Shown one piece after another: positions 1 through 64,000 of a stretch of DNA of 64,000 nucleotides. The first letter of the stretch is position 1, and every line of letters begins with the position of its first letter. A program made the position numbers and the translations under genes. Below the pieces are notes generated by a model. It worked only from the letters and a program-made list of their open reading frames with translations, did not search any database and was not told the origin of the DNA. Source of the DNA: Polyangium fumosum (GTDB lineage Bacteria; Myxococcota_A; Polyangia; Polyangiales; Polyangiaceae); assembly GCF_005144585.1 (NCBI RefSeq), contig NZ_SSMQ01000005.1, forward strand, positions 1 through 64,000, written 5' to 3'.

Positions 1-1141
1 TGCGCAGACGTCTGCGCGCGCTTGCTGTCGAAGCTCGATGCGCCCGGCGGCCGGACGAACGCGCGTGCGCGCGGCGCCTGCCACGGCAGCGGGCCGGCGT
101 CCAGACGGGGGTGAGCGAGGTGATACGACGAACGCGCGTGCGCGCGGCGCCCGCCACGGCAGCGGGCCGGCGTCCAGACGGGGGTGAGCGAGGTGATACC
201 GTCATCTGCGTAAAAATGCGATAATTTTTCCGCTGCGTCAGCAGCCAGAGCCTGGGCACGATCGAGAGTTGATACGTCGACTCCCCCAAGGGCTCCATGC
301 GAACTTGCTCGAAGTGATTACAAATACCAGACCAAAACCTGTCGTGCTGTCCCGCGTTCATCGTGAACGTGGCATTTTGCCCAACGACCTCATCGAAGTC
401 GATGCTAGCGTTTTTCGAGACTGCTATCAGGTTGACCTGAAACATGTTCGACAGTCGCTCGTGGATCGAGAACTGTCGCACGTCGAGCTGGTCGCCCGAT
501 CCCACCTTGACCTCGAGGTTCTTCCCCAGCACGCGCCCCTTGGCCGCGCCCAGGATACCGCCGACGGCCCCCCCGATTTTCCCCTTGGCCTTCGCGACTG
601 CCCCCTGCATCGCTTTCCCGGGGTTGAACGACGTGACCGCGATGTCCTCGAAGACCGGCAACTCCCCCGCGACGAGCCCCTCGGCCTTCCCTCCGATGAG
701 CCCTCCCAATGCCGCGTTGATCGCGCCTCCTGCAACCCCTCCCGCGACCACACCCGAGATCTGCCCCGTGACCTTTCCTGCGATCTTCTCGACCGCCCCA
801 GCCACCACGGCATTGCCCACGACGTTGCCCACGACGCCCGTGACAGCGTCCGTCGCGAGCTTTCCGGCATCTGGCAAGCCACCTCCCGCGACGGCCCCCG
901 CGACCCCGCCCCCAACTCCCCCGAGCGTTCCCCCCGCAATGCCCGTCACGTGCGCGCCCACATCGAGCGTCCCTCCCTGCGTGACGCTCTTCAGCACCGC
1001 GCCTGCCTCGGCCACCTTCTGGCCGACATCGAGGACCTTCCCGACCTTGTCCCCGGCAACCTTGGCCGCGGCCTCGTCGATCCCCTCCACGGTGATCTTG
1101 GCGGACACGTCTGCGGGCCCATCGTCGGGCTTGAAGCTCAT
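1..1141 (-). CDS. VgrG-like T6SS spike protein with Gly-rich N-terminal extension, broken or partial at the left edge
   Basis: The ATG at 1141 has a strong ribosome-binding site (GAGGAAGG, 7 nt away). Residues 1-200 are Ala/Gly-rich, with glycine-zipper-like hydrophobic stretches around 55-165. From about residue 203 the protein resembles the VgrG/gp27-like N-domain: VLGKNLEVKVGSG, FSIHERLSNMFQVNL, then YQLSIVPRLWLL and NYRIF at residue 310 (position 212). The usual continuation after the RIF motif is absent. The frame stays open through two 73-bp repeats to the edge of the window but encodes only Arg/Ala/Pro-rich residues. I infer a VgrG whose 3' part was displaced by the repeat-bearing segment, or a very divergent continuation outside the window. 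The function of the Gly-rich extension is unknown. Confidence 0.6.
   Translation of the reverse strand, partial: MSFKPDDGPADVSAKITVEGIDEAAAKVAGDKVGKVLDVGQKVAEAGAVLKSVTQGGTLDVGAHVTGIAGGTLGGVGGGVAGAVAGGGLPDAGKLATDAVTGVVGNVVGNAVVAGAVEKIAGKVTGQISGVVAGGVAGGAINAALGGLIGGKAEGLVAGELPVFEDIAVTSFNPGKAMQGAVAKAKGKIGGAVGGILGAAKGRVLGKNLEVKVGSGDQLDVRQFSIHERLSNMFQVNLIAVSKNASIDFDEVVGQNATFTMNAGQHDRFWSGICNHFEQVRMEPLGESTYQLSIVPRLWLLTQRKNYRIFTQMTVSPRSPPSGRRPAAVAGAARTRVRRITSLTPVWTPARCRGRRRAHARSSGRRAHRASTASARRRLR
2..17. repeat. perfect 16-bp palindrome
   Basis: GCGCAGACGTCTGCGC is fully self-complementary. It lies just left of the 73-bp repeats, and a related CGTCATCTGCG occurs at 200-210 on their other side. It may be a recombination or protein-binding site, but its role is unknown. 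Confidence 0.5.
54..199. repeat. two tandem 73-bp direct repeats
   Basis: Unit 1 (54-126) and unit 2 (127-199) are identical except for one base (T or C in the GCGC[C/T]GCC stretch). Each begins GACGAACGCGCGTGCG and ends GAGCGAGGTGATAC. They lie directly where VgrG homology stops in the minus-strand gene. Confidence 0.9.
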
Positions 1142-1478
1142 CGAATCACCTTCCTCGGACCAACCAGCGCCCAGACGAACCCGCATGCAGGGCTCGCCAC
1201 GCTCCAGGTTACCCATCCTCTGGTTTGCCCGTAAGCCATCCCGTATGCACCACAACAATCCCTAGCAAGTTCAGCTAGTTAGTACGCTACAGCCCAACCC
1301 CACCCCTGGATCCCCCATCCCCCACCCCACAACCTTCGCAAAAGTCAATATGTAACCACATCACCCACACATCCCCCCATCCCATGCGACCCACCAACTA
1401 TGCATCCATGTCAATGCTACTAACGTAGTACCCGTACCAGTTTCCCCTACCAAACCAATCCCTGTACACTCCCGTCTC
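1142..1478. other. intergenic region: divergent leader, C-rich and G-poor, with a G-quadruplex motif on the minus strand
   Basis: This gap separates the divergent VgrG-like gene and the Ser/Thr kinase. From about 1290 to 1478 the plus strand is rich in C and A and very poor in G, unlike the surrounding DNA. On the minus strand, positions 1329-1293 contain five or more runs of four or five Gs with loops of 1-5 nt, which fits a G-quadruplex motif. The plus-strand transcript resembles a C-over-G bubble such as Rho loads on. No gene is visible. Confidence 0.6.
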
Positions 1479-3596
1479 ATGTCATCGACGGGAGGACCCG
1501 CGGCCCCTGGCGACGTCGTCGCCGGGCGGTATCGCGTCGATTCGTGGCTCGGGCAGGGCAACATGGCCGCGGTGTTTCGCGCGACGCACCTCGGGACCGG
1601 ACAAACCTGCGCGCTCAAGCTCGTGCATCCGCAGCTCATCGAGCGCACCGAGATCCGCGACCTCTTCGTTCAAGAGGCGCGTGTCGGCGCGCGGATCGGA
1701 AAAAACCCGCACATCGTCGACGTGTTCGACGCCGGAATCGATCCACAGCGCGGCGTGCCGTTCCTCGCGATGGAGCTGCTCGAAGGCGATACCCTCGACA
1801 GGTACATCAAGCAGCGGGGACCCGTGCCGCCGGGCCTCATGCGAATCCTCTTCCTCCAGCTCGCAGATGCCCTCGGACAAGCACACACGGCGGGGGTCAT
1901 TCACCGCGATCTCAAGCCTGGGAATCTATTTCTCACGTACGACCGCAGAAAAAGCCCGCTGCTCAAGGTCGTCGATTTCGGCATTGCGAAGGTCCTCGAG
2001 GAGGGCGTCCAAGGAACGGCCACTCAGGTCGGATCCCCCGCATACGCCGCGCCCGAGCAGCTCGGCGCAGCCATGCGGCCCATGGCCGCGAAGATGGGCG
2101 TCGTCATCGCGCACGGCGTCACGCCCCAAACCGATATATGGGCCCTCGGCGTCATTGCCTACGAGCTCTTGCTCGGCGCTCCCCCAGGCCATCTGTGGAC
2201 GGGCTCGGAGCGGGGCAGCATCGCGGACATCATGATGGGCGTCGCCATCCAGCCAACGCCGTCCGCGGTCGCACAGGCAGACTTCAAAGCCCACCTCTTT
2301 CCGCGGGGATTCGATGAATGGCTGGATCGATGCCTTCGAAAAAACGCCGCCGAACGATGGCCGAATGTCGAGGAGGCCGTCCGAGCCCTCGCCGAGCTGC
2401 TCGATAGCGGGTACGATGACGGAGAGACGCAGCAGATTCGTCCACACGCATTGCTTGGCCTCACAAAGCAAGCATCGATGCGCGCGACGATGCCGCTCCA
2501 GCCCAAACCAGCCTCCGTACCGCCTCCGCCCGTGCAGACGGCCGTGCTTCCACCGGGTCTCTACCCCCTGCCCGAACAGGCAACGGCGCCACCACCCCAG
2601 CCCCAAAAGCCCCGCGCTGCCGTTTTGCAAACGTTGCCGCTGCAAGCAATGCCGCCCGAGCTCCGCGCCACGCCGCCTCCCATCGAGGCCCCTCTGCCGC
2701 CGGTTACCCGCGCGCCGCTACCTTCCACCCCGGTGCAGGTGGGTCCTGCATATACCTCCACATCCGCGACGCATGCGCCGATGGCATCGGAGCCGAGGTC
2801 TTCGCTGCCGTCGGTCCCTCAATCGGCCACGACGACACACGGTTTGGCCACGACGAACCCGCCGACCACAGGAAGTGCCTCGAAGAAGCTCGGCATCGCG
2901 CTTGGCGTCTCGGCGCTGCTCGCGGCCTTGGGTCTCGTGGCATTCGTGCTGACGCCGAAAACAGGAGGGCTCCGGATCGAGGTCACCGGCCGTGACCTCG
3001 GCAAGGTCGCGATTTACGTGGATGGACAGGAGCGTTGCGGGACGACGCCGTGTGTCGTCGGCGATCTCGAGCCTGGGGATCGCATCATCAAAGTCGTCGT
3101 GCCAGGAAAGGGCGACAAGGTCGTCTCTGCGAGCGTGGAGCGAGGAGAAGAAAGCCCTGTCCTGATTCCCATGGAAACGGCCGAGCCGGTACCGCCGACC
3201 CCTCCCGATGCCGAGCCTCCGAAGTCCGTGAATACGGCGTCGGCGTCGACGTCGCCTGCCGAATCCCCCTCCGTGGCGGCGGCTGTCGGTACCATCCCGG
3301 GGGCGACGCCGGGCGAACCCGCACGAGCGTCGGGCCCCTTGCCGACAGCGACGCCGACGGTTGGCATAGCAAACCCACCGGCAGCGCAGGCCAATGGAAC
3401 ACTCAACATCAACTCGATCCCGGTCTCGAAGGTCGTGCTGGACGGGCGGCCGCTGGGCAACACGCCCAAGGTCGGTCTGTCGGTGCCGGCAGGCACACAC
3501 ACGGTGACCTTTGTTCATTCCGAGAGGGGGAAGCAGACCGTGACGGTCACCGTAAACGCGGGGGAGACGAAGACGGCCGCGGTGAAGTTCAAGTAA
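1479..3596 (+). CDS. membrane-bound eukaryote-like Ser/Thr protein kinase with C-terminal PEGA domains
   Basis: The kinase domain spans about residues 17-310. It has a glycine loop (LGQGNMAAVF, 24-33), catalytic Lys in ALKLV (K47), HRDLKPGN with D144, DFG at 167-169 and an AAPEQ segment. All key residues for an active Hanks-type kinase are present. A long Pro/Ala-rich linker leads to one membrane helix at about 471-490. Two extracytoplasmic PEGA-like modules follow (about 493-560 and 640-705; IYVDGQERCGTTPC and VVLDGRPLGNTP). Kinase inside and PEGA outside is the common myxobacterial receptor-kinase layout. The ligand and substrates cannot be read from the sequence. No clear ribosome-binding site precedes the ATG, and the leader is unusually G-poor. 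Confidence 0.93.
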   Translation: MSSTGGPAAPGDVVAGRYRVDSWLGQGNMAAVFRATHLGTGQTCALKLVHPQLIERTEIRDLFVQEARVGARIGKNPHIVDVFDAGIDPQRGVPFLAMELLEGDTLDRYIKQRGPVPPGLMRILFLQLADALGQAHTAGVIHRDLKPGNLFLTYDRRKSPLLKVVDFGIAKVLEEGVQGTATQVGSPAYAAPEQLGAAMRPMAAKMGVVIAHGVTPQTDIWALGVIAYELLLGAPPGHLWTGSERGSIADIMMGVAIQPTPSAVAQADFKAHLFPRGFDEWLDRCLRKNAAERWPNVEEAVRALAELLDSGYDDGETQQIRPHALLGLTKQASMRATMPLQPKPASVPPPPVQTAVLPPGLYPLPEQATAPPPQPQKPRAAVLQTLPLQAMPPELRATPPPIEAPLPPVTRAPLPSTPVQVGPAYTSTSATHAPMASEPRSSLPSVPQSATTTHGLATTNPPTTGSASKKLGIALGVSALLAALGLVAFVLTPKTGGLRIEVTGRDLGKVAIYVDGQERCGTTPCVVGDLEPGDRIIKVVVPGKGDKVVSASVERGEESPVLIPMETAEPVPPTPPDAEPPKSVNTASASTSPAESPSVAAAVGTIPGATPGEPARASGPLPTATPTVGIANPPAAQANGTLNINSIPVSKVVLDGRPLGNTPKVGLSVPAGTHTVTFVHSERGKQTVTVTVNAGETKTAAVKFK

Positions 3597-3615
3597 GCGG
3601 CGAGGACGCGGACAG

Positions 3616-3637
3616 CACCGTCAAGACGGTTCTTTCT
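3616..3637 (+). terminator. hairpin plus T-rich tail after the kinase gene
   Basis: ACCGT-CAAG-ACGGT (3617-3630) is followed by TCTTTCT. It lies between the convergent kinase and TetR genes. The stem is short but fits an intrinsic terminator. Confidence 0.5.
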
Positions 3638-4296
3638 CAAACACTCCCGCCGCGCGGACTCCTCTCGGCACGCAGCATGCGAAGCGTGAGCTCGACATGA
3701 ATGTCGACGAGCGCGTCGAGGGGAAGTGCCTCCGACGGCTCGTACCAAGAGGGGATTCGCACGCCGATCGCAGACAACGCCGATGCGGTCGCCACCTTGT
3801 CGGGGATGGAAAACCGCCCCATGGCCACGCCTCGTTCGAGGATCTGGAGGACGAGCGCCATCGACTGCGCGCGAATCGCGAGCGCCGGCGCCGCCAGCTC
3901 GGCGGTCAGCGCGAAAATTTCCTCATTGACCACCACCGCCAGGTGCGGATACGTCGCGTGGAGGCGGGTATGAGCACGGGCGAGCGCACATATCTGATCG
4001 ATCGGATCGTCGCCCGCGTCGCGGAGCGCCGCCTGCAAGGTCGACGCGTGCACCTCGTAGCCCACGCGGACGAGCTCCGAAAGGATGTGCTCCTTGGAGG
4101 GGAAATGCGAATACAACGCGCTCGGCTGCAGCTCCAGCACCTTGGCCATGTCGCGGACCGAGGTGCCGTGGAAGCCCTCGCTCGCGAAGAACCGCAAGGC
4201 GACCTCCAGGATCCGTCGCCGTGTGCCCTCGGGTACGGAGGACGGCGGGAGAATCGCCTTTGCTGCCCGCAATCGTGAGGCCCGGAGTGAACTCAT
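3637..4296 (-). CDS. TetR/AcrR-family transcriptional repressor
   Basis: The N-terminal helix-turn-helix is typical of TetR: RRRILEVALRFFASEGF, then TSVRDMAKVL and the SALYSHFPSKEHILSEL motif, at about residues 20-70. The rest is an all-helical ligand domain. I chose the ATG at 4296 because the longer frame runs through the operator-like palindrome at 4310-4325 and does not resemble the family. The gene lies downstream of a lipoprotein esterase and an alpha/beta hydrolase on the same strand, and matching palindromes lie upstream of both the regulator and the hydrolase. It probably represses itself and the hydrolase-esterase pair. Similar regulators in such places often sense hydrophobic acyl compounds, but here the ligand is unknown. 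Confidence 0.9.
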   Translation of the reverse strand: MSSLRASRLRAAKAILPPSSVPEGTRRRILEVALRFFASEGFHGTSVRDMAKVLELQPSALYSHFPSKEHILSELVRVGYEVHASTLQAALRDAGDDPIDQICALARAHTRLHATYPHLAVVVNEEIFALTAELAAPALAIRAQSMALVLQILERGVAMGRFSIPDKVATASALSAIGVRIPSWYEPSEALPLDALVDIHVELTLRMLRAERSPRGGSV

Positions 4297-4309
4297 GACG
4301 TGATTCGCA

Positions 4310-4325
4310 AAACGAACGCTCGTTT
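4310..4325. promoter_or_regulatory. operator-like inverted repeat upstream of the tetR gene
   Basis: AAACGA-ACGC-TCGTTT is a perfect 6-4-6 inverted repeat. It extends outward with one mismatch (CGCAAAACGA/TCGTTTCGCG) and starts 14 nt before the regulator's ATG. Its core, AACGA-N4-TCGTT, recurs at 6265-6282. Confidence 0.7.
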
Positions 4326-4369
4326 CGCGCTGGGTAGCAGAGTCCACCGGAGCGGTCAATACGGTCTGC

Positions 4370-5422
4370 TCACGGGTGCGCGTCGAACCAGCCGACGACC
4401 TCTTCGGGGCCGGCAGCGAGCCAATCGTGCCCCACGCCCGGCTCGACGACGACGCGCGTCTCCTTGCCCTCGGTGACGAGGCGCGCGTTGTACTTCTCCA
4501 TCGTGCCCACAGGGACGACGAGGTCGGCCTTGCCATGAAGGAAAAGCGTCGGCGGGTGATCTGCAGGCAACGCGTCGGGCAGGATGCAAATCGGGCCGCT
4601 GCACGTCGCGTACGACGCGGAGTGAATCGCGAGCGCGCGGAACTTTCCCTGATAGCTGACGGCCATCCGGCTCGTCATGTAGCCACCACTCGAAATGCCG
4701 GTCGCGTACATCCGCGATGCGTCGAGCGGCCCGAACGAGCCGGCCGTGATCGAGTCGAACAACGAAAGCATGAAATCATGGTCCGGCGCAGTTGACCAGG
4801 CAATCGAATACGGGGGGACGTTCGTATCCCAGAACGTCGAGCCCTCCGCATGCGCCTCCGGAGCGAGCACGGCGTACCCCGCGTCGAGGAGCCCCTTCAC
4901 GGTGAGCGCCAGGTGATACACCCCGTGGGGGCCATCCACGGCGCCCTTGAACATCTTCGGGGGACCATAAAGGGACCCCTGGAACAGGAGCACCACGGGA
5001 AAACCCTTCGCGGGCGGCGTCCCGAGCGGTACCTGCCAGATGACGTCCCGCAGAATCCCTGCCTGCGCCGGGATGCTTTGCGTTTCGTAAGGACACGCGA
5101 CCTCTTGCGGCGAAACGGTACAGCGCGATGCGGCGCCGCCGCCAGAGCCCCCGGCCCCCGAACCGCCGACACCCGAACCGCCCCCCGCCGCGCCGCTGCC
5201 ACCCGAACCGTCACCACCCGAACCGTCACCACCCGAACCGTCGCCGCCCGAGCCGCCGACCCCCGAACCGCCGACACCTGAACCACCTGCCCCGGCGCCG
5301 CTGCTCGAGCTCGCAGCCTGCGGTCCTTCGCCGGGCGGCTCGACATTGATCGTGCATCCGCTCGTAAAAACAACGAGCGGCATCCAGGCTGCCACCAGGA
5401 ATCGCCAAGATTCACGTACCAT
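4370..5422 (-). CDS. secreted lipoprotein esterase of the PHB-depolymerase/feruloyl-esterase type (alpha/beta hydrolase)
   Basis: An N-terminal signal ends in a lipobox (FTSGC). A very long Gly/Ser linker follows (about residues 35-100), encoded partly by repeats of GGDGS. The catalytic domain has the nucleophile elbow GISSGG, an Asp in LFLHGKADLVVP and a His in PGVGHDW, which form a complete Ser-Asp-His triad. The protein is likely outer-membrane anchored and acts on an ester polymer or ester-linked substituent. The start overlaps the 3' end of the upstream alpha/beta hydrolase by 11 bp, which implies co-transcription from the promoter at the 6263-6284 palindrome. The substrate is not determined. 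Confidence 0.85.
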   Translation of the reverse strand: MVRESWRFLVAAWMPLVVFTSGCTINVEPPGEGPQAASSSSGAGAGGSGVGGSGVGGSGGDGSGGDGSGGDGSGGSGAAGGGSGVGGSGAGGSGGGAASRCTVSPQEVACPYETQSIPAQAGILRDVIWQVPLGTPPAKGFPVVLLFQGSLYGPPKMFKGAVDGPHGVYHLALTVKGLLDAGYAVLAPEAHAEGSTFWDTNVPPYSIAWSTAPDHDFMLSLFDSITAGSFGPLDASRMYATGISSGGYMTSRMAVSYQGKFRALAIHSASYATCSGPICILPDALPADHPPTLFLHGKADLVVPVGTMEKYNARLVTEGKETRVVVEPGVGHDWLAAGPEEVVGWFDAHP

Positions 5423-6236
5423 GACAAACCTCCCCGTGTTCTGCCGGAGCCGTCGCGTGCTCCTTCAGGAAATCGAGCAAGAGCTGGTTGAACGCTTCCG
5501 GTTGATCGATCGGCGTGCAATGCCGCGAGTCGGCGACGACGGCCACGCGAGCACGCGGAATCCGGGCGGCATACGCTTCCTTGGCCGCGACCGGAGTATA
5601 GTCCTGATCGCCCGTAACGACGAGAACCGGGCATCGAATCGTACCGATCCGCTCGGCTACGCTCCATCCGAGGATCGCGTAGGACGCGGCGCGATACGCG
5701 GCCGCGTCATTCTGCGCGAGGCGGGCGGCGAGCTTCCGGCGCAGCGCCTCCTGATCGGGGCGCGGGAGGTTCTTTTCGGCGATCTTCCGCGCGAACCCCG
5801 GCAGGCCAAGCACACGCAGCGCGACGATTCGTTGCACGACCGCCAACCGCTCGCGGAGCGTGCGCGGCACGAAGGCCGGAGCGCTGTTCACCACGACGAG
5901 CGATCGAACCAGCGAGGGGTGGTCGACCGCGAGCTGGAAGCCGATCATGCCGCCCATCGAAATGCCGACGACGTGCGCAGGGCCAAGCGCGAGCGCGCGC
6001 ATCACCTGCGCCACATCGGCAGCAAACGAGGAAATCCGGTACGGGCCGGGCGGCTTCCCCGAACGGCCATGTCCACGCATGTCGACGGCGACGACCGTAT
6101 ACCGCTCCGCGAGCGCAGGGATCTGCATCTCCCAATCGAGCAGGCTCGAACCAAGGCCGTGCAAAAGGAGCACGACCTCGCCCCGCCCCTTCACCTCGTA
6201 GTGGATCTCACACCCGTCGACGTGTATGTGCGGCAT
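5412..6236 (-). CDS. alpha/beta hydrolase (3-oxoadipate enol-lactonase/esterase-like)
   Basis: This is a classic alpha/beta-hydrolase fold of 274 residues: LLLHGLGSSLLDW (oxyanion loop), VDMRGHGRSGKP, nucleophile elbow VGISMGGMIG, Asp in VTGDQDYTPV and His in DSRHCTPI. The ATG at 6236 has GAGGGG 5 nt upstream. It has no signal peptide and is probably cytoplasmic. It is the first gene of a two-gene unit with the lipoprotein esterase, so it may finish hydrolysis of products released outside. A perfect TetR-type palindrome lies 27-48 nt upstream of the start. PcaD-like and general esterase assignments are both possible. Confidence 0.88.
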   Translation of the reverse strand: MPHIHVDGCEIHYEVKGRGEVVLLLHGLGSSLLDWEMQIPALAERYTVVAVDMRGHGRSGKPPGPYRISSFAADVAQVMRALALGPAHVVGISMGGMIGFQLAVDHPSLVRSLVVVNSAPAFVPRTLRERLAVVQRIVALRVLGLPGFARKIAEKNLPRPDQEALRRKLAARLAQNDAAAYRAASYAILGWSVAERIGTIRCPVLVVTGDQDYTPVAAKEAYAARIPRARVAVVADSRHCTPIDQPEAFNQLLLDFLKEHATAPAEHGEVCHGT

Positions 6237-6262
6237 CGTTCCCCTCGATCGCGATCCGAAAC

Positions 6263-6284
6263 ACTGAACGATCGTTCGTTCAGT
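6263..6284. promoter_or_regulatory. perfect TetR-type operator palindrome upstream of the hydrolase-esterase unit
   Basis: ACTGAACGA-TCGT-TCGTTCAGT is a perfect 9-4-9 inverted repeat. Its core, AACGA-N4-TCGTT, matches the palindrome in front of the tetR gene at 4310-4325. This points to one repressor acting at both sites. Confidence 0.8.
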
Positions 6285-6406
6285 TCTTGCGTACCAGACT
6301 TCCGGGGGGGAAGTCAACAGGTGTCGGCATCCCTCCAGCGCGGGCCTTCCACGAGGCTCCCGCTTGCCGTGGTGCGGAACGGCGAAGTAGAATCGCCCTC
6401 GATCAC

Positions 6407-7582
6407 GTGAACGCTGGCAACGTGAACGAGACGGCGATCGAGGGGCTCTCCCTCGCGCATTACGCGGCGGTCAAGGCGGCCGTCGCGGAGGGGTTCACGC
6501 TCGACGAAGTGCTCGCGACAGAGGGCCTTTCGCCGGAGGACTTCAAGCGAGCAGATACCACCTGGAAAACGGAGCTCGCCGCGGACCAGCATTTGCTCGG
6601 CAGGTATGCAGAGGCGCTCGCGCATGCGGAAGGCCGGCTCGACCGTACGGTGGAACCCCTCTCGATCGATGCAACCGCCTGGGCGAACTTTCTCACGGCC
6701 ATCGAGACCCACGAGCATCCGCTCGACCTGCTCGCGACGCTGGGCCTCGGCATGAACGATTTGTCGCGTCTCGCGCGGCACTGGTCACGCCGGTTGGAAG
6801 CGGAGCCGGCGCTTGCGAAGCGTCTGGCCGAGCTTCGAAAAAAGGACTCTGGCTCGATCCCGACGATCAAGATAGGACCTCCCATGCTGCGTCCGTCGCC
6901 CATGGCGCGGGCGAGGGCGAAGACCAAGGATGCGCCTGAACCATTGGCCCCCGCGTCCCTTTCGGTGCCGGACATCGTCCCGCGCGGAATGCGCCATTTC
7001 ACGAGCGTGACGAATACCGAAGCCGCGCCCGGCATACCAACGGGGCCCGCGTTGCCCTTCGAGCCGCCGCGCGCGGCTGTCGTGGCGCCGGATGCCGCCC
7101 GCGTCGCGCCGCCCCTTCCCGAGGGGATGCGCCATTTCACGAGCCTCACTGGAACGACGCCGGCGCCCGATGTCACGGCGAGGCCGGTCCTCCCTTTCGT
7201 GACGGCCGACGAACCGGATCCCGCGCTGCCGCCCGGGATGCGCCATTTTACGAGCCTTACCGGAACGACGCCGGCGCCCGACCTCCCCCGCGGTCCCGCC
7301 TTGCCTTTTCTATCCGCCCCGGCCTCGAAAGCTCCGACCCCGGCTGCCGCGCCGAGCCTCCCGCTCGAGCACTACGCCTGCATGTGCGTCGAATTCACGC
7401 TTTATCCCACGCATAGCGCAGCCATTCTGGCCCGATATGGCATCCATGACGACGAGCGCCGACGGCTGGACGGCTACTGGGGCGCCAAGGTCCGGCAAGA
7501 CGCGGGTACGCGAGCTCTGTGGGAACGCGTCTATGCCGAGCATTGGACGCGGCTCGGCGGACCACCGAAACGGAATCGCTGA
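6407..7582 (+). CDS. uncharacterised protein with three GMRHFTS repeats, next to T6SS spike genes
   Basis: I do not recognise a named family. Residues 1-145 are two helical segments that look like duplicates: one around GLSLAHYAAVKAAVAEGFTLDEVL, the other around WANFLTAIETHEHPLDLL. The middle is Pro/Ala-rich and carries three copies of GMRHFTS[VL]T.T, each followed about 15 residues later by a Pro-x-Leu-Pro-Phe motif. A third short helical module closes the protein (LEHYACMCVEFTLYPTHSAAIL). The start is uncertain: GTG at 6407 or 6422, with no clear ribosome-binding site. The neighbouring LysM, VgrG and PAAR genes suggest an adaptor or scaffold for effector loading, but this is inference from position only. 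Confidence 0.7.
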   Translation: MNAGNVNETAIEGLSLAHYAAVKAAVAEGFTLDEVLATEGLSPEDFKRADTTWKTELAADQHLLGRYAEALAHAEGRLDRTVEPLSIDATAWANFLTAIETHEHPLDLLATLGLGMNDLSRLARHWSRRLEAEPALAKRLAELRKKDSGSIPTIKIGPPMLRPSPMARARAKTKDAPEPLAPASLSVPDIVPRGMRHFTSVTNTEAAPGIPTGPALPFEPPRAAVVAPDAARVAPPLPEGMRHFTSLTGTTPAPDVTARPVLPFVTADEPDPALPPGMRHFTSLTGTTPAPDLPRGPALPFLSAPASKAPTPAAAPSLPLEHYACMCVEFTLYPTHSAAILARYGIHDDERRRLDGYWGAKVRQDAGTRALWERVYAEHWTRLGGPPKRNR

Positions 7583-7681
7583 CGTCAGCGCTGCTGCTCG
7601 CGTCCCCAGGTGTCGCCGCGATCGGCTGGCTCACGAGATCCTGCGAGGTACCTTCGTTCCCCCCATCGTTCGACCTCCCTT

Positions 7682-8305
7682 TCAGCTCCCGTGCGCTGAA
7701 ACGAGCGCTTCCTTCGTCGCCTCGTCGGCTTCCTCGCTGACGTGCAATCCCGTTGCCCGCTGAAACGACGCGAGCGCGATGCGCAATCGTTTGTCAGCAT
7801 CGAACATTTCGAGCCCCTGCATGTAGCCGAGATGCTCGAGGCGCTTGCGGACGCCGGAGGGCTCGTCGATCGGCTCCATGTCGCCGATCATGACCGGAAA
7901 TACCATTCCCATCTTCGTGAACCGTACCCTGACCTCACGCACATGTGCGGGGACCTGGAGGGTCACCTTGCCCGATGCGTCGCTCTCGCCAGTCTGCGGG
8001 GCCGCGAGCCCCTCGACCTCGTAAGGCTCGTTCGCGATGGCCTTGCCGCCCACCTGAAACGTGACGCGCACCGGGACCTTGGGTACGTCGGCCTTGTACC
8101 GGTTCGTCGTGCCACACCGAAAGGGGAGCGAGGGCCGCGCGGGCTCCGGCACGAAGAGGACGTCGCCGGGCACCAGCAGGTTCGGCTTGCGCTTCGCGCG
8201 GAGCTCGCTGTTCTTCGGGTGCTTCCAGATCTCGTCGGCGGCGATGCCGAAGCGCAGCGCAATTTTGGCGAGATAGTCTCCCTGCCGAATGACGTAAGAC
8301 TTCAT
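7682..8305 (-). CDS. LysM plus peptidoglycan-binding-domain protein of the T6SS VgrG unit
   Basis: The protein opens with a LysM domain (MKSYVIRQGDYLAKIALRFG, residues 1-50, ending in VPGDVLFVP). A beta-rich middle follows (EVEGLAAPQTGESDASGK, carrier/Ig-like) and then a C-terminal peptidoglycan-binding-1-like helical module (VRKRLEHLGYM, then LASFQRATGLHVSEEADEAT). There is no signal peptide. The ATG at 8305 has GAGGAGG upstream and lies 16 nt after the VgrG stop, so the two are co-transcribed. It may be a structural or targeting component delivered with the spike. No catalytic domain is visible. Confidence 0.85.
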   Translation of the reverse strand: MKSYVIRQGDYLAKIALRFGIAADEIWKHPKNSELRAKRKPNLLVPGDVLFVPEPARPSLPFRCGTTNRYKADVPKVPVRVTFQVGGKAIANEPYEVEGLAAPQTGESDASGKVTLQVPAHVREVRVRFTKMGMVFPVMIGDMEPIDEPSGVRKRLEHLGYMQGLEMFDADKRLRIALASFQRATGLHVSEEADEATKEALVSAHGS

Positions 8306-8321
8306 GATCGGGGTCGCCTCC

Positions 8322-10973
8322 TCATGCCTCTTCGACGCCACGCAGCTCCGGGAACGAAATCTTCCCCGGCGCCTTTACCCCGACCATCGCCTTGCCATCT
8401 TTGTCCGTCACCCCGCCGATCTCGGTCCCATCGTCGAGCGTCAGCACGTAACGCTGATAGGCGAGCGGGTGGCCTTCCTTGTCGACGAGCTCGATGATCG
8501 TAGGCGGTTCCGGCTCAGTCACCGGGGGATCCTTCGCCTTTTCGGGCGAGTTGAGGAGAATCTGCGCGCCGTCCACCTTCACCTCGTTGCGCATCATGAA
8601 CGATGCCCCGGCGTCGGTTTTCAGGAGAATCGCATCTCCCAGAATCTGCGCATACGCGTGCTCCGACGCCATTTGCAATCCGTCCTCGGAAACGGATAGC
8701 TTGCTCGACCCGCCCTTCACCCGCAGGCTGGGCGCGTCGAACTCGATCCCGCCTTCCGTGATCCGTATCGAGCTCTTCCCACACCGGAGAATCAGCTCTT
8801 TGTCCGTACGAATCTCCGTGGTGCCCGTGCTGGAGAGTGAGATCACGCCCTCCACGTGGACCGCGAGCGAGCGCTGCGCCTCATGATGGCCCACCACAAT
8901 CGTATGGCATCCTTGGATCCTCGTGGTGAGATCTCCCATGTACGCGAAATTCGCGTCTCCCGAGACCTCGCGCCGCTCCTGCCCTTCGACCCGCGCGACA
9001 CGATCCCCCGACACCCGCGTGTCCACGTTGCCGCTCGTCACATCGATACGGTTGCCCGACACCTGCGTGGCATGGTCCTTCGCGATCCGCTCGTCCACGC
9101 TTCCGCCGACCCGGAGCCGCGCGTCTCGCCCAATGGCGTCGTCGCGGTCGCGCTCGACCCGGATCGCCTCGTCCACGCGCACATGCAGGGTGTGGTTGCG
9201 TTCCACCACCTCGTCGAGATCCCGCTGCGCGCGCAGGTAAATCTGCTCTTGGTCCTTCTTGTCCTCGAAGCTCAGCTCGTTGAAGCCACCTCGGCCCGGC
9301 GACGATTGCGTGCGGATCCCGCTCCGCGTCTTGTCCTCCGGCAGCCGAAACGAGGGCGGATGCGTGCCGTTGTACATGCACCCGAGCACCATGGGTTTGT
9401 CGGGGTCACCGCCCTCGAACGTCACGACCACCTCCATCCCGACGCGCGGAATGAACTGCGTGCCCCAGCCGGCCCCGCCCCAGGTCTGCATCGTGCGCAC
9501 CCAGCACGAGCTGTGCTCGTTCGACTGCCCCTCCCGATCCCAGTGGAATTGCACCTTGATCTGGCCCATGCGATCGGTATGAATCTCGACGTCCGGCGGG
9601 CCTACGACCGTGGCCGTCAGCGCCACGGTCGCGCTCCGGCGCTTCGGACGCGGCGGGCAAGAGACGACGCTCGCAGGCACGCACGAAAAGCGGTTGCGAT
9701 ACACGTCCCGCTGCCCCTGGGGAGACGCCGCCCCTTCATGCTCCACGGCCGTCACCGCATACTCCCCATTGACGTCGTGTACAGGGTGATCTTCCAGCCG
9801 GAAGCGGTGGCCGACGCCCAGCGCAGGGCAGAAGCTTTCGCCCTCCGCGACATGTGCATCCCGCCGCATCTGGCGCAAAATCAGCGGGGGCTCCTGGCTC
9901 GCGTCGCGCCACTTCGGGAAGAGGAAGGGGGAATGATGCTCGAAGTATTCGAGCTCGGGCCCCGCGAGCTCCCCGCCGAGCGAATCCACCGGCGCGCTTT
10001 TCTCGGCAGCCGTGAGCATCGTCATCGGCCGCTCGGGATCGTACTCACGGTGCATGGCAGCGGTCGTGCGCACACGCCGCTCCGGCTCGAATCTCGTCAC
10101 CTTGTCGAACGCCGCGGTGCTCGTGCCCTGGATCGACAGGTAATAAAGCGTCGGACTCGGAAGCTCCACCGCGATCGAAGCCCCCCCCACGTCGGCCGTC
10201 GGGCCGGCGGCCGCGAACGCCGCGATCGCCGCGCCGACCGGGTTGCCATCGTCGATCGGCGCATAGGCGCCGGCGTGATCGGCAAAGAGGATCGTCTCGC
10301 CGGAGAAAAGCTCTGCCAACACCCCTCGCTCGCGGGCGCCGAGCGGCGTCCCCGGAGGCCGCACGCCCACGGCGCTCGCGGCAGCCAAGGCTTCCTCGAC
10401 GGCCTTTCCGCGCTGCGAATAGCGGAAGAAGAAGCCCGACTCGGCGACGAGCCGCCGGAGGAAGCGATAGTCCGTCTCCTCGTACTGCGTGCAATACTCG
10501 CGCGCGGCGTACATGCGCTGAAGGTTGAAGCGCGACTCGATGCCCGCTTCCTTCAAGACCTCCGCGAGGATCTCGTCGACGCGCTTGCCTTGGAAGATGC
10601 GCGAGCGGCGGCGGTGCTTGAGCAGCCATAGACGCGGGACGAGGCGGATCCTGTACTGGGAGACGCCGTGGGCTCCGCGCGCGCCTTCTTGCCGTACAGC
10701 GGCGACGACGCCGTGAAATACCCGTGACGCCCTCCCCGCGCGCAGCAAGAGCAACGCACGCTGGCCGAGCGCGCGTCGCTCGATCGCTCCCGCGGCGTCC
10801 TCCGGGGCGGTCGCCACGACGTCGAACGAATAAAGGCCGGAGAGCGCCTCCTTCCCGCGGAACGAATGCACCGTGAAGTGATCCAGCGGGAAGGGGTGGA
10901 CCATGAAGCGGTACAATACCTGCCCCCCGTCGAGCGAGCCGGCGCCGCGTTCGTTCGATACGCTTGCTATCAT
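8322..10973 (-). CDS. vgrG: full-length T6SS VgrG tip protein with a C-terminal extension
   Basis: The order of domains is VgrG-type. A gp27-like part (about residues 20-430) includes FHGVVAAVRQ, RLVPRLWLLKHRRRSRIFQ and RRLVAESGFFFRY. A gp5 OB-fold follows (about 455-545; PDVEIHTDRMGQIKVQFHWD, then PRVGMEVVVTFEGGDPDKP), and then a DUF2345-like beta-helix with regular repeats. The last 70 residues (ELVDKEGHPLAYQRYVLTLD and beyond) form a transthyretin/Ig-like appendage of the kind that docks cargo. The ATG at 10973 has only a weak ribosome-binding site. Longer upstream frames overlap the PAAR gene and are unlike VgrG. The LysM protein is next downstream and the PAAR gene is divergent. No T6SS sheath or baseplate genes are in the window. 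Confidence 0.93.
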   Translation of the reverse strand: MIASVSNERGAGSLDGGQVLYRFMVHPFPLDHFTVHSFRGKEALSGLYSFDVVATAPEDAAGAIERRALGQRALLLLRAGRASRVFHGVVAAVRQEGARGAHGVSQYRIRLVPRLWLLKHRRRSRIFQGKRVDEILAEVLKEAGIESRFNLQRMYAAREYCTQYEETDYRFLRRLVAESGFFFRYSQRGKAVEEALAAASAVGVRPPGTPLGARERGVLAELFSGETILFADHAGAYAPIDDGNPVGAAIAAFAAAGPTADVGGASIAVELPSPTLYYLSIQGTSTAAFDKVTRFEPERRVRTTAAMHREYDPERPMTMLTAAEKSAPVDSLGGELAGPELEYFEHHSPFLFPKWRDASQEPPLILRQMRRDAHVAEGESFCPALGVGHRFRLEDHPVHDVNGEYAVTAVEHEGAASPQGQRDVYRNRFSCVPASVVSCPPRPKRRSATVALTATVVGPPDVEIHTDRMGQIKVQFHWDREGQSNEHSSCWVRTMQTWGGAGWGTQFIPRVGMEVVVTFEGGDPDKPMVLGCMYNGTHPPSFRLPEDKTRSGIRTQSSPGRGGFNELSFEDKKDQEQIYLRAQRDLDEVVERNHTLHVRVDEAIRVERDRDDAIGRDARLRVGGSVDERIAKDHATQVSGNRIDVTSGNVDTRVSGDRVARVEGQERREVSGDANFAYMGDLTTRIQGCHTIVVGHHEAQRSLAVHVEGVISLSSTGTTEIRTDKELILRCGKSSIRITEGGIEFDAPSLRVKGGSSKLSVSEDGLQMASEHAYAQILGDAILLKTDAGASFMMRNEVKVDGAQILLNSPEKAKDPPVTEPEPPTIIELVDKEGHPLAYQRYVLTLDDGTEIGGVTDKDGKAMVGVKAPGKISFPELRGVEEA

Positions 10974-11157
10974 GAGCGAAGTGTTCCCGTCGGACTCGTT
11001 CGTGATGCCCGAAGGCAAGGTAAGCGAGCCCGCATGCGGATGTCGAGAGGAAAATGGCGCGAGAAGCGACCCGTGGGCTCTTCCCTCCTGGGATCGAGGC
11101 GCAGTAGGATGCCCGGAGAGCTGGCGGCCCACGCGGGCCCCGGCGACGAGGTTTCCC

Positions 11158-11571
11158 ATGGGTGCGCCGGGTGCAAAAGAGGGGGATACGATCCACGGGA
11201 TCGACACGCATATCGTCCTGGTGCCATCCCCCGCCGGACCGGTGCCCACGCCGACGCCCCTGCCGTTCGCTGGAGCCATCTCGGAGCAGGTTGCAGCCAC
11301 CGTTTTCGTGCAAAACAAGGCGGCGGCGACCGAAGGAAGCGGGGCGCGCAACCATCCGGCGCACGTGCCTCCAGGGGGCTCGTTCCTGAAGGCCCCTTCC
11401 AATCAGGCCCGTGTGTTCAAGGGCAGCACGACGGTGTTCTTCGAGGACAAGCCCGCGGCACGCATGGGGGATCCTGCTTTGACCTGCAACGACCCAGCGG
11501 ATGCGCCGAATGGCACGGTGGTCGTCGTCGCCGATGCATGCGGCCCGGGGACGGTTTTCGTCGGCGATTGA
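11158..11571 (+). CDS. PAAR-like T6SS spike-capping protein
   Basis: A 137-residue small protein beginning MGAPGAKEGDTIHGIDTHIV. It carries the conserved pattern of PAAR/DUF4150-type proteins: a Gly/Pro-rich start, FKGSTTVFFEDKPAARMGD and LTCNDPADAPNGTVVVV. The PAAR signature is literally present in KPAARMGDP. GAGG lies 6 nt before the ATG at 11158. It is divergent from vgrG and would sit on the VgrG tip, sharpening it and attaching effectors. No toxin domain is fused to it. Confidence 0.85.
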   Translation: MGAPGAKEGDTIHGIDTHIVLVPSPAGPVPTPTPLPFAGAISEQVAATVFVQNKAAATEGSGARNHPAHVPPGGSFLKAPSNQARVFKGSTTVFFEDKPAARMGDPALTCNDPADAPNGTVVVVADACGPGTVFVGD

Positions 11572-12096
11572 GGAGTTCCTGGCCCATGAAGGACCACGAA
11601 TCCACAAGGGTCCGATCTCGCTGACCTCCACGATCAGGCGGACCGCGCCCTGAAAGGCACGGCGACCTCCCCTGCAGGACGCCGAGCGGGACGACCGTGT
11701 CAACCTCGATCCAAGCTCGGCGTGTAGGTCCCTCTCCTACCTATTTTCGCACATCGTGAACGCTTTTGGCCCGCAGGTGGGCATACCTCATCGGGGACGA
11801 CGACGAACACGTCGCTCACCTCCGTTCCGTGGGCGTGTCTCCCGCCGGTGCATCGCGCCTGGCGGCTTGCGGATCCAGACGGCGCGGAAAAGCGTACTCC
11901 GGCCGTCCCCGAAGCCGCGTTTGCGCGGTTCACGTGCGCTGCGCGCGCCGCCGCTTCATGGCAAGAACCGCGCGTTTCGGGGAGGCCCTGTGCACGGGGG
12001 CGTGACCAGGGCTCGGAGACGGGGGAGCGCAGCACGCATCGGCCTTGCTCCCTGTATCCGCGCGGGTTCAAGGTGTGGTACATGGAGGGCGTGGTT
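11572..12096. other. 525-bp gap without a recognisable gene
   Basis: It lies between the PAAR gene and the Cys-rich lipoprotein gene. After the PAAR stop, a GAGGAG and an ATG at 11586 open only 12 codons, possibly the remnant of a lost downstream gene. The long minus-strand frame here runs antisense into the Cys-rich gene and has no protein-like features. Confidence 0.5.
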
Positions 12097-14367
12097 ATGT
12101 TGGGTCGCATCAGAGACTTTCTTAGGATCCCGCTCTTGCTCTCGGTGGTTTCGATCGGCGCAAGCTGCGCCGTGGGCGAACTCCCCGTCGGCGAAGACGC
12201 GGGCAGCAACGAGGGCGGCGGCGGCGCGGGCGGCAGCGATCTCGGGCCCTGCGGCGTGGACTGTTCGGCGCTCGAGACACCGCAGTGCACGATCGCCGTG
12301 TGCAACACCGGGCAAGAGATCGGCCCGGTCAACACGTGCGTCGTGGTCCCCGCCCCCAAGGGAACCGCGTGCGACGACGGGAAGTTCTGCACCAGCAACG
12401 ACACCTGCGACAGCGGCAAGTGCATCGGCGGAGACACGAACCAGTGCGGGATCACGCCTGATCCGTGCTCGTCGGTCATTTGCTACGAGGAGTCGAAGTC
12501 CTGCGACGTCTTGCCGGTGAACGACGGCACGGCCTGCACCCCGAAGGACCTCTGCCGGATCAACGGCGTATGCAAGCTCGGCGAGTGCCTGGGCGAGGTC
12601 AAGCCCTGCACGTTCTCGCCGCTGAGCGAGTGCAACACGGTGGCCTGCGATTCGGCCACGGGCAAGTGCGTGGGCACCCCCGACTTCACCAAGGACAACA
12701 AGCCCTGCGTGCTCACCGGAGACCTCTGCACGGTCAACCGGACATGTTCGGCTGGGCAATGCGTCGGCGGCGCTCCCAAGGATTGCTCGGCGCTCAACGT
12801 CGGGTGCCAGCGCGGCGAGTGCGACGCCATGACCGGCTTCTGTGGCCCGACGCCCGCGCCGGTCGGGACCTCCTGCTCGGAGGGCGTCGCCGAGTGCCAG
12901 GTGGGCGCGTGCGACGTGAAAGGCACCTGCATCCCCTCGCTCGCGGCCGATGGCAGCGCGTGCAACGACTACAACAGTTGCACCACGGCGAACACATGCA
13001 TGGCCGGCGCTTGCGCGTCCGGCAGTCCGGTCGCGGACTGCGTGTCGTACCTCCACGAGGGCTTCGAAAACTGCCAGAACGGCTGGACCTTCGGCGGTGA
13101 TTGGGAATGCGGCAAGCCCACGAACGTGGGTCCGACCGCGGCCCACATCGGCGAGAATGTCATCGCCACGCAGATCGCCGGCCTGTACCACGTCAACCAG
13201 CTCTTCAGCACCGCGGTCGCGACGTCGCCGGCCATCGACCTGACCCAGGCCGCCAGCCCCCAGCTTTCCTTCTGGGCGTGGGACCACACCGAGGGCGGCA
13301 CCTTCGACGGCTGGAACCTGAAAGTCAGCACCAACGACGGGCAGAGCTTCACGGACGTCACGACGGTGAGCCCTGCCTACGGCCTGACCATCGCCGGCCA
13401 AGCCGCGTGGGGCGGTAATCAATCAGGGGAAGGCTGGAAGAACTACACGGCGGATCTTTCCGCCTACGCCGGGCAGTCGATCCGCCTGCGCTTCGCCTTC
13501 CGCAGCGACGGCGCGTCCGTGTACCCGGGTGTCTACATCGACGAGGTCGTCGTCGCCGAATCACTGCAGATCCCGCTCTACATCACCACGACGTCGCCGC
13601 TCACGGACGTGTATGCGGGGATGAGCTTCTCGTCCCAGATCGTCAAAATCGGCGGCACGAGCAACGCGGAGTGGAGCATTACGGAAGTCCAGAACGCAGG
13701 TTGGCTGACGATCGATCCGACGACCGGCCTGCTCCAAGGCACGCCCACGGCGGCGAACGTGGGGCCGGTGACCGTCATCGTGCACGTCAAGGAGCCGACG
13801 TTGCCCTCGAATTTCGCGGAGAAGACGTTCACCTTCAACGTCAAGCACGACGCGTACTACACGAGCTTCGAGGGTATGTGCCCGGACGGCTGGACGCTGA
13901 CCGGCGATTGGCAGTGCGGTGTCCCCACGACCGTGGGCCCCGCGACGGCGTACCTGGGAACGCAGTGCCTCGCCACGCAGCTCGCCAGCAATTATAGCAT
14001 CTCCCAGACATGGGCGGGGACGACTGCCACCTCGCCCGACATCGACCTCACGGCCGCGCCGAGCCCGACCCTCACGTTCCGCATGTGGATGGATACCGAG
14101 GGCTCGACGTACGACGGTGTTCACCTGGAGATCAGCAACGACGGCGGGATGACGTATTCGGTCCTCAATAGCGTTCTGCCGGCATACCCGCTGACCATCG
14201 CCGGCCAGCCCGCGTGGGGTGGTCACCAGGCCGCGTTCGGCTGGCAGCTCTTCCAAGCGGATCTCTCGGCCTATGCGGGCCAGATCATCCGCCTGCGGTT
14301 CGCTTTCCAGAGCGATCACACCGGGAACTATCCCGGGGTTTATCTTGACGATATCTTCGTCGACTGA
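12097..14367 (+). CDS. large secreted Cys-rich lipoprotein with two jelly-roll modules
   Basis: The start MLGRIRDFLR follows GGAGGG by 7 nt; a signal helix ends in lipobox IGASC (C24). Residues about 45-310 are Cys-rich repeats of the myxobacterial surface type (for example GTACDDGKFCTSNDTC). Two homologous beta-jelly-roll/MAM-like modules follow, at about residues 320-485 and 590-756. Both contain LTIAGQ[AP]AWGG, ADLSAYAGQ and a closing PGVY[IL]D[ED] segment. A cadherin/Ig-like module (TSPLTDVYAGMSFSSQIV, then GLLQGTPTAANVGP) lies between them. It is probably a surface adhesin or protein-capture factor. It leads a run of three secreted lipoprotein genes. The exact function is unknown. Confidence 0.85.
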   Translation: MLGRIRDFLRIPLLLSVVSIGASCAVGELPVGEDAGSNEGGGGAGGSDLGPCGVDCSALETPQCTIAVCNTGQEIGPVNTCVVVPAPKGTACDDGKFCTSNDTCDSGKCIGGDTNQCGITPDPCSSVICYEESKSCDVLPVNDGTACTPKDLCRINGVCKLGECLGEVKPCTFSPLSECNTVACDSATGKCVGTPDFTKDNKPCVLTGDLCTVNRTCSAGQCVGGAPKDCSALNVGCQRGECDAMTGFCGPTPAPVGTSCSEGVAECQVGACDVKGTCIPSLAADGSACNDYNSCTTANTCMAGACASGSPVADCVSYLHEGFENCQNGWTFGGDWECGKPTNVGPTAAHIGENVIATQIAGLYHVNQLFSTAVATSPAIDLTQAASPQLSFWAWDHTEGGTFDGWNLKVSTNDGQSFTDVTTVSPAYGLTIAGQAAWGGNQSGEGWKNYTADLSAYAGQSIRLRFAFRSDGASVYPGVYIDEVVVAESLQIPLYITTTSPLTDVYAGMSFSSQIVKIGGTSNAEWSITEVQNAGWLTIDPTTGLLQGTPTAANVGPVTVIVHVKEPTLPSNFAEKTFTFNVKHDAYYTSFEGMCPDGWTLTGDWQCGVPTTVGPATAYLGTQCLATQLASNYSISQTWAGTTATSPDIDLTAAPSPTLTFRMWMDTEGSTYDGVHLEISNDGGMTYSVLNSVLPAYPLTIAGQPAWGGHQAAFGWQLFQADLSAYAGQIIRLRFAFQSDHTGNYPGVYLDDIFVD

Positions 14368-14377
14368 GGAGCCATCC

Positions 14378-15505
14378 ATGAGCCGACCTGCCAGGATTCA
14401 TCGGCATCTTTTTGTCTGCCTCGCCATGGCCAGCATGGCCGCTGGCGTGTGGGGGGGCTGCTCCGCGGCGCCCGTGGAGAACACGACCGGGTCGAACAGC
14501 ACGAGCAGCTCGTCGTCCGGAAGTGGCGGCGCGGGTGGCGCCGGGGGCACCGGGGGCACCGGAGGAGACATCGACTTCGATGGAGGTGGGGGCGACGACG
14601 ACTCCGGCGCCTGCATCTCCACGAGCGCAGAAGCCCGCCGCATCCCGCTCGACATCGTCTTCCTGATCGACCAATCGGGCAGCATGACGGGCGCGAAGTG
14701 GACGGGGACCACGACGGGCTTGAAGACGTTCTTCAATGATCCGGCGTCGTCCGGCATTGGTGCCGGATTGGTCTACTTCCCGACCCAGGAGCCGTACGAC
14801 TGCGAACCCACGCATTACGCGCTCCTCGACGTGCCCATTGCTGGGCTGCCGGGGAACGCGTTCGACCTGTCGAACTCGATGCCCTTCGACGCCACGGGGA
14901 TCGGTACGCCCACCTGGGGCGCGCTCAAGGGGGCGCTCAGCGCGGCCACCGCCTACCAGGACACGCACCCGACGCACAAGGTCGTCGTCGTCCTCGCCAC
15001 CGACGGCGATCCCCTCGGGTGCGGGTCGGCGACGATCGACGACATCGCGACGCTGGCCAAGAGCGCCCGCGAATACAACGGGGTTCGCACCTATGTCATC
15101 GGCGTGGCCGGCTCGATCATCAACAACCTCCACAAGATCGCGGCGGCGGGCGGGACGACGGCGGCCTACGACATCACGCAGGACATCAGCAAGTTCTCCG
15201 CGAAGATGGGCGAGATTCGCAGCGAAGCGCTCGGGTGCGATTTCGAGATCCCGCCTGCGCCGAACGGCCAGGAGATCGACCCGAACAAGGTGAACTTCAG
15301 CTACATGCCGAAAGGCATGGGCACGCCGAAGATCATCCCCCGCGCCACCGATCTCGCCGACTGCAACGAACTGCCCGGCTGGTACTACGACAGCAACGCC
15401 GGCCCCACGAAGATCATCCTCTGCCCTGCGTCGTGCGCCACCGTGCAGGCCGACAGCAGCGCGAAGGTCTCCGTGCTCTTCGGCTGCGACTCGATCATCC
15501 ATTGA
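14378..15505 (+). CDS. secreted lipoprotein with a von Willebrand factor A domain
   Basis: The lipobox WGGC (C28) is followed by a Gly/Ser/Asp linker. The vWA domain starts at IPLDIVFLIDQSGSM. It has an intact DxSxS metal-site motif and a later VVVLATDGDP, so metal-dependent ligand binding is plausible. A C-terminal module with paired cysteines follows (ILCPASCATVQ). GAGGAG precedes the ATG by 7 nt, and only 10 nt separate it from the Cys-rich gene, so the two are likely co-expressed and may form a surface complex. Confidence 0.88.
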   Translation: MSRPARIHRHLFVCLAMASMAAGVWGGCSAAPVENTTGSNSTSSSSSGSGGAGGAGGTGGTGGDIDFDGGGGDDDSGACISTSAEARRIPLDIVFLIDQSGSMTGAKWTGTTTGLKTFFNDPASSGIGAGLVYFPTQEPYDCEPTHYALLDVPIAGLPGNAFDLSNSMPFDATGIGTPTWGALKGALSAATAYQDTHPTHKVVVVLATDGDPLGCGSATIDDIATLAKSAREYNGVRTYVIGVAGSIINNLHKIAAAGGTTAAYDITQDISKFSAKMGEIRSEALGCDFEIPPAPNGQEIDPNKVNFSYMPKGMGTPKIIPRATDLADCNELPGWYYDSNAGPTKIILCPASCATVQADSSAKVSVLFGCDSIIH

Positions 15506-15599
15506 AACCCCCTTCTCGTGTCGTGGCGCGGCGTGAAGTCGGCGCCGGCCACGCACGGGTTCTTCCGGAAGCCTTACCCTCAACAAAAGTAGGACCAAT

Positions 15600-16694
15600 A
15601 TGCTTAGAAGCAATCGCGTCTATCTCGCCCTCGCCCTCCTGACCACCGCGGCCGTGGCCGAGGGCTGCGGTGGCGGCGAGGATAACGTGGGCGTCGGCGG
15701 CAACGGCGGGCAGGGGGGGAGCACCTCCTCCATGAGCTCCTCGAGCAGCACCGGCGGCACCGGCGGCACCGGCGGCACCGGCGGCGCCGGCGGCGGGGTG
15801 ACGTGCCCGGACGATCAGTTCACGGTGTTCGCCGTCAAGGAGCTCTTTTTCGGCGAGGGCAACAGCGGCGAGTGGAAGAAGTTCGGCTTCAACCTCGACG
15901 ACAAAGTGTCGACCGGGAATTCGGATGACCTCTGCAAGCCGAACGCGGGCGGCACGGGGCAGACGGCCTATCCCGACGGCGACGACGGGAAAGACAATTC
16001 ATTCGGGAAAAACCTCCTGCCCACGATCCTCACGCTCTATCCGGCGTGGCCGCAGGACGTCAACAATGGCGTCAAGAACGGCAACTTCACCGCGCTGGTG
16101 AAGACGCAATGCCTGCCCGCGACGGGCGACGCCCAGGGGCTCACGTCCAAGCTCTTCGGCGGGACGACGCTCGGCATGGCGCCCAAGTTCGACGGGACGG
16201 ACAAGTGGCCGATCGAGCCCGGGCTCCTCAGCGATCCCATGGATCCGCAGTCGTCGACGATCATCTTCCCGAACAGCTCGGTGACGGGCTCGCTCTTCGA
16301 ATCGGGGAAGAACGGGACGTTCATCCTCTCGGTCCCGGTGAAATCGCCGACGAAGAGCACGTCGATCAAGCTGACCTTGCACGCGGCGCGGATGGCCATG
16401 AACCTCTCCGCGGATCGCAAGAGCGCGACGGAAGGCATGATTGGCGGCGTGCTCAACACGGAGGAGTTCGTCGCCGAGGTCAAGAAGGTCGGCGACCTGC
16501 TTGGCTTGTGCGGCAATCCGCTGTTCGACAACCTCTTGAACCAGGTCCGGCAGGCGTCGGACATCATGACCGACGGCACCCAGGACCCGACCCAGACCTG
16601 CGACGGCATCTCCATGGGCCTCGGGTTCGAAATGGTGGAGGCCATCATCGGCGATGTGGGGCCGGCAAACCCGGTGGGGACGGCCTGCCCGTGA
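15600..16694 (+). CDS. secreted lipoprotein of unknown function
   Basis: The signal peptide ends at AVAEGC, followed by a long (GGT)n/Ser linker. The mature part starts at CPDDQFTVFAVKELFFG and carries few paired cysteines. It has no recognised catalytic motif. The segment WKKFGFNLDDKVST, then FGKNLLPTILTLYP, suggests a beta-rich surface domain of a kind seen in other myxobacterial lipoproteins. It lies 94 nt after the vWA gene and ends before a G/C-rich hairpin, so it is probably the last gene of the lipoprotein cluster. Confidence 0.7.
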   Translation: MLRSNRVYLALALLTTAAVAEGCGGGEDNVGVGGNGGQGGSTSSMSSSSSTGGTGGTGGTGGAGGGVTCPDDQFTVFAVKELFFGEGNSGEWKKFGFNLDDKVSTGNSDDLCKPNAGGTGQTAYPDGDDGKDNSFGKNLLPTILTLYPAWPQDVNNGVKNGNFTALVKTQCLPATGDAQGLTSKLFGGTTLGMAPKFDGTDKWPIEPGLLSDPMDPQSSTIIFPNSSVTGSLFESGKNGTFILSVPVKSPTKSTSIKLTLHAARMAMNLSADRKSATEGMIGGVLNTEEFVAEVKKVGDLLGLCGNPLFDNLLNQVRQASDIMTDGTQDPTQTCDGISMGLGFEMVEAIIGDVGPANPVGTACP

Positions 16695-16722
16695 GGGCGG
16701 GCTCGGCGCCATAGACGGGCTC

Positions 16723-16752
16723 GGTGGGGTGGGGGCAGCCCCCTACCCCACC
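16723..16752. terminator. bidirectional terminator hairpin
   Basis: GGTGGGGTGGG pairs with CCCTACCCCACC (one bulged A) around a GGCAGCC loop. It lies between the convergent lipoprotein and thioredoxin genes. Confidence 0.5.
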
Positions 16753-16765
16753 CTTTCTCGCGAAA

Positions 16766-17131
16766 TCACGCGGTCGCGGCGTGGGGCCTGAGCTCGCCGG
16801 GCGGCAAGTGCGCGCGGACCATCTGCAAGAGCTTGTCCCTGCTCGTGAGGCCGACGTGCCGCGCGATCTCCTTCCCGCCCATGAATGCGATGACCGTGGG
16901 AAATCCGCGGATCCCGAAGCGGACGGCGAGCCCGGGCTCATCGTCGCCGTTGACCTCCACGACCTTCAGGCGCCCCGCGCCCTCCGCCGCGATTCCATGA
17001 AGGATCGGCGCGAGAACGCGGCAGGGCGGGCACCAGGTGGCGGTGAAATCGACCAGCACCGGCACGGCGGCGCGCGCCACCTCGGCCTCGAAGGTCTGCG
17101 CTGTGACGGATCGGACAGGGGAGTTGGACAT
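16766..17131 (-). CDS. trxA: thioredoxin
   Basis: A 121-residue single-domain thioredoxin: PVLVDFTATWCPPCRVLAP with active-site C34 and C37, VNGDDEPGLAVRFGIRGFPT with the cis-proline, and VGLTSRDKLL. The site is WCPPC rather than the more common WCGPC, so its redox potential may differ. A strong AGGAAAGGAG precedes the ATG at 17131. It has no signal peptide and so is cytoplasmic. It is divergent from an ECF sigma factor gene across about 100 bp, so the sigma factor may respond to redox stress and drive it. Confidence 0.93.
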   Translation of the reverse strand: MSNSPVRSVTAQTFEAEVARAAVPVLVDFTATWCPPCRVLAPILHGIAAEGAGRLKVVEVNGDDEPGLAVRFGIRGFPTVIAFMGGKEIARHVGLTSRDKLLQMVRAHLPPGELRPHAATA

Positions 17132-17230
17132 GAGACGCTCCTTTCCTCGGGAGGTCTCGAGACGGGCATCCATTACGGCGATCGTTTTGCTGTAATCTCG
17201 GGCGTGCTCGACACCTGACCTTCGGGACCC

Positions 17231-17779
17231 ATGCACGACGCCGACGGTACGGAGGACGTTCTGGAACACATCTCGCGGCTCGCCCTCGCGCGGCGAGCCG
17301 CCCTCGCGGCCCTCGCGCGGAAGGAGGGCGTCTCGCCCGAGGATGCGGTCGATTGCGTCCAGGAGGCCCTCTGCAAGCTCCTGGTGGCCGCGCAGGACGG
17401 CTCGCTCCCGACGGAGGACGAGGATTGGTCCGCGCTCCTCGGGGGCATGGTGCGCAACGCCGCGCGCAACCGGCGGCGACGCCACTTCCTCGCGCGGCCC
17501 CACGACGATCTCGACGCGCACCCGCTCGACGCGGGCGAAGGCATGGCCGCAGACGAGGTGCTCGCGCGCGCGGAGGAGCACGTGCGCCTGCGCGCCTGTG
17601 TCGAGGAGCTGTGCGAGATCCAGAAAGCGGTGGTGACGCTCCGGATGCTGGAAGAACAGCCGGGCGAGGACGTCGCGCACGCGCTCGGCATTACGCCGGG
17701 GTACGTGGCCGTCCTGCTGCACCGCGCCAAGGCGGCGCTGCGCGTGTGCATGACCGGACGCGACGCGGGCCCGTCCTGA
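17231..17779 (+). CDS. ECF-type RNA polymerase sigma factor
   Basis: The protein is 182 residues with region 2 around DAVDCVQEALCKLL and a basic segment RNAARNRRRRHFLARP. Region 4 runs LRMLEEQPGEDVAHALGITPGYVAVLLHRAKAALR. No anti-sigma factor gene is adjacent, so control may be transcriptional or by a distant partner. The thioredoxin gene diverges from it. The ribosome-binding site before the ATG at 17231 is weak. Confidence 0.85.
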   Translation: MHDADGTEDVLEHISRLALARRAALAALARKEGVSPEDAVDCVQEALCKLLVAAQDGSLPTEDEDWSALLGGMVRNAARNRRRRHFLARPHDDLDAHPLDAGEGMAADEVLARAEEHVRLRACVEELCEIQKAVVTLRMLEEQPGEDVAHALGITPGYVAVLLHRAKAALRVCMTGRDAGPS

Positions 17780-17803
17780 CCCCGCGCCACGTGCGCGCGG
17801 TCA
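17777..17803. terminator. hairpin formed across two convergent stop codons
   Basis: TGACCCCGCGC and GCGCGCGGTCA pair with one mismatch around CACGT. The left arm starts with the sigma gene's TGA, and the right arm contains the hydrolase gene's TGA. This compact hairpin probably terminates both transcripts. Confidence 0.5.
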
Positions 17804-18622
17804 GCTCTTGAGGAAAGCGAGGAGATCGGCGTTGAGGCGGTCCTTCTCCGTCGCCGCGAGCCCGTGTGCTCCGCCCTTGTAGATCTCGAGGCGCGCGTTC
17901 TTCACGAGCTTGGCGGCCGCGAGCGCGCTCGCGCCGATGGGGACGATCTGGTCGTCGTCGCCGTGGATCAGGAGTGTCGGCACGTCGATCTTCTTCAGAT
18001 CCTGGGTGAAATCCGTCTCCGAGAATGCCTTGATGCAGTCGAGCACGTTCTTGAAGCCGGCTTGCATGCCCTGGAGCCAGAAGCTGTCCCGGAGCCCTTG
18101 CGAGACCTTCGCTCCGTCGCGGTTCGCCCCGTAAAACGGAATCGTCAGATCCTTGAAGAACTGCGAGCGATCGGCGTGGACGCCTGCGCGAATGCCGTCG
18201 AACGTCGCGATCGGCAGGCCGCCCGGGTTGGCGGGGGTCTTCAGCATGAGCGGCGGCACGGCGCCGACGAGGACCGCCTTGGCGACGCGCGCTGTCCCGT
18301 GGCGACCGATGTAACGCGTCACCTCGCCGCCGCCGGTCGAATGCCCGACGAGCGTCACGCCTCGGAGGTCGAGGGATTCGATGAGCTCGCGCAGGTCATC
18401 GGCATAGGTGTCCATGTCGTTGCCGTTCCAGGGCTGGCTGGATCGGCCGTGACCGCGGCGATCGTGGGCGATGCACCGATAGCCGTGCGATGCGAGGAAG
18501 ACCATCTGGTCCTCCCAGGCATCCCCGTTGAGTGGCCAGCCGTGGCTGAAGACGACGGGCGGCCCGCTGCCCCAGTCCTTGTAATAGATCTGCGTGCCGT
18601 CCTTGACGGTGACCGTTGCCAT
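17801..18622 (-). CDS. non-haem chloroperoxidase-like alpha/beta hydrolase
   Basis: 273 residues that fit the cofactor-free haloperoxidase/aryl-esterase group: [31 protein letters not shown], nucleophile elbow [10 protein letters not shown], Asp in [10 protein letters not shown] and His in [10 protein letters not shown]. Members act as esterases and, with peracids, oxidise halides. It is the last gene of a four-gene minus-strand operon, 18 nt after the amidohydrolase stop. The start at 18622 opens [18 protein letters not shown], the normal N-terminus of the family. Confidence 0.93.
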
Positions 18623-18640
18623 TCGACCAACTCCTTCCCT

Positions 18641-20473
18641 TCAGAACGCGAAACACTCACAGGCGCCGTCGAACAGGTTGCCGAGCTCCGACAGCCATCG
18701 CGGGAGACCCAAGGCCGCCTCGGGCTTTGCGTGCGTCTGCATGCAACGACTCGCAGCAGGAAGCGCGGCTCGCGCGCTCTGCCGGAAGGCTCCAGGATAC
18801 CGGTGCACCGGCGACCAGTCCGGCATCACCGGCAGATCCCCCGGGTCGAGCGGCTTGAATTCTTCGGCGGCGTACACCGGTTTGCCGCCGACGATGGTGA
18901 GCACCGATTCGAGCGCCTTGATCTCCTCGTCGGGAATCTTGAAATAGTCGGCGGTCAGCACCGCCAGATCGGCGAGCTGCCCGTGGGCGATCGCGCCGCG
19001 CGTCCCTTGCTCCCGTGACATCCAGGTGCTGCCCTGGGTGTACAGCCGAAGCGCTTCCTCCCTCGTGAGGCGCGCCTTCTCCGGATACAGCGAAAGGCCG
19101 CCGAGCGTCTTTCCCGTGGACATCCAGTACAGGGAGACGAACGGATTGTAGCTCGCGACGCGCGTCGCGTCCGTACCTGCGCCGACCGGGACCCCGAGTT
19201 CCAGCATTCGCCGGAGCGGAGGCGTGCGCTCGGCCGCCTTGGCGCCGTAACGATCGACGAAGTATTCGCCCTGGAAGGCCATCCGGTGCTGAACGGCGAT
19301 CCCTCCCCCGAGCGCCTTGACGCGCTCGATGTTCCGGTCGGAGATCGTCTCGCAATGGTCGAAGAACCAATGCAGCTTGTCGATCGGGACGTCGCTGTGG
19401 ACCTTCTCGAAGATGGACAAGAACCGGGAGATCGATTCGTCGTACGTCGCATGGAGCCGGAACGGCCATTGGTTTTCGGCCAGGAAACGAACGACACGCT
19501 CGAGCTCGCTCTCGAGCTTCTCGGGGAGGTCGGGGCGCGGTTCGAGGAAGTCCTCGAAGTCCGCCGCGGAAAAGACGAGCATCTCGCCCGCGCCGTTGCA
19601 CCGGAGCATGTCGTCGCCGTCGCCCGGCTTCACGATCTTCGACCAGCGCACGAAATCTTCGAGCTCGCCGCCGGCTTTTTGCGTGAACAGGTTGTAGGCG
19701 ATCCGCAGGGTCATCTCCCCACGCTCGTGGAGCTGCTGGATGATCTGATAGTCCTCCGGATAGTTCTGGAAGCCGCCTCCCGCGTCGCACACGCTCGTCA
19801 CGCCGAGCCGGTTGAGCTCTCGCATGAAGTGGCGGGTCGAGTTGTACTGGTATTCCGGGGGGAGCTTCGGTCCTTTCGCGAGCGTCGCGTAAAGGATGGT
19901 CGCATTGGGCTTCGCGATGAGCATCCCGGTCGGGTTGCCCGCCTTGTCGCGGACGATCACGCCCCCGGGCGGATCGGGGGTATCCTTCGTGTACCCGCAC
20001 GCGCGAAGCGCCGCGCGGTTCAGCAACGCCTGGCAGTACAGGTGCAGGACGAAGACCGGCGTGTCGGGGGCCGCCGCATTGATCTCGTCGAGCGTCGGCA
20101 TTCGCCGCTCTGCGAACTGGAACTCGCTCCATCCGCCGACGACGCGCACCCATTGCGGCGCGGGCGTGCGGGCCGCCTGGTCGCGGAGCATTTCGAGCGC
20201 CAGCGCCAGGGAGGGCACGCCCTCCCAGCGCAGCTCCATGTTGTAGTTCAGTCCGCCGCGAATGACGTGGAGGTGCGAATCGTAGAGCCCCGGAATGACC
20301 CTGCGCCCGCCGAGATCGACGACCTTCGTCTTGGGCCCGCGCTCGAACTCCGCGGCATTGTCGACCCCTGCGATCCGGCCGTCGACGACGACCACCTCCT
20401 TCGCTTCGGGGTGGCTCGAATCGAGCGTGGTGATGCGTCCGTTGTGGAGGATGAGATCGGCAGTGGTCTTCAT
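18641..20473 (-). CDS. YtcJ-like metal-dependent amidohydrolase
   Basis: About 610 residues with the usual order of this family. It opens TADLILHNGRITTLD; GGRRVIPGLYDSHLHVIRGG carries the HxH metal motif; a TIM barrel follows with LHATYDESISRFL and HWFFDHCE. Near the end come GTDATR and the final beta-sandwich GQLADLAVLTADYF. Substrates of YtcJ relatives are N-acyl or amide compounds, unknown here. The ATG at 20473 overlaps the stop of the ABM-domain gene (ATGA), so translation is coupled. Confidence 0.9.
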   Translation of the reverse strand: MKTTADLILHNGRITTLDSSHPEAKEVVVVDGRIAGVDNAAEFERGPKTKVVDLGGRRVIPGLYDSHLHVIRGGLNYNMELRWEGVPSLALALEMLRDQAARTPAPQWVRVVGGWSEFQFAERRMPTLDEINAAAPDTPVFVLHLYCQALLNRAALRACGYTKDTPDPPGGVIVRDKAGNPTGMLIAKPNATILYATLAKGPKLPPEYQYNSTRHFMRELNRLGVTSVCDAGGGFQNYPEDYQIIQQLHERGEMTLRIAYNLFTQKAGGELEDFVRWSKIVKPGDGDDMLRCNGAGEMLVFSAADFEDFLEPRPDLPEKLESELERVVRFLAENQWPFRLHATYDESISRFLSIFEKVHSDVPIDKLHWFFDHCETISDRNIERVKALGGGIAVQHRMAFQGEYFVDRYGAKAAERTPPLRRMLELGVPVGAGTDATRVASYNPFVSLYWMSTGKTLGGLSLYPEKARLTREEALRLYTQGSTWMSREQGTRGAIAHGQLADLAVLTADYFKIPDEEIKALESVLTIVGGKPVYAAEEFKPLDPGDLPVMPDWSPVHRYPGAFRQSARAALPAASRCMQTHAKPEAALGLPRWLSELGNLFDGACECFAF

Positions 20474-21021
20474 GAAGTCCTGTTCCCGGGCTGAAGCCAA
20501 CCATGCGCGAGCTTCACGAGCAATGGCATGGCACCCCACGTGAGAACCGCAACGATGCCTCCGGCGATGACGCCGGAGGCGAGGACATGCGGGAAGTTCG
20601 GGCCGAGCAAGGGCAGGAGGATCGCCGGGACGATCATGCTGACCGGCCACACGGCGATCCAGGTGAGCAAGGCCATCTTCCAGCGCGGCGGCATGGGATC
20701 GGCGGCGCTGCGAAACCAGGCTTCGAGACCTTCCAATCGTCGGTACGTCGGTTCACCTTCCACCATCGGCGCGATACGAGCGAGCCATTCCTTGTAGAGG
20801 GCCGTCTCGTAAAACGCGTCGCGGTCGGCGGCGCTGGCAAAGCTGCGCAGAATGCCGTACTCGTTCGAGTCGGAGCCGGGCGGCGGGTAAAGGCAATGCA
20901 CCCCCCGCGCGCCGGCCTCGGCCAAGGACCGACTGGCGAATTCGGTGAGCGCGCGCTCGAAGTCCGCGATGTGCGTCTTCCGAACGCGCCGGACGATGGC
21001 GATGTGAAGGGTCTCGGCCAT
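20470..21021 (-). CDS. ABM-domain monooxygenase-like protein with two C-terminal membrane helices
   Basis: Residues 1-95 form an antibiotic-biosynthesis-monooxygenase-like ferredoxin fold (LHIAIVRRVRKTHIADFERA and YGILRSFASAADRDAFYET). Two hydrophobic helices follow (MALLTWIAVWPVSMIVPAIL and VIAGGIVAVLTWGAM). Soluble ABM fused to a two-helix tail is a known small family found beside YcaC-like hydrolases. The gene lies 10 nt after the isochorismatase-like gene and overlaps the amidohydrolase start by 4 nt. Confidence 0.87.
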   Translation of the reverse strand: MAETLHIAIVRRVRKTHIADFERALTEFASRSLAEAGARGVHCLYPPPGSDSNEYGILRSFASAADRDAFYETALYKEWLARIAPMVEGEPTYRRLEGLEAWFRSAADPMPPRWKMALLTWIAVWPVSMIVPAILLPLLGPNFPHVLASGVIAGGIVAVLTWGAMPLLVKLAHGWLQPGNRTS

Positions 21022-21031
21022 GGCGATGCCG

Positions 21032-21709
21032 TCAATGACCGGATTTCTTCGGCACGATCTGCGGCTTGATCGCCGATTGCGGCGCGTGATGGACCATCGT
21101 GTAGGCGTACTCGACGCCCACGCCGTAGGCCCCGCCGTGCTGCTTGATGAGGCCCATGAGCTGGTTGTAGTGCTCGCGCTTCGCCCAATCGCGCTGCCAC
21201 TCGAGGAGCGCGGGGATCGCCGTCAGACGGATCGCGCCCGCCTGGACCATCCGCGACAACGCCGCTTCATGGGCGGCCGGCGAGGTCGCTCCGCAGCAGT
21301 CCTCGACGACGTAGACGTTGTAGCCGGCGCCGAGCATTTCGATGGCGGGCCAGGTCACGCAGACCTCGGTCCAGAGCCCGGTGAGGAGAATGTTCTTTCG
21401 GCCCGTCGCCTCGATGGCGGCGCGGAACCCCGCGTCGTCCCACGAATTCATGCTCGTCCGCTCGACGATCGGCTGCCCCGGGAATACGTCGAGGAGCTGC
21501 GGCCAGATGTATCCGCTGAACGACTCCGTCTCCACCGCGGTGAGGACGGCGGGAACGCCGAACTCCTTCGCGCACTTCGCGAGCAGCGTCACGTTGTTGA
21601 TGAGCGCCGCGCGATCGATGTTGGCGACACCGAACGTCATCTGCGGCTGGTGATCGATGAAAACGACCGCGCTGTCTTCCGGCGTGTAAAGCTTGTGGTA
21701 CTTGTTCAT
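21032..21709 (-). CDS. isochorismatase-superfamily hydrolase (YcaC-like)
   Basis: The fold markers are VVFIDHQPQMTFGV (catalytic Asp), a conserved Lys in LLAKCAKEFG, and LTGLWTEVCVTWPAIEML with the nucleophile Cys. YcaC-like enzymes hydrolyse small amides or related compounds; the true substrate is rarely known. The ATG at 21709 (MNKYHKLYTPEDS) has AAGGA just upstream. It is the first gene of the operon with the ABM protein, amidohydrolase and chloroperoxidase-like protein, and a 17-bp site about 150 nt upstream is shared with the kinase/DoxX promoter region. Confidence 0.9.
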   Translation of the reverse strand: MNKYHKLYTPEDSAVVFIDHQPQMTFGVANIDRAALINNVTLLAKCAKEFGVPAVLTAVETESFSGYIWPQLLDVFPGQPIVERTSMNSWDDAGFRAAIEATGRKNILLTGLWTEVCVTWPAIEMLGAGYNVYVVEDCCGATSPAAHEAALSRMVQAGAIRLTAIPALLEWQRDWAKREHYNQLMGLIKQHGGAYGVGVEYAYTMVHHAPQSAIKPQIVPKKSGH

Positions 21710-21858
21710 CGTCCTTGCACCTGGAATGAGGGTTACCGTTCGAGCCGCCAAGCAGAAGCCTGTCGGGCACGCGAGCGGCGCAAGAGTACCCCGTTTTGGC
21801 GAGAGCGCAATCGACCGTGCAGCCTACGCCCCCTCCCTGCAGAGGAACGACCCCCCCC

Positions 21859-21875
21859 TCCTCCTTTCGAAGGAT
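21859..21875. promoter_or_regulatory. candidate regulator site A, upstream of the isochorismatase operon
   Basis: TCCTCCTTTCGAAGGAT contains the perfect inverted repeat TCCTT-TCG-AAGGA. It matches two sites at 23897-23938 in 14 and 15 of 17 positions. It lies 150 nt before the first gene of the operon, in the gap that ends at the alginate-export-like gene. Confidence 0.6.
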
Positions 21876-21923
21876 GGACCGTCGGTTGGAATTCTGACAT
21901 GGCCGCCATGCAATCGGCGAGAT

Positions 21924-23372
21924 TCAATATGTGTACGTGGTCCATGTCCCGAAGAAGTCCACATCGGTCCCGCCCCCTTCCGTGATCGCCGGGCCGGGGA
22001 AGACGTGTGTGTACTCCGCATTGAAGGAGAAGTGTCGATCCGCTTTGTAGCCGATCGATAGCGACGTCTGCGCGGCGGTGAAGCGCGCCCGCGTCGCCTC
22101 GCCCGGCACCAGGACCGTGCCGGGCGGCGCGTACACCGCGTCCTCGATCGCCTGCCGCCAGAACAGAGTACATCCAGCCTCGAACGACATCTTCGCCCCT
22201 TCGATGCGGAGCAGCGGGTGCGCGTCGTAGAGGTTCGTCGGATAGACCGCCGGCAGCGCGCTGAAGAAGCTTTGATTGGGGAAAAGCGGTTGGAACGTCG
22301 TCGTCCGCCCGTCGCGCAGACGATCGTCGCCGCTCAGCGCGTCGCCGCGGATGCCCAAGCGGACGGGCTCGAGAGCGCCGGGCAGGCGCTGCCACAACGC
22401 GCCCGCGAATCCCCACGCGAACACGCTGTCGTCCTCGATCGAGCCGCGCTGCACGAGGGCGTGCCCGACATACTCGAGTCCAAAATCCGTCTCGCCGAAG
22501 ATACGCGCGCCAAACGTGTGGCGGACCTCGCGCCCTCGCACATCCGCGTACGCCGCATCGGGCCGGCGGCGACCGAGATAAAAAACGTCCAGGCCGAGCA
22601 GCTTTTTCGGCAGAACGGGGAGCGTCGCGTACATCCCCCAAAAACGATCCTGCCCATCGGGAGCATCGTCGAAAACGCCGCGCCGAAGGCCCGGGACGAC
22701 GCCGAAAAACGTCTCCACGTTCCACCCACCGTGCTTCGAGAGCGTGACACGGACGAGATCGAACGCCTGCCGGACGTTCGTGCCGTCGCGCGTGCCCACC
22801 CATCGCGTGGAGCCGAGCGCCATCTCCTGACGTCCGACGCGGCCGGTGATTCGAATGCCGCCGAGCTCGGCGCTGCTTTCGACGAAGACTTGCGTCACGT
22901 CGAGGTCGTTCGCGTCCGGAGGCTCGGCTTCGGAACGGGGCACGCCGAGCGCGTAAAAGCCCCCAATCTGCGCGAAGACGCGGAGCCCCCGCGAGAGATG
23001 AAGATCGGCGTGCAGGAGGTTGCGCGAGAGGAGCACGCTGCTCGTCGTACGACCGTCGTCGATTCCGAGGTCGATGGAATTCACGGACTCGTAGCGAAGC
23101 CGGTGCTGTCCGCCAAAGGAGAGGTATGCGCCAGGCCAGAGCGACACGTATTTGATCGGATCCCACGGGTCGTCCCGCGGCCCATCCGCGTGACGAGAAT
23201 CATCTTCGAGGTATCGGATCGGCCGGTAGGGCGAATTCGTTCCCGTCTCGTCGCCGTGTGCGGGGACGTCGGGCGAGGACCCGCTTTGGGGAGTGGATTG
23301 TCCCGCGGCGGCGTGGGCGAGAAAAAGCAGCCCGGAGAACAGCGCCAAGGCAACGCGCGCGTCTGGCCTCAC
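21924..23372 (-). CDS. alginate-export-family outer-membrane porin
   Basis: The start is a GTG at 23372 that overlaps the DoxX gene stop (GTGA), with GGAG 7 nt upstream. The first residues (RPDARVALALFSGLLFLAHAAAGQ) form a cleavable signal peptide. The mature part has alternating beta strands typical of the alginate_exp/AlgE-like barrel: LSFGGQHRLRYESVNSID, FVESSAELGGIRITGRVGRQ, LVRVTLSKHGGWNVETFF, and ends FFGTWTTYTY with an aromatic C-terminal residue. It likely lets a small acidic or aromatic molecule cross the outer membrane for the nearby hydrolase operon. Confidence 0.88.
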   Translation of the reverse strand: MRPDARVALALFSGLLFLAHAAAGQSTPQSGSSPDVPAHGDETGTNSPYRPIRYLEDDSRHADGPRDDPWDPIKYVSLWPGAYLSFGGQHRLRYESVNSIDLGIDDGRTTSSVLLSRNLLHADLHLSRGLRVFAQIGGFYALGVPRSEAEPPDANDLDVTQVFVESSAELGGIRITGRVGRQEMALGSTRWVGTRDGTNVRQAFDLVRVTLSKHGGWNVETFFGVVPGLRRGVFDDAPDGQDRFWGMYATLPVLPKKLLGLDVFYLGRRRPDAAYADVRGREVRHTFGARIFGETDFGLEYVGHALVQRGSIEDDSVFAWGFAGALWQRLPGALEPVRLGIRGDALSGDDRLRDGRTTTFQPLFPNQSFFSALPAVYPTNLYDAHPLLRIEGAKMSFEAGCTLFWRQAIEDAVYAPPGTVLVPGEATRARFTAAQTSLSIGYKADRHFSFNAEYTHVFPGPAITEGGGTDVDFFGTWTTYTY

Positions 23373-23836
23373 CGTTCGTCTCCGCGGAGGCCCCATGCCT
23401 TGGGAGCGAGGCGAGCGCCCAGGTGATCCCAGCGGTCGCGCAGCCGATGATCGAGCGACCAACGCCCTGGACCCGTGAGCACGAGGACGACATAGGGCAG
23501 GGCGTAAAGGATGGCCGACTGGACGTCCGCGCCCTCGAACCCACGCGCGCCGAGGACGAGCACCATCATCATCGTAAAGACAATGGGGAGCGACGACAGG
23601 CGCGTGGCCAAGCCGAGCGCGACGAGGAGGCTGCATACCCCCTCGGCGCCGAGCGCCATCACGAAGCTCGCCGCATGGCCGACGCCGAGCGGATCGGGAA
23701 ACGCACGGAGTTCGTGATCGAAGTCGGCGAGCTTCCGAACCATATGGAACGTCCAAATGAGCGCGGCCGAGCCGACGCGCAGCACGAGGAGGCCGAGATC
23801 GAGCGAGCGCGCACGGAGCGCGGCCATGGGGCTCAT
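23369..23836 (-). CDS. DoxX-family inner-membrane protein
   Basis: 155 residues with four hydrophobic helices, opening with LGLLVLRVGSAALIWTFHMV and continuing through MALGAEGVCSLLVALGLATR, IVFTMMMVLVLG and AILYALPYVVLVLTGPG. These are the DoxX layout. Its stop overlaps the GTG start of the porin gene, so the two are co-translated. Members are linked to quinone or thiol redox; the role here is unclear. The divergent kinase gene lies across a 232-bp gap that holds an inverted pair of 17-bp sites. Confidence 0.9.
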   Translation of the reverse strand: MSPMAALRARSLDLGLLVLRVGSAALIWTFHMVRKLADFDHELRAFPDPLGVGHAASFVMALGAEGVCSLLVALGLATRLSSLPIVFTMMMVLVLGARGFEGADVQSAILYALPYVVLVLTGPGRWSLDHRLRDRWDHLGARLAPKAWGLRGDER

Positions 23837-23896
23837 GGGGCGAATCCTCCCTCATCGCCAGGGGGAAAGACCATTGACCTTGCTGCGGAGGTTCTT

Positions 23897-23938
23897 CTCC
23901 TTCAAATGGAGGATCTCATGCTCCTCCATTCGAAGGAG
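23897..23938. promoter_or_regulatory. inverted pair of candidate regulator sites B and C between the DoxX and kinase genes
   Basis: The arms 23897-23913 and 23922-23938 form a 17-bp inverted repeat with one mismatch and an 8-nt spacer. Read outward, each is TCCTCCATT[CT]GAAGGAG. The pair lies 61-102 nt before the DoxX start and 131-172 nt before the kinase start. Site A at 21859-21875 is the same motif. Confidence 0.7.
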
Positions 23939-24068
23939 GCGGCCCTGCAACGGGAACCACATGTGCGTCCGCATTCGACCTTCCCTCGCACGCCCGCTTG
24001 TGGCAACATGCCGCCGCGAAAGCAAAGCGATTCGTGGGACGAACGATCACGTTACGTAAGGCCGGCCC

Positions 24069-26354
24069 ATGCACGATGATCCGGATAGACCCGAGGTCCT
24101 GACGCCGTCGGCCCCTTCGCCGTCTCCGTCCGAGCGTGCCAGCGAACGGGAAACCGCCGCCGAAGAGCTGCAACGACTGAACGCGGAGCTTCGGCAGCAG
24201 GCTGCGCACCTGCGGGAGGTCAACCAGACACTGCTCGAAAGCGAGCAACGCCTGAGGTTGGCCATCGAAACGGGAAGAATTGGTCTGTGGGTCTGGAACT
24301 CCACGGACCTGAACAACGTGGGCGACTGGTCGCAGCGGATGAAGGAGATTTTCGGGTTACCGCTGGACGCAGAGGTAACCCATGACATGTTTTTGAAAGT
24401 GGTTCACCCGGACGACCGGACGCGCGTGGACAGCCTGGTCATGCAAGCGCTCGCCGGTGCGAATGGCGGCGAATATCGCGCGGAGTACCGCACGATTCAT
24501 CCGCAAGACGGCTCGGAGCAATGGGTGACGGCCCGCGGCCAGGCGTTCTTCGACGCGGACGGTCAAGCCATTCGTTTCATCGGTACCGTGATGGAAATCA
24601 CCGAGCGCAAACGCGCCGAGGAAGCCTCCGCGCGTCTCAACATGGAGCTCGAACGGCGGATCCGCGAGCGCACAGCGGACCTGGAGCGCATCAACCAGGC
24701 CTTCCGTGTCGAAATCGAAGAACGAAAAAAGAGCGAGGCCTCGTTGACCAGGACCCAGCGCCTGAGCCAAACGGGAAGCGCGACCTGGATCCTCGCGACG
24801 GGCCAGCTCATCTGGTCGGATGAGACCTATTGTATCTTCGAGGTTCATCCCGACACGAAGGTCACGCCCGAGCTGGTCGCGTCGCGGGTCCACCCCGAGG
24901 ACCTCCCCCTCTACCTCCAGGCGTTCTCCGGCAAGGGTGAGGACCTCCATTTCGGCCACCGGCTCGTCATGCCCGACGGCTACATCAAGTACGTCGAGGT
25001 CGCCGCCACGGCCATACGCGACGAAGCGGGCCAGATCATCGAATGGGCGGGCGCGATTCGCGACGTGACCTCGATCAAACAATCCGCGGAAGCCTTGCGG
25101 GCCTCGGAGCACCTCGCGAGGGGTCAATTCGCTGCGCTCACCCGCACGCTGGATGCGCTCGCCCAGGAGTCGAATCCCGAGCGACTCCTGGAGCACGTCT
25201 TGCGCATGATCGCCGGACGGCTGAACGGGCAGAGCGTCAGCGTGTACGAACGAAACGGGGCCAACGAACTGGATATGGTCGCGACGTTCGAGGAGGATCG
25301 GCTGCACGCCCCCTCGAAACACCTGTCCTCGGTCAAAAAGGTCACGCTCTTCACGGAGGACCATCCCGTCTGGAGCGAAGTGCTCCGCACCGGCGTCGAT
25401 ATCGTCGTCGGGGAGATCGATTGCGATCCACCGCGTATTCGAATCGGCAGCCGTGAGAATTCGCCTTGGTATCCATGGCACGGCGACGCGCCTCACGATC
25501 CCAACATGGCCGTGATCTACCGGCGGCTGGCAGCGATGGGCGTCGTGGCCACGCTGACGGTCCCGACGCTGATCGGCGGCAAGCTCGCCGGCTTCATCGG
25601 GATCCGATCGAGGCACAAGAACCTCTTTCGAGCAAACGAGATGGAGCTCGCTCGTGCGCTCGCCCATCAGGCCATGCTCGCCATTCAGCTCATGCGACTG
25701 TCCCGACAAAGCCGCGAGGCGGCCATCGCAGCGGAGCGCAATCGCATGGCGCGGGATCTCCATGACACGCTGGCGCAGGGATTCACCGGCGTGATCGTGC
25801 AACTGGAGGCGACGGAGGACGCCTGGTCAAGGGGCCTGCTCCCCGAGGCTGGAAAACACCTCGTCCGCGCGCGTGAGCTGGCGCGCGGCAGCCTGCAAGA
25901 GGCGCGACGCTCCGCGCATGCACTTCGCTCGCAGGCGCTCGCCGAAAAGAACCTCTGTGACGCGGTGGAGGATTTGATCAAAAAAATGACCAGCGGGACC
26001 AGCGTGGTCGGCGCGTTCACGCGGGAGGGCAGCCCCTGGCCGTTGAGCAATGAGTGCGAGGAAAACCTCCTGCGCATCGGCCAGGAGGTGCTGACGAACA
26101 CGCTCCGACACGCACGCGCGCGCCATTTCAACGCTCATCTCGCTTTCGAGCCACAAAGGCTCCGGTTCGAGCTGCGGGACGACGGCGTAGGGTTTGACCC
26201 TGCGTCACAAAACGAAGGCCTCGGTTTGATCGGAATCAAGGAGCGGGTCGAAGTGATGGGCGGCCAATTGACCATACGAAGCGCGGAAGGAAGCGGGACG
26301 CTCATCGTGGCGTCCTTGCCAGGTCCGTACGCCTCGAGCGGCTCTCTCCTATGA
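24069..26354 (+). CDS. NarL-type sensor histidine kinase, PAS-PAS-GAF-HisKA_3-HATPase
   Basis: The N-terminus (residues 20-60) is coiled-coil-like. The first PAS domain spans about 60-180 and ends with FIGTVMEITERKRAEEA. A second coiled coil and second PAS follow (about 240-340; WAGAIRDVTSIK). A GAF domain spans about 360-545. HisKA_3 carries ERNRMARDLHDTLAQGF with phosphoacceptor H565. The HATPase has NEGLGLIGIKERV. There is no membrane segment, so it is a cytoplasmic sensor. Its stop overlaps the response-regulator ATG (ATGA). The signal is unknown, but the redox-type operons beside it suggest a small hydrophobic or aromatic compound. Confidence 0.94.
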   Translation: MHDDPDRPEVLTPSAPSPSPSERASERETAAEELQRLNAELRQQAAHLREVNQTLLESEQRLRLAIETGRIGLWVWNSTDLNNVGDWSQRMKEIFGLPLDAEVTHDMFLKVVHPDDRTRVDSLVMQALAGANGGEYRAEYRTIHPQDGSEQWVTARGQAFFDADGQAIRFIGTVMEITERKRAEEASARLNMELERRIRERTADLERINQAFRVEIEERKKSEASLTRTQRLSQTGSATWILATGQLIWSDETYCIFEVHPDTKVTPELVASRVHPEDLPLYLQAFSGKGEDLHFGHRLVMPDGYIKYVEVAATAIRDEAGQIIEWAGAIRDVTSIKQSAEALRASEHLARGQFAALTRTLDALAQESNPERLLEHVLRMIAGRLNGQSVSVYERNGANELDMVATFEEDRLHAPSKHLSSVKKVTLFTEDHPVWSEVLRTGVDIVVGEIDCDPPRIRIGSRENSPWYPWHGDAPHDPNMAVIYRRLAAMGVVATLTVPTLIGGKLAGFIGIRSRHKNLFRANEMELARALAHQAMLAIQLMRLSRQSREAAIAAERNRMARDLHDTLAQGFTGVIVQLEATEDAWSRGLLPEAGKHLVRARELARGSLQEARRSAHALRSQALAEKNLCDAVEDLIKKMTSGTSVVGAFTREGSPWPLSNECEENLLRIGQEVLTNTLRHARARHFNAHLAFEPQRLRFELRDDGVGFDPASQNEGLGLIGIKERVEVMGGQLTIRSAEGSGTLIVASLPGPYASSGSLL

Positions 26355-27010
26355 AAGACCCCGCAGACATGGCAGCGAAGCCTTCGGGCGTCGATAAAAT
26401 ACGGGTGCTCATCGCCGACGATCACATCACGGTGCTGGAGGGCCTGGCAGCCATCATCAGCCGCCAACCCGACATGGAGGTCGTGGCCGAGGCCTCGAAT
26501 GGCCGGCAGGTGGTGGAGCTCTGGCAACAATATCGTCCGGACGTCGCGCTGATCGACATCCGCATGCCCGTGCTCGATGGCGTCGCGGCAATCGAAGAGA
26601 TCCGGAAGAACGACGCATCCGCCCGCTTGATCGTCCTCACGACGTTCGACACCGACAATGACCTCCTCAACGCCGTCAAAGCCGGCGCCAAGGGGTATCT
26701 CTTGAAGGATTCGCGCCGGGAGGAGCTCCTCGACTGCATCCGCAGGGTGCATCGGGGGGAGACGTGCCTTCCTGCATCCCTCGTGCAGAAGCTCGCGGCG
26801 AGCCTGAGCCGTGAAGCCCTCACGAGCCGCGAGGTCGAGGTGCTGGAGTATCTCGCGCGCGGGGAAAGCAACAAGGAGATCAGCGCACTGCTCGGCATCG
26901 GGGAGACGACGGTGAAATCGCACCTCCGGAGCATTTTTCGCAAGCTCGACGTGCTCAGCCGGACAGAGGCCATTGCCACCGCGAGCCGCCTCGGGCTGAT
27001 CAAGCTGTAG
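26351..27010 (+). CDS. NarL/FixJ-type response regulator
   Basis: The receiver domain spans 16-135: VLIADDHITVLEG, ALIDIRMPVLDG with phospho-Asp D69, LTTFDTDND and a conserved Lys in GAKGYLLKDS. A LuxR-type HTH closes the protein (LTSREVEVLEYLARGESNKE and GETTVKSHLRSIFRKLDV). It is translationally coupled to the kinase through ATGA, so it is the cognate partner. The three 17-bp sites at 21859 and 23897-23938 are the best candidates for its operators. Confidence 0.95.
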   Translation: MKDPADMAAKPSGVDKIRVLIADDHITVLEGLAAIISRQPDMEVVAEASNGRQVVELWQQYRPDVALIDIRMPVLDGVAAIEEIRKNDASARLIVLTTFDTDNDLLNAVKAGAKGYLLKDSRREELLDCIRRVHRGETCLPASLVQKLAASLSREALTSREVEVLEYLARGESNKEISALLGIGETTVKSHLRSIFRKLDVLSRTEAIATASRLGLIKL

Positions 27011-27047
27011 CGCGCCGCGGACGCCGGAGCGCGCTGTGCCCTTTGGA

Positions 27048-28115
27048 TCAGGGCAGAGACCGAACGAAATCGAGCAGCGCCCCCGAGCCGACTTGCGCCG
27101 TCACGCCGGCCGGCAGTTTCCGGACGAGCCACGTGACCTCGTACATGGCCGATGCGCCGGGAGCAATCTCCGCATATCTCCCTTGGTTCTCCACCTCGAC
27201 GTAGCCGCCTTCCGCGACCGACTGCGCGAAAATCTCCACCTCGCCCTCGCCGGGCGCCTGGCTCGACGAAGGCACATCGGCAAACCTCTTCAAGAACAGG
27301 AGATCCCCCGCCACATGCGCGACCCAACCTTCCTTGCCGTCGGCGTTCAATTTTTTCTGCTGGCCGTCGGGCGGATGGGCCGCGCCATCGAACCAGGTCA
27401 CGCTCTCCGCGGATTCGACAGGCAGGGGATTGGAACCTCCGGGGGTGAACTGCGTGTCCCCCGTCGGGAAGAAGGTGAGTCCCCCTTGGGCCACGCGCGT
27501 CACTTCCCACGGCGCGACGGAGAACGGCGCATTCCCCGTGTTCCGGATCGTGTAGGTGATGACCACAGCCTCGCGCGAAAAATCGGCGGCGAACGCTTTT
27601 TCGATCGAAAGCGTCTTTCCCGCGTAGCTCGCCTGCGGACCTACGAGGCGGAAGGACGATTCATCGATCGTCGGCGTGTACGCACTGGAATCAACCGCGG
27701 CGGGCGGCGGCCATCCCCAGTCGCTCTGGGGGCTCGTCCAGAAGGTGGAGCCCCAATTCACCGCGTTCACTGCGGCATCGGTGAGAAGCTCGATGCCGTC
27801 CCACCGGAGCGCGCTGATCCGAGCGCCCTTCGACGGGTCGACCTCGAAGTAGAGCGAGCTGAACTCGAGAACGAGAACCCCGTCGCGCTCGATGGGCCCG
27901 TCGAGCATCTCGACGGGACCCGCGCCGCCCCCTCCTTCTCCACCACTTGAGGATCCACCGGTCGACGCGCCGCCGGTCGACGCGCCGCCGGTCGCGCTGC
28001 TCGAACTGGTTGCCGAAGCGCCGCCTCCACCGGTCGTGTCGTCGGGGCTCTTGGCACTGCAACCGAACAGCAGGGTCAGCATGAGAAGCGTGGCCGAGGC
28101 AGGAAGGTGATTCAT
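27048..28115 (-). CDS. secreted lipoprotein with a DUF4380-like (galactose-mutarotase-fold) domain
   Basis: The signal peptide ends at LLFGC, followed by a Gly/Ser/Thr linker. The mature domain looks like DUF4380: LEFSSLYFEVDPSKGARISALRWDG, GWPPPAAVDSSAY, then FPTGDTQFTPGG and the C-terminal WLVRKLPAGVTAQVG. The fold is a beta-supersandwich related to aldose epimerases, so it probably binds or reshapes a sugar. It lies at the left edge of the polysaccharide locus, divergent from the first carbohydrate-binding gene. It converges on the response-regulator gene with only 37 bp between stops. Confidence 0.75.
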   Translation of the reverse strand: MNHLPASATLLMLTLLFGCSAKSPDDTTGGGGASATSSSSATGGASTGGASTGGSSSGGEGGGGAGPVEMLDGPIERDGVLVLEFSSLYFEVDPSKGARISALRWDGIELLTDAAVNAVNWGSTFWTSPQSDWGWPPPAAVDSSAYTPTIDESSFRLVGPQASYAGKTLSIEKAFAADFSREAVVITYTIRNTGNAPFSVAPWEVTRVAQGGLTFFPTGDTQFTPGGSNPLPVESAESVTWFDGAAHPPDGQQKKLNADGKEGWVAHVAGDLLFLKRFADVPSSSQAPGEGEVEIFAQSVAEGGYVEVENQGRYAEIAPGASAMYEVTWLVRKLPAGVTAQVGSGALLDFVRSLP

Positions 28116-28280
28116 GGTTCCTCTCGGGGAGTTTCTTCAGAGGAGAACGTTTGCGGTCGTCTGTCAAGGCTCATGGTGTCGACTGCCGGCGCCGCCACAT
28201 AGTAAATGACTGAATTTGCCTATTATTTCTCTTGGGGCTGTTCGTGCACGCGTGGTAGGCAAAGCGACGTGAGCCAGGGT

Positions 28281-29030
28281 ATGAGTGACTTCAGCGTTGC
28301 TCTCGCGACGGGGCTTGTCGTGCTCGCCGCTGGGGGCTTGGCCGCCGGCTGTATCGGTCCCCAAGGCGCCGTCGAGCCGTGCCCGCCTTGCCCTTGTGAG
28401 AATCCCTCGTCGGGGGCAAGCGCCTCGGACGCGCCGCCTGCTGCGGCGCGCAGCGATCTGCCGGTCCCCGATCCGGTCGTGCCCACGGGCCCCATGATTT
28501 GGGATGGCGGCGGCATCTCGAACTTGCCCACGATCGAGCCGCCCGGGAGCTGGTTCGTCTACAGCGACAAAACCGCGGCCGGCGTGAAAAAGCCGCCTTC
28601 GGTCGAGGAATTCACGAGCGCGATCGAAAACGGGGCGATCCACACGACGGGGAAAGGCTATACCGAATGGGGCGGCGGCATCGGCACGAACTTGTGCGGC
28701 GCGCCGCTGCTCACGCCGGTGGATGGAACGAAATACAAGGGCATCCGGTTCAAGGCTTCCGGCTCGACGCCGATGAAGTTCCTCGTGGCCACGGTGGACA
28801 CGATGCCGGAGTTCGGGCGCTGCAAGAAATGCTACGACCATTTCACGGTCGCCATTACCAATCTCTCGGCGGAGATGAAAACCTACGAGCTCAAGTGGAG
28901 CGACCTGAAGCAGCTCGGATGGGGCGACAAGGCCAAGCTGGACACGAAGGCGCTCGTCGGATTGAACTGGACCTCCAAAGACGCGGTCGCGTGGGACTTC
29001 ACGATTGATGACGTAGCCTTCTTGGAGTGA
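28281..29030 (+). CDS. secreted lipoprotein with a carbohydrate-binding-like beta-sandwich
   Basis: The ATG at 28281 (MSDFSVALATG) gives a signal peptide with lipobox LAAGC; longer frames lack one. The mature domain is CBM11/CIA30-like: WFVYSDKTAAGVKKP, YKGIRFKASGSTPMKFLVAT, YELKWSDLKQLGWGD and the closing FTIDDVAFLE. It has paired cysteines in RCKKCYDH. It is followed after 3 nt by the first TIM-barrel-like hydrolase gene, so it probably holds the substrate at the surface for that enzyme. Confidence 0.8.
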   Translation: MSDFSVALATGLVVLAAGGLAAGCIGPQGAVEPCPPCPCENPSSGASASDAPPAAARSDLPVPDPVVPTGPMIWDGGGISNLPTIEPPGSWFVYSDKTAAGVKKPPSVEEFTSAIENGAIHTTGKGYTEWGGGIGTNLCGAPLLTPVDGTKYKGIRFKASGSTPMKFLVATVDTMPEFGRCKKCYDHFTVAITNLSAEMKTYELKWSDLKQLGWGDKAKLDTKALVGLNWTSKDAVAWDFTIDDVAFLE

Positions 29031-29033
29031 TCC

Positions 29034-30431
29034 ATGCGCTCCTGTGTCCTCCTTCCTGCGTCTGCGCTCGTCATGGCGCTCGTCTCCGGCTGCGGGCGGG
29101 GTTCGTACGATCCTTCGGATCACCTACGCCCGACCCCGCCTCCCAAGGCGCTCCCGGAGAACGTTGATTTCGAGCTTCGAGAGGAGTTCGACGGCCCTTG
29201 CACGGCGCGAACGACGATCGACGTGAACCTCGGCAATACGCCCGAATCGTTCGTTCGTGCGGCACATTGCCAGATCCGCGGCGCAGAGCCGAGCGCCGAG
29301 CTGATCACGGACTGGGCCGAGCAGCTCCGGACCCGTGAATGGGTTCGACGGATCGACGTCGTGCGTAGCCTTTGCAGCGACGCGGGCAAGAGCTGTCCCC
29401 TGACCTACTCCGATCCCTGGAAGGAGCAGGTGCTGCTGACGACGCCGTGTGTGCGAAAAACACAGCGAGACGTAGGCGCCGTCTTGATGTTCTTCAGCGA
29501 GTGCCCCGGTGGGGTCAACTGCGATCTGGATTGGGCCAATACCCACGCGAGCGGCATGGATGCCCCCCATCGGCTCCACGCGTTCGGCGCGGCAGCAGAG
29601 GGTTATTACCATCCGGACAACGCTGGGTTTTGGAAGCGCGAACTCCTCGATGCCCGCTGGGCGGGGCTCCAGTTCCTGCTCGTGAACACGTACGGCCCGG
29701 ACCTCGGCCGGCTCGGCCGGCTGAGTGAGGCCCTCGCCGACGTGGATGGAGGCATCCAGATTGCGCTCCTCGACGATACTTGGTCCTGGGGGCGGGCGCA
29801 GCAGCCGCCGCCCTGGAACGTCGCCCCGAATCTGGCCGACGCCGAGGGCGCCGCGCAGGTGATCTATCAGGCAAAGTGGAAGCCGTTCTTCGATGCGATC
29901 GCGCCCGAGCACTGGTACCGCGTCGAGGACAGACCGTTCATCTATTTTTACAACGCTGGCACCTTGAAGCCGCTCACTGCCGCGGCGGCGGTGGTCGCTC
30001 GGCTGAAGGAATTTTTCACTGCGGATTTCGGCGTCGAGCCGTTCGTCGCGGTGGATCGCGCGTTTTTCCAGGACCCCGGCATGCCGGCCGTGGCGGATTC
30101 GCAGTTCCTCTGGGACACCTTCGGCGACGAGGACAGTCATTTCAACCTCAAAGGCGTGACGCACGACCACTTCATGGTGAAGTGGGATTCCATCGGCCGC
30201 GATCACCCAGGCGAACTCGCGACCGACAACGATCGGCTCGTGAAGGGCCCGCAGCTCTTGCAGGAGGCCCTGGGCAGCTCCGCGGCGTCCGATCTTGCGG
30301 TGTTTGCCACCTGGAACGACCTCGGCGAGGGGACCGGCATCCACCGCAACTACGACTACTACCATCAGGGACAGTGGCTCACGCCGCACGCCTTCATGCG
30401 CCTCCTGCGCGCCGCGCAATGCGAGGAGTAG
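29034..30431 (+). CDS. secreted lipoprotein glycoside-hydrolase-like protein (DUF5010/GH99-like TIM barrel), copy 1
   Basis: The lipobox is LVSGC. The protein resembles DUF5010 and GH71/GH99-like barrels: VNCDLDWANTHASGM, a Tyr/Phe-rich YYHPDNAGFWKRELLDARW and IALLDDTWSWG. The C-terminal TWNDLGEGTGIHRNYDYY has a likely catalytic Glu (E432). It is about 45 percent identical by eye to the gene at 31476. It is preceded by a carbohydrate-binding lipoprotein, as is the second copy, which points to a duplicated binder-enzyme pair. It probably cleaves an alpha-linked glucan or mannan; the family call is inference. Confidence 0.7.
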   Translation: MRSCVLLPASALVMALVSGCGRGSYDPSDHLRPTPPPKALPENVDFELREEFDGPCTARTTIDVNLGNTPESFVRAAHCQIRGAEPSAELITDWAEQLRTREWVRRIDVVRSLCSDAGKSCPLTYSDPWKEQVLLTTPCVRKTQRDVGAVLMFFSECPGGVNCDLDWANTHASGMDAPHRLHAFGAAAEGYYHPDNAGFWKRELLDARWAGLQFLLVNTYGPDLGRLGRLSEALADVDGGIQIALLDDTWSWGRAQQPPPWNVAPNLADAEGAAQVIYQAKWKPFFDAIAPEHWYRVEDRPFIYFYNAGTLKPLTAAAAVVARLKEFFTADFGVEPFVAVDRAFFQDPGMPAVADSQFLWDTFGDEDSHFNLKGVTHDHFMVKWDSIGRDHPGELATDNDRLVKGPQLLQEALGSSAASDLAVFATWNDLGEGTGIHRNYDYYHQGQWLTPHAFMRLLRAAQCEE

Positions 30432-30452
30432 AAGTGGCCTCGTGCCACTTCT
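30430..30452 (+). terminator. hairpin directly after the first hydrolase gene
   Basis: AGAAGTGGC-CTCGT-GCCACTTCT is a perfect 9-bp stem that starts inside the TAG stop codon. It has no T-tract, so it may be an attenuator or transcript-stability element rather than a full terminator. It separates the first two genes from the six-gene group downstream. Confidence 0.55.
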
Positions 30453-30522
30453 AACGTGCGCGCGCCGTTCGACGGCGAGGACGACCGGGAGGCGTGGGCC
30501 GGTCGACCGCTGGCACGACCAA

Positions 30523-30558
30523 ATTGCATCCCGAGAGGGATCCCGATTGCATCCCGAG
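30523..30558. promoter_or_regulatory. two 13-bp direct repeats upstream of the six-gene group
   Basis: ATTGCATCCCGAG occurs at 30523-30535 and 30546-30558, with 23 bp between starts, or about two helical turns. This spacing is typical of tandem regulator sites. It lies 120-155 nt before the lipoprotein start at 30679. Confidence 0.6.
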
Positions 30559-30678
30559 TAAATGCTACGCGTTGACCATGATTCGCATTGACGGTGCCGG
30601 TGCAGTTCGCCGAATCTGTGCACGAGCTGATCACGACAGCGACGAACTCTCGAAACTCACGAGGAACGGGGCGAGACT

Positions 30679-31479
30679 ATGAAGCGGAATCGTGCGTTGC
30701 ATCTCTCCATCTACACCGTTTGTGGCGCCTTGGCGCTCGCGTCGGCGTGCTCGTCGGGCACGGGCGACCCCAACGGAGGCGCCGGCGTCGGCAGCGCCAG
30801 CAGCAGCGGGAGTGGCGGCGGCAGCAGCTCTTCGAGCAGCGCAGGCGGCAGCGGCGGCAGCGGCGGTTCAGCACCTCCCAGCGTGTGTGACGACAACGTT
30901 CGCGTGCTGACCGTCGACGATGCGTTCGTGGACGACTTCGAGACCGATATGGCGTTCCCGGGTTGGTACTCGTTCGCGGACACGGAGGCCGCCAACTTCA
31001 GCAAGATTGCCCGTGAAGGCGAGGGCGCCGTCACGACGACCATGGCCGCTCACGTGAGCGGCACCGGCATCAAGGCGCCGACCGACGGTGGCTTCGGCGC
31101 AGGCTTTGGCTTCGGCCTGAAAGATGCCAACGGGGCGTGTGCCGGCATTTCGGCCTTCGACGGCATCTCGTTCTGGGCCAAGGGGACCGCGGGTGCCGAC
31201 AACGCGCTCCGGCTCCAAGCCGTGCATCCAGCGACACAAGCCAAGGCGGACGGCGGCGACTGCGAGACGAATTGCTACAACCACCCCGGCAAAAGCATCA
31301 CGCTGACCTCGGAGTGGAAGCAATACACGATCAAATGGAACGAGCTCGCAGGGTCCGTGCAGGTCAAGGACGTCATCCTCGGCCTGAGCTGGATCACGCC
31401 GGGCCCTGATTTCGACATCTGGATCGATGAGGTGACCCTCTTCGCGGGCACGGCGCCGACCGGTCCGATCGGCAAATGA
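30679..31479 (+). CDS. secreted lipoprotein with a CBM11-like beta-sandwich
   Basis: The signal ends at LASAC, followed by a long (Ser)n/(Gly)n linker. The mature domain has DDFETDMAFPGWYSFAD, GISAFDGISFWAKGTAG, WKQYTIKWNELAGS and the closing FDIWIDEVTLF, which fit a CBM11/CIA30-type ligand module. It has the same role in front of the second hydrolase as the gene at 28281 has in front of the first. Its TGA overlaps the ATG of the next gene (ATGA). Confidence 0.8.
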   Translation: MKRNRALHLSIYTVCGALALASACSSGTGDPNGGAGVGSASSSGSGGGSSSSSSAGGSGGSGGSAPPSVCDDNVRVLTVDDAFVDDFETDMAFPGWYSFADTEAANFSKIAREGEGAVTTTMAAHVSGTGIKAPTDGGFGAGFGFGLKDANGACAGISAFDGISFWAKGTAGADNALRLQAVHPATQAKADGGDCETNCYNHPGKSITLTSEWKQYTIKWNELAGSVQVKDVILGLSWITPGPDFDIWIDEVTLFAGTAPTGPIGK

Positions 31480-32969
31480 AGCCGCGAAACGTCGCGACCG
31501 GCCTCGAGTGGGCGGCCCTCCTGGGGCCGGTCGCGCTGATTTCGGGCCTGCTCTCGGGCTGCTTCGATCAGACGATGAGCCAGGCCGAGAGCCCCGAGCA
31601 GAGTGCCGGGGCAACGGTGGGCGCGGGGCCTCGGGCCCAAACGACGGGAGCACGAGCCATGAGCCATCCCATCGACGAAAAGGACCTCGGACCGTTCAAG
31701 CTCAAGCCCGAGTGGACGGGTCCCTGTGGGCGCGCGGAGGTCGTCGACGTCAACCTCGGACACGCGCCCGAAGCCTTCGTGCGCGCGGCCCATTGCCAGA
31801 TCACGGGCAAGGAGCCGAGCGCCGAGGTCGTCCGCGGGTGGGCCGAGAAGCTCCGGAGCCAATCGAGGACCCGCCGTATCGATGTCGTGCGGACGCTCTG
31901 CGAAGAGGAAAAGCGCACCTGTCAGCTCGCCTATTCGGACCCTTGGGAAAACCACCCCGAGCTCGTGGGCGCTCCGGTCAAGAAGCTGAAGCGCGACATC
32001 GGCGCCGTGTTCATGTACTTCTTCAATTGCCCGAACGAGGTCAATTGCAAGATGGACTGGGCCAACACGCACGCGCCGGGCATGGCCGAGGAGCATCCGC
32101 TGCTCGGCTTCGGCGAGCGGAAGGCCGGCTATTACGTGCCCTCGAACCCCGGGTTCTGGCGGCGCGAACTCGTCGACGCGAAGTACGCGGGCCTCGATTT
32201 CTTGCTGCTCAACACGTATGGCCCCGATATCGAGGATGGCAAGCTCGAACCGCTCGCGAAGGCGCTCGCGAGCCTCGACGATCCGGTCAAGATCGCCTTC
32301 TTCGACGACACCTGGACCTGGGGTCAGCCCTACTTCTCCGAGGCCTGGAAGCAGAAGCCCGACCTCAACGACACGGAAGCGGCGGCGAAGCGAATCTACG
32401 AGATGAAGTGGAAGCCCTTCTTTTCGCAGGTGGACAAACGCTACTGGTATCGCTTCAATGGCAAACCATTCGTCTACTTCTACAACGCGGGCACGCTCCT
32501 GCCTCGCACGAAGTCCTCTGCGTTGATCACGAGGCTCAAGGAGATGTTCGCCGCGGAGTTCCACGAGGAGCCGTTCGTCGACGCGGACTCTGCTTATTTC
32601 GAGGATGCGGCCATGGAGCGCGTGGCGGATGCGCGTTATCAGTGGTTCACGTTCAACTCCCCCGAGCGCCGCAGCCGTTCGACGCTCAAGGGCCACATCA
32701 TCGATCACGCGATGGTCAAGTGGGACGCGGTGGGCCGTGATCTTCCCGGGAAGCTTCCCCGCCAGACCGACTTGATCATCAAAGACGCTGCCGTCTTTTC
32801 GCGCGTGCTCGAGGAGACGCGTGACGCCGAGCTGCTCGTGATCGCGACCTGGAACGACCTCGGCGAGGGAACTGGGATCCACCGCAACTACGACTACTAC
32901 TTCCATGGGCAGTGGCAACGCCCCGACTACTTCATGCAGCTCATCCGGAAGTCACAGAGCGGACAATGA
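31476..32969 (+). CDS. secreted lipoprotein glycoside-hydrolase-like protein (DUF5010/GH99-like), copy 2
   Basis: It is a paralogue of the gene at 29034 along almost its whole length: WTGPCGRAEVVDVNLGHAPE, VNCKMDWANTHAPGM, PGFWRRELVDAKYAG, IAFFDDTWTWG and WNDLGEGTGIHRNYDYY. The lipobox is LSGC at the N-terminus, followed by an Ala/Gly linker. The start ATG overlaps the stop of the CBM11-like gene, and the stop overlaps the ATG of the next gene, so three genes are translated in chain. Copies 1 and 2 differ in the inserted segments, so they may attack different linkages. Confidence 0.72.
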   Translation: MKPRNVATGLEWAALLGPVALISGLLSGCFDQTMSQAESPEQSAGATVGAGPRAQTTGARAMSHPIDEKDLGPFKLKPEWTGPCGRAEVVDVNLGHAPEAFVRAAHCQITGKEPSAEVVRGWAEKLRSQSRTRRIDVVRTLCEEEKRTCQLAYSDPWENHPELVGAPVKKLKRDIGAVFMYFFNCPNEVNCKMDWANTHAPGMAEEHPLLGFGERKAGYYVPSNPGFWRRELVDAKYAGLDFLLLNTYGPDIEDGKLEPLAKALASLDDPVKIAFFDDTWTWGQPYFSEAWKQKPDLNDTEAAAKRIYEMKWKPFFSQVDKRYWYRFNGKPFVYFYNAGTLLPRTKSSALITRLKEMFAAEFHEEPFVDADSAYFEDAAMERVADARYQWFTFNSPERRSRSTLKGHIIDHAMVKWDAVGRDLPGKLPRQTDLIIKDAAVFSRVLEETRDAELLVIATWNDLGEGTGIHRNYDYYFHGQWQRPDYFMQLIRKSQSGQ

Positions 32970-34282
32970 AGGTCGAAATTTGGATGGCAGGGGCCCTCCT
33001 GTGTACCACGTTGGCCTGCTCCTCTGAGGGGAATGCGGGTCGCGTCTGGCTCACCGAAGGGCTCGCAGCGGCAGTGCCGTGGGCCAATGGAGCGGTACCG
33101 CTCCGGAACCAGAATGGCGCGCTGGTCACGCCCAACGAGCCCGTCTATCCGCCGATCGGGGCGGAGACGCCGGATCCCGGCTCGCGCGCGGTCGATTGCA
33201 GCGGGCTATCCGGCATCGAGCTTTCGCCCTTTTGGATCGAGACGTTCGAGGCCGATCCCAGCCTCCCGAACGCCGTGGGCGTCGCGGAGGGGTGGTCCGC
33301 ATACGACGACGAGACCTATGGCTCCTTTCGTGTGCCGGGCGACGCGGCGTGGTACCCCGGGCTCTTCGGGCGCTACAAGGAAAAATGGGGCCTCGCGGCC
33401 GATCGGATCACGAATGGACCGAGCTGCGACGGCCAGCCCAATGGCTGGGCCTTGCATTTCCGCGGCGGGCGCTTCAACTATTTCGGCGCGGGCCTGGAGC
33501 ACCCGCTCGCTGCCATCGTTCCCTGCCCTTCGGGCTCCGACGTCTGCCCTCAGCCGCCTGCCCCGGGCGCGACCGTGGATCCGGTGGGCCTGCCGCTCAC
33601 GCGTCCGGACGGGCACGATTTCGAGCAACCGGAGCCGCACCGCTACTGGGACCTTAGTCGGTATGATGGCGTCACGTTCTGGGCGCGTCGTGGTCCGGAC
33701 AGCCAGCCCGGCGTTCTGGTCGCGCTCCATGACAAGCATACGAGCGACGCGCTCAACCGCGAGCATCAGACATTCTGCCGCCGGATCAAGGCGTGTCGCC
33801 CCAAGTGCCAGAACGGCTTGCCTTGTACGGTCGAGAATCCGGACGCGCCGGTGCCGACGCACCGCTGCTTCGATCCCGCGGTAGGCATGGCGCCGATCGC
33901 CGAACCGGCGCTGCTCGAGGAGCTTTATCCCGTCTGTGGCCCGAGCGCATGCCAGTCACCGGATTACTATTACGATCGGGACCTGGACGGCACCGAATGC
34001 AAGGCCTACGATTTTTCGGGGGCGCAGGCTGGTTATTATTGTTACGGCAGCGAGGCGCCGCCCGCGGAGGAGGAGCGCTGCGGCGATGGTTGGGTCGCCT
34101 CCATCCGCCTCACCACCGATTGGCAGCTCTTCGTGATCCCGTTCAGCGAATTCCGCCAGGTCGGGTTCGCGAAACACGCGCCGTTCCTCGACCTGCGCTC
34201 GATCAACATGCTCGCGCTTCAGCTTCCGGTCGGGTTCGCAGACGTATACATCGACAACGTGACCTTCTATCGCCGCCGGTGA
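32966..34282 (+). CDS. secreted Cys-rich lipoprotein with a jelly-roll carbohydrate-binding-like domain
   Basis: The ATG at 32966 overlaps the previous stop. The signal peptide ends at TTLAC. The mature protein has many cysteines in loops (RRIKACRPKCQNGLPCTV, VCGPSACQ) inside a sandwich that opens FWIETFEADPSLPN and closes WQLFVIPFSEFRQV and VGFADVYIDNVTFY. The closing strand matches the FDIWIDEVTLF strand of the CBM11-like genes in this locus, so it is a third, larger binder. It lies 8 nt before the first outer-membrane barrel gene. Confidence 0.72.
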   Translation: MKVEIWMAGALLCTTLACSSEGNAGRVWLTEGLAAAVPWANGAVPLRNQNGALVTPNEPVYPPIGAETPDPGSRAVDCSGLSGIELSPFWIETFEADPSLPNAVGVAEGWSAYDDETYGSFRVPGDAAWYPGLFGRYKEKWGLAADRITNGPSCDGQPNGWALHFRGGRFNYFGAGLEHPLAAIVPCPSGSDVCPQPPAPGATVDPVGLPLTRPDGHDFEQPEPHRYWDLSRYDGVTFWARRGPDSQPGVLVALHDKHTSDALNREHQTFCRRIKACRPKCQNGLPCTVENPDAPVPTHRCFDPAVGMAPIAEPALLEELYPVCGPSACQSPDYYYDRDLDGTECKAYDFSGAQAGYYCYGSEAPPAEEERCGDGWVASIRLTTDWQLFVIPFSEFRQVGFAKHAPFLDLRSINMLALQLPVGFADVYIDNVTFYRRR

Positions 34283-34290
34283 GAGATCCG

Positions 34291-36039
34291 ATGAGAAGGC
34301 TATCCGAGCTCGTAGCGCTCGCGTGGGCTCTCGGTACCATCGTGACGACAAGGGCGGCCCTCGGGCAGGAGGCGCCTCCAGAACCGCCGCCCGTTGCGCC
34401 ACCCAAAGAGCCGGACGCCATCCCCGCGCCGCCTCTGTCGCCGAAAGCGCCGGAGAAAAAAGATGCGCCCGTCGCGCCTCCGAAGGCTCCTGCTGCGAAG
34501 ACCGCGTCGCCTCCGCCGCCCGCTGCCAAGAAGCCGCCCGTCCCCGCATTGCCGCCAAAGGGCTACATCCCGGGCTCGCGCCGCTCCGTGGGGCTCGGCC
34601 TCTCCCCGTTTGCTCCGAGCGGGCCAACGCTGCCGGGCGGCGCGACCATTCCCTTCAGCGTGCCGGCCGAGGAGAGCAGCGAATTCACCTTCAAGTTCAG
34701 CGGCTTCATGAGCGCCGCGCTCCGGCTCTCTGTCGACGAACGTGAACGCGCGACGCCCAGGCAATTCGAGACGACGCTGCTCGCGCCTCCGCAGACGCCC
34801 GATCTCTACGGCGCCGTGCGGGGCACGAACGCGCCGCTCGGGAGCTGGGTCGAACTCCGGTTCGATTACGGCAATGCCAACGTCAAGGCGGTCGTGAAGC
34901 TCAGCACCTGGAAGCCGTCGGCAGGAGAAACCTGGCGCGAAACCACGAGCCAGAATTTCTTGAACGAGGCGTTTCTCCTGTTCACGGCGCCCGTGACCGC
35001 GGATCTGACCCTGAACTGGACGGTGGGCGTATTCCGCAATGCGTACGGCTCGCTCGGACAATACGGGGCGGGCCAGTACAACGCCGCGATCGTCGGCTCG
35101 CCCTTCGGCGTCGGCGAGACGCTCAGCGCGAAGTACAAACTCTCGAGCTCGCTCTCGCTCTTCGCGGAGCACGGCGTGATGGGGCGGTTCAGCAAGGTGC
35201 CGCTCGGCGGCGGACCGAATGTGTACGACCACGACGCGAATCCCTCGCGGCCCTCGGCCTTCGTCCACCACGCGCACGTCGGCCTGGGCATCGAGGGCGA
35301 CGTGCCGTTCGTCTTCGGCCTACATTACCTCAGCAATTTCGCGCAGGACGAGCGCGACCAGATCGACGACCCCAAGACCCCGTTCCTCGACGAAGGCCTG
35401 CGCCCCGACCCGCAGATGACCGTGCTCGGCGCCGACGTTCGCATGATCAACAACCACCTCGGCAACTTCGCCATCGCGGCCTCGTACGCCGACGCGACGT
35501 ACGCGCATATGCTGACGGGCATGAATTACTACGGCGCCGACACCGGCGAGCTGCTCACCAAGCGGCTCCTCGGTCAGGCGGGCGGAGGCACGGGCAAGCT
35601 CCTCATCGCGGGCTTCGAATACAACTTCAGTTGGTCGAAGTTCCTCTGGCATCCGACGGCCTTCTGGGGCGAAGGACCCGATCTCATCACGAGCGTATTC
35701 GCGAACGTCGGCACCGTGCTCGAGAGCCGCGATCCGAGCTTCGACGGCCGTACGCTTTACAAGCTCGGCGCGGAGGCCACCTATCGCTTTTTCTCGTGGC
35801 TCGCGCTCTCGGGCCGTTACGATTACGTCTCGCCGAACTCCAAGGACCGCGAGGAGAGCTTCCACGTCATCAGCCCGAAGCTCGTCTTCCGGAGCAACTG
35901 GAATAGCCACGAGCATGTCACGCTGAGTTACACGCGCTGGTTTTACGGTGCGCATTCCCGCGGCGAAGCTCCGAACGATTACACGCGCGAGGAGCTCGAC
36001 AACCAAATGCTGGCCCTCACCTTCGGGATGTGGTGGTGA
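34291..36039 (+). CDS. outer-membrane beta-barrel porin with a Pro/Ala-rich N-terminal stalk, copy 1
   Basis: After a cleavable signal (ALGQ) comes a Pro/Ala/Lys-rich stalk, about residues 27-95, then a barrel with many strands (WVELRFDYGNANVKAVVKLS, LNWTVGVFRNAYGSLGQYG, VFGLHYLSNFAQ, LKLSYTRW-like segment near the end). The C-terminus is LTFGMWW, with the aromatic residue needed for barrel assembly. It is paralogous to the next gene. It is likely the passage for oligosaccharides in place of SusC. It lacks the TonB-box/plug layout. Confidence 0.75.
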   Translation: MRRLSELVALAWALGTIVTTRAALGQEAPPEPPPVAPPKEPDAIPAPPLSPKAPEKKDAPVAPPKAPAAKTASPPPPAAKKPPVPALPPKGYIPGSRRSVGLGLSPFAPSGPTLPGGATIPFSVPAEESSEFTFKFSGFMSAALRLSVDERERATPRQFETTLLAPPQTPDLYGAVRGTNAPLGSWVELRFDYGNANVKAVVKLSTWKPSAGETWRETTSQNFLNEAFLLFTAPVTADLTLNWTVGVFRNAYGSLGQYGAGQYNAAIVGSPFGVGETLSAKYKLSSSLSLFAEHGVMGRFSKVPLGGGPNVYDHDANPSRPSAFVHHAHVGLGIEGDVPFVFGLHYLSNFAQDERDQIDDPKTPFLDEGLRPDPQMTVLGADVRMINNHLGNFAIAASYADATYAHMLTGMNYYGADTGELLTKRLLGQAGGGTGKLLIAGFEYNFSWSKFLWHPTAFWGEGPDLITSVFANVGTVLESRDPSFDGRTLYKLGAEATYRFFSWLALSGRYDYVSPNSKDREESFHVISPKLVFRSNWNSHEHVTLSYTRWFYGAHSRGEAPNDYTREELDNQMLALTFGMWW

Positions 36040-36041
36040 TC

Positions 36042-37613
36042 ATGAAGGAGCCCATGGGTTCATGCGCACGCGGGGCGCGCGCTCTCTTCCTTTCGCTCTG
36101 CACCCTGTCGTTCGTCACGAGCGCCGCGTACGCCCAGGATGACAAGAAAAAAGACAAGGAGAAGGAGAATGCCGCCGCCTCGGACACGGGGCTCGGCCTC
36201 ACGCCCGGGACGCCGGTCGTCGCCACCTTGCCCGGTGGAATCGGCCCTTCGTACGGGAAAAAGCCCGCGAGCGAGCAGGATTATGCCTTCGACTTCCACG
36301 GCCTCATCACGATGCCGCTGCGGCTCGGGCTGAACCAGCGCGAAGGCTTCGTGACGACCGAGCAGAAAAACCTCGTGCTCCACGCGCCTCCCGTGGTGCC
36401 TGATTATCGCGACTCCTTCGCGGGCACGACCGTCGTGCCACAGCCCTATGCGCAGCTCGCGTTCTCGTACGGAAACTCCATCGTGACCGGCACGGCCATC
36501 ATCAAGGCGTGGACGGCCACCACCGCGGCGAGCTTCTTCGATCCCACGCTCCAGGGGGGCATCACCGACGCCTTCATCACGTTCAACCTCCCAAACCTGG
36601 CCAAGAACACCTACTTCGCCATCAACGTGGGCGCGTTCTCGAACCGCTATGGCACGATGGGCGAATACGACGAAGGACGCTACGGCACAGCCCTCATCGG
36701 CCGCACCAATGGCGTCGGCGAGAACATCGTCGCGCGCCTCTCGCTCGGCAACGTGGTGCTCGCATTCGAGCAAGGCTTCCAGGCGCAGCTCGACAAGCCG
36801 CCGATCGGGCTCACCACCGACGGCTGGAACGGGTTCGCCGATCCCAACACCGGCACGAGCCTCGTCATGCACGAGCACCTCGGACTCACCTTCCGGCGCC
36901 AGCTCACGCTCGGCCTTCATCACATGCGCGCGTGGAGCCAGGACGATCGCGCCTCGCAAGCATTCACGCCCGACGGCACGATCACCGTGCTCGGCGCGGA
37001 CATGCGTTTCTCCGCGAGCCACCTCGGCCACGTCTATGTCGGCGCGTCGTACACGGACGCCACCGACGCGCGCTCGGTGGGCCGGATCCTCTCCGTCATG
37101 AACACGCAAGGGGGGCCCGATCTGATGCGCAATTATCTCGGCCCGAACAGCGGAGGAACCGGCCAGCTCATCACGCTCGGGGCCGAATACAGCGTGAGCC
37201 TCGCGCGCCTGCTCCTCTATCCGCGCGACTACAATGGGAAGAGCCGCGACATCCTCCTCTCGGCCTTCGGGATCTATTCCCACGTCAAGAGCGACGATCC
37301 CGCGTACAATGGGGACCACAAGGTCAAATTCGGCGCCGAGGGCACCTATACGCTCGCGTCGTTTTTCGCCGCCTCCCTGCGCCTCGACCACGTGCGACCG
37401 ACGAGCAACGTCGACGGGCGCGAGTTCACGATCATCTCGCCGCGCCTGATCTTCCGCACCAACTGGCAATCACGCAATCAGGTCGTGCTCCAGTATTCGC
37501 GCTTCGTGTACGGCTCGAACCCGGTCGTGCGGAGCGGGTATCCGGCGGTCGACGACCCCATGCTGAGCCCCGATGCGGACATGATTTCGCTCTCGGGGAG
37601 CATGTGGTGGTGA
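36042..37613 (+). CDS. outer-membrane beta-barrel porin, copy 2
   Basis: The signal ends SAAYAQ, followed by a short charged segment (KKKDKEKE). The barrel opens FDFHGLITMPLRLGL and ends ISLSGSMWW. Conserved segments shared with copy 1 include FSNRYGTMGEYDEGRYG (FRNAYGSLGQYGAGQYN there) and FTIISPRLIFRTNWQSR (FHVISPKLVFRSNWNSH there). It starts 2 nt after the first barrel gene's stop, so the two are co-translated. Two barrels of one family in tandem suggest that they take fragments of different size. Confidence 0.75.
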   Translation: MKEPMGSCARGARALFLSLCTLSFVTSAAYAQDDKKKDKEKENAAASDTGLGLTPGTPVVATLPGGIGPSYGKKPASEQDYAFDFHGLITMPLRLGLNQREGFVTTEQKNLVLHAPPVVPDYRDSFAGTTVVPQPYAQLAFSYGNSIVTGTAIIKAWTATTAASFFDPTLQGGITDAFITFNLPNLAKNTYFAINVGAFSNRYGTMGEYDEGRYGTALIGRTNGVGENIVARLSLGNVVLAFEQGFQAQLDKPPIGLTTDGWNGFADPNTGTSLVMHEHLGLTFRRQLTLGLHHMRAWSQDDRASQAFTPDGTITVLGADMRFSASHLGHVYVGASYTDATDARSVGRILSVMNTQGGPDLMRNYLGPNSGGTGQLITLGAEYSVSLARLLLYPRDYNGKSRDILLSAFGIYSHVKSDDPAYNGDHKVKFGAEGTYTLASFFAASLRLDHVRPTSNVDGREFTIISPRLIFRTNWQSRNQVVLQYSRFVYGSNPVVRSGYPAVDDPMLSPDADMISLSGSMWW

Positions 37614-37677
37614 CGACGCCGAGCTCTCCTCCGGCAAACGCCGAATCTCCTTTCGACCTTCTGCAAGGTGGGGTGCC

Positions 37678-39522
37678 ATGAAAACACGCGCATTCTCGTC
37701 GTCGACCTTCGGAGTCCTCGTGGCGGTGGGCATGGGGCTCCTCGCCAACGTCGCCTGCTCAACCGCCCCGGATCCCCCCGCCGGGAGCGGCGAGAGCATC
37801 GGGGGCGGCGGGAGCGGCGCCGGCGCCGGCGGGACTGGCGGCGATGCCGGTTCCGCCGGCGCCGGAGGCCAGAGCGCGGGCTCGGGCGGGGCGGGAGGAC
37901 AGCCCCCGGGGCCGTCGGGGGGCGGCGCGGCGGCGCCGTTCGTCGAATACGAGGCCGAGGTCATGGAGACGAACGGCGTCGTGCTCGAGCCGACCCGCGC
38001 CTTCACGGCGGTCGCCTCCGAGGCGTCGGGCAGGCAAGCCGTCCGGCTCTCCAACGTCGGCGACTACGTGCGCTTCAAGAATCAAGGCCCGTCGAATTCG
38101 ATCGTCGTTCGGTACTCCATCCCGGACGGCGGCAGCGATTTCTGGACGACGCTCAGCGTGTACGTGAACGACGAGCTCCGCCACAAGCTGCCCGTGACCT
38201 CGCGTTATGCGTGGACCTACGGCGATCACAACCATTTCAACCAGCCCGACCAGAACAACCCAGGCCTCGGCGTGCCGCATCACTTCTTCGACGAGTCACG
38301 GGCGCTGCTCTCCGACATCCCGGCGGGCGCGACCATCATGCTCCGAAAGGACGCGTCGGACACGGCGGCCGAGTACGTGATCGATCTGGTCGACATGGAA
38401 ACGGTCGCGCCCCCGCTCCCGAAGCCCGCGGGATATCTCTCCCTGATCGACGATTGCGGGGGCACGCCAAACGACGCAAGTGACGACTCCGGGGCCCTGC
38501 AACATTGCATCGATCGCGTGCAGGGCGAGGGGCACGCGGGGCTCTACCTGCCGCCGGGAGAGTTCAGGAGCCTCAGCAAGCCGCTCAGCCTGTCGAACAT
38601 CACGGTCCGCGGCGCCGGCATGTGGCACACGACCGTCTCCGGCTATTTCGCGCGCTTCGACTGCTGGGGCAACAACTGCAAGTATCACGACTTTTCCGTG
38701 TTCGGCGACACGATCCAGCGCAAGGACGACTCGCCGGAGAATGCGTTCGGCGGCAACGGCAGCTCGGGCTCGCTGCTCGAGAACATCTGGGTCGAGCACG
38801 TCAAGGTCGGCTACTGGACGGGGGCCGACACGAATGGTCTCGTGATCCGCAACTGCCGCATGCGCAATTTGTTTGCCGACGCGGTGAACTTCTACGGCGG
38901 AACGAGCAACTCCATCGTCGAATACACGCACGCGCGGAACACGGGAGACGACGCCTTCGCGTCGTGGTCCCCCGCCGACCGGGCGCTCAACCGCAAGAAC
39001 GTGTTCCGGAGAAACCTCGTGCAGGTGCCGTGGATGGCGAACTGCTTCGGGATTTACGGCGGCGAGGACATCAGCGTCGAGGACAACGTGTGCGCCGACG
39101 TCGTGCAATATCCCGGCATCCTGATCGCTCGGCAGTTCGGCTCGCATCCCTTCAGCGGGATGACGCGGATCGAGCGCAATACGCTGCTTCGCGCCGGCGG
39201 CTCCGCGTACAACGAGGAGCACGGCGCCTTCAAGCTCCACGCCGCCCAGGGGCTGCTCCAGCACGTGACCGTGAACGACCTCGAGATCATCGAGCCGACG
39301 CACGCGGGCATTCACATCGAGGGCCCGGCGGCGATGGACAGCATCTGGTTCAACAAGGTCAACATCAAGAAGCCACGAACCGCCGCGTTCCATCTGAGCC
39401 CCGGCTCGAACGGAGCGATGGACGCGGCCTATGTCGTGGCGACCGAGGCCCCGGTCGGCGTGATCGATCAGTCGCAGGGCCAGTTCAAGATCCTGCCCGG
39501 CGCAGGAAACGCAGGCTGGTAA
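37678..39522 (+). CDS. secreted lipoprotein GH87-type alpha-1,3-glucanase with an N-terminal carbohydrate-binding module
   Basis: The lipobox is LLANVAC, followed by a Gly linker. A CBM35-like module spans about 97-245 (VEYEAEVMETNG, AVRLSNVGDYVRFKN). A right-handed beta-helix of GH87 type follows: NITVRGAGMWHTTVSG, GYWTGADTNGLVIRNCRMRN and NTGDDAFASW. The Asp triad D401, D424 and D425 has the 23/24 spacing that I recall for the catalytic Asp residues of Paenibacillus alpha-1,3-glucanase. Known GH87 enzymes cut alpha-1,3-glucan (mutan) or nigeran. It is the last gene of the plus-strand group and ends only 9 nt from the convergent GH31 stop. Confidence 0.85.
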   Translation: MKTRAFSSSTFGVLVAVGMGLLANVACSTAPDPPAGSGESIGGGGSGAGAGGTGGDAGSAGAGGQSAGSGGAGGQPPGPSGGGAAAPFVEYEAEVMETNGVVLEPTRAFTAVASEASGRQAVRLSNVGDYVRFKNQGPSNSIVVRYSIPDGGSDFWTTLSVYVNDELRHKLPVTSRYAWTYGDHNHFNQPDQNNPGLGVPHHFFDESRALLSDIPAGATIMLRKDASDTAAEYVIDLVDMETVAPPLPKPAGYLSLIDDCGGTPNDASDDSGALQHCIDRVQGEGHAGLYLPPGEFRSLSKPLSLSNITVRGAGMWHTTVSGYFARFDCWGNNCKYHDFSVFGDTIQRKDDSPENAFGGNGSSGSLLENIWVEHVKVGYWTGADTNGLVIRNCRMRNLFADAVNFYGGTSNSIVEYTHARNTGDDAFASWSPADRALNRKNVFRRNLVQVPWMANCFGIYGGEDISVEDNVCADVVQYPGILIARQFGSHPFSGMTRIERNTLLRAGGSAYNEEHGAFKLHAAQGLLQHVTVNDLEIIEPTHAGIHIEGPAAMDSIWFNKVNIKKPRTAAFHLSPGSNGAMDAAYVVATEAPVGVIDQSQGQFKILPGAGNAGW

Positions 39523-39531
39523 CGCGCCCGT

Positions 39532-42024
39532 TCAGAGCGCCTCGTGCAGAGCGACCTGCTCTGCGCGAGGCACCGCGGCGCTGCGCGCGTCGTCGAGCAC
39601 GAGCGCGAGCGTGAAATTCTCGGCTCGATTCTCGAACTCCACGACCCCGTCCTCGACGCGCAACGTCCGGCCATCGAGCGTGATCTCCTTGCCGCGGAAG
39701 CCGTGGAACACGAGGCGCAGCGCGTGCCTGCGAAACTCGGGAAAGCCACACCCCGTCACCGCCGCCGACACCGAGAGCGCGGCGCCGCGACGCGTGAGGC
39801 GGAACGTCGTTCGATAATAGGCGCCGCGCGCGAACGAGAGGGTAAGACCGTCATCTTCGTGGAGCTCCGAGACAAACTCGCCGTCCTCGTCCGGCACGAA
39901 GACGTGAAGCACGAGCCGCTCCGGCGCATGATCCATCGTCGACGCCGGGGCCGATTCGTAGCTCGGGATGATGTATCCGCCGCGAGCGAACAGCGGAATC
40001 CGATCGAGCGGCGCCTTCGCGGTGATGAACTGTCCACCCGCATGACGCTCCTCCGTGTACCAATCCACCCAGGTCCCCTCGGGGAGGTAGACCCGGCGCT
40101 CCGTGCAGCCTTCCGTGCAGACGGGGGCGACGAGCAGCGCCTCCCCGAGCAAATATGCGTCGTCTGTCTCGCGCGCGTGCGGATCCTGCTGAAAATCGTA
40201 GACGAGCGGTCGCGCAATCGGATCCCCCGACGCGCTCGCCTGGAAAAACGCGCTGTAGAGATAGGGCAGCAAGCGATAACGGAGCTGGATCGCATGGCGG
40301 CAGATCGCTTCCACCTCGGGACCGAACGACCAGGGGTATTGGTCGGGCTCGCCCCAGTGGTTGTGATAGCGGCAGAACGGCGTGAGTGCCCCGCATTGGA
40401 CCCAGCGCGCGGCGAGCTCCGGGCTCGGCGTCGAGACGAACCCCGGGATGTCCGCGCCGATGAAGGGCTGCCCGGAGATGCCCATGGCGAGCGCCATCGG
40501 GACGCTCATCTGGAGGTGCTCCCAATTCGAGCAATTGTCGCCGAGCCACTGCGCCGCGTAGCGCTGGATGCCCGCGGATCCGGCGCGGCTGAGGACGAAG
40601 GTACGGTGGTCGGGCCGCGCCTCGGCGAGGCCTTCGGCCGTGGCTCTGGCCATCAGGAGCGCGAACTGGTTGTGATAACGCTCGTGGGGGTGATCTTCCC
40701 CGTCGCGATCGAAACGCATGGCGAACGGCTCGATGTCGCCCGTCGCGGGCTCGTTCATATCGTTCCAGATCCCGGCGACGCCCGAGGCGACGTGCTCGGC
40801 GACGAGCGAGGCCCACCAAGCGCGGGCCTCCGGCTTGACGAAGTCCGGGAATGCGCTGCGCCCGGGCCAGACTTTGCCAATGTAGAGGTTCCCGGATTCT
40901 GTCTTGCAGAGCAGGTTCCGCGCGCGGGCCTCGTCGAACACCGGGTAGCCCGGCTCGACCTTCACGCCGGGATCCACGATCGTGACCAGACGGAACCGGC
41001 TCTCTTTCAGCGCGTCCAGGAAGCGCGGCGCGTCGGGGTATCGGGTCGGGTGCCAGGTGAACACGCGGTAGCCATCCATGTAGCCGATGTCGAGCCAAAG
41101 CACATCGCACGGGATGCCGCGGTCCCGATATTGCCGACCGATGGCGGAGATCTCCTCGTCCGTGTAGTGGTGATATCGGCACTGATGATGACCGAGCGCC
41201 CAGATCGGCGGCGCCGCCATCCGCCCCGTGACGAACGTGTACGCGCGGAGCGCTCCGCGCAGATCCGGACCGGCGAAGACGTACTCGGTGTACTGTCCGC
41301 CGGCGAAGGCATACCGGTAGGATTGCTCCCCGGAGAACTCGAAGTTCCCCTTGTAGCCGTTGTCGACGAAGAACCCCGCGACCCTCGCTGCGTCGCCCGC
41401 GGAGCTGCAATGGTAAAAGAGCGGGATCGACGTGTAGTAGGGGTCGAACTCCGTGCTCTTGCCCGACAGCGTGTGGTCGGCTTCGTACAGGTGGTTCAGG
41501 CGGAGCACGTCCGGATGCAGGATGTCCGTGTTCCAGAGCGCATAATTCTGGCCACGCCGATCGAACGGGCCCGTTTTTTCGCCGAGCCCATAGATCGAAT
41601 CACGCGGGGAAAGCCGCCGCGTCACGACAAATGCATCATTAAGCTGCACATACCCCCGCGCGTGGCCCTCGTCGTCGCGGTAATCCTCGAAGATCACCGA
41701 GCCGTCCTCGCGATAGGCGTCCATCGCGAACGGCCGCTTCGAGATACGAAGGCGGATGCGGGCCGTCTCGACGAGGATCTCGTTGGGTGTTTCTTTGACC
41801 TCGAACGGCGGCGGCGCCGGCATTTCAAAGCACGCCGCGAACGTCGGGCTCTCGTCAAAAGAACCCGCCTGGGAGATCTTCAGGCGCAATACGTCAGGGA
41901 AAAGCACGTCGACCCGCACCTTCTCCTCGCCGACGCCGAGGAGAAGGCCGCGCTCTGTCTGCTCGACCCAGTCGACGTCGCCCAGCGGGACGTAGTCCGT
42001 GCAGTCGATCGTCTTTCGCACCAT
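39532..42024 (-). CDS. GH31 alpha-glucosidase
   Basis: The GH31 core is clear: IWALGHHQCRYHHYT, WLDIGYMDGYRVFTWHP, GIWNDMNEPA with nucleophile D422, and YAAQWLGDNCSNW with acid/base D496. Residues 1-200 form the usual N-terminal beta-sandwich, and the C-terminal sandwiches follow the barrel. There is no signal peptide, so it is cytoplasmic. I chose the ATG at 42024 (MVRKTIDC), with GAGGAG 5 nt upstream, because the longer ATG at 42084 lies inside the apparent -10 region. It would hydrolyse imported alpha-oligosaccharides, perhaps nigerose, to glucose, as the last step of the locus. Confidence 0.95.
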   Translation of the reverse strand: MVRKTIDCTDYVPLGDVDWVEQTERGLLLGVGEEKVRVDVLFPDVLRLKISQAGSFDESPTFAACFEMPAPPPFEVKETPNEILVETARIRLRISKRPFAMDAYREDGSVIFEDYRDDEGHARGYVQLNDAFVVTRRLSPRDSIYGLGEKTGPFDRRGQNYALWNTDILHPDVLRLNHLYEADHTLSGKSTEFDPYYTSIPLFYHCSSAGDAARVAGFFVDNGYKGNFEFSGEQSYRYAFAGGQYTEYVFAGPDLRGALRAYTFVTGRMAAPPIWALGHHQCRYHHYTDEEISAIGRQYRDRGIPCDVLWLDIGYMDGYRVFTWHPTRYPDAPRFLDALKESRFRLVTIVDPGVKVEPGYPVFDEARARNLLCKTESGNLYIGKVWPGRSAFPDFVKPEARAWWASLVAEHVASGVAGIWNDMNEPATGDIEPFAMRFDRDGEDHPHERYHNQFALLMARATAEGLAEARPDHRTFVLSRAGSAGIQRYAAQWLGDNCSNWEHLQMSVPMALAMGISGQPFIGADIPGFVSTPSPELAARWVQCGALTPFCRYHNHWGEPDQYPWSFGPEVEAICRHAIQLRYRLLPYLYSAFFQASASGDPIARPLVYDFQQDPHARETDDAYLLGEALLVAPVCTEGCTERRVYLPEGTWVDWYTEERHAGGQFITAKAPLDRIPLFARGGYIIPSYESAPASTMDHAPERLVLHVFVPDEDGEFVSELHEDDGLTLSFARGAYYRTTFRLTRRGAALSVSAAVTGCGFPEFRRHALRLVFHGFRGKEITLDGRTLRVEDGVVEFENRAENFTLALVLDDARSAAVPRAEQVALHEAL

Positions 42025-42084
42025 GACGCTCCTCTGTTCGCCCGACGCCTCGAGGCCGCGCCTCGGTTCGAGCGAAGTCTTCAT

Positions 42085-42113
42085 GTTTTATTGCCCGACC
42101 CGAAATGAGTCAA
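42085..42113 (-). promoter_or_regulatory. sigma70-like promoter of the GH31 gene
   Basis: On the minus strand, TTGACT (42113-42108) is followed after 17 nt by TAAAAC (42090-42085). This predicts a start near 42078 and a leader of about 50 nt before the ATG at 42024. Confidence 0.6.
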
Positions 42114-42137
42114 GCCGGATTCATGATTAACTATCCC

Positions 42138-42145
42138 TGTTTACC
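42138..42145 (-). promoter_or_regulatory. GGTAAACA motif upstream of the GH31 promoter
   Basis: GGTAAACA lies 25 nt upstream of the -35 hexamer. The same 8-mer lies at 48016-48023 before the transporter gene. It may be the operator of the GntR/LacI-type regulator. Confidence 0.4.
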
Positions 42146-42256
42146 AAGCGTTCTCTGCCGCATCACGCCATCCGAACGAGCGGACGCGCGCGACGCGTCG
42201 ACGCGCGAATGCGCGCGCCGTCGCCGCACAACAAATGGTTCGCTATGATTTCGATT

Positions 42257-43378
42257 TTATCGACGCCGCGTCGCGATTCGCTCCCCGACCGCGCCGGGCG
42301 CGAAAAAATGCACGCGCTCCGTATCGATGAAGACCGGCAAGGTCTCGCCGACACGAATCCCCGCGTGCGCGTCGACGTGCGCGACGGCGTGCGGGTGACG
42401 CTCGGTCGCGAGGACCACGTCCATCTTGTCCCCCAGGGGTTGAATCAGCGTGACGCGCATCGGGATCGCATTCTCCGCGGTCGCAAAACGCGCGCTCGCC
42501 TGGTCCGACATCGCCTCCGGCCGCACGCCCATCACGACGGCCGCCCCGGCGCGCGGCGCGAGCTCAGCGCTCGCCCATGACGGTACCGAAACCTTCGCCG
42601 TCCCCTCGTCGAAGAGCAAGCGATCCCCCTCCCGCACGAGCTGCCCTTCGAAAAAGTTCATCGGCGGGCTCCCCAGAAATCCGGCGACGAAACGATTGGC
42701 CGGGTTGTGGTAGATCTCCAGGGCGCCGTCACATTGCTGAATCACCCCGTCCTTCATCACGACCACGCGATCTCCGAGCGTCATCGCTTCCTCCTGATCG
42801 TGGGTCACGTAGACGGTGGTCGCATGAAGGCTCATGTGTAGCTGCTTGATCTCCGCGCGCATCTGCACGCGGAGCTTCGCGTCCAGGTTGGAGAGCGGCT
42901 CGTCGAAGAGAAAACACTTCGGCTCACGCACGATGGCGCGCCCCACGGCGACCCGCTGCCGTTGCCCGCCGGAGAGCGCCTTCGGCTTGCGATCGAGCAA
43001 TCCTTCGATCCCGAGGATCTTGGCCGCGCGCATCGCCTTCTCGTGAATCACGGCCGCGTCGAGCCCGCGCAGCTTGAGCGCGAAGACCATGTTCTCGTAG
43101 ACCGTCATGTGCGGGTAGAGCGCGTAGCTCTGGAACACCATCGCGATGTCGCGGTCCTTCGGGGGCACGTCGTTCACGACACGGTCGCCGATTTTGATGG
43201 TGCCGGAGCTGAGCTCTTCGAGCCCGGCGATCATCCGGAGCGTGGTCGACTTTCCGCAGCCGGAGGGCCCCACCAGCACGACAAACTCTCGATCGGCGAT
43301 CTCGAGGTTGAAGCCATCGACGACCTTGACGCCGCCCTCGTAGACCTTCACGACGTCCTTCAGCGTCACGCTGGCCAT
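42257..43378 (-). CDS. sugar ABC transporter ATPase (MsmK/UgpC/MalK type)
   Basis: Walker A is GPSGCGKST (37-45). The Q-loop is in VFQSYALYPHMTV, the signature is LSGGQRQR, Walker B is CFLFDEP and the switch His is in VTHDQEEAM. A C-terminal TOBE/OB regulatory domain follows (about 240-373; VMGVRPEAMSD, then VDAHAGIRVGETL). It fits the ATPases that energise di- and oligosaccharide importers. It lies on the same strand as the fused binding protein-permease, the second permease and the regulator, and upstream of GH31. Confidence 0.95.
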   Translation of the reverse strand: MASVTLKDVVKVYEGGVKVVDGFNLEIADREFVVLVGPSGCGKSTTLRMIAGLEELSSGTIKIGDRVVNDVPPKDRDIAMVFQSYALYPHMTVYENMVFALKLRGLDAAVIHEKAMRAAKILGIEGLLDRKPKALSGGQRQRVAVGRAIVREPKCFLFDEPLSNLDAKLRVQMRAEIKQLHMSLHATTVYVTHDQEEAMTLGDRVVVMKDGVIQQCDGALEIYHNPANRFVAGFLGSPPMNFFEGQLVREGDRLLFDEGTAKVSVPSWASAELAPRAGAAVVMGVRPEAMSDQASARFATAENAIPMRVTLIQPLGDKMDVVLATERHPHAVAHVDAHAGIRVGETLPVFIDTERVHFFAPGAVGERIATRRR

Positions 43379-43481
43379 GTTCGCCTCGCTCCCCCTGTTC
43401 GTCGCGTCCCTCGCGGCACGCGAGCGAAGCTCCCGGCGCCGCGCGAGGGTGCTTCGAGGTGTTGCCTGCCAATGACGCGGG

Positions 43482-44552
43482 TCAGGGCTGGACTGTTTCC
43501 TCTTCCACGCTCGCGGCTGTCGCCGTGGAAAGAGGACGCGTCAACTCTCCAAGAAAACGTGCTGGAATGAGGCGCGAGGGACACGGCGCACCCTCGCGGT
43601 GCGCGTCGATGAGGTCTTTGCCCGCGCAAAGGACCTCCCTCACGTCGAAGCCGATGTGCTCCACGCCCTCCGACAAACCGAGCGGCCGCGGCCAGTTGCA
43701 ATGGGCGAGCACGTAGACGTCCTCGCCCGCTTTCAACTTCGCGCGCTGGAGCCCCGCGAGCACCGGCGGGATCAGGTTGTCGTCCATGACGAAGATCGCG
43801 TCCGGCCGGCTCCTGCGGTCGAACATCAGCTCGGTCAACCGCTCGCACCCAATCGGCGCGGCGTGCACCGTGAGCAACCGGTCGGGCTTCAGGCCAAACC
43901 CTTCGAGACACTCCTGGGCTGCGGCGAGCTTCGGCGCGTGCGGCGACATGACGGCAATACGCAGCCCTTTTTCCAGCAAGCGCGCCGAGGCCCGCTCGAT
44001 CAACCCCGCAAAGTCGAGCGTGACCAGGCTCGCGTGTGGCAACGGCGCCCCGATCGCGACGCGCGGCAGCCCGGGCTTCTGCAGCACGGGGAGCAGATAG
44101 AGCATCGCGGAGTTGACGAGCAATACCCCCGCCGCCGATCCACGCGCCTCCACCTCGCAGAGCTGCCGGTACTCGGGGTTGTTGGCGCGGCCGTCCACGC
44201 CCACGAGCGCGCTCACCTGGCCGGCAATCCCGGTCTCGCCCCGCTCGATGACCTCGTGGGTGATGGCTAAAAACAGCGACCACTCGTTCGAGCCCGGCTG
44301 CTCGCTCGTGACCCACACATAACGGTCGTGATGCGGGAATCGCTGCGTCACGAAGACCTTGCGCTGCCCCTTGACCGTGAGGAGACCTTCTGCCCGGAGC
44401 GTGTCGAGCACACGTACGACGGTCGGTCGCGTGACGCCGAACTGCTCCATCAACGCGTCGTACGTCGGCAGCCGCGAGCCTGGCGCGTAGCGCCCTGCCA
44501 GGATCTGCTCTTTGAGCAGTCGAGCGATGGCTTCGACTTTTCGCGATGGCAT
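43482..44552 (-). CDS. GntR-HTH/LacI-type sensor hybrid transcriptional regulator
   Basis: Residues 1-72 are a GntR-type winged helix (VEAIARLLKEQILAGRYAPG and RLPTYDALMEQFGVTRPTVV). The rest is a periplasmic-binding-protein-like sugar sensor of LacI style, with a final conserved block around ARFLGELTRPL. GntR-HTH fused to a LacI-type sensor is typical of arabinose-type repressors such as AraR. It lies between the transporter permease and its ATPase, so it probably senses the imported sugar and controls this unit, possibly at the GGTAAACA sites. Confidence 0.9.
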   Translation of the reverse strand: MPSRKVEAIARLLKEQILAGRYAPGSRLPTYDALMEQFGVTRPTVVRVLDTLRAEGLLTVKGQRKVFVTQRFPHHDRYVWVTSEQPGSNEWSLFLAITHEVIERGETGIAGQVSALVGVDGRANNPEYRQLCEVEARGSAAGVLLVNSAMLYLLPVLQKPGLPRVAIGAPLPHASLVTLDFAGLIERASARLLEKGLRIAVMSPHAPKLAAAQECLEGFGLKPDRLLTVHAAPIGCERLTELMFDRRSRPDAIFVMDDNLIPPVLAGLQRAKLKAGEDVYVLAHCNWPRPLGLSEGVEHIGFDVREVLCAGKDLIDAHREGAPCPSRLIPARFLGELTRPLSTATAASVEEETVQP

Positions 44553-44660
44553 GGTCCGACGCGCAGACTATCACGGCGGTCCTCCTGCGGGGCAAGGTGC
44601 TCGTCGTCGGCTCATGGCAGTGCCTCGGTGACGCTCCGCGCAATCACGTCGTCGTCTCGC

Positions 44661-45527
44661 TCAACCTTCGAAGCTCTGCGTCGAGCTCATGCCCTGAAAA
44701 AGGGCCCGCTGGACGATGAAGAAGAGGACGACGATCGGCAGCGTGGTCATGACCGAGGCAGCCATCAAGTAGTGCCACTGGGTTCCGCCTTCCTGGCTCT
44801 GGTACGCCTGAAGTCCTAGCGTCAGCGTGTATGTGCTCTGATCGGTGAGGAACAGGAGGGGGCCCAAGAGGTCATTCCACGAGTACATGAGCTGAAAGAA
44901 CGCGACGACCACGAGCGGCGCCTTGGAGAGCGGCAGGTACATTTGCCAGAAGATGCGAAACTCCGAGGCGCCGTCGAGGGTCATGGCCTCCGGCAGGCTC
45001 TTCGGGATTCGCATGAAGAACTGCCGCAGCAGAAAGATGCTGAAGGCGCTGCCGAAGAAGGTGGGCACCCAGAGCGGCTTCAGCGTGCCAATCCAGCCGA
45101 GCGTTCGGTAGACGCTATAAAGCGGCACCATGACGACCGGGAAGGGCACCATCATCGTCGCCAGGGTCAGGCCGAACAGCAGGTTTCGCCCCGGCCATTC
45201 GAGGCGCGTGAAGCTGAACGCCACGAGCGCGCTCGACAACGTCGTCCCGATCGTCGCGAGCGTACAGACGAACACCGTGTTGAGCGCGTACCGGAGGAAC
45301 GGGATGTACTCGATGGTCGCGGCGTAGTTCCGCCACTCGATGGGGCGCGGGAGCCACACGGGGTCGGGGGTCAGCGTTTGTTCGATGGGCTTGAGCGAAG
45401 TGGACAGCATCCACAAGACGGGAAAGACGAACACCAGCGAGCCGACGATGAGCAGGACATGAACGACGGCCCTCGACCACGGTCGCTGGCGAAACGTGCT
45501 GCTGAAGGGGGAATCTGCGGCGGCCAT
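44661..45527 (-). CDS. sugar ABC transporter permease, MalG type
   Basis: 288 residues with six membrane helices. It opens VVHVLLIVGSLVFVFPVLWM and has the EAA loop PEAMTLDGASEFRIFWQMYLP followed by LSKAPLVVVAFFQLMYSWND. It ends with the Gly- and Ser-containing cytoplasmic tail typical of MalG. It starts 3 nt after the fused binding protein-permease gene, so the two permeases are made together. It pairs with the permease half of that fusion, and the ATPase at 42257 would energise both. Confidence 0.94.
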   Translation of the reverse strand: MAAADSPFSSTFRQRPWSRAVVHVLLIVGSLVFVFPVLWMLSTSLKPIEQTLTPDPVWLPRPIEWRNYAATIEYIPFLRYALNTVFVCTLATIGTTLSSALVAFSFTRLEWPGRNLLFGLTLATMMVPFPVVMVPLYSVYRTLGWIGTLKPLWVPTFFGSAFSIFLLRQFFMRIPKSLPEAMTLDGASEFRIFWQMYLPLSKAPLVVVAFFQLMYSWNDLLGPLLFLTDQSTYTLTLGLQAYQSQEGGTQWHYLMAASVMTTLPIVVLFFIVQRALFQGMSSTQSFEG

Positions 45528-45530
45528 GGT

Positions 45531-47954
45531 TCACGCCCCTCCATAGTGGACGCGGGTATGCCCGAGCCGGTGCGCCAGCGCCGTCAATCCGAGCACGACC
45601 AGAAACAGGATCCACGCCATGGCGCAGGCGTAACCCATGCGCAGGAAGTAGAACGCATTTTCGTGCATGCGCTGCGTATAAAACAACGTCGCCCGCGCGG
45701 GGCCGCCCGCCGTCATGATGTAGGGCGTCGCGAACACCTGCAGGGCGCCGATGATGCCCATGATCGCATTGAAGTAAATGACTGGCGAGATCATGGGGAT
45801 CGTGACGTGGCGGATCTTCTGCCAGAAGCTCGCGCCGTCGATGTCGGCGGCTTCGTAGATCGAGCGCGGCACGTCCTGCATCGCGGCGAGCAGCGTCAAC
45901 ACGGTCTGTCCGACGGTCCACGTGCTCACCAGGATCAACGACGGCAACGCGAAGCGCCGCTCGGCGAGCCAGGAGGTCTTCGGAAAGAGCCCGAAGCTCG
46001 CCTCGTGCAAGAAATGGTTGATGACGCCGAACTCGCCGTTCAGCATCCAGATCCAGATCGTCGCCCCCGCGACCACCGGGACGAGCGTGGGCAAAAAGAG
46101 GAGCGTGCGGTAAATGCTCGATCCCCGCAGCTTGGCGTCGAGCAGGAGCGCAAAGAAGAGCGCCACGGTGAGCCCGAGCGGGAGCGCGATGACCACATAG
46201 ATCAGCGTGTTCTTCAGCGCGATCCAGAACACCTCGTCCTGAAAGAGATCAACGAAGTTCTGAAGCCCGATCCACCGCGGCGGCGACAGGACGGAATAAT
46301 CGCAAAAGCTATAGACGATCGACGACGCCACCGGATAGGCGAGAAACACGAGGAGCCCGATGCCCCAGGGGGAGAAAAACGCGAGCCCCTTCCGCAACGA
46401 GGCATTCGAGCGCACCGGCTTCTCGACGCCGCTCACCTTGGCGAGCCTCCTCCGCTCGCGTCGGGCGGCCCCGACGAGCCCCACGCCAAGGAGCCCGATC
46501 AGACCGAAGGGGAGAAAGGAGAGCCAGCGCGACGGCGCGGCGTCTTGCCGATGGCGATGGCGGTCCCACGATTTCTGGACGACCGTCTTGACGTCGCCGA
46601 GCGCCTGATCGGCCGTCGCCTCCCCGAGCCACAACCGCTGCGATGCATTCCGAATCTCGAGGGTGTACTCGTTCCAGACGCTGATCCGCGGCTGCGGCGT
46701 CGCCCCCGGGCTCGCGGCGAGGTCCTGGAGGCTCTTGATGAAGGGGTTCTTGTGCGCCCGGTAAAACTCCGGACTCACGCTGCGGAGCGGCGAGAGCTTC
46801 CGTTGTCCCAGGCAGAGCTTTTCCATGGGACCTTGCTGCGTGAGGTATTCGAGGAACTCGAAGGCCTCGTTCGGGTGTTTGGCGCCGCTCGGGATCACCA
46901 GCATGTCGGCGTCGGCGATGGCGACCGGCGGTCCGCCCTCTTTCTCGGAGGGGAACGCCGCGGCGCCCCAGCGCATCTCGGGGCTGAACTTCTGGATGAA
47001 GTTCCCCATCCAGATCCCCTGGAGCACCATCGCGAGCTTGCCGCTCAAGAACGGGTTCTGCGCCGAGGCGAAATTGCCGAACGAGCTCGTGAAATTCTGG
47101 AGCTGCCCGGCGTCGTGGCGCCTCCCGTAGCCCTGGAACCAGGAAAACGCCCGGACGTTCTCCGGCGAATCGATCGTGATGTTCGCCCCTCCATCCCAGA
47201 GCCGCGCGCCGAACCAGAAGCCCCAGCCATAAGGCCACCAGTTCGTGTCGGCCGGCATGAACCCGAGCTGCGCGATCCTGCCGCCCTCGACGACCGTGAG
47301 CTTCTCCGCCATCGCGTCGAACTCGGCGATGGTGCGCGGCGGGCGCTCCGGATCGAGCCCCGCTTTCGCGAAGAGATCCTTGTTCCAGTAGAGGCTCACC
47401 ACGTTGGGCACGGAGACGACGGCCCATACGTGGTCCCGATAAACGCCCATGTCCCAGTACACCGGCAAGAAGCTCTCGCGGTCGAGGTGTGTACCGCGCA
47501 TGAGCTCGTCGAGCGGGACGAGCGCGTTTTTCTCGGCAAAGTCGGCGATGTCGGCCGCGAGCAGCCCCGCGATGTCCGGCGGGTCGCCGCCCGCCGTCGC
47601 GATCAGCGTCTTGTGCTGGTACTGGGAGACGGACTGGTAATCGACCCAGATCCTGGATTGCGAGCGATGGAAGTCCTGAAGGACGGACTCCATCGCCTCC
47701 TTCTCCATGCCGGTCCATTTCTCCCAGTAGCTCACCCGCACGCGCCCCTCGGGCGACGGCGGGGGCGACCCCTGCGCGCGTACGGCGGGGGAGATCAACG
47801 AGCAGAGCGCAATGGCGAGGACCGAGAGGAGCGCGACGAGGGAACGTCGCGGCCGAGCGCTGCTCGACCGAGAGGCGCGGGCGAAGGGCGCCGCCAGGCG
47901 GGCGGGGGCCGCCCATTGCTGAACGTCGAGGCGATCCGACGAGCAACGGCGCAT
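45531..47954 (-). CDS. sugar-binding protein fused to a MalF-type permease
   Basis: One frame of 807 residues has a signal-like N-terminus (SLVALLSVLAIALCSLI), then a solute-binding domain to about residue 460 (RVSYWEKWTGMEKEAMES, PNVVSLYWNKDLFAKAGLDP, SVWNEYTLEIRNASQRLWLG). One extra membrane helix follows (FLPFGLIGLLGVGLVGAAR) with a positive inside segment (ARRERRRLAK), and then six helices of a MalF permease with EAA loop YEAADIDGASFWQKIRHV. The extra helix returns the chain to the cytoplasm, so the topology is consistent. No separate binding-protein gene is in the locus. The ATG at 47954 lacks a clear ribosome-binding site. Confidence 0.9.
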   Translation of the reverse strand: MRRCSSDRLDVQQWAAPARLAAPFARASRSSSARPRRSLVALLSVLAIALCSLISPAVRAQGSPPPSPEGRVRVSYWEKWTGMEKEAMESVLQDFHRSQSRIWVDYQSVSQYQHKTLIATAGGDPPDIAGLLAADIADFAEKNALVPLDELMRGTHLDRESFLPVYWDMGVYRDHVWAVVSVPNVVSLYWNKDLFAKAGLDPERPPRTIAEFDAMAEKLTVVEGGRIAQLGFMPADTNWWPYGWGFWFGARLWDGGANITIDSPENVRAFSWFQGYGRRHDAGQLQNFTSSFGNFASAQNPFLSGKLAMVLQGIWMGNFIQKFSPEMRWGAAAFPSEKEGGPPVAIADADMLVIPSGAKHPNEAFEFLEYLTQQGPMEKLCLGQRKLSPLRSVSPEFYRAHKNPFIKSLQDLAASPGATPQPRISVWNEYTLEIRNASQRLWLGEATADQALGDVKTVVQKSWDRHRHRQDAAPSRWLSFLPFGLIGLLGVGLVGAARRERRRLAKVSGVEKPVRSNASLRKGLAFFSPWGIGLLVFLAYPVASSIVYSFCDYSVLSPPRWIGLQNFVDLFQDEVFWIALKNTLIYVVIALPLGLTVALFFALLLDAKLRGSSIYRTLLFLPTLVPVVAGATIWIWMLNGEFGVINHFLHEASFGLFPKTSWLAERRFALPSLILVSTWTVGQTVLTLLAAMQDVPRSIYEAADIDGASFWQKIRHVTIPMISPVIYFNAIMGIIGALQVFATPYIMTAGGPARATLFYTQRMHENAFYFLRMGYACAMAWILFLVVLGLTALAHRLGHTRVHYGGA

Positions 47955-48002
47955 GGCGCGGGACTCTAGCCACGCAGGGGCCGAGAATACAATCGAAAAC
48001 GG

Positions 48003-48023
48003 GGTCAAATTCGAGTGTTTACC
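48003..48023 (-). promoter_or_regulatory. GGTAAACA motif and TTGACC hexamer upstream of the fused transporter gene
   Basis: On the minus strand, GGTAAACA (48023-48016) lies 7 nt before TTGACC (48008-48003). The TATTCT 13 nt further on is spaced too short for a strong sigma70 pair. The 8-mer also precedes the GH31 promoter. Confidence 0.35.
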
Positions 48024-48061
48024 GGGACGAGGGAGGCGCCCCGCCGCCGCCCGCGAGCGGG

Positions 48062-49054
48062 TCACTTCGGGACGTCGTCCGGCAGGATCCCACACTCTCG
48101 GAAATCGAGGCTCGTCTCGATGCGGAAGTTGGAGCCGCCGGGGTTTCTCTCGGCCTGGAAGAGGTCGAGCTTGTAGACGTTGCCCACCGTGATCCCGAGC
48201 TCGGCCGCGCGCACGTCGAGGTTCACGTTGCCCGTGAGCGGACCGTGGATGCCTCCGATGTCCACCGCGAGCTTGTCGTTGATGAACACGAACACGTCGT
48301 CGTCGCCGCGGAAGTTGAAGACCTCGCCGCCCTTGTACTCGAACGCGGTGTGTAGCTCGATCGTGAACAGGAAGTTGTGCGGGCCGACGTCGTTGCCGCC
48401 GATCTGCACGTCCCCCGGCGAGGTGTTGAACTTGTCGAGCGGGAAGAAGCTGTTCGAGTCGAACAGGAAGTACCCCTCCTTTTCCGGATCGGGCTGGAGC
48501 CACAAATCCATCACGTAAGGCACGTTCACGCCGGCGACGTTCCTGTACCAATCGTCGAAGGACTCGATCACGTCGAGCGGCATACGCGCGGGGTTGATGT
48601 CGGGCTTGCGGTCGGCGGGGAGGAGCGGGAGGATCTGCCCTGTGTAGAGGCCTGGATCGATCCACGACGCCGGCTTCTCTTCGCCGAAGTCGATGTGCGC
48701 CTGCGTGAAGTCGCGCGCGATGGCGCGTAGCACGTTGGCGCAGACGTTCTGGCTCGGCTCGTTGAAATCCGCGAGCGGCCCGAGGATCTTCCAGCCGCCA
48801 TAGGTCGTCTCGGCGGTAAAACCCGCAGGCAACGTCTCGTCAATCTTCGGAGGCGGTTTGTCCGGCCCGCCCTCGCCCCCGCTCCCGCCGCTGCCTACGA
48901 GGATGAGCCCCCCTTCGCCACCCGAGCCACCGCTCGAGCTCCCCCCGCTGCCGCTGCCTCCACTCCCTCCTTGCCCGGCAGGTGTGGCGCTGCAGGCGAT
49001 CAAGCCGAGGATTGCAACACTCAGAGAAGCGAAGAGGAGCGGGCGTCGAAGCAT
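48062..49054 (-). CDS. secreted lipoprotein with a fibro-slime (PA14-like) domain, copy 1
   Basis: The lipobox is LGLIAC, followed by a Gly/Ser linker. The mature domain fits the fibro-slime group: VCANVLRAIARDFTQAHIDF, DDWYRNVAGVNVPYVMDLWL, FLFTIELHTAFEYKGGEVFN, FRGDDDVFVFINDKLAVDIG and VYKLDLFQAERNPGGSNFRI. These domains, known from Dictyostelium and myxobacteria, are related to PA14 and bind glycans. It is divergent from its paralogue at 49305. Confidence 0.85.
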   Translation of the reverse strand: MLRRPLLFASLSVAILGLIACSATPAGQGGSGGSGSGGSSSGGSGGEGGLILVGSGGSGGEGGPDKPPPKIDETLPAGFTAETTYGGWKILGPLADFNEPSQNVCANVLRAIARDFTQAHIDFGEEKPASWIDPGLYTGQILPLLPADRKPDINPARMPLDVIESFDDWYRNVAGVNVPYVMDLWLQPDPEKEGYFLFDSNSFFPLDKFNTSPGDVQIGGNDVGPHNFLFTIELHTAFEYKGGEVFNFRGDDDVFVFINDKLAVDIGGIHGPLTGNVNLDVRAAELGITVGNVYKLDLFQAERNPGGSNFRIETSLDFRECGILPDDVPK

Positions 49055-49207
49055 GTGTGGAACGATAAACAAACTCAGGCGAATGATCAGTACATTGCGT
49101 ACTTTTACCATCCGCTCCGCGAACAGATCGTCTCTGCGCCGCATTGCGTCAGGATCACGCGACGAATCGGCGCGAAAATTCCATATGGATCGCTCCTCGT
49201 GGCCGCG

Positions 49208-49220
49208 TCGGTAAAACCGA
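49208..49220. promoter_or_regulatory. short perfect inverted repeat between the fibro-slime genes
   Basis: TCGGT-AAA-ACCGA is a 5-3-5 inverted repeat in the 250-bp divergent gap, about 85-97 nt before the plus-strand start and just before a TTGACT. GGTAAAAG also occurs for the opposite gene at 49102-49109. Confidence 0.35.
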
Positions 49221-49304
49221 GCCATTGACTACGAATTTGATGGATCGCGACCATCTCGTGTTGTTAGGGCTGAACGGCAGTCCACTCGATTGGGGGGCTT
49301 CACC

Positions 49305-50378
49305 ATGGATCGGATCAAGCGTATGCAGCCCGTGCTGAATCAGCGCCGCGCCGCGGGGACGCGCGCGCTCGTCTATGCGTGTCTCCTTTCGTGCGCCGCG
49401 TGCAGCGCGACCTCCGGCGCCAACACGACCGGGAGCGGCGGCAGCGGAAGCGGCACGGGCGGCGGTGGCACCGGCGGCAGCGGCGGCGCCGGAGGTGATA
49501 TCTCCGTCGGCGTGGGAGGACTCGCCATTCCGGACGGCGGCACGGAAGAGGACGGCGGCATCGTCGAGACGTTGCCCCCGGCCTTCCTCGCGACGGAGGT
49601 GGGGGGCTACAAGCTCGGAGGGCCGACCAGCGAGGGTTCGGGCAATGGGGGAGGAGGCCCGAACGAGAACGAGGCGTGCGGTAATGTCCTGGTGGCCATC
49701 GTTCGTGACTTCAAAGGCAGGAGCGAGGCGGGCGGGCACGTCGACTTCGAGGGCCCCTTGTACGGCAACGATATCACGAAGGGCCTCGTGGAGCCGACCC
49801 TCGGCCCCGACGGGAAGCCCGTCTACGCGTCGCAGTGCGAAGAAGGTCACCCGGCCCCGCCGCCGACGTGCCCCTTCGGGCCCGAGACGACGACGAAGGC
49901 AAACTTCGATCAATGGTATCGCGACACGGCGGACGTGAACAAGCCCTACCTGCTCCAGTTGTGGCTCGCTCCCCAGCCCGGCGGGCTCTTCACCTTCCAG
50001 AGCTTGTCCTTTTTTCCGCTCGACAGCGCGGGCTGGGGCAACTCGGGCGTCGACAAGGAAGGCGTGATCCGCAACTTCAGCTTTACCACGGAGCTGCACA
50101 CGCGGTTCCAATACAATGGCGGCGAGACCTTCCTCTTCGAAGGAGACGACGATGTGTGGGTCTTCATCAACGGAAAGCTCGCCGTTGATCTGGGCGGCCT
50201 TCACCCGAAGGGATCGACCGCGGTCGTCCTCGACACGTCCGCCGAGCAGCTCGGCCTCGTGAAAGGGAAGGTGTACCCGCTCGACCTTTTCCACGCGGAG
50301 CGGCACACGCCCGAGTCGACGTTCCGGATCGACACGAACCTCTCGTTCGTGAATTGTGGGCCGGAAGTCCCCAAGTAA
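49305..50378 (+). CDS. secreted lipoprotein with a fibro-slime (PA14-like) domain, copy 2
   Basis: The ATG at 49305 (MDRIKRMQPV) is preceded by GGGGGG. The lipobox is LSCAAC, followed by a Gly/Ser linker. The mature part parallels copy 1: ACGNVLVAIVRDFKGR, DQWYRDTADVNKPYLLQLWL, FEGDDDVWVFINGKLAVDLG and VYPLDLFHAERHTPESTFRI. It carries an extra Cys-containing loop (CEEGHPAPPPTCPF). It ends at a strong hairpin at 50382-50422. Divergent paralogues suggest a duplicated pair that binds the same polymer from two promoters. Confidence 0.85.
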   Translation: MDRIKRMQPVLNQRRAAGTRALVYACLLSCAACSATSGANTTGSGGSGSGTGGGGTGGSGGAGGDISVGVGGLAIPDGGTEEDGGIVETLPPAFLATEVGGYKLGGPTSEGSGNGGGGPNENEACGNVLVAIVRDFKGRSEAGGHVDFEGPLYGNDITKGLVEPTLGPDGKPVYASQCEEGHPAPPPTCPFGPETTTKANFDQWYRDTADVNKPYLLQLWLAPQPGGLFTFQSLSFFPLDSAGWGNSGVDKEGVIRNFSFTTELHTRFQYNGGETFLFEGDDDVWVFINGKLAVDLGGLHPKGSTAVVLDTSAEQLGLVKGKVYPLDLFHAERHTPESTFRIDTNLSFVNCGPEVPK

Positions 50379-50381
50379 AAA

Positions 50382-50422
50382 CGTGTTCCCCGGCCACGCA
50401 CACGCCGTGGCCGGGGAACACG
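50382..50422. terminator. strong bidirectional hairpin terminator
   Basis: A perfect 17-bp stem (50382-50398 with 50406-50422, starting CGTGTTCCCCGGCC) closes a 7-nt loop between convergent genes. It follows AAAAA on the plus strand. Confidence 0.75.
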
Positions 50423-50438
50423 GGCTCTCGGTCGTCCG

Positions 50439-51314
50439 TCAGGGCTCGATGCCCCACACCACCGATTGACCTTGGTACATCAGCACCACGTTCGCCCAAT
50501 CCATCTGCATCGAGGCCGCAGCGTTGAACGAATGGTCCCCGGTCTGCGTGAAGCTCTGGGACATGAAGTTCTGAACGGTCCACGAGAACTGCAGGCGGGA
50601 GCCGGGTGAGAGCATGGTGCCGCCCGTGAAGCCGAACGCCAGGTACGTGTCGGCAGACGCCACGGGCATGGGCATCGGCACGACCTCGACGTTGATGTTG
50701 CCCGTCGGGAAACCCGCGTTGGGGCCCCCCACGACGCCGACATTCGCCCAGTTGACGGTCTTCATGAGCGTCGCGGCGACTTCATTGGTCAGGTAATAAC
50801 GAAGGGTCAGATCATTGAGGTTCACCGGCTCGCTACCGTTGTTGACGATCCAGAACTGGGAGCCGATGGCCGCACTCGTGGCAGCGCTGATCTCCACCTT
50901 GTACTGAACCACCATGCCGGTCGGGCCGCCGCCCGCGCCGCCGCCCCCGCCGGCGCCCCCCGCGCCGCCACCCCCGCCACTCCCTCCCGCGCCTGACGAC
51001 GCAGACGAACTCGATGATGAGGACGAGCTCGACGATGCAGACGAGCTCGATGACGCGGACGAGCTCGACGATGCAGACGAGCTCGACGACGCGGACGAGC
51101 TCGACGCGCCTCCCTGACCGGTTCCTCCCGCGCCGCCGGAGCCGGTCCCGGCGCCAGCGCCTGCGCTCTGGTTTTCGGGCTCGCCCGTGAGCCCCTCGGC
51201 ACAGCTCGCGAGAATGAGCGTCGACATGAGCAGGAGCGCGGCGGATCTCCCACGCGATCTCGTTCGGGCTGAAGAGGGGAGGACATGCCAGCCACGGCTC
51301 GCGCAAGGGTTCAT
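50439..51314 (-). CDS. secreted lipoprotein with a CBM3 cellulose-binding-like module
   Basis: The N-terminal signal ends at LILASC. A long Ser-rich linker is encoded by about six 18-bp repeats of the SSSSAS type (51004-51110) and then poly-Gly. The C-terminal 150 residues are CBM3-like: VVQYKVEISAATSAAIGSQF, WIVNNGSEPVNLNDLTLRYY and LQFSWTVQNF. There is no catalytic domain. CBM3 modules bind crystalline cellulose or chitin, so this is a surface anchor to a beta-glucan. The start at 51314 gives a long N-terminus; a shorter start is possible. Confidence 0.82.
   Translation of the reverse strand: MNPCASRGWHVLPSSARTRSRGRSAALLLMSTLILASCAEGLTGEPENQSAGAGAGTGSGGAGGTGQGGASSSSASSSSSASSSSSASSSSSASSSSSSSSSSSASSGAGGSGGGGGAGGAGGGGGAGGGPTGMVVQYKVEISAATSAAIGSQFWIVNNGSEPVNLNDLTLRYYLTNEVAATLMKTVNWANVGVVGGPNAGFPTGNINVEVVPMPMPVASADTYLAFGFTGGTMLSPGSRLQFSWTVQNFMSQSFTQTGDHSFNAAASMQMDWANVVLMYQGQSVVWGIEP
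51004..51110. repeat. 18-bp minisatellite encoding Ser/Ala linker repeats
   Basis: About six copies of GACGAGCTCGAC[GT]A[CT]GC[AG]-type units (18 bp) lie inside the CBM3 lipoprotein gene. On the gene's strand they encode the SSSSAS-type spacer. Copy number could vary between strains and set linker length. Confidence 0.75.
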
Positions 51315-51432
51315 GGGACCTCCTTATGGCATAACGAGATCCCCACTATCACGTTGCTTCGGCGAAACAAATCAGAAACACGGTCAGAAAAGACCATTTA
51401 CTACGGCGTGGTTATGCGCGCCTCGCGAAGCT

Positions 51433-52884
51433 TCAAGGGGCCCTGTAGATGGCCCCTCCCTTCATCACGAACCGGACATTCCGGAGCGCCGCGATGTCCC
51501 GCGTGGGATCCCCCTCGACCGCGATCAGATCCGCCAGCTTGCCGGCCGCCACCGCGCCGATCGCCGCGTCGAGGTGCAAGAGCTTCGCCCCGCGGGCCGT
51601 CGCCGCGCGCAAGGCATCAACCGGCGTCGCGCCGTACTCCACGAGCAGCTCGAGCTCTCGGGCATTGTCTCCGTGCGCGAAGACGCCGACGTCGCTCCCG
51701 TTGACGATGCTCACCCCTGCGTCGAGGGCCGCCTTGAAGACCTTGCGCTTCTTCGTGAGGCTCTCGGGTTCGGGCGTGCTGCCCTTCTTCCAGCCCTGAT
51801 AACGCGCGAAGGCCTCGCTCGCCGCGAGCGTCGGGCAAAACGCGACGTGATTCTTGGCCATGAGCTTGAAGACGTCCGGCGTTCCCTGGTCGCCGTGCTC
51901 GATCGTGTCGACCCCGGCGAGGGCCGCGCGCCGCATTCCTTCGGCCGAGGTCGCGTGCGCCGCGACGCTCCGGCCGCTCGAACGCGCCGTCTCCACGATG
52001 AGCCGAAGCTCCTCGACCGAAAATGTCGGCCGCGCCTCGCCGCCGGGCCCCCAATAGTAGTCCGCATAGACCTTGATCCAATCGGCGCCGTGCCCGATCT
52101 GGTCCCGCACGACGCGCAGGAGCGAATCGTGCCCATCGGCTTCCTCTGCGCCCTGCGGCACGTGGAAACCAGGATCGAACCCCTTCGGGCCATAACTGCC
52201 CGTGGCGACGATGGCCTTCGTCGTGACGATCATCCGCGGGCCCGGGATGATTCCCTGATCGATGGCCTGCTTGAGCCCGACGTCGGCATACCCTGCCCCC
52301 TCCGTCCCGAGATCACGGACCGTGGTAAAGCCGGCGAGGAGGGTGCTGCGCGCGTGGTTCGTCGCGCGGGCGACGCGCAGCGTGAGCGGCTCCCGCGCCA
52401 CCTGCTTGTCCCAGGAGGCTTCATCGTAAGGATGCAACAGGAAATGCGAATGCCCCTCGATGAGCCCAGGCAAGAGCGTCGTGTTCGGCAAATCAACGAC
52501 CACCGCGTCCTTGGGTGCCTGCACCTGCGCTTCCGGCCCCGCCGCTTCGATGCGATTGCCGCGCACCACGATCACCCAGCCCTCGTGCGGGCGCGCGGTG
52601 TCACCGTCGAAGACGCGCGCCGGCTTGAGCACATAGAGGCCTTTTCCAGCCGTCCCCGTGAAGGTGGGCGCGGGGAGGGCCGCCGGAAGAGAGGCCACTG
52701 TCGAGCTGCTTTGATCGGGAATCGACTCCGCCGCAGGGCATGCGCTCGCGATCGGAGGCGTGCCTCCGCCGCTCGCCGTGGAGGCGCGCGGCGGGCCGAC
52801 GGGAGCTGTCCCGGACGCTCCACCGCAGCCCGAAAAGAACGTCATTGCAGCCAGCAAGGCCCCGATGGCACCAGCGTTTTTCAT
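51433..52884 (-). CDS. secreted lipoprotein amidohydrolase (imidazolonepropionase-like)
   Basis: The ATG at 52884 ([12 protein letters not shown]) gives a signal ending TFFSGC. The amidohydrolase fold shows [20 protein letters not shown] with the HxH motif, the Lys-containing strand [33 protein letters not shown] and [10 protein letters not shown] with its metal His, and a catalytic Asp in [13 protein letters not shown]. Related proteins are Xaa-Pro or amide hydrolases in the periplasm or outer membrane. It is divergent from the lipoprotein at 53054. Confidence 0.92.
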
Positions 52885-53053
52885 GGGTTCATGCAAGGAA
52901 AGCGGCATTGGGGAATGGAGAACCTGCGCGACGCGCGTCCCTACCACGGGCGCTCGTCCGGAGGTACCTGAAAACACCGTCGGGTTGTGTTATGCTCCGG
53001 CCGTGAGCGACGAACGACATGACCTGCACGGATACCTTGTTTGCCGGCAGCGG

Positions 53054-53785
53054 ATGGCATTTCAAGTCGGATATCGGCTCCATGCCTTCGTCCTGGCCCT
53101 CGCCGTGCCCACGCTCTGCGCCTGCACGCCGACGCCGGCGCCTCCGCCAGAACCAAAGCCGTCGGTGGGTGTATCCAAGCCCGCGGTGCTCGAGGTGGCC
53201 GGCGATGCGGCCGCCAAGAAAACCGCCGACGAGGGGGGCCCGGACGCGGAGGAACGGGGCACGCGGACCCAACGGGAGCACCCGAATGACATCGTGATCC
53301 GGCTGCGCTACGAGCTAACCGATCACCACATCGCCTGTGATGTCGCGCCGTCAGGCCCATGTACCGTGCAAGGTGATCTCGACGGCGACGGCCACCCCGA
53401 CGACGTGGTGTTCGTGCGCAACCGCGCGGGCGTCGTGGGAATCGCCGTTTTCTTGGGGACGAACCCCGTCGAGTTGCTCGGCGGAGGGAGCCTGGCGAAA
53501 AAATACTGGACAAAGACGGAGGTACCCGACGTCGGCGCCGCGCCGGACGCGCCAGGACCCCCGGAGGAAATCGACGCCGACCTCGGCTGGATCCGGCGCT
53601 GGGAGCTACGACCCCTGAAGCTCCGCAATGGCGCCCCCTTCTTCGTCGGGCAGATCGGCAAGAGGACCGTCGAATCCCCTGCGCCGGACGCCGTCGGCGA
53701 CGGGCTGCTGCTCGACAGCGGCGACGCGGCGGCCATCCTCTATCGTGTCCCCGGCGGCTGGAGGTTGATGCACCTCGGCTTTTAG
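53054..53785 (+). CDS. secreted lipoprotein with a Ca-binding DxDGDG loop
   Basis: The signal peptide ends at LCAC (C24). A charged segment follows (residues 55-80), then a single FG-GAP/EF-hand-like loop, CTVQGDLDGDGHPDDVVFVRN, inside a beta-rich domain. The last part is Asp-rich with a closing IGKRTVES and GWRLMHLGF. I do not recognise a named family. The start is uncertain; a GTG at 53003 would add 17 residues without removing the signal. Confidence 0.65.
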   Translation: MAFQVGYRLHAFVLALAVPTLCACTPTPAPPPEPKPSVGVSKPAVLEVAGDAAAKKTADEGGPDAEERGTRTQREHPNDIVIRLRYELTDHHIACDVAPSGPCTVQGDLDGDGHPDDVVFVRNRAGVVGIAVFLGTNPVELLGGGSLAKKYWTKTEVPDVGAAPDAPGPPEEIDADLGWIRRWELRPLKLRNGAPFFVGQIGKRTVESPAPDAVGDGLLLDSGDAAAILYRVPGGWRLMHLGF

Positions 53786-53829
53786 CAGCAGGCATTGACA
53801 CGAGGGGATGACAGCAGGTGTCATGTGCT

Positions 53830-53844
53830 CGTGACAGGGTCACG
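53830..53844. promoter_or_regulatory. perfect 6-3-6 inverted repeat upstream of the TonB-like gene
   Basis: CGTGAC-AGG-GTCACG is a clean short palindrome, 180-195 nt before the GTG at 54026. The regulator is unknown. Confidence 0.45.
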
Positions 53845-53926
53845 ACGGCGTCACAACGAAGGGTTCACGGCGTCTTCGCCTCCGGGGTGTGCGTCAGCGT
53901 CTCCCTGCGCAGATCGCGCAGCGGAT

Positions 53927-53944
53927 TTGCGCAACTTGCGCAAC
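53927..53944. promoter_or_regulatory. tandem palindromic nonamers TTGCGCAAC
   Basis: TTGCGCAAC is repeated back to back; each unit contains the palindrome TTGCGCAA. It lies about 80 nt before the start of the TonB-like gene. A related CTGCGCAG (53915-53922) is partly repeated just upstream. This may be a regulator site. Confidence 0.45.
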
Positions 53945-54025
53945 GTGTCGCTGGCACCTCACGGGCGCCACGGCCGTTTGTCGGGCGGGCCGAGCTGGCC
54001 CGGGGCTTGCTACGGGAGTGATCCC

Positions 54026-54805
54026 GTGGATGAAGGACCCCTGCGCGTGGGCTGGCTGCTCGCGGCCGCCGCCGCGCATGGGGCGCTGTTTGGCGCGGGA
54101 TATCTGCACGACGAGGGCCGCGCCAAAGCACGCGAATTGCGCGAGGCGATCCAGGCGCAGCTCGATCCGTTCGAGGTCCCGGTCGAGGCGCCGCCGCCTG
54201 CCGAAAAACCCGCGCCCGAACCGCCGGAGGAACTGCCGCCCACGCCCCGGCCCATGGCGATGCAGTCGCCGCGGCCTCCGCAAAAGGATTCCGCCGATCA
54301 CCCGCCGAAGGAGGCCCCCGAGGAGCCGGAGCCCGTCCCGATGGCAGCGCCGCCGGTGCTGGTACAGCAGGGTCTGCCGGATCTTTCGGCCGTCACGTTC
54401 GTGAGCGGCATTGGCGAAGGCACCGGCCTCGTGTCGAGGTTCGGCGCGGGGCTTCGTGCGGCGCGCCGGTCCTCGCGCGGGGGCGGCGCGCCGTCGCCCC
54501 CGTCCCCGCCGCAGACGCCCGATCGATCCCGCCCGGCGTCGCTCCACGGGGATCGCGCGTGGGACTGCGATTTCCCGTCGGAAGCCGAAGCGGCGGGGAT
54601 CCGGAACGTGGTGGTGGAGCTGCGGATCCTCGTGCGCGCGGACGGCCGCGCGCAGCGCGTCGAGGTGGTGTCCGATCCGGGCCACGGCTTCGGCGCGCAG
54701 GCCCGGTTCTGCGCGGCGCAGCACCATTATAGGCCCGCGCTGGACCGGGATGGGCAGCCGATCCAGGCGTCGCTGGGGCCGATCCGGATCCGGTTCATGC
54801 GCTGA
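54026..54805 (+). CDS. TonB-family energy-transduction protein
   Basis: The start is a GTG at 54026, with GGGAG 7 nt upstream. One N-terminal membrane helix (WLLAAAAAHGALFGAGYL) is followed by a long Pro/Glu-rich periplasmic segment (residues 50-110) and a TonB C-terminal domain: VVVELRILVRADGRAQRVEV, then FCAAQHHYRPALDRDGQPI. TonB proteins use the proton gradient, through ExbB/ExbD, to energise outer-membrane transporters. No ExbB/D is in the window. The barrels of the glucan locus lack a visible plug, so a link to them is not supported. Confidence 0.85.
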   Translation: MDEGPLRVGWLLAAAAAHGALFGAGYLHDEGRAKARELREAIQAQLDPFEVPVEAPPPAEKPAPEPPEELPPTPRPMAMQSPRPPQKDSADHPPKEAPEEPEPVPMAAPPVLVQQGLPDLSAVTFVSGIGEGTGLVSRFGAGLRAARRSSRGGGAPSPPSPPQTPDRSRPASLHGDRAWDCDFPSEAEAAGIRNVVVELRILVRADGRAQRVEVVSDPGHGFGAQARFCAAQHHYRPALDRDGQPIQASLGPIRIRFMR

Positions 54806-55004
54806 GCACCTCCGCAAGATTCTTCCAAACGGCCCCTCCTCCGGCCCGCGCCGCGTCCACCGCCGCCTCGTTTGCGCCTCGAACCCCGCGATTTCACGCT
54901 TTTTCGCGGGGGCGCAAGGCGCGTCCATACGCCGCGCCTCGCGGGATGCATCTTGCCCTCGTCGGCGCGCACCTCTCCCCCGCGCCCACGAGGAGCTTAC
55001 GACC

Positions 55005-56093
55005 ATGCACAGCCGTTCCCTCTCGATTGCGATCGTCTCGTTTCTGGTCTCCACCTCGGCGCTCGTCGCCGGATGCAGCGATGATCCCGCGCCCGCCTCG
55101 ACCCAAAGCACTTCGTCGGGCTCCGGCGGGAGCGGCGGCGCCGGCGGCCATGGCGGCAATGGCGGTACGGGCGGCGACGGCGGGGGCGGCGGGAGCAGCA
55201 GCGCCCCCGAGGTGGTCGCCGCGTTTGATCCCATGAAAGGCGAATACGTCGAGGGGCTCGACATCAAGGACGGCGTCGCGTACGTCGGCGCCGTCCTCAC
55301 CGGGCAAATCCTGAAGGTCGACCTCGCGACGGGCGCGATTTCACCTTTCGGCGCCATGCCCGCCTTCTCGCAAAACGGCGGCGCGCTGGTCGGCCTGACC
55401 CTCGGCCCAGACGGCGCGGTCTACGGCGCGCTCAACATCACCGCGGCGGGCGGGCCGCAGACGGGCATTTACCGCATCGCGCCCGCGGGCGGCGACGCGA
55501 CGCTCTTCGCCTCGGATCCGGCCATGATCTTCAACAACGACCTGCGCTTCGACGCGGCCGACGACCTCTTCGTCAGCGACTCGATGTCCGGCGCCATCTT
55601 CAAGGTGTCGAAGGACGGCGGCACGGTCTCGAAGTGGGTCGAGGACATGTTGCTCACGCCCGACCCGGCGATCTGCGGCGTGCAGACGAACTTCCACCTC
55701 GGCATCAATGGCTTCGTGCGCGCCGGGGACGCCTATTATGCGACGAACACCGATCGCGCCTCGATCGTGAAGATCCCCGTGAACGCGGATGGCAGCGCGG
55801 GGAAGCCCGAGGTCTTCCTGGCCACGGATTGCGCCACGCTCTCGGGCGCGGACGGGATCGCGGTGGATCCGAGCACGGGCGACCTGATCGTGGCGATCAA
55901 TTACAAGGAGACGATCCTCCGCATCGGCATGGACAAGTCGGTGAAGAGCATCGCGAGCGGCGAGCCGCTGCAATCGCCGGCCTCGCTCGTCCTCGACGAC
56001 AAGACCCTCTACATCACGAATGCGGCGTTCGCGGCGCTGGCCTCGGATCCGTCGAAGGCCAAGCCGTCGCTCGCCAAGCTCGTGCTCCCGTAG
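55005..56093 (+). CDS. secreted lipoprotein beta-propeller (SMP-30/gluconolactonase-like)
   Basis: The ATG at 55005 has GAGGAG 9 nt upstream. The signal ends at LVAGC and a Gly-rich linker follows. The mature part has repeats of a propeller kind: YVEGLDIKDGVAYVGAVLTG, LVGLTLGPDGAVYGALNIT, FNNDLRFDAADDLFVSDSMS, LSGADGIAVDPSTGDLIVAI. The SMP-30 fold binds a divalent metal and often opens lactones, but no lactonase proof is visible. Its 3' end overlaps the convergent AraC gene by 80 bp. Confidence 0.8.
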   Translation: MHSRSLSIAIVSFLVSTSALVAGCSDDPAPASTQSTSSGSGGSGGAGGHGGNGGTGGDGGGGGSSSAPEVVAAFDPMKGEYVEGLDIKDGVAYVGAVLTGQILKVDLATGAISPFGAMPAFSQNGGALVGLTLGPDGAVYGALNITAAGGPQTGIYRIAPAGGDATLFASDPAMIFNNDLRFDAADDLFVSDSMSGAIFKVSKDGGTVSKWVEDMLLTPDPAICGVQTNFHLGINGFVRAGDAYYATNTDRASIVKIPVNADGSAGKPEVFLATDCATLSGADGIAVDPSTGDLIVAINYKETILRIGMDKSVKSIASGEPLQSPASLVLDDKTLYITNAAFAALASDPSKAKPSLAKLVLP

Positions 56094-56967
56094 GCGCGGG
56101 ATCGGGCCCGGCGTCGAGGCGCGCGCGGGCGCGTGGCGGGGCGAGGTCCCGGAGCCACGCGCCCGGCGTCGTGCCGAACTCGGCCCGGAACGCGCGGGTG
56201 TAATGGCTCTGATCCGCGAAGCCGAGCGCGTAGGCGATCGCGGAGGGCGACTGCCCCTGCCGCAGCAAAAAAAGCGAACGGGTGAGGCGCAACCGGAGCT
56301 GGTAGGCGTGCGGCGGCATTCCCACCGCCGCGCGAAACGCGCGGACGAGGTGGTATTTGCTGAGGCCCGCGACCGCGGCGAGCTTGTCGAGGGGGATCTG
56401 TTCGCCGGAGTGGGCGTGCAGGTACTCGCGGGCGAGCGCGACGCCGCGCGGCTCGGAGAGCGGGCCCTTTCCCTCGGCCGCGCCGCCGAACAGACGCCGG
56501 AGGCTCGTCACGAGCCAGCTCTCCCATTCGAGGGATCCCGCCCCGGACCAGAGGCTCTGGTGAAACGCCTGCAGCCCGAGCGCGGCGACGGGATCCGCGA
56601 GCACGAGCGGCGTCTCGGGCAAGGAGAGGCGGGCGCCCGCGGCCTCTTCGAGGTAATGGGAGAACATACGAGCATCCATCGAGGCGCCGAGGTTCTCGGG
56701 CGCGTGGCCGGGGATGGCGGTGACGGCATACGTCGTATGCGCGGGCATGATCCACACGCAAGGCGCTTCGCGCGCGTCGCTGACCAGGAGCCCGCCGGCC
56801 GCCTCGGTGCGGACCATGCCACGGCGCAGCACCCCCACCAGGATCTTCGCGCTCTCGGCGCCCTCGGCCGCGAACGATCGCGCGTTCGAGCGAAAGAGCT
56901 GCACGGAGGCGCCGGTCGTGGGCGTCTGAAATTCGCACGCGTGAAAGCTCGGCGCCGGTGTTCCCAT
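56014..56967 (-). CDS. AraC-family transcriptional regulator
   Basis: A cupin-like sensor region at about residues 10-140 (FQTPTTGASVQLFRS, VWIMPAHTTYAV) is followed by the double HTH at about residues 188-285 (LDKLAAVAGLSKYHLVRAFR and PSAIAYALGFADQSHYTRAF). The 50-residue tail after the HTH is low-complexity, because it is read antisense to the 3' end of the propeller gene. The ATG at 56967 (MGTPAPSFHAC) is the best start; longer starts add no conserved sequence. The 44-bp repeat array lies upstream. Confidence 0.9.
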   Translation of the reverse strand: MGTPAPSFHACEFQTPTTGASVQLFRSNARSFAAEGAESAKILVGVLRRGMVRTEAAGGLLVSDAREAPCVWIMPAHTTYAVTAIPGHAPENLGASMDARMFSHYLEEAAGARLSLPETPLVLADPVAALGLQAFHQSLWSGAGSLEWESWLVTSLRRLFGGAAEGKGPLSEPRGVALAREYLHAHSGEQIPLDKLAAVAGLSKYHLVRAFRAAVGMPPHAYQLRLRLTRSLFLLRQGQSPSAIAYALGFADQSHYTRAFRAEFGTTPGAWLRDLAPPRARARLDAGPDPAPTGARAWRATAWPSTDPRPAPRTPHS

Positions 56968-57051
56968 TCTCGATGCAATCGTAGCATCGTTCCTCGATGC
57001 ACAGAAGGACGAGCCGGGGCTGGACACGGGGCCCCCCATCGTCCTCCGCAC

Positions 57052-57385
57052 GCCGACAACGATGACCGAGGGGGTCGCCTCGCGTCGACTCCCTCGGTCG
57101 ACGATGACCGGCGGGGGTCGACGCGAGGCTATCCCCTTCGGTCGACGATGACCGGCGGGGGTCGACGCGAGGATACCCCCTTCGGTCGACGATGACCGGC
57201 GGGGGTCGACGCGAGGATACCCCCTCGGGAGACGACGACCGGCGGGGGTCGACGCGAGGATACCCCCTTCGGTCGACGACGACCGGCGGGGGTCGACGCG
57301 AGGATACCCCCTTCGGTCGACGATGACCGGCGGGGGTCGACGCGAGGCGACCCCCTTGGTCTACGAGGATCGGCGGGGACGGGCC
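57052..57385. repeat. tandem array of a 44-bp repeat with internal hairpins
   Basis: About six copies (starts at 57096, 57140, 57184, 57227, 57271 and 57315) of a 44-bp unit run head to tail, with degenerate units at both ends. Each unit has GGTCGACGATGACC, a short inverted repeat, and GGGGGTCGACGCGAGG followed by ATACCCCC, a second G/C stem. Two copies of the GTCGAC palindrome lie in each unit. Adjacent units differ by single substitutions. This fills most of the 449-bp gap between the AraC gene (56967) and the lipoprotein gene (58127 to 57417). It may be an intergenic repeat family or a protein-binding array. Confidence 0.9.
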
Positions 57386-57416
57386 TTGCTCACCGGGTGA
57401 TCGTCACCTCGATCGG

Positions 57417-58127
57417 CTACTTCAGCGACGGATCGCCACCACGCCAGTCGCTGAATGCACCCCGCTCGCGTCGACACTCCACCACCACGACGCGTTTGTT
57501 CGCCTCGGAGGACGTGCCCCACTGCGAGGGCATGAGGAGAGCGCTGGTGCCCTCGCCGCAGGCGCTCATGATCTGCGGGCGAACCGCTTCGACTTCCTTG
57601 GGGCCCTTGGCCGCGGCAGGCGCCTCGCCGCACGACGTGAAATGCCACCCGCGCTTCTTGGGCGGCGAAATCTTCGGATCGGTCCAGCCCCCCGGCGTAG
57701 CCATGCTCTCGACCCATACCTGTCGAATGCCACACGCGGTGACGGACGCCGATTCGAATTCCGTGAACGCCTTCTCGCACTGCGCCCGCATCGCGGCGGC
57801 CGTCAGCTCGCCTTTCGAGGTGGTGAGCTTCGCCTCGGGATAATCGCGGGCGAAGGTCTTCCAGGAGTGCTTCGAGAACGTATCGTCCGGCGCGACGTCG
57901 CCGCCGCAGGCCCAGAGTTTCTCCCGCGCAGCGGCGCGCGCCTTCACGTCGGCCTCGGTCGCGAGGTCCAAAGGCGCGCTGACGCCGAGGGCCGCGTCGA
58001 ACTCGGCGAGCCGGGCATTCGCCAAATCCGGATCCGGGGAGCGGCCGCCGCCTCCCGCGATCGCCCCGAGACAACCGGTCCCGAACAGAACCAGCACGTT
58101 CGTCACGACCAGGAGCCCGTATTTCAT
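57417..58127 (-). CDS. putative lipoprotein of unknown function
   Basis: The start MKYGLLVVTNVLVLFGTGC has a signal and lipobox GTGC (C19). About 217 residues follow, with four to six cysteines (WACGGD, AQCEKAFTEF, TACGIRQVWVE, TSCGEA, MSACGEG) and no recognised domain. The protein is Ala/Lys-rich in its middle, as if coiled. It is the last in a run of minus-strand genes and is separated by 83 bp from the P460-like gene. It may be a periplasmic or outer-membrane protein. Confidence 0.6.
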   Translation of the reverse strand: MKYGLLVVTNVLVLFGTGCLGAIAGGGGRSPDPDLANARLAEFDAALGVSAPLDLATEADVKARAAAREKLWACGGDVAPDDTFSKHSWKTFARDYPEAKLTTSKGELTAAAMRAQCEKAFTEFESASVTACGIRQVWVESMATPGGWTDPKISPPKKRGWHFTSCGEAPAAAKGPKEVEAVRPQIMSACGEGTSALLMPSQWGTSSEANKRVVVVECRRERGAFSDWRGGDPSLK

Positions 58128-58210
58128 GAAGACCGGCTATGCCGGGTGCCCTCCCCTGTCAAGCACGAAGGAGCGGCATTGCGCCTGGAAGTGGCGGTTT
58201 CAGTGGATGT

Positions 58211-58933
58211 TCAATTGTCGCCGTTTTGCGAGGGGTCCAGACCGAACACTCGCTCATGACGCGCGCTCACGTGGCAACCCATGCACGACGCGACGCGCCC
58301 TGCGGACGTCACCTCCCCCTCGGGCGTGACCGTTCCATAGACCCACCCCGCGTCCGTGCCCGGCGTTTCGGGCGCGACCTTGAGCACGACATACGCCCCG
58401 GCGAGGCGCGAGGCGCGGTAGACCCGGTCGCCGACCCGTACATACGGATTGAAATGGTCGGCCGTGGCGGGCATTTCCTGGAGGGCGGCGAGCTCGCCCT
58501 GGGGAATCGGCTTGTCCATGAGTTCGGGGAGATAACTCTCCTTGACGACGATCTGCCCCACCGGCTGGGGCACGGGCGCGGCGGTATGGATGATCGGGTA
58601 GGGATGCGGGTCTTTGGCAAACACCGAATAAAGCTTGCGCGCGTGGCCGCCGTCCTCTGCGGCGCTCATGCGCGTACGGCCCGGCTGGGGCATGCGGCAG
58701 AGCCAGGGCGCCCAGCGCAGTTCGTCGTCGATACGCCCCCAGGCCTTGTAGTCGCGGAACGCGGCAGCGAGGAGCGGGACGAACCGCGGATCGAGTTCGG
58801 TCGTCGTGGAGGCGCTCGCCGGAGCCGCAGGGGGTTGTGCTTCTTTGCTTTCGGTCGCCGGGGTGACGGGCTCGTCGAGAGGGCGGGTGCACCCGGGCGC
58901 GAGGGCGAGGAGGAGCAGCAGGGCAGGACGCAT
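58211..58933 (-). CDS. lipoprotein with a single c-type haem site (cytochrome P460-like)
   Basis: The start MRPALLLLLALAPGC gives a lipobox, followed by an Ala/Thr linker. The domain around DYKAWGRIDDELRWAPW, LYSVFAKDPHPYP and VGQIVVKESYLPEL, ending in VASCMGCHVSARHERVF, fits the P460-like pattern. A single CxxCH (C-M-G-C-H) near the C-terminus would bind haem c. P460 relatives oxidise hydroxylamine or NO; a role in nitrogen detoxification is inferred only. A cross-link Lys cannot be assigned from sequence alone. Confidence 0.65.
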   Translation of the reverse strand: MRPALLLLLALAPGCTRPLDEPVTPATESKEAQPPAAPASASTTTELDPRFVPLLAAAFRDYKAWGRIDDELRWAPWLCRMPQPGRTRMSAAEDGGHARKLYSVFAKDPHPYPIIHTAAPVPQPVGQIVVKESYLPELMDKPIPQGELAALQEMPATADHFNPYVRVGDRVYRASRLAGAYVVLKVAPETPGTDAGWVYGTVTPEGEVTSAGRVASCMGCHVSARHERVFGLDPSQNGDN

Positions 58934-58991
58934 GGGGCTCGATGAGACGCGCACGGTGCGCAAAGGATCTGTGCTCTATGCTCGGCGCACG

Positions 58992-60746
58992 TCACGCCAA
59001 CGACGGAGGCTGCGCGTCGGGCGCGGCGAATCGGCCGAGGACGGCAGGCGCGTCGCTGACGGAAATGAGGACGATCTCTTCGTCCGTGGCGATCACGATT
59101 CGGTCGGCGGCAGGGCTGAACGCGGCCGCGAGGATCCGCGCGTCGATCCGGAACAAGAGCTTTTCGCCGTCGCTGACCACGCCGGTGCCGTGGAGGATCC
59201 GGAATCGATTCTGCGGGGTCAACCCCATCGCCGTTGCCATCTCGCCGGCATAGGCTTCCTCGAACGGGGCCTCCGAGGAGATGCACACCGCGGGGTCCTC
59301 CGCGGAGATTTCGGATGGCATCACGGGGTCGAGCTGCGGGATTCCCGTGTCGAGGTCGAGGACGGCCGTGCTCTCCTGCTCGCCGACCCAGGCAAAGCGG
59401 CCGTCGCGCGTGCTGGCCAGCACCGCGGGCCGATCGCCGCCCCAGCGAAGGGGCGCGGGCCGGGCGCGCGTCGCCGGCGACGCGCCGTCGTCGCTGCCGT
59501 TCGACGCGTCGCCGGCGACGCTGCCGACCACGAGGTCCTCCGGCTGGTCATGTTCGAGCAAACGCAGCGGCATGTCCGCGGGATAGGTGTCGAGGTACGC
59601 GTTCGTATCGAGGTCGAGCACGGCCACGCTCGCGCGGCCCGAGACCGCGTCCCAGTATTCGTCTTTGTCGAACCAATCCCACGCGTCTCGCATCCACGCC
59701 GCCATGCGCAAGCGCGCGCCATGCACGCTCGTGGCAAGACGGCCGCACGTGGGCACGTGCGCGAGCACGTCGCCGCCGGTGGTGACGAGCCACGAGCCGT
59801 GGGGCCGCTGCACGAAGAGCCGCGCGTCGTCGACGAAGAGGAGGCCCCTGACGTCGGTCCCGACGTCCTCCGGCAAACGGCCCGGCATGCCCACGAGGCG
59901 CACGGGCGATGAAATGGGCTTCGGCTCGGGCCACGGGCGTATCGCCGCGGGCGGGGACACGGTCGCGTGCACGACGGTCTCGAAGAGGTCCTGCACCACG
60001 CGCTGCCGGGACATCAGGATCACCGGCGGCGGCGCAAGCTCGACGAGGTGGAGCTGGCTCTGCGCCGCCAGCACGAGGGCAAGCCAGGCCTCGTTGAGCG
60101 GGCCGATCCACGGGTCGACCATGGCCGGACCGAGATCGGCGTAGAAAGGACGTTGCCCCGGCGGCGGCAGCGGGACGGCGCGCGTGATCAAGACGGCCAC
60201 GAGCGCCGGATCGGCCCCGGCGCGTACCAGCGCCGCCGAGAGCGCGGAGAGGCCCGTCGCGCCGGCATTCTCGTGGGTATCCATCTCGTCGGCCGGGCGG
60301 ACGGTGTCGCCGTCGAGCCACGCTTCGCAGCGCGCGATCGCTCGAACCTGATCGGCCGACAAACGCAGCACGTCGGCCACGAGGGGCGCGAGCGCGGGGT
60401 GCAGGACGCCCACGACCTGCACGTGGCCGTAACGACGCTCGCGCAGCGCGGGCGTGGAGCAGAGGACGCCGCAGCGCTCGCACGTTTCGCCCGCGTGTTC
60501 TTCCCCGGACAGCGCGCCACACGCGCAGCGGAACAGGCTCACGGGCCCGAAGATGCACTGGCAAAAAATGCCATCGCGGACCGGCCGGCGCCTCGAGTTC
60601 GACCAGCGCCGCAGGAGGTCGCCGCTGGTGACGCGTCCAAACGAGCGAATGTCGTCGGGCGCCGCGGGGTCGAGGAGGTTCTTCTGGACCCATTGAAGGT
60701 CCGCCACGACGTCCGACGGAGAGAAAAACCGGTCTCGAAGGGACAT
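58992..60746 (-). CDS. RNA polymerase beta'-clamp-like protein fused to a propeller-like C-terminus
   Basis: A 584-residue protein that starts MSLRDRFFSPSD. Residues 25-265 follow RpoC in order: DDIRSFGRV (RpoC IRSWSFGEV), RDGIFCQCIFGPV (RDGLFCARIFGPV), and a zinc-ribbon C74-x-C76-12-C89-xx-C92 with the same spacing as E. coli RpoC C70/C72/C85/C88. RERRYGHVQVVG (RERMGHIELAS), VPLPPPGQRP (VIPPDLRP) and SRQRVVQDLFETV (NEKRMLQEAVDAL) follow. The match covers the zinc ribbon and the clamp-helix (sigma-binding) area, but the catalytic NADFDGD core is absent. Residues about 270-584 have repeats such as SVAVLDLDTN and STAVLDLDTG, which suggest a beta-propeller. I infer an RNA-polymerase or sigma interactor. 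Confidence 0.8.
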   Translation of the reverse strand: MSLRDRFFSPSDVVADLQWVQKNLLDPAAPDDIRSFGRVTSGDLLRRWSNSRRRPVRDGIFCQCIFGPVSLFRCACGALSGEEHAGETCERCGVLCSTPALRERRYGHVQVVGVLHPALAPLVADVLRLSADQVRAIARCEAWLDGDTVRPADEMDTHENAGATGLSALSAALVRAGADPALVAVLITRAVPLPPPGQRPFYADLGPAMVDPWIGPLNEAWLALVLAAQSQLHLVELAPPPVILMSRQRVVQDLFETVVHATVSPPAAIRPWPEPKPISSPVRLVGMPGRLPEDVGTDVRGLLFVDDARLFVQRPHGSWLVTTGGDVLAHVPTCGRLATSVHGARLRMAAWMRDAWDWFDKDEYWDAVSGRASVAVLDLDTNAYLDTYPADMPLRLLEHDQPEDLVVGSVAGDASNGSDDGASPATRARPAPLRWGGDRPAVLASTRDGRFAWVGEQESTAVLDLDTGIPQLDPVMPSEISAEDPAVCISSEAPFEEAYAGEMATAMGLTPQNRFRILHGTGVVSDGEKLLFRIDARILAAAFSPAADRIVIATDEEIVLISVSDAPAVLGRFAAPDAQPPSLA

Positions 60747-60851
60747 GGGCGCGATCCTCGCTCGGAGAGCTACGACGCCGCACGTACGCGACCTCCTCGG
60801 CGGCGTCAATGGGGAGCGCGCGCCCCGCGTCCCGGACAGGCTGGAGCGGAT

Positions 60852-62078
60852 TCAGGGCGAGGCGCTCGGCCGCGTCGTAATGCTGATCTGCCTCGGGACT
60901 TCCTCCGTGAACGAACCGACGGTGGTCACCTCGGCCGTTTCGCCGCGGATACGGGCGACACGAATCTCGGGGTCGATCCCATCACCGGCGTAGGCGATCA
61001 GCGCGTCGTCGCCGCAGATGCCGGGCGCCGCGCCGATCGATAACGTGGAGCTGGCCGTCGTGTCGATCGTGACAAGCTTACCCCAGCCCACGCCGGGCAC
61101 GTAGCGCAGCGCGGAGAGCGCGCCCGATGTCGAGGGAAGGGCCACGATCACGTCCCCCGCGGGGGTCGCGGTGATCGCAGGCTCGAGGCTCTGGATCTCC
61201 AGCTTGATGCTCTCCGGGGGCGACCAGACGCCGTCGTGGAGCCACGTCGCCGCGATCGTCGCGTAGGTTTCGTGATACACGACGACCACGTCGTCATTCG
61301 GGAGCACGACGGCCTGCGGAGGCGCGACGGGGATCTCGTTGCCCATGAAGACCTTCACGTCGGCGCGGCAATGCGGCTCCGTCCAGCCTCCTCCGTCCGA
61401 CCAGAAGACCTGCGCGTCGCAGAGCTCGTTCAGGGTGCCGAGGCCCACGCCGAGGACGCTGCCCTCCGTGTACGTCCGGACAGCCGAGGTCAGTTCGAAC
61501 GGCGAAAGCTTGGGATAGGGATACCAGTCGTACGCGTCCGGATCGAAATGGGCGAGGGAGGATCCTTCGCCGGCATTGCCCATGAGCAGGGAGACGCCCA
61601 CGGTGACGACCGGGCTCGGCACCAGCGGGAACCAGCCCTGGACATCGTAGAGGTCGAATTTCGTGCCATCGCCGGTCACCATGAAATGGCTCAGCGCGGA
61701 GTCCGTGCTCGTCTCGATCCAGTACACGCCGAGGTGACCATAGACATCCACGTACGTCGTCATCCGATCCGCGCCCTGCATCGGATAGGAGGGCGTGATC
61801 CACTTGCCCTCGTGATGGACGATGACCTTGCCGCTCTGCCATCCGGCGGCCGCGACCATCGCGGCCTCGCCCGGCGCGCACGTGGGCGCGGGGAGGCCGC
61901 CGCTGCCGCCGCTGCCACCGGTGGACGACGAGGACACGCTCGTGTCTGCGCTGGAGGCGCTGCCCCCGCCTCCCGCGCCCGTCGCCTCGATGTCGACCTC
62001 GCTCCCGCACGCCGCGAGCGCGGACAAGATCGCGCCTGCCGCGATTGCGCGCCTGCGGGCGCTCACGATCTGGAACAT
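60852..62078 (-). CDS. secreted lipoprotein with a sialidase-like/propeller repeat domain
   Basis: The start MFQIVSARRRAIAAGAILS has GGAGGAGG 5 nt upstream and a lipobox ALAAC, followed by a Gly/Ser linker. The rest is Trp- and Asp-rich with recurring blocks (LGVYWIETSTDSALSHFMV, VVVVYHETYATIAATWLHD, EPAITATPAGDVIVALPST). These are spaced like blades of a six-bladed propeller. I do not recognise a precise family or enzyme motif. It is in the minus-strand run with the CapA, RpoC-like and P460-like genes. Confidence 0.7.
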   Translation of the reverse strand: MFQIVSARRRAIAAGAILSALAACGSEVDIEATGAGGGGSASSADTSVSSSSTGGSGGSGGLPAPTCAPGEAAMVAAAGWQSGKVIVHHEGKWITPSYPMQGADRMTTYVDVYGHLGVYWIETSTDSALSHFMVTGDGTKFDLYDVQGWFPLVPSPVVTVGVSLLMGNAGEGSSLAHFDPDAYDWYPYPKLSPFELTSAVRTYTEGSVLGVGLGTLNELCDAQVFWSDGGGWTEPHCRADVKVFMGNEIPVAPPQAVVLPNDDVVVVYHETYATIAATWLHDGVWSPPESIKLEIQSLEPAITATPAGDVIVALPSTSGALSALRYVPGVGWGKLVTIDTTASSTLSIGAAPGICGDDALIAYAGDGIDPEIRVARIRGETAEVTTVGSFTEEVPRQISITTRPSASP

Positions 62079-62151
62079 GATGCCTCCTCCGTTCGCCCGC
62101 CCCGATCGAGCAGGCACGACGAGGGTGGCCGCGCGGCGTCGGCCGCGCACC

Positions 62152-63288
62152 TTAAAGCCGATTAAATCCACGGAGGACGAGGTCTCCGCTCTCGTCGAGG
62201 TCCACCTGCACGCCGAAGCCCCGGCCGATTCGATGGAGGGTCTCCCCCAGCCACACGGCGTCGCTCCGGCGGGCCCGGCCGAGCCGGAAGCGGCGAATCT
62301 GCATCGGCGTCATACGGAGGCGCGCGAGCTCGCCCGTGGCTGGGTCCACGACGGGAAAGTACATCAGGGCCAGGTCCCCCCGGAAGGACGCGTGGCCCGT
62401 GATTCCCTCGTAGTCGTTGAGGAGATCGCCGCAGCCGTAAAGGATGAGTTTGTTCTTGTAGACCTCGATGGGCCGCGGGTGGTGGGAGGAGTGCCCGTGG
62501 ACGAGATCGACGCCTCCCTCGAGGAGCGAATGCGCGAAGCGGACATGCTCCTCCGGGACCTCGTACCCCCAGTTGCTCCCCCAATGGATGGAGGCAATGA
62601 CGACGTCCCCGGGCCGTTTGACACAACGGACCCTCGCCTGGATCTGGAGCGCGGTCGTGTCCGACAGATCCACGAGCCGCTCGACGCCGGGAGAATCGTC
62701 GGTCGCGGCCCAGCTCGCGGGAATGCCGCTCGACGCCGTCCCGAAGGCGAACACGAGGAGCCTGCCGCCTCCGGGGAGCGGGAGGACCGCAGGCGCGCGC
62801 GCCTCGGCCAGGGTTTCGCCCGCGCCGGCGATCTTCAGCCCCGCCTGCTTCAGCGTCGTCAGGGTTTCGATGAGCCCCGAGGTGCTGTAATCGAGCACGT
62901 GGTTGTTCGCGAGGACGCAGACGTCGATGCCCGCGGCCAGGAGGCAAGGGGTGTTGTCCGGGTGCATCCGGTAGTTGATGCCCTTGTCCGGCCAATACGC
63001 GTCGCTGCGCGTGACGCTGGTCTCCAGGTTGATGATCCGCGCCGCGGGGGCCGCTCGTTCGAGCGCGGCGAGGGCGTCTCCCCAGATGTACGCGTGTCCA
63101 AACGGCCGCTGGATCGGGCCGTTCGTGTCCTCCGCCATCGTGACGTAGTCCCTGGCGTCCCGGATGTACGGCTCGTACAGGGTCGGCTCGCTCGGGTGCG
63201 GCAACGCCTGATCGATGCCTCGCCCGGTCATGACGTCGCCGCACAGGAACAATTCGAGGAGCTCGCCCGTGGGCTTTGCCGGCTGCAC
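62152..63288 (-). CDS. CapA-family (poly-gamma-glutamate synthesis type) metallophosphatase-like protein
   Basis: The CapA fold is clear: LFLCGDVMTGRGIDQALPH, IINLETSVTRSDAYW, CVLANNHVLDYSTSGL, VVIASIHWGSNWGYEVP and LVHGHSSHHPRPIEVYKNKL. These carry the metal-binding Asp, Asn and His residues. The GTG at 63288 (MQPAKPTGELLEL) is the best start, because longer frames run into the nitroreductase gene. The protein has no signal peptide. CapA in Bacillus acts in poly-gamma-glutamate capsule export; here the substrate is unknown, and the family includes many orphans. Confidence 0.88.
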   Translation of the reverse strand: MQPAKPTGELLELFLCGDVMTGRGIDQALPHPSEPTLYEPYIRDARDYVTMAEDTNGPIQRPFGHAYIWGDALAALERAAPAARIINLETSVTRSDAYWPDKGINYRMHPDNTPCLLAAGIDVCVLANNHVLDYSTSGLIETLTTLKQAGLKIAGAGETLAEARAPAVLPLPGGGRLLVFAFGTASSGIPASWAATDDSPGVERLVDLSDTTALQIQARVRCVKRPGDVVIASIHWGSNWGYEVPEEHVRFAHSLLEGGVDLVHGHSSHHPRPIEVYKNKLILYGCGDLLNDYEGITGHASFRGDLALMYFPVVDPATGELARLRMTPMQIRRFRLGRARRSDAVWLGETLHRIGRGFGVQVDLDESGDLVLRGFNRL

Positions 63289-63341
63289 CCGATGGTCTTC
63301 GACGGCCCGCGGACGTTCGTCAACGCGAGCGCCGGCCCCGG

Positions 63342-63926
63342 CTATTCGATGCGGCAGGCCTCGTCGAAATCGAGGCGGGGGTTCCGCGGGTAGAGCTTCG
63401 TCGGGTCGCCATGGCCGAGGTTGACGAGGAGGATGGATTTCCACGGCAGGTCGGCGAAAAACGTGGCGTCGATTTTCTCGCGGTCGAAGCCGGCCATCGG
63501 CCCGCAGTCGAGCCCGAGCGCGCGGGCCGCCAGGATCAGATAACCGGCCTGGAGCGAGGCATTTTGCAGCAAGAAGAAGTCGCGTTGGTCCGGCGGCATC
63601 GCGGCGAGGGCCTCGCCCATCGTGGGACGCGCCGGGAAGAGCTTCGGCATCTTCTCGTGAAAGCGCGTGTCGTAGGCGATGATCGCGGTGGCGGGCGCGC
63701 TCATGGTCTTGTCGACGTTGAGCGGCGCGAGGCAGGGGCGCAGGCGCTCCTTCGCCTCGGGGCTCTTCACGAAGACGATGCGCGCCGGCACGCTGTTGGC
63801 CGCGGTCGGTCCGAGGCGCAGGGCGTCGTAGAGGCTGTGCAGGGTCGCGTCGTCGACGGGCTCGGACAACCAGCCATTGTGGGTGCGGGCTTCGACGAAG
63901 ATTTGCTGGAGGAGAGGGTCGTTCAT
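63342..63926 (-). CDS. RutE/HadB-type nitroreductase (malonic semialdehyde reductase-like)
   Basis: 194 residues with the small-nitroreductase pattern: RTHNGWLSEPVDDATLHSLY, LRLGPTAANSVPARIVFV, LQNASLQAGYLILAARALG, LDCGPMAGFDREKIDATFF and LLVNLGHGD. The NGW and GPTAANS motifs mark the RutE/HadB group, which uses FMN and NADPH to reduce semialdehydes or nitro compounds. No other rut genes are next to it. The 74 nt upstream belong to its promoter region and run off the window edge. Confidence 0.92.
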   Translation of the reverse strand: MNDPLLQQIFVEARTHNGWLSEPVDDATLHSLYDALRLGPTAANSVPARIVFVKSPEAKERLRPCLAPLNVDKTMSAPATAIIAYDTRFHEKMPKLFPARPTMGEALAAMPPDQRDFFLLQNASLQAGYLILAARALGLDCGPMAGFDREKIDATFFADLPWKSILLVNLGHGDPTKLYPRNPRLDFDEACRIE

Positions 63927-64000
63927 GACGGCTCGTGGGGTGGGAGGTGGAGAGCTACGTTCTTTCAGGTCGCGAGCGCGGGTTTGGCGATGCGGGCCTC

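Follow-up and report, generated by a model that had tools for sequence, protein, structure and literature searches.

A homologue of the RNA polymerase β′ clamp outside the polymerase in Polyangium, joined to a predicted WD40-like repeat domain

To our knowledge, the large RNA polymerase subunits normally occur nowhere but within a polymerase. The window analyzed here (64,000 nucleotides, the start of contig C156 in the 12.98-Mb, 201-contig genome of Polyangium fumosum) contains a gene that raises the question of whether the clamp of the β′ subunit can be detached from the enzyme and, if so, what a clamp on its own might do. An earlier note, written from the sequence alone, had proposed that its product (here the window protein) is a piece of RpoC fused to a propeller-like region, which could act as a polymerase mimic, a σ trap or a co-regulator.

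A β′-clamp homologue beside a normal RNA polymerase

The open frame is on the minus strand; the plus strand has a stop in this register. Orthologues from Polyangium and Nannocystis begin at the same MSL(R/H)DRF as the window protein. GC at codon positions 1, 2 and 3 is 0.73, 0.52 and 0.88, the pattern to be expected when a GC-rich genome encodes a protein. A promoter and terminator scan at the gene found none, and the protein has no signal-like hydrophobic start (maximal 19-residue hydropathy of 1.7, at residue 169). The gene and its parts are as follows.

58992..60746, minus strand: whole gene, 584 aa (ATG at 60746, stop codon 58994-58992)
60543..60578, minus strand: RDGIFCQCIFGP block, residues 57-68, better kept than any other RpoC block (77% of the positions invariant in RpoC)
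60459..60527, minus strand: C4 zinc ribbon and flanks, residues 74-96 (C74-C76-C89-C92), spaced as in E. coli β′
60387..60434, minus strand: RYGH...LHPA segment, residues 105-120, with HP in place of the RpoC HIW
60147..60176, minus strand: VPLPPPGQRP, residues 191-200, counterpart of β′ VLPPDLRP
59967..60101, minus strand: clamp-helix block, residues 216-260, counterpart of β′ 264-308, with the polar σ-contact residues gone
59856..59966, minus strand: proline-rich linker, residues 261-297, recognized from the sequence itself
59022..59855, minus strand: predicted C-terminal WD40-like repeat (propeller-like) domain, about residues 298-575, from profile comparison
59022..59141, minus strand: last blade-like unit, ARILAAAFSPAADRIVIAT..., residues 536-575, where the family profile matches WD40 repeats and the controls are negative

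With the window protein as query, phmmer recovered β′ subunits from the PDB from E=1.2e-14 (a second segment, at β′ 250-322, was insignificant). NCBIfam rpoC models matched it at E=4.6e-12 and 3.3e-11; its scores of 44.1 and 41.7 bits lie below both full-length cut-offs (1437 and 963.5 bits). An HMM made of 15 genuine RpoC sequences only gave E=8.3e-14, almost all of it from the N-terminal block with the ribbon. By hhalign, columns 31-260 of a profile of 16 relatives aligned with E. coli β′ 30-308 at a probability of 99.7% (E=1.3e-26), which bears out the collinearity over about 240 residues that the earlier note had described. Together, the phmmer, NCBIfam, hhalign and RpoC-only scores rule out chance similarity to RpoC. 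When the window protein and the six relatives nearest to it in the alignment were withheld from the clamp profile, this profile still matched the protein at E=5.4e-62. The note had also proposed a comparison with HMMs of RpoC domain 1, and with the Pfam model RNA_pol_Rpb1_1 (PF04997) alone this comparison would have failed: the window protein reached 12.4 bits (E=0.1, not significant) against a gathering score of 39.7. The NCBIfam models and the RpoC-only HMM found the homology, and L056, a relative built in the same way, clears the Pfam threshold with 57.3 bits.

The RpoC-like part follows the order of blocks of the RpoC N-terminus (S-x-G-x-V, RDG-IFGP, C4 ribbon, RR-GH, PPxxRP and clamp-helix block), and these are kept very unevenly. 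The share of RpoC-invariant positions retained by the window protein is highest for RDG..IFGP (77%), followed by PPxxRP and the helix tip (50% each), the ribbon (43%), RRER.GHI (36%) and the first motif at 34-48 (21%); it is lowest for the lid (15%) and the two clamp helices (16% and 13%). Cysteines 74, 76, 89 and 92 are spaced exactly as E. coli β′ 70, 72, 85 and 88, as had been noticed at the outset, and P192, P195, R199 and P200 of the VPLPPPGQRP segment are invariant in all 16 aligned relatives. Compared directly with the RpoC-only model, the clamp-helix block of the window protein is not significant (domain E=100); it is recognized because relatives keep the block better (E=4.2e-8 for G169:C184 and 5.5e-7 for G197). 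Differences from the RpoC N-terminus are the replaced lid sequence, the absence of the rudder and the catalytic barrel, the loss of residues that contact σ and RNA, and the fused WD40-like domain. The catalytic core is indeed absent, as the note had held: the NADFDGD Mg-binding loop (E. coli β′ 458-464) and the double-psi barrel are missing from the 584 aa, and the similarity to RpoC stops at the position corresponding to β′ 308, far before that loop.

The host's normal rpoB and rpoC lie on a contig other than the window's. Searching the genome with RpoC returned rpoC itself, the window gene, a clamp-only paralogue on contig C140 and, weakly, part of the rpoB frame, and nothing else; searching with RpoB returned rpoB only. 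Sequence comparison thus confirms the window protein as a homologue of the β′ clamp that stands outside the polymerase, beside a normal RNA polymerase.

The C-terminal half and the family it defines

The nature of the C-terminal half was approached with two profiles. Profile A2 (12 sequences) gave five weak matches in the PDB, the best of them to a pre-16S rRNA nuclease (7ess, E=0.028), which is no propeller, and the others to WD40 or propeller-fragment proteins (E=0.033, 0.11 and 0.61) and to IFT172 (0.6). The wider profile A6 matched repeats of large proteins in related genomes (six tested, E from 2.7e-20 to 8.8e-7), with no match to six reversed and 30 shuffled copies of these six repeat proteins as controls; a Pfam scan of three of the six large proteins gave strong WD40 matches in all three. 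The likeness to WD40 β-propeller proteins lies in the last unit of the profile, and, in contrast to such proteins, none of 16 family members has a match to a Pfam propeller family in the C-terminal half. Self-comparison of the C-terminal profile gave weak internal repeats, and AlphaFold models had a pLDDT of 33.8 for the window protein and 35.1 for its C-terminal half, each modelled with four relatives. Of the propeller-like region read from the letters, the part that stands is the similarity to WD40-like repeats; Pfam gave no propeller match and the best PDB match is a nuclease. A WD40-like repeat domain is therefore supported by the profiles, and we infer that it may close into a propeller.

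Named relatives of the window protein are found in Polyangium sp. y55x31 (80% identity), Polyangium sp. 15x6 (79%), Nannocystis poenicansa (68%) and Nannocystis pusilla (67%). Profile A6 matched 12 of 377 genomes of the phylum at E≤2e-30 and 11 of 183 genomes of the order at E≤2e-17 (15 genes, G169 having four copies and G075 two); the union is 22 genes in 18 genomes, so the expectation of homologues in other Polyangiales is borne out and extends beyond that order. All 22 genes with the C-terminal domain also match the family clamp profile in the same frame (only the helix part in G290, since its frame runs to the contig end). Although 14 of the 22 had helped to build this profile, each of its 16 members still matches at E≤2.5e-16 when left out, with the window clade removed as a block, and 17 of the 22 reach E≤0.001 with the profile made from genuine RpoC alone; the matches of the remaining five fall short of this (G075:C705 0.0017, G273 0.0059, G169:C225 0.024, G170 0.059 and G169:C69 5). 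The pairing of clamp and C-terminal domain is not a mere search artefact, since 12 of the 22 places were first given by the C-terminal profile. In the next match below these 22, G151:C10 (E=2.5e-11), no clamp could be detected; a borderline case is G363 (C-terminal E=8.1e-9, clamp E=2.3e-9; a local A6 run with filters on missed this match). In the window's own genus, five of six genomes carry the gene, G152 being the exception. These matches show, at the level of sequence, a patchy Myxococcota family in which the clamp and the C-terminal domain are inherited as one unit. The C-terminal domain is not always present among clamp relatives, as the earlier note had wondered: there are clamp-only proteins (L048, L049 and L145) as well as the chimeras described below.

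For the tree and the residue counts, 51 rows were picked by hand from 87 distinct clamp stretches (which include the chimera L180 and other rows of the f3 genomes): 23 clamp-propeller proteins, eight clamps without a propeller, five chimeras and 15 RpoC. Left out were further RpoC copies or pieces (L013, L018, L020, L141, L142 and L160 among them) and the partial or borderline relatives L057 (G290), L075 (G273), L063 and L076. One of the 23 clamp-propeller rows, L030 (G145), has no match to the C-terminal profile, and the tree omits L173 and L180, which have too few columns. Among the 23 clamp-propeller proteins, 13 have all four ribbon cysteines and 10 have no ribbon aligned, with none between. 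Ribbon presence changes eight times on the best tree, and at least two of these changes are forced by well-supported branches. We infer that the ribbon is dispensable for the family and, where present, appears to be selected as a folded unit.

Searches of a plasmid and a phage collection matched 63 and 29 records, respectively, none covering 80% of the query; the best 10 of each cover 14-21% of it, namely the part common with RpoC, and the best phage match among those 10 is a 3,384-base β′ gene. At 24 loci, some cut by contig ends, the neighbors of the clamp-propeller gene are syntenic within Polyangium, and nothing recurs widely outside the genus. An M16 peptidase pair lies upstream of both L047 and L061, and histidine kinases lie near both the G130 and the G273 copies; neither is found at the window locus. 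HipA-like and helix-turn-helix genes adjoin G075:C705 and G050 (two of the 24 loci, the window's not among them), a neighborhood that offers a lead towards conflict systems.

Selection and lateral movement

All 21 pairs of seven orthologues have a dN/dS of 0.21-0.39, which shows, from codon comparison, that the gene is under purifying selection. For the ten pairs that set Polyangium against Nannocystis, the clamp half has a dN of 0.25-0.28 and the C-terminal half one of 0.13-0.21. The purifying selection all but refutes the reading of the gene as a decaying fragment of a duplicated rpoC, which we consider next to impossible: most of rpoC is missing and the remainder has diverged, as a pseudogene would have it, yet frames are intact in several genera and the fused domain is kept across the phylum.

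The window's genome shares 89.4% identity in RpoC with G130, from the same family, and 69.1% with Nannocystis. The clamp-propeller protein is 56.2% identical to the G130 copy and 68.7-69.5% identical to the Nannocystis copies. In the clamp tree, the Polyangium, Nannocystis and G130 copies group together (97/92) and the G169 copy falls outside, against the kinship of G169, G130 and the window's genome, which form one family. Because of this grouping and the identities set against those of RpoC, lateral transfer between Polyangium and Nannocystis seems the simplest reading. One branch of moderate support (84/98) divides the RpoC rows from all catalysis-free rows, and the catalysis-free paralogues possibly have a single origin.

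Contact surfaces, a second clamp and possible roles

The β′ residues given as contacts of σ32 in a paper on the σ32 holoenzyme (PMC10216364) are R275, R278, R281, L282, L285, I291, E295 and M298. The series R R R L L I E M of these sites corresponds to A S H L L I R V in the window protein; three of the eight contacts are kept, and none of the four polar ones (R275, R278, R281 and E295). Across the 23 relatives, R275 is kept in six, R278 in 10, R281 in 16 and E295 in seven. Three relatives (L056, L009 and L119, of the same architecture as the window protein) keep all four, which suggests that the ancestor of the family may have bound σ. The ribbon has also changed its charge: the window protein has one Lys/Arg there, compared with six in each of the 15 RpoC, and four acidic residues, compared with two. 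In the window clade, then, the sequences show the loss of those residues by which a genuine clamp holds σ (as far as the source names them) and touches RNA. With residue class as a stand-in for buried and exposed positions, this clade keeps 228 of 560 RpoC-invariant Gly, Pro, Cys and hydrophobic residues and 118 of 441 polar ones. For the window protein alone, the same contrast (30 of 80 vs. 14 of 63; Fisher p=0.068, not significant) is no more than suggestive of structural residues being kept over polar ones.

The second clamp of this genome is different. The C140 protein (331 aa; contig C140, L203:7902-8894, minus strand) is, like the window protein, a stand-alone β′ N-terminus without the catalytic core. 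Unlike the window protein, it has neither ribbon nor propeller and keeps all eight of the listed σ contacts, as do all five full-length Polyangium copies (four of these five rows are aligned over the C-terminal half only, so that N-terminal counts come from one row). At E≤1e-12 among the 183 genomes of the order, it is found in all six genomes of the genus (as a fragment in G150); five other matches lie in the stretch common with RpoC, and their frames (481-1515 aa) resemble complete or partial rpoC genes. With its σ contacts intact at the sites named, the C140 protein, and not the window protein, is the natural candidate for a σ trap.

Other Polyangia encode a further kind of polymerase-derived protein, in which C-terminal parts of RpoB, N-terminal parts of RpoC and C-terminal parts of RpoA form a single chain (P0003, L173, L176, L177, L180, L194 and L195). 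In P0003 of G016, Pfam identifies Rpb1_1 (E=3.2e-38), Rpb2_6 (2e-21) and the α-CTD (3.2e-11); two Nannocystis proteins have this arrangement, and more diverged ones occur in G005, G006 and G007. These chimeras share with the window protein an RpoC N-terminal ribbon module without NADFDGD but have the RpoB and RpoA parts in place of the propeller. Proteins on the same theme are encoded by G130, where the match to RpoC starts near the barrel and the catalytic loop has been lost, and by G169, where the protein is shorter.

What, then, does the window protein do? Because the polymerase-specific contacts are gone while the fold is kept, we favor, with a probability of about one half, the reading that the clamp fold has been reused as an adaptor or stoichiometric binder of another protein. 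On this reading, a paralogue of the N-terminal part of RpoC, devoid of catalysis, would have become a cytoplasmic binding scaffold. The window protein still has the clamp body, the zinc ribbon and the clamp-helix block in their order, with the Mg-binding barrel and all that follows it gone. The clamp fold would now be a rigid platform, and the WD40-like domain fused behind it, the more constrained half between Polyangium and Nannocystis, would offer the partner-binding face.

Several other roles have to be weighed against an adaptor. That the clamp helices titrate σ, or a NusG-type factor, from the polymerase, as a trap or as a mimic and co-regulator, is suggested by a clamp-helix block that is still recognizable in the family, by a tip that keeps half of its RpoC-invariant residues, by the three relatives with all four polar contacts and by the C140 paralogue. 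In the window protein itself, however, these four contacts are gone, a single Lys/Arg is left in the ribbon and the clamp helices are far less well kept than the RDG..IFGP block; for this protein the role put forward in the earlier note is not upheld, and we regard it as unlikely. Slightly less likely still is a decoy, sensor or conflict protein directed against phage proteins or antibiotics that attack the β′ clamp. The family is patchy, diverging and apparently laterally moved, with up to four copies per genome (G169) and, at two loci, HipA-like neighbors, and phage elements do bind the clamp region (HK022 putRNA binds the β′ zinc domain; PMC9378689); on the other hand, an attacked surface should have stayed, yet it is the polar residues that are lost, PADLOC anti-phage models matched none of six proteins (the window protein included), and the HipA-like neighborhood is absent from the window locus. 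A nucleic-acid-binding regulator acting through the zinc ribbon would fit the 13 of 23 relatives in which the four cysteines are always complete, but fits poorly with the changed charge of the ribbon and with the 10 relatives in which none is aligned, and we hold it to be quite improbable.

The nearest precedent points to yet another role, that of a subunit of a second, split RNA polymerase. In jumbo phages β′ is cut into separate polypeptides, one of which contains its N-terminal part, as here. In those phages (PMC7824862), that N-terminal piece carries the Mg-binding double-psi barrel, which the window protein lacks, and works together with other polymerase pieces, none of which was found in the window's genome. 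Since the genome search found no second RpoB or RpoC core (only the normal genes, the C140 clamp and the weak stretch in the rpoB frame), a split polymerase is nearly refuted and extremely improbable.

Searches of the open-access full-text literature returned no description of a detached, catalysis-free RpoC clamp, although differently worded work could escape them. Tentatively, and with considerable doubt, it is possible that Polyangium uses catalysis-free pieces of RNA polymerase as regulators, the clamp having been split into the window protein (ribbon and clamp body with a propeller-like adaptor) and the C140 protein (with its σ-docking helix intact, which would act as a σ sink), as part of a wider set of polymerase-derived non-polymerases in Polyangia that includes the chimeras.

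A conserved bacterial family of clamps without the catalytic core means that parts of the polymerase can be separated from it and put to other uses. Since the σ contacts are lost in one natural variant of the clamp (the window protein) and kept in another (the C140 protein), what each clamp surface contributes can be tested directly. Should the C140 protein bind σ, it would represent a new kind of σ regulator.

Neighbours and C-terminal extension of the clamp-propeller genes

Downstream of the clamp-propeller gene, the window encodes a protein whose start resembles that of a lipoprotein and which contains the motif C-x2-C-H (SCMGCH):

58211-58963, minus strand: downstream gene

Homologues of this gene lie near the clamp-propeller gene in several Polyangium genomes, and none was found beside clamp-propeller relatives outside Polyangium. 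Two related clamp-propeller genes are adjoined by a HipA-like gene (Pfam HipA_C) and a helix-turn-helix gene (L, extracted locus with local coordinates; G, genome; C, contig):

L119:849-2632, G075:C705
L124:4556-5985, G050

Three clamp-propeller relatives have in common a further C-terminal stretch, very roughly 70-100 residues long, that is absent from the window protein:

L047:9418-11511, G169:C138
L061:418-2109, G460
L062:1258-3069, G110

Other proteins with parts of polymerase subunits

At seven loci, C-terminal RpoB, N-terminal RpoC and C-terminal RpoA parts are fused in one chain that lacks the catalytic loop; in the diverged ones, some parts fall short of their Pfam cut-off:

L045:6062-8848, G016
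L173:1132-3657
L176:2361-5159
L177:2835-6311
L180:3088-5784
L194:7412-10060
L195:8474-11119

Further proteins resemble parts of RpoC. The first listed has lost NADFDGD; the last three, from G005, G006 and G007, have an uncharacterised N-terminal half and, nearer the C-terminus, a zinc ribbon of the RpoC type:

L192:8676-11054, G130: RpoC-like from about the catalytic barrel onward (rpoC model, E 1.6e-47)
L193:6654-7712, G169: shorter RpoC-like protein, found with an RpoC query (28% identity)
L172:1431-3317: ribbon protein
L178:4702-6528: ribbon protein
L179:3801-5378: ribbon protein

Clamps that stand alone

Clamp proteins with an intact ribbon, of about 320-400 aa (for L145, the frame length), gave no match to the profile of the C-terminal half:

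L048:9140-10096, G009
L049:9344-10354, G007
L145, G006

The window's own genome encodes a second stand-alone clamp, located outside the window:

G000:C140:75901-76893 (L203:7902-8894), minus strand: 331 aa

This protein has neither ribbon nor propeller, and all eight sigma-contact residues are retained in each of the five full-length copies from the genus.
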